A stretch of 8,676 bases of DNA. Source: Candidatus Aerophobota bacterium. Its GTDB lineage: Bacteria > Aerophobota > Aerophobia > Aerophobales > B3-G15. This document shows positions 1 to 8,676 of the stretch, piece after piece. The stretch's first letter is position 1. The number at the start of each line of letters is the position of its first letter. Both the position numbers and the translations under genes were made by a program. The notes under the pieces are model-generated. The model saw only the letters and a list, made by a program, of their open reading frames with translations, was not told the origin of the DNA and made no database searches. The stretch lies in assembly GCA_030607765.1 (NCBI GenBank), contig JAUWJJ010000032.1, positions 1 through 8,676 of the forward strand, read 5' to 3'.

Positions 1-507
1 ATTCCCCTTTATTTTTCTGTTTTTGAGATTGGCTACCGCAAGGATAGAATCATTGCCTTTCTTAATCCGGAAGGCGATCCCCAGGGGATAGGTTTTCATC
101 TCATTCATTCAAAGATCTCCTTAGGTTCGGGGGGTCTGTGGGGTTTGGGACCAGGCAAAGGTAAAGAAAAACTTTTTTATCTTCCCACTCCCCATACTGA
201 TTCCATATTTGCTGTAATTGGTGAAGAATTTGGTTTTGTGGGGACAAGCTTGATTGTGGCTTTGTTTTTTTTGATAGCTGTGCGGGGATTAAAAATAGCT
301 AAGAATGTTCCTGATGATATGGGCAAGTTATTAGCTTTAGGATTAACTTTTTTAATATGTTTTCAGGCAGTGATAAATATGGGAGTAGCTACAGTGATTC
401 TTCCTACTACTGGAGCTACTCTTCCTTTTATCAGTTATGGAGGGTCCTCCCTAATTGTTTGCCTTACCGCTGTGGGAATTTTGCTTAATCTATCAAGGGA
501 GCATTAA
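1..507 (+). CDS. ftsW: FtsW/SpoVE-type SEDS peptidoglycan polymerase, C-terminal 168 residues (5' end outside window)
   Basis: The frame is open from base 1 to the TAA at 505-507, so only the C-terminal part is present. SEDS proteins are polytopic inner-membrane glycosyltransferases that polymerise lipid II; FtsW does this at the division septum with a class B PBP. Visible family landmarks are a DPQGIGFH segment (about residues 36-43 of the fragment), SLGSGGLWG, then FYLPTPHTDSIFAVIGEEFG, and near the end LPTTGATLPFISYGGSS. The FYLP.PHTD.IFA form and the ending GILLNLSRE favour FtsW or SpoVE over RodA. No coding start is visible; the internal TTG at 145 is not a plausible start because conserved sequence continues upstream. 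The last two bases of the stop codon are also the first two bases of a dispersed repeat. Confidence 0.93.
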   Translation: MPLYFSVFEIGYRKDRIIAFLNPEGDPQGIGFHLIHSKISLGSGGLWGLGPGKGKEKLFYLPTPHTDSIFAVIGEEFGFVGTSLIVALFFLIAVRGLKIAKNVPDDMGKLLALGLTFLICFQAVINMGVATVILPTTGATLPFISYGGSSLIVCLTAVGILLNLSREH

Positions 508-589
508 TCACTGAAGACACTGAATATTTAAGGAAAAAGTAGCCGCAACCACTGAAGACACTGAATATTTAAGGAAAAAGTAGCCGCAA
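506..589 (+). repeat. Tandem 40-bp direct repeat, period 41, directly on the ftsW stop codon
   Basis: Bases 509-548 are repeated exactly at 550-589, one base apart. Each unit starts with CACTGAAGACACTGAA, continues through an A-rich stretch and ends with GTAGCCGCAA. The first part belongs to the CACTGAA family also found at 4850-4933. The last ten bases are the foot and half of the 5' arm of the GTAG hairpin family. Only the second copy continues into a full hairpin. Confidence 0.9.
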
Positions 590-636
590 TCTTCAAATTG
601 CGCTTGTCTTCGCAGGCTCTCAAGCCTCGCGACTAC
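580..636. repeat. Inverted pair of GTAG-foot hairpins (REPIN-like), upstream of the CYTH gene
   Basis: Plus-strand element 580-602: GTAG, C, then CGCAAT-CTTCAA-ATTGCG. After the linker CTTGTCTT (603-610) a minus-strand element occupies 611-636, with its foot GTAG read from 633-636 on the minus strand. Its stem (AGGCT/AGCCT plus CGC/GCG with a one-base bulge) is slightly degraded. Both feet point outward and the hairpins sit tail to tail. The same layout, in opposite orientation, is at 1248-1301. Confidence 0.8.
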
Positions 637-656
637 CATATCGACGAAAAGAGAAA

Positions 657-1160
657 ATGTTGGAAGTGGAAGTAAAGTTGAGGGTAAATCTTAAGCAAAT
701 AAAAGAAAAGCTTGAGAGAATTAAGGCCACTTTTATCAAAGAAGTAGAGCAGGAGGATACTTATTTTAGGCATCCTTGTTGGAATTTTAAAGATAGAGAT
801 GAGGCCTTAAGGATAAGGAAAGAAGAAAATATTTTTCTTCTAACTTACAAGGGACCCAGGCTGGATAGAGATACCAAAACCAGAGAAGAGGTGCAACTGC
901 AAGCAGAGCCTGATATGTTTGAGTTGTTAAAAGAGTTAGGTTTTTCTGAGTTAAAGAAGGTAAGGAAGAAAAGAAGGTTTTATCAGTGGAAAAGTCTGGA
1001 AGTTTGCCTGGATAAGGTGGAGGGATTGGGAGACTTTCTGGAAATAGAAGGGAAAAGTCGGGAGGATAAACCTCTTATAAGGGAACTTGCAAAAAAACTA
1101 AATATTAAAGAGGAATCCCTTAGCACTGTTTCTTATTTAGAGTTGCTCCTTAAAAAGTGA
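657..1160 (+). CDS. CYTH-domain protein (class IV adenylate cyclase CyaB / triphosphatase-like)
   Basis: A 167-residue soluble protein spanning one complete CYTH tunnel domain. CYTH enzymes bind triphosphates and divalent metal inside an eight-strand beta tunnel and act as triphosphatases, thiamine triphosphatases or class IV adenylate cyclases. The ExExK signature is at residues 3-7 (E3, E5, K7). Further expected charged positions are ALRIR (50-54), TYKGP (63-67), TREE (75-78), KKRR (104-107), LDKVEGLG (118-125) and FLEIE (127-131). The pattern, especially EDTYF at 33-37 and VEGLG, resembles the CyaB branch, but cyclase activity cannot be told from triphosphatase activity by sequence. The ATG at 657 puts ExExK at the usual N-terminal place. 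Only a weak purine tract (GAGA, 651-654) precedes it, and no clear promoter is seen, so it may be read through from ftsW. Inverted hairpin pairs flank it on both sides. Confidence 0.88.
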   Translation: MLEVEVKLRVNLKQIKEKLERIKATFIKEVEQEDTYFRHPCWNFKDRDEALRIRKEENIFLLTYKGPRLDRDTKTREEVQLQAEPDMFELLKELGFSELKKVRKKRRFYQWKSLEVCLDKVEGLGDFLEIEGKSREDKPLIRELAKKLNIKEESLSTVSYLELLLKK

Positions 1161-1247
1161 TGAGTAATATGTAATGTGTGCATGGGTTGATGGGAAGATG
1201 CGTGAATGGGAATATGGATAAATGTGGATGAAAGTGAGACGTGAGAT
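1161..1247 (-). terminator. Possible Rho-type termination region downstream of lptG (minus strand C-rich, G-poor)
   Basis: On the plus strand these 87 bases hold 32 G and only 3 C, so a minus-strand transcript leaving lptG would carry 32 C and 3 G with little ability to fold. That C-over-G bubble is what is known of rut sites. The stretch follows the hairpin pair at 1248-1301 in the lptG direction. There is no U-tract terminator here. Alternatively it may simply be degenerate repeat (GTGAGACGTGAGATG at its right end). Confidence 0.3.
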
Positions 1248-1301
1248 GTAGCCGCAGGCTTTAGCCTGCGAAAACAAGCGCAACCCAAAGGTTGCGGTTA
1301 C
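1248..1301. repeat. Inverted pair of GTAG-foot hairpins between convergent CYTH gene and lptG
   Basis: Plus-strand element 1248-1270: GTAG, C, then the perfect 8-bp stem CGCAGGCT/AGCCTGCG around TT. After the linker AAAACAAG (1271-1278) a minus-strand element spans 1279-1301 with foot GTAA and stem CGCAACC/GGTTGCG around TTTG. On the reverse strand this is the same two-hairpin element as 580-636. It lies between convergent genes, where such hairpins can act on both transcripts, but no T-run follows either one. Confidence 0.85.
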
Positions 1302-1317
1302 CCTTAGTCTTATTTGC

Positions 1318-2370
1318 TTATTCCATTCGGGTAACTAAGTATATTCCTACTGCTAAAAAGATAAGGTTGGGAATCCAGGCAGCTATTCCTGGAATAACAG
1401 TTCCACTTTTTCCCATAGCTTTAAAGAAAGCCATTGTCTCATAGTATCCAAAACTAATAATTAGTCCAAGAGCAAAACCTGCTCCCCTTCCTCTTTTTTT
1501 TAAAAAGATTCCAAGAGAAATACTCATAAATATTAAAATGAAATTGGCAAAAGGAGAGGAATATTTAAAGTTAAGTTCAGTTTCCAAATCTAAGGTTTTA
1601 AATCCGCTCTTTTTGTAATTCTCAAGATACTTTTTTAATTCCGATGTATTCATTTGTTCTGGGGGAAAATATTTTTTAGTGAAATAATCTGGTTTTTGAT
1701 CTATGTCAAAGGATTTTTGATGAAAATAAATTTCTTTTAACTCTTCTCCTAATAAGTATTCCCTTCCCTGGTAAAAGACCCATTTCCCCTTTTCCCATTT
1801 TCCTTCCTTAACTGTAGTTAATGAGGGAGGGAAGGATTTTTTGTAAATCAGAATATCTCTCATCTCGGCTTTTTCTAAGTTAAAGGACCTGATGTAAAAA
1901 ATATAAGAGGGAGGGACAGCAATAAAGGTGTTTTTTTGGATTTTTTCCTTAGCTATCCCAATGAAATTTCTTTGCTTTAGCTCATAGGAAAGTTGATTTG
2001 TTTGAAAAGTTAAAGTATTATCCAGAAACAGCATAGAAAAGGAAATAATTAATCCACAGGTAAAAATAGGAAGGAGGGTTCTTTTAATAGAAGTGCCACT
2101 GGTTTGAACAGCCTGGATTTGGTTGGTACCTTCAAGGTAAACGATGGTAAACAGGCAAGAAATAACAATGGAAACGGGACTAAGTAAGATCCAGAGGTAA
2201 GGAATTTGAAGAAAATAATAGTTAATGAGGAATACGAATTCTACCCCCATTTTAAACCTACTCATAGAGGTAAAAAAATCTGTCAGGATAAAAATAGCTA
2301 TAAAAAAGAGAATAAAAATAAAGTAAAATCTTAAAAATTCTTTAGCAAGGTATTTGTCTAAGATTCTCAT
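1318..2370 (-). CDS. lptG: LPS export permease, LptG-type (YjgP/YjgQ family)
   Basis: A 350-residue inner-membrane protein of the LptF/LptG family. With LptF and the ATPase LptB it would form the LptB2FG exporter that extracts lipopolysaccharide from the inner membrane and passes it to LptC/LptA. Three membrane helices lie at about residues 14-33, 52-78 and 99-117. A periplasmic beta-jellyroll domain follows (about 125-265), then three helices at about 272-290, 295-315 and 328-347. The cytoplasmic segment YLEGTNQIQAVQTSGTSIKR (78-97) is the coupling region that contacts LptB. FLDNTLTFQTNQ and AWIPNL (331-336) are family landmarks. Length fits the family. It starts 5 bases after the lptF stop with no clear Shine-Dalgarno, so coupling to lptF is likely. 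Assignment to G rather than F rests on being the second gene, and the two are hard to separate by sequence. No lptB or lptC is in the window. Confidence 0.85.
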   Translation of the reverse strand: MRILDKYLAKEFLRFYFIFILFFIAIFILTDFFTSMSRFKMGVEFVFLINYYFLQIPYLWILLSPVSIVISCLFTIVYLEGTNQIQAVQTSGTSIKRTLLPIFTCGLIISFSMLFLDNTLTFQTNQLSYELKQRNFIGIAKEKIQKNTFIAVPPSYIFYIRSFNLEKAEMRDILIYKKSFPPSLTTVKEGKWEKGKWVFYQGREYLLGEELKEIYFHQKSFDIDQKPDYFTKKYFPPEQMNTSELKKYLENYKKSGFKTLDLETELNFKYSSPFANFILIFMSISLGIFLKKRGRGAGFALGLIISFGYYETMAFFKAMGKSGTVIPGIAAWIPNLIFLAVGIYLVTRME

Positions 2371-2375
2371 AATAG

Positions 2376-3458
2376 TTATTTTCTAATAGAGCTTAAGTTT
2401 AACCAGATTCCTCCAGCTAACATTATAAAGTTGGGTATCCAGACACCCAAGAATATAGGTAGATATCCAGCTCTTGCCAGGAAATCCCCCGTTAGAAAAA
2501 GGATGTAATATGCAATTATTACAATAAGACTTATTCCCAGGCTTATAGACTTAGCTCCTTTTTTTATCTTGATTCCCAGAGGAACAGCTAAAATTCCCAC
2601 AAGAAAAGTTGCCAGAGGAATAGCTATCCTTCCCTGAAATTCGGCTTTTAGCTTTGTTTTATCTCTTTCCCCGAGTTCCTTTTCTTTTAATTTATCTTTT
2701 ATCTCTCTTAAACTCATTTCATAGCTACTTTTTTCTCTCTCCTTTTTTTTATCAAGCTGATTTTGAGGGTAGATAATCTGAGTGTTAGCCTCTCCCTTTT
2801 TAGTTAATTGATAATTTTTATTAAATCTGTAAATAGATACTTTTCTTAAAATCAAAGTTTCATTTTCAACCCTTCCTTCCTTAGCGAATGTAACTTGGGG
2901 AAACAACTGTGTTTTTTGAGGAAGGAATTCATATAAAATTAGCTCTTTCATTTCCTGATTTTTGAGATTTAAATGGTAGGTATAAAGTTTTCTTTCTTCT
3001 ATATCAATAATGGTACCCTCCTTAATCTGCAAGGTTGGTCTCTGGAGAATAATTTGTTGATAGGTTTTATGGTAAAGCTGGTTACATTGGGGAGTCAACC
3101 AGGTAGAAAAAAGGAGAGAAACTATAGTAAGGAAAAAGGCAAGAACAAAGATGGGAAGTTCTACTTGAAGCAAGCTTATACCAGAGCTACGGAAGGCAAT
3201 TATTTCTCCTTCACAGCTCAATCGACCAAAACTTAAGATTATGGAAAAGAGAAGAGCAATGGGAATTATTATATCTAAATAAGAGGGAAGGGTAAATAGG
3301 ACTAATTTTCCCACTAAAAAGGGGGGAGCATTTTTTACAAATATTAGCTCTGTCAAGTCGAAGATGATTCCCATAAATAAAATAAAATTAAAAAACAAAA
3401 GGCCAAAGACAAAAGGTGCCAACATTTCCTTTAATACATATCGGTGAATTATTTTCAT
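2376..3458 (-). CDS. lptF: LPS export permease, LptF-type (YjgP/YjgQ family)
   Basis: A 360-residue paralogue of the gene downstream and the first gene of the leftward lptF-lptG pair. Helices lie at about 12-36, 50-78 and 101-120. A periplasmic jellyroll domain follows (about 125-245), then a charged, helical stretch EREKSSYEMSLREIKDKL (240-257) leading to helices at about 277-297, 305-325 and 333-353. The coupling segment GRLSCEGEIIAFRSSGIS (78-95) is typical, with the E..AFRSSGIS core shared by LptF proteins. TPQCN (122-126) and WIPNF (340-344) are further family marks. Its role is the other half of the LptB2FG transmembrane pair. The ATG at 3458 has no Shine-Dalgarno before it, and the best promoter puts the transcript start only about 9 bases upstream, so this mRNA may be nearly leaderless. 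Confidence 0.87.
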   Translation of the reverse strand: MKIIHRYVLKEMLAPFVFGLLFFNFILFMGIIFDLTELIFVKNAPPFLVGKLVLFTLPSYLDIIIPIALLFSIILSFGRLSCEGEIIAFRSSGISLLQVELPIFVLAFFLTIVSLLFSTWLTPQCNQLYHKTYQQIILQRPTLQIKEGTIIDIEERKLYTYHLNLKNQEMKELILYEFLPQKTQLFPQVTFAKEGRVENETLILRKVSIYRFNKNYQLTKKGEANTQIIYPQNQLDKKKEREKSSYEMSLREIKDKLKEKELGERDKTKLKAEFQGRIAIPLATFLVGILAVPLGIKIKKGAKSISLGISLIVIIAYYILFLTGDFLARAGYLPIFLGVWIPNFIMLAGGIWLNLSSIRK

Positions 3459-3473
3459 TTTGTATCTTGTGTT

Positions 3474-3502
3474 ATTTTACTTAGCTTATCCTGTATTGTC
3501 AA
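3474..3502 (-). promoter_or_regulatory. Sigma70-type promoter for lptF-lptG
   Basis: Read on the minus strand: -35 TTGACA (3502-3497, 6/6), a 17-base spacer, -10 TAAAAT (3479-3474, 5/6). The expected start is near 3467, giving a leader of about 9 bases before the lptF ATG. Confidence 0.7.
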
Positions 3503-3590
3503 TCTTATTTTGTTTGGTTGCTAATCGATTAAAGCGAATAACCTCGCTTCCCTACCCCAAATGCAGAGCAAGTCTTTATACTTACCAGGA

Positions 3591-3685
3591 TAGGCAGACC
3601 TAAAGGTCTGCACTACAGAATCAAGCTATGTAGTTCAGGTCTTCAGACCTGATGATTTTAGGCAGACCTAAAGGTCTGCACTACA
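3591..3685. repeat. Three alternating GTAG-foot hairpins
   Basis: Two identical 27-bp minus-strand copies (3591-3617 and 3659-3685) carry the foot GTAG (read from 3613-3616 and 3681-3684), then T and the stem GCAGACC/GGTCTGC around TTTA. Between them a plus-strand copy (3630-3652) has GTAG, T and TCAGGTCT/AGACCTGA around TC. The first two are head to head, the second and third tail to tail. The middle copy differs from the others at three stem pairs, each changed on both sides so that pairing is kept. Confidence 0.88.
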
Positions 3686-3722
3686 TTTCTATTGGTAGGG
3701 GAGTAGCTTGCCTTCCATTTAC

Positions 3723-3751
3723 TTGACCTGTTAGATAAAATTATCTATAAT
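3723..3751 (+). promoter_or_regulatory. Sigma70-type promoter for the TPR/membrane-protein unit, with a palindrome in the spacer
   Basis: -35 TTGACC (3723-3728, 5/6), a 17-base spacer, -10 TATAAT (3746-3751, 6/6). The spacer and first -10 bases hold a perfect inverted repeat TAGATAA-AA-TTATCTA (3732-3747), well placed for a repressor. The expected start is near 3758, three bases before the next hairpin. Confidence 0.72.
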
Positions 3752-3760
3752 TTAAGAAAA

Positions 3761-3829
3761 GGGAGGCTAAAGCCTCCCCTATCAAAGAATAAGGATCTTC
3801 TCCATGGGTAGGGGCGACTTTAGTCGCCC
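3761..3829. repeat. Head-to-head pair of GTAG/ATAG-foot hairpins in the 5' leader of the TPR gene
   Basis: Minus-strand element 3761-3782: foot ATAG, stem GGGAGGCT/AGCCTCCC around TT. Plus-strand element 3808-3829: foot GTAG, stem GGGCGACT/AGTCGCCC around TT. Aligned foot to foot, the stems differ at two base pairs, both compensated. With the promoter at 3723-3751 both would be transcribed, the first within about three bases of the mRNA 5' end, where a stem-loop can protect RNA from decay (inference). Confidence 0.85.
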
Positions 3830-3878
3830 AATAATTTATAAATTCCTATACCTTAAAAAAATTTGCAAGGTCTAAAAG

Positions 3879-4409
3879 ATGATAGAGTTATGGAATATCG
3901 TAGGATTGGTGGGGTTTTCTGGGTTTATTATCTTAGCTATTTTTTCAGCAGTTATAGCCCTTACTGCAAAGAAAAAGCCCGACTTTTACATAATAAGTGC
4001 TGGGGTACTTCTCCTGCTTTTTGTAGGGAGCATCCTTTTTTTCCCTGGAGAGGAAGAAATTGCTGAGGCGATTGGTAATCCTCAAAAAATATACTCCCGG
4101 GGTTTAGAAAACGAGAAGGCGGGAGCTTTTGATAGGGCAGAGAAAGATTATGAAATAGTTCTACAAATAGATCCTAAAAATGAAAAAGCTATAAATAGAC
4201 TGGAACTTATAGGAAGAAGAGAAATAGCGCTCACCTTTTTGGAACGAGGAAAAAGATTAATGATAAAAGGCAAGTTTGCTCAGGCTCTGGTAAAGTTAAA
4301 AATGGCAGAAAGTATTGCTCCTGAAATAGATACGCTAAACGAAAACCCTCCCTTGAAAGAAAAAATAAAACTACAGATTAAAAGAGCTCAAGAATTTGTA
4401 AGTGAATAA
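3879..4409 (+). CDS. Small membrane-anchored TPR protein, function unknown
   Basis: A 176-residue protein with two N-terminal membrane helices (about 7-30 and 37-56, separated by the basic turn AKKKPD), followed by a soluble domain with two tetratricopeptide-like units. The first unit is about 72-105 (YSRGLENEKAGAFDRAEKDY, then VLQIDPKNEKA). The second is about 115-148 (TFLERGKRLMIKGKFAQALV, ending AESIAPEI). The LQIDP and A.......G.F..A spacing is the usual TPR pattern. TPRs bind other proteins, so a scaffold or assembly role at the inner face of the membrane is possible. The family gives no specific partner. By the positive-inside rule the turn and the TPR domain could be on opposite or the same sides, so the topology is uncertain. 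ATG 3879 has AAGG eight bases upstream (3867-3870). The leader is about 120 bases and holds two hairpins. Confidence 0.75.
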   Translation: MIELWNIVGLVGFSGFIILAIFSAVIALTAKKKPDFYIISAGVLLLLFVGSILFFPGEEEIAEAIGNPQKIYSRGLENEKAGAFDRAEKDYEIVLQIDPKNEKAINRLELIGRREIALTFLERGKRLMIKGKFAQALVKLKMAESIAPEIDTLNENPPLKEKIKLQIKRAQEFVSE

Positions 4410-4851
4410 AAAAATGGATTTTCTTACTAAGATTTATTTAAGGTATATTTTAAAGCAAGGTAAAGAAGCTCCTTTTTTCTCCTTTCTCCTTTTTTTATTA
4501 ACCATTCTTACCTCCCGATTAATAGTAATGTGGGTAGAGGCAGGAAGGCCTTTGCTTAAGTTTTTCATGGTATATGATTACCATATTCATCACTTTTACT
4601 TAGGCATATTTCTTCTAATTGTTTCCAGCTGCTTGTCTTTAGCCAGAAATGAAAATGGATGGGTACGAGAAGTAAAAATACTTAACAGTATTTTGTTTGG
4701 AGTAGGATTGGGTTTTATAACTGATGAGTTCAGTTTGCTTTTAACTATGGAATTTGATGTAAAGGGAGATTACTGGGCTCCTCATTCCTATTATCTTATG
4801 GCACTGCTAAGCGGGGTATTTATCTACATTTTGTTTTTTAAGAAAAAATAA
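4402..4851 (+). CDS. Uncharacterised four-helix membrane protein with HxHH...DE motif
   Basis: Two starts are possible: GTG 4402, overlapping the TPR gene by eight bases (149 residues), or ATG 4414, four bases after its stop (145 residues). Neither has a clear ribosome binding site, so coupling to the upstream gene is likely. Counting from ATG 4414, helices lie at about 21-41, 60-77, 89-109 and 126-142. Polar residues sit at helix ends: YDYHIHHFYLG (54-64), GFITDEFSLLL (100-110) and GDYWAPHS (118-125). The HxHH, DE and DYW..HS set resembles a widespread family of small bacterial and archaeal membrane proteins of unknown function, as far as I recognise it. The histidines and acids could bind metal or form an active site, but this is not shown. 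The final TAA overlaps the first bases of a dispersed inverted repeat. Confidence 0.72.
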   Translation: MNKKMDFLTKIYLRYILKQGKEAPFFSFLLFLLTILTSRLIVMWVEAGRPLLKFFMVYDYHIHHFYLGIFLLIVSSCLSLARNENGWVREVKILNSILFGVGLGFITDEFSLLLTMEFDVKGDYWAPHSYYLMALLSGVFIYILFFKKK

Positions 4852-4933
4852 CCACTGAAAACACTGAATTCACTGAAAATTTTGGAAAGGATTATACTAT
4901 AGCTTATCTGTGTTTTCAGTGTCCTCAGTGGTT
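4850..4933. repeat. 84-bp imperfect inverted repeat of the CACTGAA family (MITE-like)
   Basis: Left arm 4850-4868 (AACCACTGAAAACACTGAA) and right arm 4915-4933 pair at 17 of 19 positions around an AT-rich centre. The left arm continues as three 9-base units CACTGAAWW (4853-4879). The left arm matches 547-565 at 18 of 19 bases. No T-run follows the right arm, so it does not look like an intrinsic terminator. From here to the terminator-like sequence at 5038 nothing else is recognisable. Confidence 0.8.
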
Positions 4934-5037
4934 AAAAAAAGAAAAAATTTGAATAAAGTAAACCCCGTTAGTTGTAGCTGCTCGTGATGGGATGGAGATT
5001 AACTTGGACAATTATTAGCCTACTTTTCGGCAAATAT

Positions 5038-5066
5038 ATAAGGAAAAATCTCTGCCTTATTTTTTT
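5038..5066 (+). terminator. Weak intrinsic-terminator-like hairpin with T-run
   Basis: ATAAGG (5038-5043) pairs with CCTTAT (5055-5060) across an 11-base loop and is followed by six T. The stem is short and AT-rich, and it lies about 190 bases after the last gene, so it is a weak candidate that may act with the G-free tract immediately downstream. Confidence 0.3.
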
Positions 5067-5144
5067 AACCCTTACCAAAAATCCCATTTTCCCCAAATCA
5101 ATCTCACCCAATTAACCAAAATATCCCAAATAATTTTCTCAAAA
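5055..5144 (+). other. 90-nt tract without a single G (27 C)
   Basis: No G occurs from 5055 to 5144, while C-runs recur every 8-12 bases. RNA from the plus strand would be unstructured and C-rich, as at Rho loading sites. It separates the HxHH membrane-protein unit from the importer promoter. Confidence 0.5.
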
Positions 5145-5179
5145 GCTGTGAAATTAAAACTTATTGTCAATTTTCCAGG

Positions 5180-5193
5180 TTTAAATATTTAAA
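5180..5193. promoter_or_regulatory. Perfect 14-bp AT palindrome beside the importer -35 box
   Basis: TTTAAATATTTAAA is fully self-complementary and ends two bases before TTGACA. The position suits an operator or an UP-like element. In sequence this rich in AT it may also be chance. Confidence 0.3.
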
Positions 5194-5194
5194 T

Positions 5195-5222
5195 TTGACA
5201 GAAAAAATGGGGTAAGTAAGAT
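5195..5222 (+). promoter_or_regulatory. Promoter of the oxyanion importer operon
   Basis: -35 TTGACA (5195-5200, 6/6), a 16-base spacer, -10 TAAGAT (5217-5222, 4/6 with the key first, second and last bases kept). The 13-mer AGATAAAATTATC (5219-5231) overlapping the -10 is identical to one in the TPR-gene promoter (3733-3745). The weak -10 fits a regulated promoter. No complete ModE site is present; ATCGCTA at 5229-5235 resembles only one half. Confidence 0.55.
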
Positions 5223-5271
5223 AAAATTATCGCTAAAAGGTTAGTTCTTTCTCTAAGCAAATAAAATATTT

Positions 5272-5283
5272 AGGAGGAGGTGA
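5272..5283 (+). promoter_or_regulatory. Very strong Shine-Dalgarno that decides the start at 5289
   Basis: AGGAGGAGGTGA is a near-perfect anti-16S match and ends five bases before ATG 5289. An in-frame GTG at 5280 lies inside this sequence and so is unlikely to be the start. Confidence 0.85.
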
Positions 5284-5288
5284 ATGAA

Positions 5289-6068
5289 ATGAGTAGAATA
5301 AAAAAATATCTATATGTAAGTGTTTCTTTGATTATTGTAGTTATTTTGGGGATTGTAGCCATACAATACATTTATTCCCCGGGTAAAACCAGCGCCCAAT
5401 TAACTGTTTTGTGTGGTGGGTCTTTCAAATACCCTGTTGAAGAGCTGGTTGAGGCGTTTGAGAAGGAAGCAAGCATAGATGTCGAAATATCCTTTGGCGG
5501 ATGCGAAGACCATCTTCCCCATGTTAAGATGCATAATGTTGGTGATATCTATATAGCTCATACTCCATATATGAAATACACTGAAGATGCGCAAGCTCTC
5601 TCAAGATGGGTTCAGGTAGGATATGTTCGCCCGGTTTTGGTTGTAAAAAAAGGCAACCCGCTCTATCTAAAAGGAATCCAAGACCTTACCCGGCCCGGTT
5701 TAAAAGTTGCTTTGCCTAATCCAGAATTCGCTACCTGCGGAGAAATGGTTGAAAAGCTTTTCAAGAAGAAAGGTATTTGGGATGATGTAAAGAAGAATGT
5801 GGGCAATGCTTTTTTCAAAACCCATGCTCAAACTGCAATCGCAATTAAAGTTGGAGGCCGCGATGCTGGTATGATGTGGAATGGTATTGTCTATAACTGG
5901 CGTGATGTGATTGAAATTGTCCCTACACCCTATGAATACGACCGGGTAATTGAAGTGGGGGTTATTGGGCTCAGTTACTCAAAGCATCCAAAACTCGTTG
6001 AGGAATTCTTAAAGTTTTCAGAGAAAAACGGAAAGGCGATATTCAAGGAATTTGGTTTTACAAAGTAA
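5289..6068 (+). CDS. ModA-like periplasmic oxyanion-binding protein, first of two (divergent pocket)
   Basis: A 259-residue extracytoplasmic solute-binding protein and first gene of the importer. A basic N-terminus and a hydrophobic stretch (about 8-28) form a signal peptide or anchor. There is no lipobox cysteine; cleavage near TSA-Q (35-37) is possible. The mature part begins LTVLCGGSFKYPVEELVEAF (38-57), the place where ModA proteins have their first oxyanion-binding serine. The second usual ligand loop (Y/F-GGSGTL in relatives) reads FGGCEDHLPHV (69-79), losing the S-G-T. Later landmarks are VRPVLVVKKGNP (113-124) and VGGRDAGMMWNGIVYNW (188-204), with N where the next protein has D. These changes suggest altered ligand specificity relative to molybdate- or tungstate-binding ModA, but the ligand cannot be named. 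The next gene encodes a clear paralogue that would use the same permease. Confidence 0.78.
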   Translation: MSRIKKYLYVSVSLIIVVILGIVAIQYIYSPGKTSAQLTVLCGGSFKYPVEELVEAFEKEASIDVEISFGGCEDHLPHVKMHNVGDIYIAHTPYMKYTEDAQALSRWVQVGYVRPVLVVKKGNPLYLKGIQDLTRPGLKVALPNPEFATCGEMVEKLFKKKGIWDDVKKNVGNAFFKTHAQTAIAIKVGGRDAGMMWNGIVYNWRDVIEIVPTPYEYDRVIEVGVIGLSYSKHPKLVEEFLKFSEKNGKAIFKEFGFTK

Positions 6069-6086
6069 AATAAATGGAGAGGAAAA

Positions 6087-6878
6087 ATACGAAACAAAAT
6101 AATAATTGTTTTAAGTGTAATTGTCCTTGCACTAATTGTAGTGCTCTCTAACTATAGCCAGGGACAGGCAAAACAGATAGAGGAGAAAAGATTACTCTTC
6201 TATTGCGGAGCAGGTCTTCGTCCTCCTGTAAGTGAGATTGTTAAAATATTCTCTGAAGAACGCAATGTAAAGATTGAGTGTACCTATGCAGGAGCGGCTA
6301 CTCTCCGGACCCAAATACAACTGACAAAAAGGGGAGATTTTTTTATGCCGGGTGATGTCTCCTGGGTAGAGCGCCTTGAACCTGCCGGGCTTGTCGAATC
6401 TAAGCATACCGTTTGCTACTTTATTCCGGTAATCCTTGTAAAAAAGGGTAATCCTAAGAATATCAAAACTCTCAAAGACCTTGTAAAACCGGGAATAATG
6501 TTGGGACTTGGTGACCCTGAGGTAATCCCCGTTGGTAAAATAGCTATCAGAATTTTTAAAAAGAACAATATCAAGGTGGAGGAGGTTAAAAAGAACCTTG
6601 TTTTTAACTCGCTTACGGTAAACGAACTTGGAGTGCAGATCCAGGTAGGCAAGGTTGATGCCGTAATTGTCTGGGATGCGACTGCCTCCTACTTTGCAAA
6701 TTGGGGTGATACAGTTAAAATTCCCAGAGATAAGAATATTATTTCAACGGTTGCCATAGCCCAACTTAGTTGCTCCAAGCATAAAAAACTTGCCAGGGAG
6801 TTTGTGAACTTTGTCATTTCAAAGCGAGGCCAAGAGATCTTCCGAAAACACCACTTTTCAACTGAGCTAACAGAATGA
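6087..6878 (+). CDS. modA: ModA-like periplasmic oxyanion-binding protein, second of two; start codon atypical or frameshifted
   Basis: A paralogue of the preceding binding protein. From the ATA at 6087 the frame reads a basic start (RNK), a hydrophobic signal core (about 5-20) and SNYSQGQAKQ, then the mature domain from KRLLFYCGAGLRPPVSEIVK. The first ordinary start in frame is GTG 6141, which would cut away nearly all of the signal peptide. GGAG at 6076-6079 lies seven bases before the ATA, so this could be ATG mutated to ATA. Alternatively ATG 6074 with one A fewer in the A5 run at 6083-6087 would read MERKIRNKIII in frame. Family marks are YAGAATLRTQI (the ligand loop, where S-G-T relatives have A-A-T), GDFFMPGDVSWV, VILVKKGNP, DPEVIPVG and VDAVIVWDATASYF. 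This is the more canonical molybdate/tungstate-type binding protein of the two. Its TGA overlaps the permease ATG (ATGA). Confidence 0.75.
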   Translation: MRNKIIIVLSVIVLALIVVLSNYSQGQAKQIEEKRLLFYCGAGLRPPVSEIVKIFSEERNVKIECTYAGAATLRTQIQLTKRGDFFMPGDVSWVERLEPAGLVESKHTVCYFIPVILVKKGNPKNIKTLKDLVKPGIMLGLGDPEVIPVGKIAIRIFKKNNIKVEEVKKNLVFNSLTVNELGVQIQVGKVDAVIVWDATASYFANWGDTVKIPRDKNIISTVAIAQLSCSKHKKLAREFVNFVISKRGQEIFRKHHFSTELTE

Positions 6879-7693
6879 GTCAGCAAAGAAAAAAAGCACT
6901 GGTTCGTGGTTTAAGTGAGCATCTTTTCAGCACATGGGTCATGTTTTCCCTGTTTCTTTTCGTCGTCTTTGTGGTAATACTTATTCTGGGAGATATTGCT
7001 TATGTAGACAAAGAATCTTTTCATGAGGCTTTGCGTTCTCCGGAAATTCGGTTCGCCGTAAAACTCAGCATGATAACCTCCATAATCACAACTCTTATCG
7101 GTATGCTTATCGCTATTCCGACTGCTTACGCACTTAGCCGTTATCGATTTTTCGGGCATACTCTTGTAGATTCAATCGTGGATATCCCAATTGTTTTTCC
7201 TCCACTGATCATCGGACTTTCACTGCTAATCTTTTTCCATGCAGGCCCCGGGCTTTGGCTGGAAAATCACGGGATAAAATTCGTTTACCAGCCAGCAGGT
7301 ATTGTGTTATGCCAATTTCTCTGCGCAGTACCTTTTGGAATTCGGGCAGTTAATACTACATTTAATCAGATTAATCCTCGTGTTGAGCATGTTGCCTTGA
7401 CATTAGGTTGTACTCAATGGGGAGCTTTTTTCCGTATTGCACTACCAATGGCGCGTAACGGCATAATAGCCGGAACTATCCTTACCTGGGCACGTGCATT
7501 TGGAATTTTTGGGCCTCTGATGGTCCTTGTGGGTGCCGTGCGTATGCGCACAGAAGTATTACCTACTACGATTTACCTTGAACAATCCATCGGACGCATT
7601 GAAGTAGCGCTTGCTGTCGCCGTGATAATGATAATAATGGCTACGATTGCCCTGGTTGCAATTCGTCTGCTGGGATTACGATATGAATTTTGA
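6875..7693 (+). CDS. modB: ModB-like ABC permease for molybdate/tungstate-type oxyanion
   Basis: A 272-residue inner-membrane permease (BPD_transp_1 type) expected to act as a homodimer with the ATPase encoded next. Helices lie at about 21-39, 60-85, 98-121, 139-158, 195-220 and 243-268. The stretch SIVDIPIVFPPLIIGLSLL (100-118) corresponds to the PLVLPPVVVG segment typical of ModB. The EAA loop that docks on the ATPase is EHVALTLGCTQWGAFFRIAL (171-190), continuing to G200. The start overlaps the stop of the second binding protein by four bases, indicating translational coupling. The EAA loop and PP motif make the class firm; molybdate against tungstate or another oxyanion is not settled by sequence. 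Arginine is mostly CGN here, unlike the AGR of the genes left of 5000. Confidence 0.86.
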   Translation: MSQQRKKALVRGLSEHLFSTWVMFSLFLFVVFVVILILGDIAYVDKESFHEALRSPEIRFAVKLSMITSIITTLIGMLIAIPTAYALSRYRFFGHTLVDSIVDIPIVFPPLIIGLSLLIFFHAGPGLWLENHGIKFVYQPAGIVLCQFLCAVPFGIRAVNTTFNQINPRVEHVALTLGCTQWGAFFRIALPMARNGIIAGTILTWARAFGIFGPLMVLVGAVRMRTEVLPTTIYLEQSIGRIEVALAVAVIMIIMATIALVAIRLLGLRYEF

Positions 7694-7705
7694 TTGGATG
7701 CTTTA

Positions 7706-8676
7706 ATGATAACCGTAAACAATCTTAATTATAGCATCGGTAATTTTTCCCTACGCATCTCGTTTCTTGAGGTTGCTGATGGGGAATACTTTGTCCTTCT
7801 TGGGCCAACAGGCTCAGGTAAGACGCTTTTCATTGAATGCTTATGTGGTTTGATCCGTCCCAATGCTGGCAAAATTGAGATTGATGACCGGAATGTTACC
7901 AACCTTCCTCCACGTTTTCGCCAAATTGGATATGTCCCTCAGAACTATGAACTTTTCCCTCATATGAATGTTGAGGAAAACATCATATTTGCTCTTAAAA
8001 TAAGGGGGATGTCACATAAAGAATCCTGTAAGCTGGTTCAACCTATCGTCGAGATACTATCCCTGGCTCCCTTTCTCAAGCGTTCAACGATGACCTTGAG
8101 CGGTGGCGAGCGGCAAAAGGTTGCACTGGCAAGAGCACTTGCCAGGCGACCAAATTTGCTACTGCTTGACGAACCTGTAAGCGCCTTGGATGAGCAGAGC
8201 CGCCAGAGGGTTTGCGAGGAGCTTCGGCGAATTCAAAAAGAATTGTCGGTTACAACAATTCATGTCAGCCACAACTTTCAAGAGGCCATAACTGTTTCAG
8301 ACCAAGCCGGCGTTTTGCAGAACGGAAAAATTGCACAAAGGGGCCCCATTACTGAACTAATTAGAAAGCCAAGAAATGAGTTTGTGGCTCGTTTCTTCCG
8401 TGCAGAGAATATTTTTGAGGGTATGGCTGAACCTTGCTCCAATGGAGCTATCATTAACTTTGCAGGCCATAGAATCAATGTGAGGCGAAGATGCCAGGGT
8501 CAGGTAAAATTCATTGTCAGGCCCGAACTAATAAAAATTGCACCATTTGAAGTTAAAACTAAAAATGCAATTCCAGCTGTTCTGATAAATGCTTGTGATA
8601 TGGGAGTGTATAAGCAGTTTGAGTTTGATGCTGGGGTCAGGATTTTGGTGTATGCCATGCCTGAGAACGAGGGTTA
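7706..8676 (+). CDS. modC: ModC-like ABC importer ATPase, 3' end outside window
   Basis: The frame is open from ATG 7706 to the right edge (323 complete residues). It begins 12 bases after the permease stop with only a weak ribosome binding site. The nucleotide-binding domain is complete: Walker A GPTGSGKT (33-40), Q-loop VPQN (77-80), signature LSGGERQ (131-137), Walker B LLLLDEP (151-157), D-loop SALD (159-162) and switch histidine H189 in HVSHN. After about residue 235 (ENIFEG) comes the start of a C-terminal TOBE-like regulatory domain (FIVRPELIKI at 269-278), as in ModC and other oxyanion or sugar importers. It would drive uptake through the ModB-like permease. The domain layout and operon position support the molybdate/tungstate class; the TOBE part is cut, so regulatory ligand binding cannot be judged. 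Confidence 0.87.
   Translation, partial: MITVNNLNYSIGNFSLRISFLEVADGEYFVLLGPTGSGKTLFIECLCGLIRPNAGKIEIDDRNVTNLPPRFRQIGYVPQNYELFPHMNVEENIIFALKIRGMSHKESCKLVQPIVEILSLAPFLKRSTMTLSGGERQKVALARALARRPNLLLLDEPVSALDEQSRQRVCEELRRIQKELSVTTIHVSHNFQEAITVSDQAGVLQNGKIAQRGPITELIRKPRNEFVARFFRAENIFEGMAEPCSNGAIINFAGHRINVRRRCQGQVKFIVRPELIKIAPFEVKTKNAIPAVLINACDMGVYKQFEFDAGVRILVYAMPENEG

What the first reader, a model, noticed from the sequence alone, without database searches (positions are those of the whole stretch)
580..3829. A superfamily of nine hairpins sharing a GTAG foot and a CTTYRR apex but with different stems
Nine hairpins at four places (580-602, 611-636, 1248-1270, 1279-1301, 3594-3616, 3630-3652, 3662-3684, 3761-3782, 3808-3829) can be written as one rule: GTAG (once ATAG, once GTAA), usually one base, a stem of about 6 bp, a CTTTAG/CTTCAG/CTTCAA/CTTTGG-type apex (CTTGAG in the bulged 611-636 copy) and the complementary stem. 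They come in inverted pairs with short linkers. A GTAG foot beside an imperfect or perfect palindrome is the known substrate form of REP elements and their Y1 transposases (RAYT/TnpA_REP), and paired copies match REPINs. What is unusual is that one genome segment carries several stem subfamilies with foot and apex kept constant. This may be a multi-lineage REP system with its own transposase elsewhere.
Basis: partly seen in the sequence, partly recalled or inferred. Interest (0 to 1): 0.82.

Follow-up and report, generated by a model that had tools for sequence, protein, structure and literature searches.

The report
GTAG-footed REP hairpins with variable stems
The nine little hairpins are members of a known class of bacterial spreading repeats (REP/REPIN elements served by a RAYT-type enzyme), here in a little-studied bacterial phylum, where mirror-image neighbours almost never share the same stem sequence.

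Summary
A rule-based scan finds eight of the nine hairpins; 500 dinucleotide shuffles gave 0-2. The ninth (611-636) is a bulged variant that recurs in other genomes. The window's own genome is not held; the nearest held relative is an Aerophobetes MAG (LptF 83% identical). In that phylum 10 of 17 genomes match the hairpin model. In a 296-kb sample of one, 101 of 118 TTYA-loop hairpins have the GTAG foot and 101 of 106 GTAG-foot hairpins the TTYA loop. Two genomes have a RAYT gene flanked by the window's stem types. The window's three junctions lack the hairpins in the nearest relative. These are REP/REPIN elements. Fixed foot and loop with a free stem fits published group-3 recognition (PMC8266576) and published Haemophilus REPs (PMC2817692). 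Extra finding: inverted neighbours have unlike stems in 69 of 70 cases; direct neighbours are alike in 28 of 47, mostly in one genome. A published idea, that unlike pairs escape long-hairpin removal, fits. New member of a known kind. Not shown: a RAYT in the window's own genome.

The parts
580..602 (+). REP, type A variable arm: GTAG-C-CGCAATC-TTCA, one C.A mismatch under the loop
   Evidence: stem CGCAATC also found once in the G017 sample
611..636 (-). REP, bulged type: GTAG-T-CGC-G-AGGCT-TGAG-AGCCTGCG; with 580-602 a feet-out pair, 8-base linker
   Evidence: same class 21 times in the G017 sample, 2 in G005, 1 in G004, none in the G011 sample
1248..1270 (+). REP, type A conserved arm: GTAG-C-CGCAGGC-TTTA-GCCTGCG
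   Evidence: commonest stem in the G017 and G011 samples
1279..1301 (-). REP, type A variable arm: GTAA-C-CGCAACC-TTTG; with 1248-1270 a feet-out REPIN, 8-base linker
   Evidence: stretch absent from L001
3594..3616 (-). REP, type B: GTAG-T-GCAGACC-TTTA-GGTCTGC
3630..3652 (+). REP, type B partner: GTAG-T-TCAGGTC-TTCA-GACCTGA
3662..3684 (-). REP, type B: second copy of GCAGACC; with 3630-3652 a feet-out REPIN, linker tgattttag
   Evidence: G017 (L081 5036-5090) holds the same pair of stems with linker tgaatttag
3761..3782 (-). REP, type C: ATAG-GGGAGGC-TTTA-GCCTCCC
   Evidence: GGGAGGC also in G017 and G011 samples
3808..3829 (+). REP, type C partner: GTAG-GGGCGAC-TTTA-GTCGCCC; feet-inward pair with 3761-3782
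   Evidence: a related, imperfect feet-inward pair in L001 944-1012 at another locus
506..587 (+). 41-bp tandem duplication whose unit ends in GTAGCCGC, so a truncated foot sits 41 bp upstream of the intact REP

Best explanation
The nine hairpins are REP elements, mostly arranged as REPINs (inverted pairs): short non-autonomous repeats dispersed by a RAYT (TnpA_REP, Y1 HUH nuclease). Likely mechanism: on single-stranded DNA the RAYT recognises the unpaired GTAG foot and the TTYA loop on a well-paired short stem, and cuts and rejoins the strand. Because foot and loop are read and the stem needs mainly to pair, stems can drift by paired changes, which gives several stem families with one foot and one apex. 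Inverted partners almost always carry unlike stems, probably because like-stemmed inverted pairs would fold into one 23-bp hairpin that hides the two small hairpins and is removed by the host. Shown here: foot-loop linkage, pairing covariation, copy number and extragenic placing in relatives, RAYT genes flanked by the same hairpins in relatives, absence of the hairpins at the window's junctions in the nearest relative, and near-absence of like-stemmed inverted pairs. Inferred: that a RAYT moves them, what it reads, and why pairs are unlike.
For: Window scan 8 hairpins against 0-2 in 500 shuffles. G017 sample: 101 of 118 TTYA hairpins have GTAG, 101 of 106 GTAG hairpins have TTYA; G011 sample 59 of 69 and 59 of 64. 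RAYT genes flanked by CGCAGGC/CGCAACT/CGCAGGA hairpins in L009 and L010; NF047646 over cut-off; L010 protein matches PDB 4er8 TnpA_REP, E 7e-7. G004's RAYT with its hairpins sits in a 616-bp stretch between ribBA and ribH; none of the 15 other genomes where both genes were found, G005 included, shows a RAYT there. Hairpin midpoints inside ORFs of 100 aa or more: 8 of 132 in the G017 sample against 103 expected, 13 of 118 in G011 against 100. Junctions empty of hairpins in L001. Variable-arm pairs 5-7: 48 of 51 cells paired (G-T counted as paired); 2000 shuffles had mean 31.4 and maximum 43. Published: group-3 Marinomonas REP loop TTTA with T12, T13 and A15 needed, position 14 free, and stem complement swap only moderately harmful (PMC8266576, section 20).
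Against: The window's own genome is not held, so its copy number and RAYT are unknown. G011 has the most model matches (158, with only 150 of 821 candidates scored) but no RAYT-family match: a RAYT is either lost or outside the assembly. AUK284, the nearest relative, has a RAYT flanked by other inverted repeats, not by these hairpins. The bulged class (611-636) lacks the TTYA loop, so the loop rule is not universal; and another group-3 enzyme (S. maltophilia) reads a different loop base. Insert boundaries are not clean: the G004 insert carries 34 and 41 extra bases outside the hairpins. In the fold test 20 of 58 real pairs still prefer a long imperfect hairpin. In the G011 sample direct neighbours are alike in only 3 of 16, so the like/unlike contrast by orientation rests mainly on G017 (25 of 29).
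Confidence: 0.88

Rival explanations
1. The hairpins are RNA elements (transcription terminators or mRNA 3'-end stabilisers) kept for that role, and the GTAG foot is incidental.
For: Extragenic placing; 4 of the 9 hairpins pass a weak terminator-like test; REPs are proposed to act on mRNA (PMC3733652, sections 14 and 17).
Against: The whole list is little above shuffles (13 found, mean 9.2, sd 3.3), the T runs behind the hairpins are broken, and 5 of 9 fail. GTAG is unpaired yet tied to the loop. The 3594-3829 group lies between divergent genes, and gaps holding hairpins in relatives show no steady convergent bias. The same hairpins flank RAYT genes. A secondary RNA role remains possible.
Confidence: 0.08
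2. Each stem type is a separate REP lineage with its own dedicated RAYT, and the likeness of foot and loop is convergence.
For: REP classes each tied to their own RAYT are published (PMC3686654 section 6, PMC3733652 section 16). Types B and C differ from A in spacer and stem.
Against: In L010 one RAYT is flanked by two stem types in the same pairs. Type A variable arms differ within one genome while joined to the same conserved arm. No type B or C RAYT was found among the 5 RAYT genes over cut-off.
Confidence: 0.25
3. Ends of IS200/IS605-type insertion sequences or remnants of them.
For: Same enzyme superfamily; an IS200/IS605 member occurs in AUK284 (L003).
Against: The IS200/IS605 copy in L003 shows no GTAG hairpins; the hairpins stand without any gene between them, as 54-base pairs.
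Confidence: 0.03

Closest known systems
Haemophilus influenzae and Thioalkalivibrio REPs with RAYT (Nunvar 2010, PMC2817692, passages seen)
   Same: GTAG, perfect stem, TTCA or TTTA loop: GTAGGGTGGGCTTcAGCCCACC / GTAGGGTGGGCTTtAGCCCACC; GTAGGTCGGCCTTCAGGCCGAC
   Different: Different stems; gammaproteobacteria; no conserved-arm/variable-arm pairs noted in the passages seen
Marinomonas REPtron Mb, group 3 TnpA_REP (PMC8266576, abstract, sections 10, 17, 20, 24 and find passages)
   Same: Perfect palindrome, GTAG foot, TTTA loop; foot and loop matter, stem complement swap only moderately harmful
   Different: 5-bp stem and two spacer bases there, 7-bp stem and 0-1 spacer here; membership of this enzyme in group 3 not tested by a tree
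GTAG families and heterodimers of Di Nocera 2013 (PMC3733652, abstract, sections 5, 8, 14, 16, 17 part 1)
   Same: GTAG-tagged hairpins, HH and TT pairs, heterodimers preferred in most families, several families in some genomes; RAYTs with either REPs or terminal inverted repeats
   Different: Its figures are not held, so whether one of its 24 families has these exact stems is unknown; the rate of like and unlike neighbours by orientation is measured here
[not shown]
   Same: Unlike REPs joined in inverted pairs, one REPtron for several REP types
   Different: Longer, bulged stems; group 2 enzyme

Membership tests
REP / REPIN (GTAG superfamily) | Short palindrome with unpaired GTAG at one foot | tested here: met
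   8 of 9 perfect or near-perfect hairpins, 2 of them with a one-base variant foot; foot linked to loop in relatives
REP / REPIN (GTAG superfamily) | Many extragenic copies per genome | tested here: met
   In relatives only: G017 132 in 296 kb, G011 118 in 521 kb, few in ORFs (stretches partly chosen for matches); own genome not held
REP / REPIN (GTAG superfamily) | Inverted pairs with conserved linkers | tested here: met
   58 feet-out pairs with gaps up to 35 bases over 6 sources; type B linker nearly the same in window and G017
REP / REPIN (GTAG superfamily) | RAYT gene flanked by the same hairpins | tested here: met
   2 of 5 RAYT genes over cut-off, in 2 of 17 genomes; type A stems only; not testable in the window's own genome
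REP / REPIN (GTAG superfamily) | Mobility (filled and empty sites) | tested here: inconclusive
   Window junctions empty in L001, but boundaries are not clean and deletion is not excluded
Group 3 TnpA_REP system | Perfect palindrome, loop bases read by enzyme | tested here: inconclusive
   TTYA conserved with varying stem; bulged class is an exception; no biochemistry
Group 3 TnpA_REP system | Enzyme falls in group 3 in a tree | not tested
Intrinsic terminator | GC-rich stem followed by T run | tested here: inconclusive
   4 of 9 hairpins pass a weak test, 5 do not; whole list 13 against 9.2 in shuffles
REP / REPIN (GTAG superfamily) | Enzyme cuts and rejoins the hairpin substrate | not testable with these tools
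   needs purified protein

The most novel reading that the evidence does not exclude
In Aerophobetes, and with similar unlike pairs in genomes of a second phylum, one RAYT reads only foot and loop, and the REPIN is an obligate unlike pair: one conserved arm (CGCAGGC in Aerophobetes) and one fast-changing arm (CGCA plus three free pairs). Stem renewal in the changing arm is favoured because a pair with like arms would make a lethal or quickly deleted long hairpin. Stem diversity would then be selected by the host's hairpin-removal machinery, not by the transposase. (Probability lowered from 0.30 on recheck, because like direct neighbours are common in G017 but not in G011.)
Probability: 0.27. 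Interest if true: 0.55.

Novelty: new member of a known kind. Interest (0 to 1): 0.35.

Why it matters
It extends a well-defined class of domesticated transposase and its repeats to a phylum for which a search for 'Aerophobetes' together with 'repetitive extragenic palindrom' found no paper in the library. It gives natural substrates in which foot and loop are fixed and the stem varies, so the published in-vitro recognition rule can be tested on a natural set. The rarity of like-stemmed inverted neighbours (1 of 70; 0 of 58 feet-out pairs where re-pairing predicts 14.4) puts a number on a published preference for heterodimers that its authors call unexplained.

Tried and rejected
Rfam over the window: no match. 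Loose test of all 256 feet in the window alone: GTAG not singled out. Own-genome search for PF01797: impossible, no genome held. RAYT of L010 in the second phylum at E 1e-20: 0 of 16 genomes, though hairpins match in 6 of 16; the cut-off was strict, so a more distant RAYT is not excluded. Flank comparison to find the exact moved unit: not clean. Terminator reading not favoured. Low-complexity GTGAGACGTGA-like tracts near hairpins: strong in G017 (20 of 43 words within 80 nt, 2.8 expected), none in G011 (0 of 14) or G004 (0 of 10), so not a general partner. Literature strings of the hairpins: 0 papers. Searches for REPIN/RAYT with heterodimer and RAYT with candidate phyla or MAGs gave listings only; beyond papers already named, nothing on this phylum was seen in them.
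Full report
WHAT IS THERE. The window holds cell-envelope and transport genes: an FtsW/RodA-type protein, a CYTH protein, two LptF/LptG permeases, a protein with weak TPR matches, a protein without a Pfam match, two solute-binding proteins, a permease and an ATPase. No genome is held for it. The nearest held relative is an Aerophobetes MAG, AUK284 (L001), LptF 83% identical, with gene order kept from FtsW to the protein at 4402-4851. Nine hairpins lie in three intergenic stretches. Oriented by the foot they read GTAG, 0-1 base, 7-bp stem, TTYA loop, stem. They fall into type A (580-636, 1248-1301), type B (3594-3684) and type C (3761-3829). 611-636 is a bulged relative of the type A conserved arm.

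IS IT CHANCE. The rule scan finds 8 in the window; 500 dinucleotide shuffles gave 448 with 0, 50 with 1 and 2 with 2. A looser test of every tetramer as foot in the window alone does not favour GTAG, so the foot claim needs larger samples. In 296 kb of genome G017, perfect 7-bp/4-base hairpins number 334 (counted on both strands) against a mean of 68 in three shuffles within 100-base blocks. Of 118 with a TTYA loop, 101 have GTAG at the foot; of 106 with GTAG, 101 have TTYA. In 328 kb of G011 the figures are 59 of 69 and 59 of 64.

COPIES AND PLACING. A covariance model of ten hairpins (five from the window, two from G004, three from G017) matches 10 of 17 genomes of the phylum at E 0.1 or better, with 158 and 154 matches in G011 and G017, where only 150 candidates were scored. 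At E 0.001 it matches 6 of 16 genomes of a second phylum, reached from L002, an Elusimicrobia MAG by its title. The relaxed scan gives 132 in the G017 sample (2 in one shuffle), 118 in G011 (3), 15 in G004 (0), 12 in G005 (0), 11 in G014 (0), 1 in G015 (0) and 3 in G001 (0), of which one is the type C copy of L001. Most midpoints lie outside ORFs of 100 aa or more: inside are 8 of 132 in G017 (103 expected), 13 of 118 in G011 (100), 5 of 15 in G004 (12.5), 3 of 12 in G005 (10), 1 of 11 in G014 (9.1), 2 of 3 in G001 (2.1), 0 of 8 in the window (5.8). Samples were partly chosen for having matches, so densities are not genome-wide.

THE ENZYME. NF047646 (REP-associated tyrosine transposase) matches 7 of 17 genomes, 4 over the cut-off, with 5 genes over it. 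Two of the five, L009 in G004 and L010 in G017, are directly flanked by the window's hairpin types: CGCAGGC and the near type CGCAGGA in L009; CGCAACT plus CGCAGGC pairs in L010. The other three (L008, L011, L015) are flanked by inverted repeats containing GGGGTCAG or GGGGACAG, which fit the GGGGWSAS motif of published TIR-flanked transposases (PMC3733652, section 16). The L010 protein aligns with E. coli TnpA_REP, PDB 4er8, E 7e-7. It has 1131 relatives at E 0.001, of which 120 were listed, some named from Elusimicrobia, WOR-3, Omnitrophica and Firestonebacteria. In G004 the RAYT with its hairpins lies in a 616-bp stretch between ribBA and ribH that G005 lacks; in none of the 15 other genomes where both genes were found, G005 included, is a RAYT seen there. 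The insert has 34 and 41 extra bases outside the hairpins, so the exact moved unit is not defined.

FILLED AND EMPTY SITES. L001 lacks the hairpins at all three places: between CYTH and LptG the aligned blocks abut where the window has about 170 bp; between LptF and the TPR gene L001 is shorter; between FtsW and CYTH it has largely unrelated sequence. Deletion in L001 is not excluded. A related, imperfect type C feet-inward pair lies elsewhere in L001 (944-1012).

PAIRS. Among 58 feet-out pairs with gaps up to 35 bases (G017 12, G011 34, G004 3, G005 4, G014 3, window 2) none joins two equal stems (inner six bases compared); random re-pairing within genomes gave a mean of 14.4 and a minimum of 5 in 5000 trials. 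Up to 150 bases, inverted neighbours are unlike in 69 of 70, the one like pair being in G017. Direct neighbours are alike in 28 of 47: 25 of 29 in G017, but 3 of 16 in G011 and 0 of 2 elsewhere. Many like direct pairs are probably tandem duplicates. The scan sees TTYR-type loops only, so bulged arms are not in these counts, and pairs are copied as units, so the counts are not independent events. Type A pairs mostly join CGCAGGC to CGCA plus a changing triplet: AGT, ACC, ACT, GCT, CCC, CCT and others. In 39 pairs anchored only on the conserved arm, the far CTAC and two of four loop positions, the first two loop bases, left free, are TT in all 39, and pairs 5-7 of the changing arm covary (48 of 51 cells paired over 17 distinct arms, shuffle mean 31.4). 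In the second phylum other unlike pairs occur, such as CGCAGGA with CGCAATC and AAACCC with AAGGGC, so the conserved arm is not universal. DNA folding puts a like-armed pair about 14 kcal/mol in favour of one long hairpin; for CGCAGGC with six observed triplets the best fold with paired ends gains only 0.3 to 3.4. Of 58 real pairs 38 keep two hairpins as the best fold and 20 do not. Perfect inverted repeats with arms of 18 or more do occur in the samples (3 in all, none of this type), so assembly does not simply lose them.

WHAT IS KNOWN. The foot-loop rule is in print for Haemophilus and Thioalkalivibrio REPs (PMC2817692, passages). The group-3 Marinomonas enzyme needs T12, T13 and A15 of a TTTA loop and tolerates much stem change, though not mismatches (PMC8266576, section 20). 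Orthologous RAYTs flanked by different REP classes are known (PMC3686654, section 6). Preference for heterodimers is described and called unexplained, with escape from hairpin-removing enzymes offered as a reason (PMC3733652, section 14). A search for REPs with Aerophobetes gave no paper, and for the hairpin strings none; figures and supplements were not readable.

VERDICT. A real, multi-copy REP/REPIN system of known kind in a new host group, with a clear pairing rule worth testing.

Noticed in passing
window 506-587: 41-bp tandem duplication whose unit ends in GTAGCCGC, leaving a truncated REP foot 41 bp upstream of the intact one; similar half-REPs stand beside pairs in G011. Possibly slippage at the hairpin.
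   Followed up: partly
window 4849-4934: 31-bp imperfect inverted repeat built of CACTGAAAACACTGAA-type words, much like the word in 506-587.
   Followed up: no
L004 1430-2168 (AUK284): RAYT gene flanked by terminal inverted repeats AAAAGGGGACAGGCTACTTTTT, fitting the GGGGWSAS motif, not by GTAG hairpins.
   Followed up: partly
G017 sample (L069-L088): Low-complexity GTGAGACGTGA-like words cluster near hairpins: 20 of 43 within 80 nt, 2.8 expected; not so in G011 (0 of 14) or G004 (0 of 10). A similar tract is in the window at about 1150-1247.
   Followed up: partly
window 5280-8674: Two adjacent, different solute-binding protein genes ahead of one permease and one ATPase gene.
   Followed up: no
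L005 1474-2451 (AUK284): Y1 transposase-like protein with a DnaA-like C-terminal part.
   Followed up: no
G005: L153 3897-3976 and L154 8414-8480: Perfect inverted repeats sharing AAAAGGGGACGTGATTA with 38 and 31 bases between the arms, like solo terminal repeats of the GGGGAC type.
   Followed up: no
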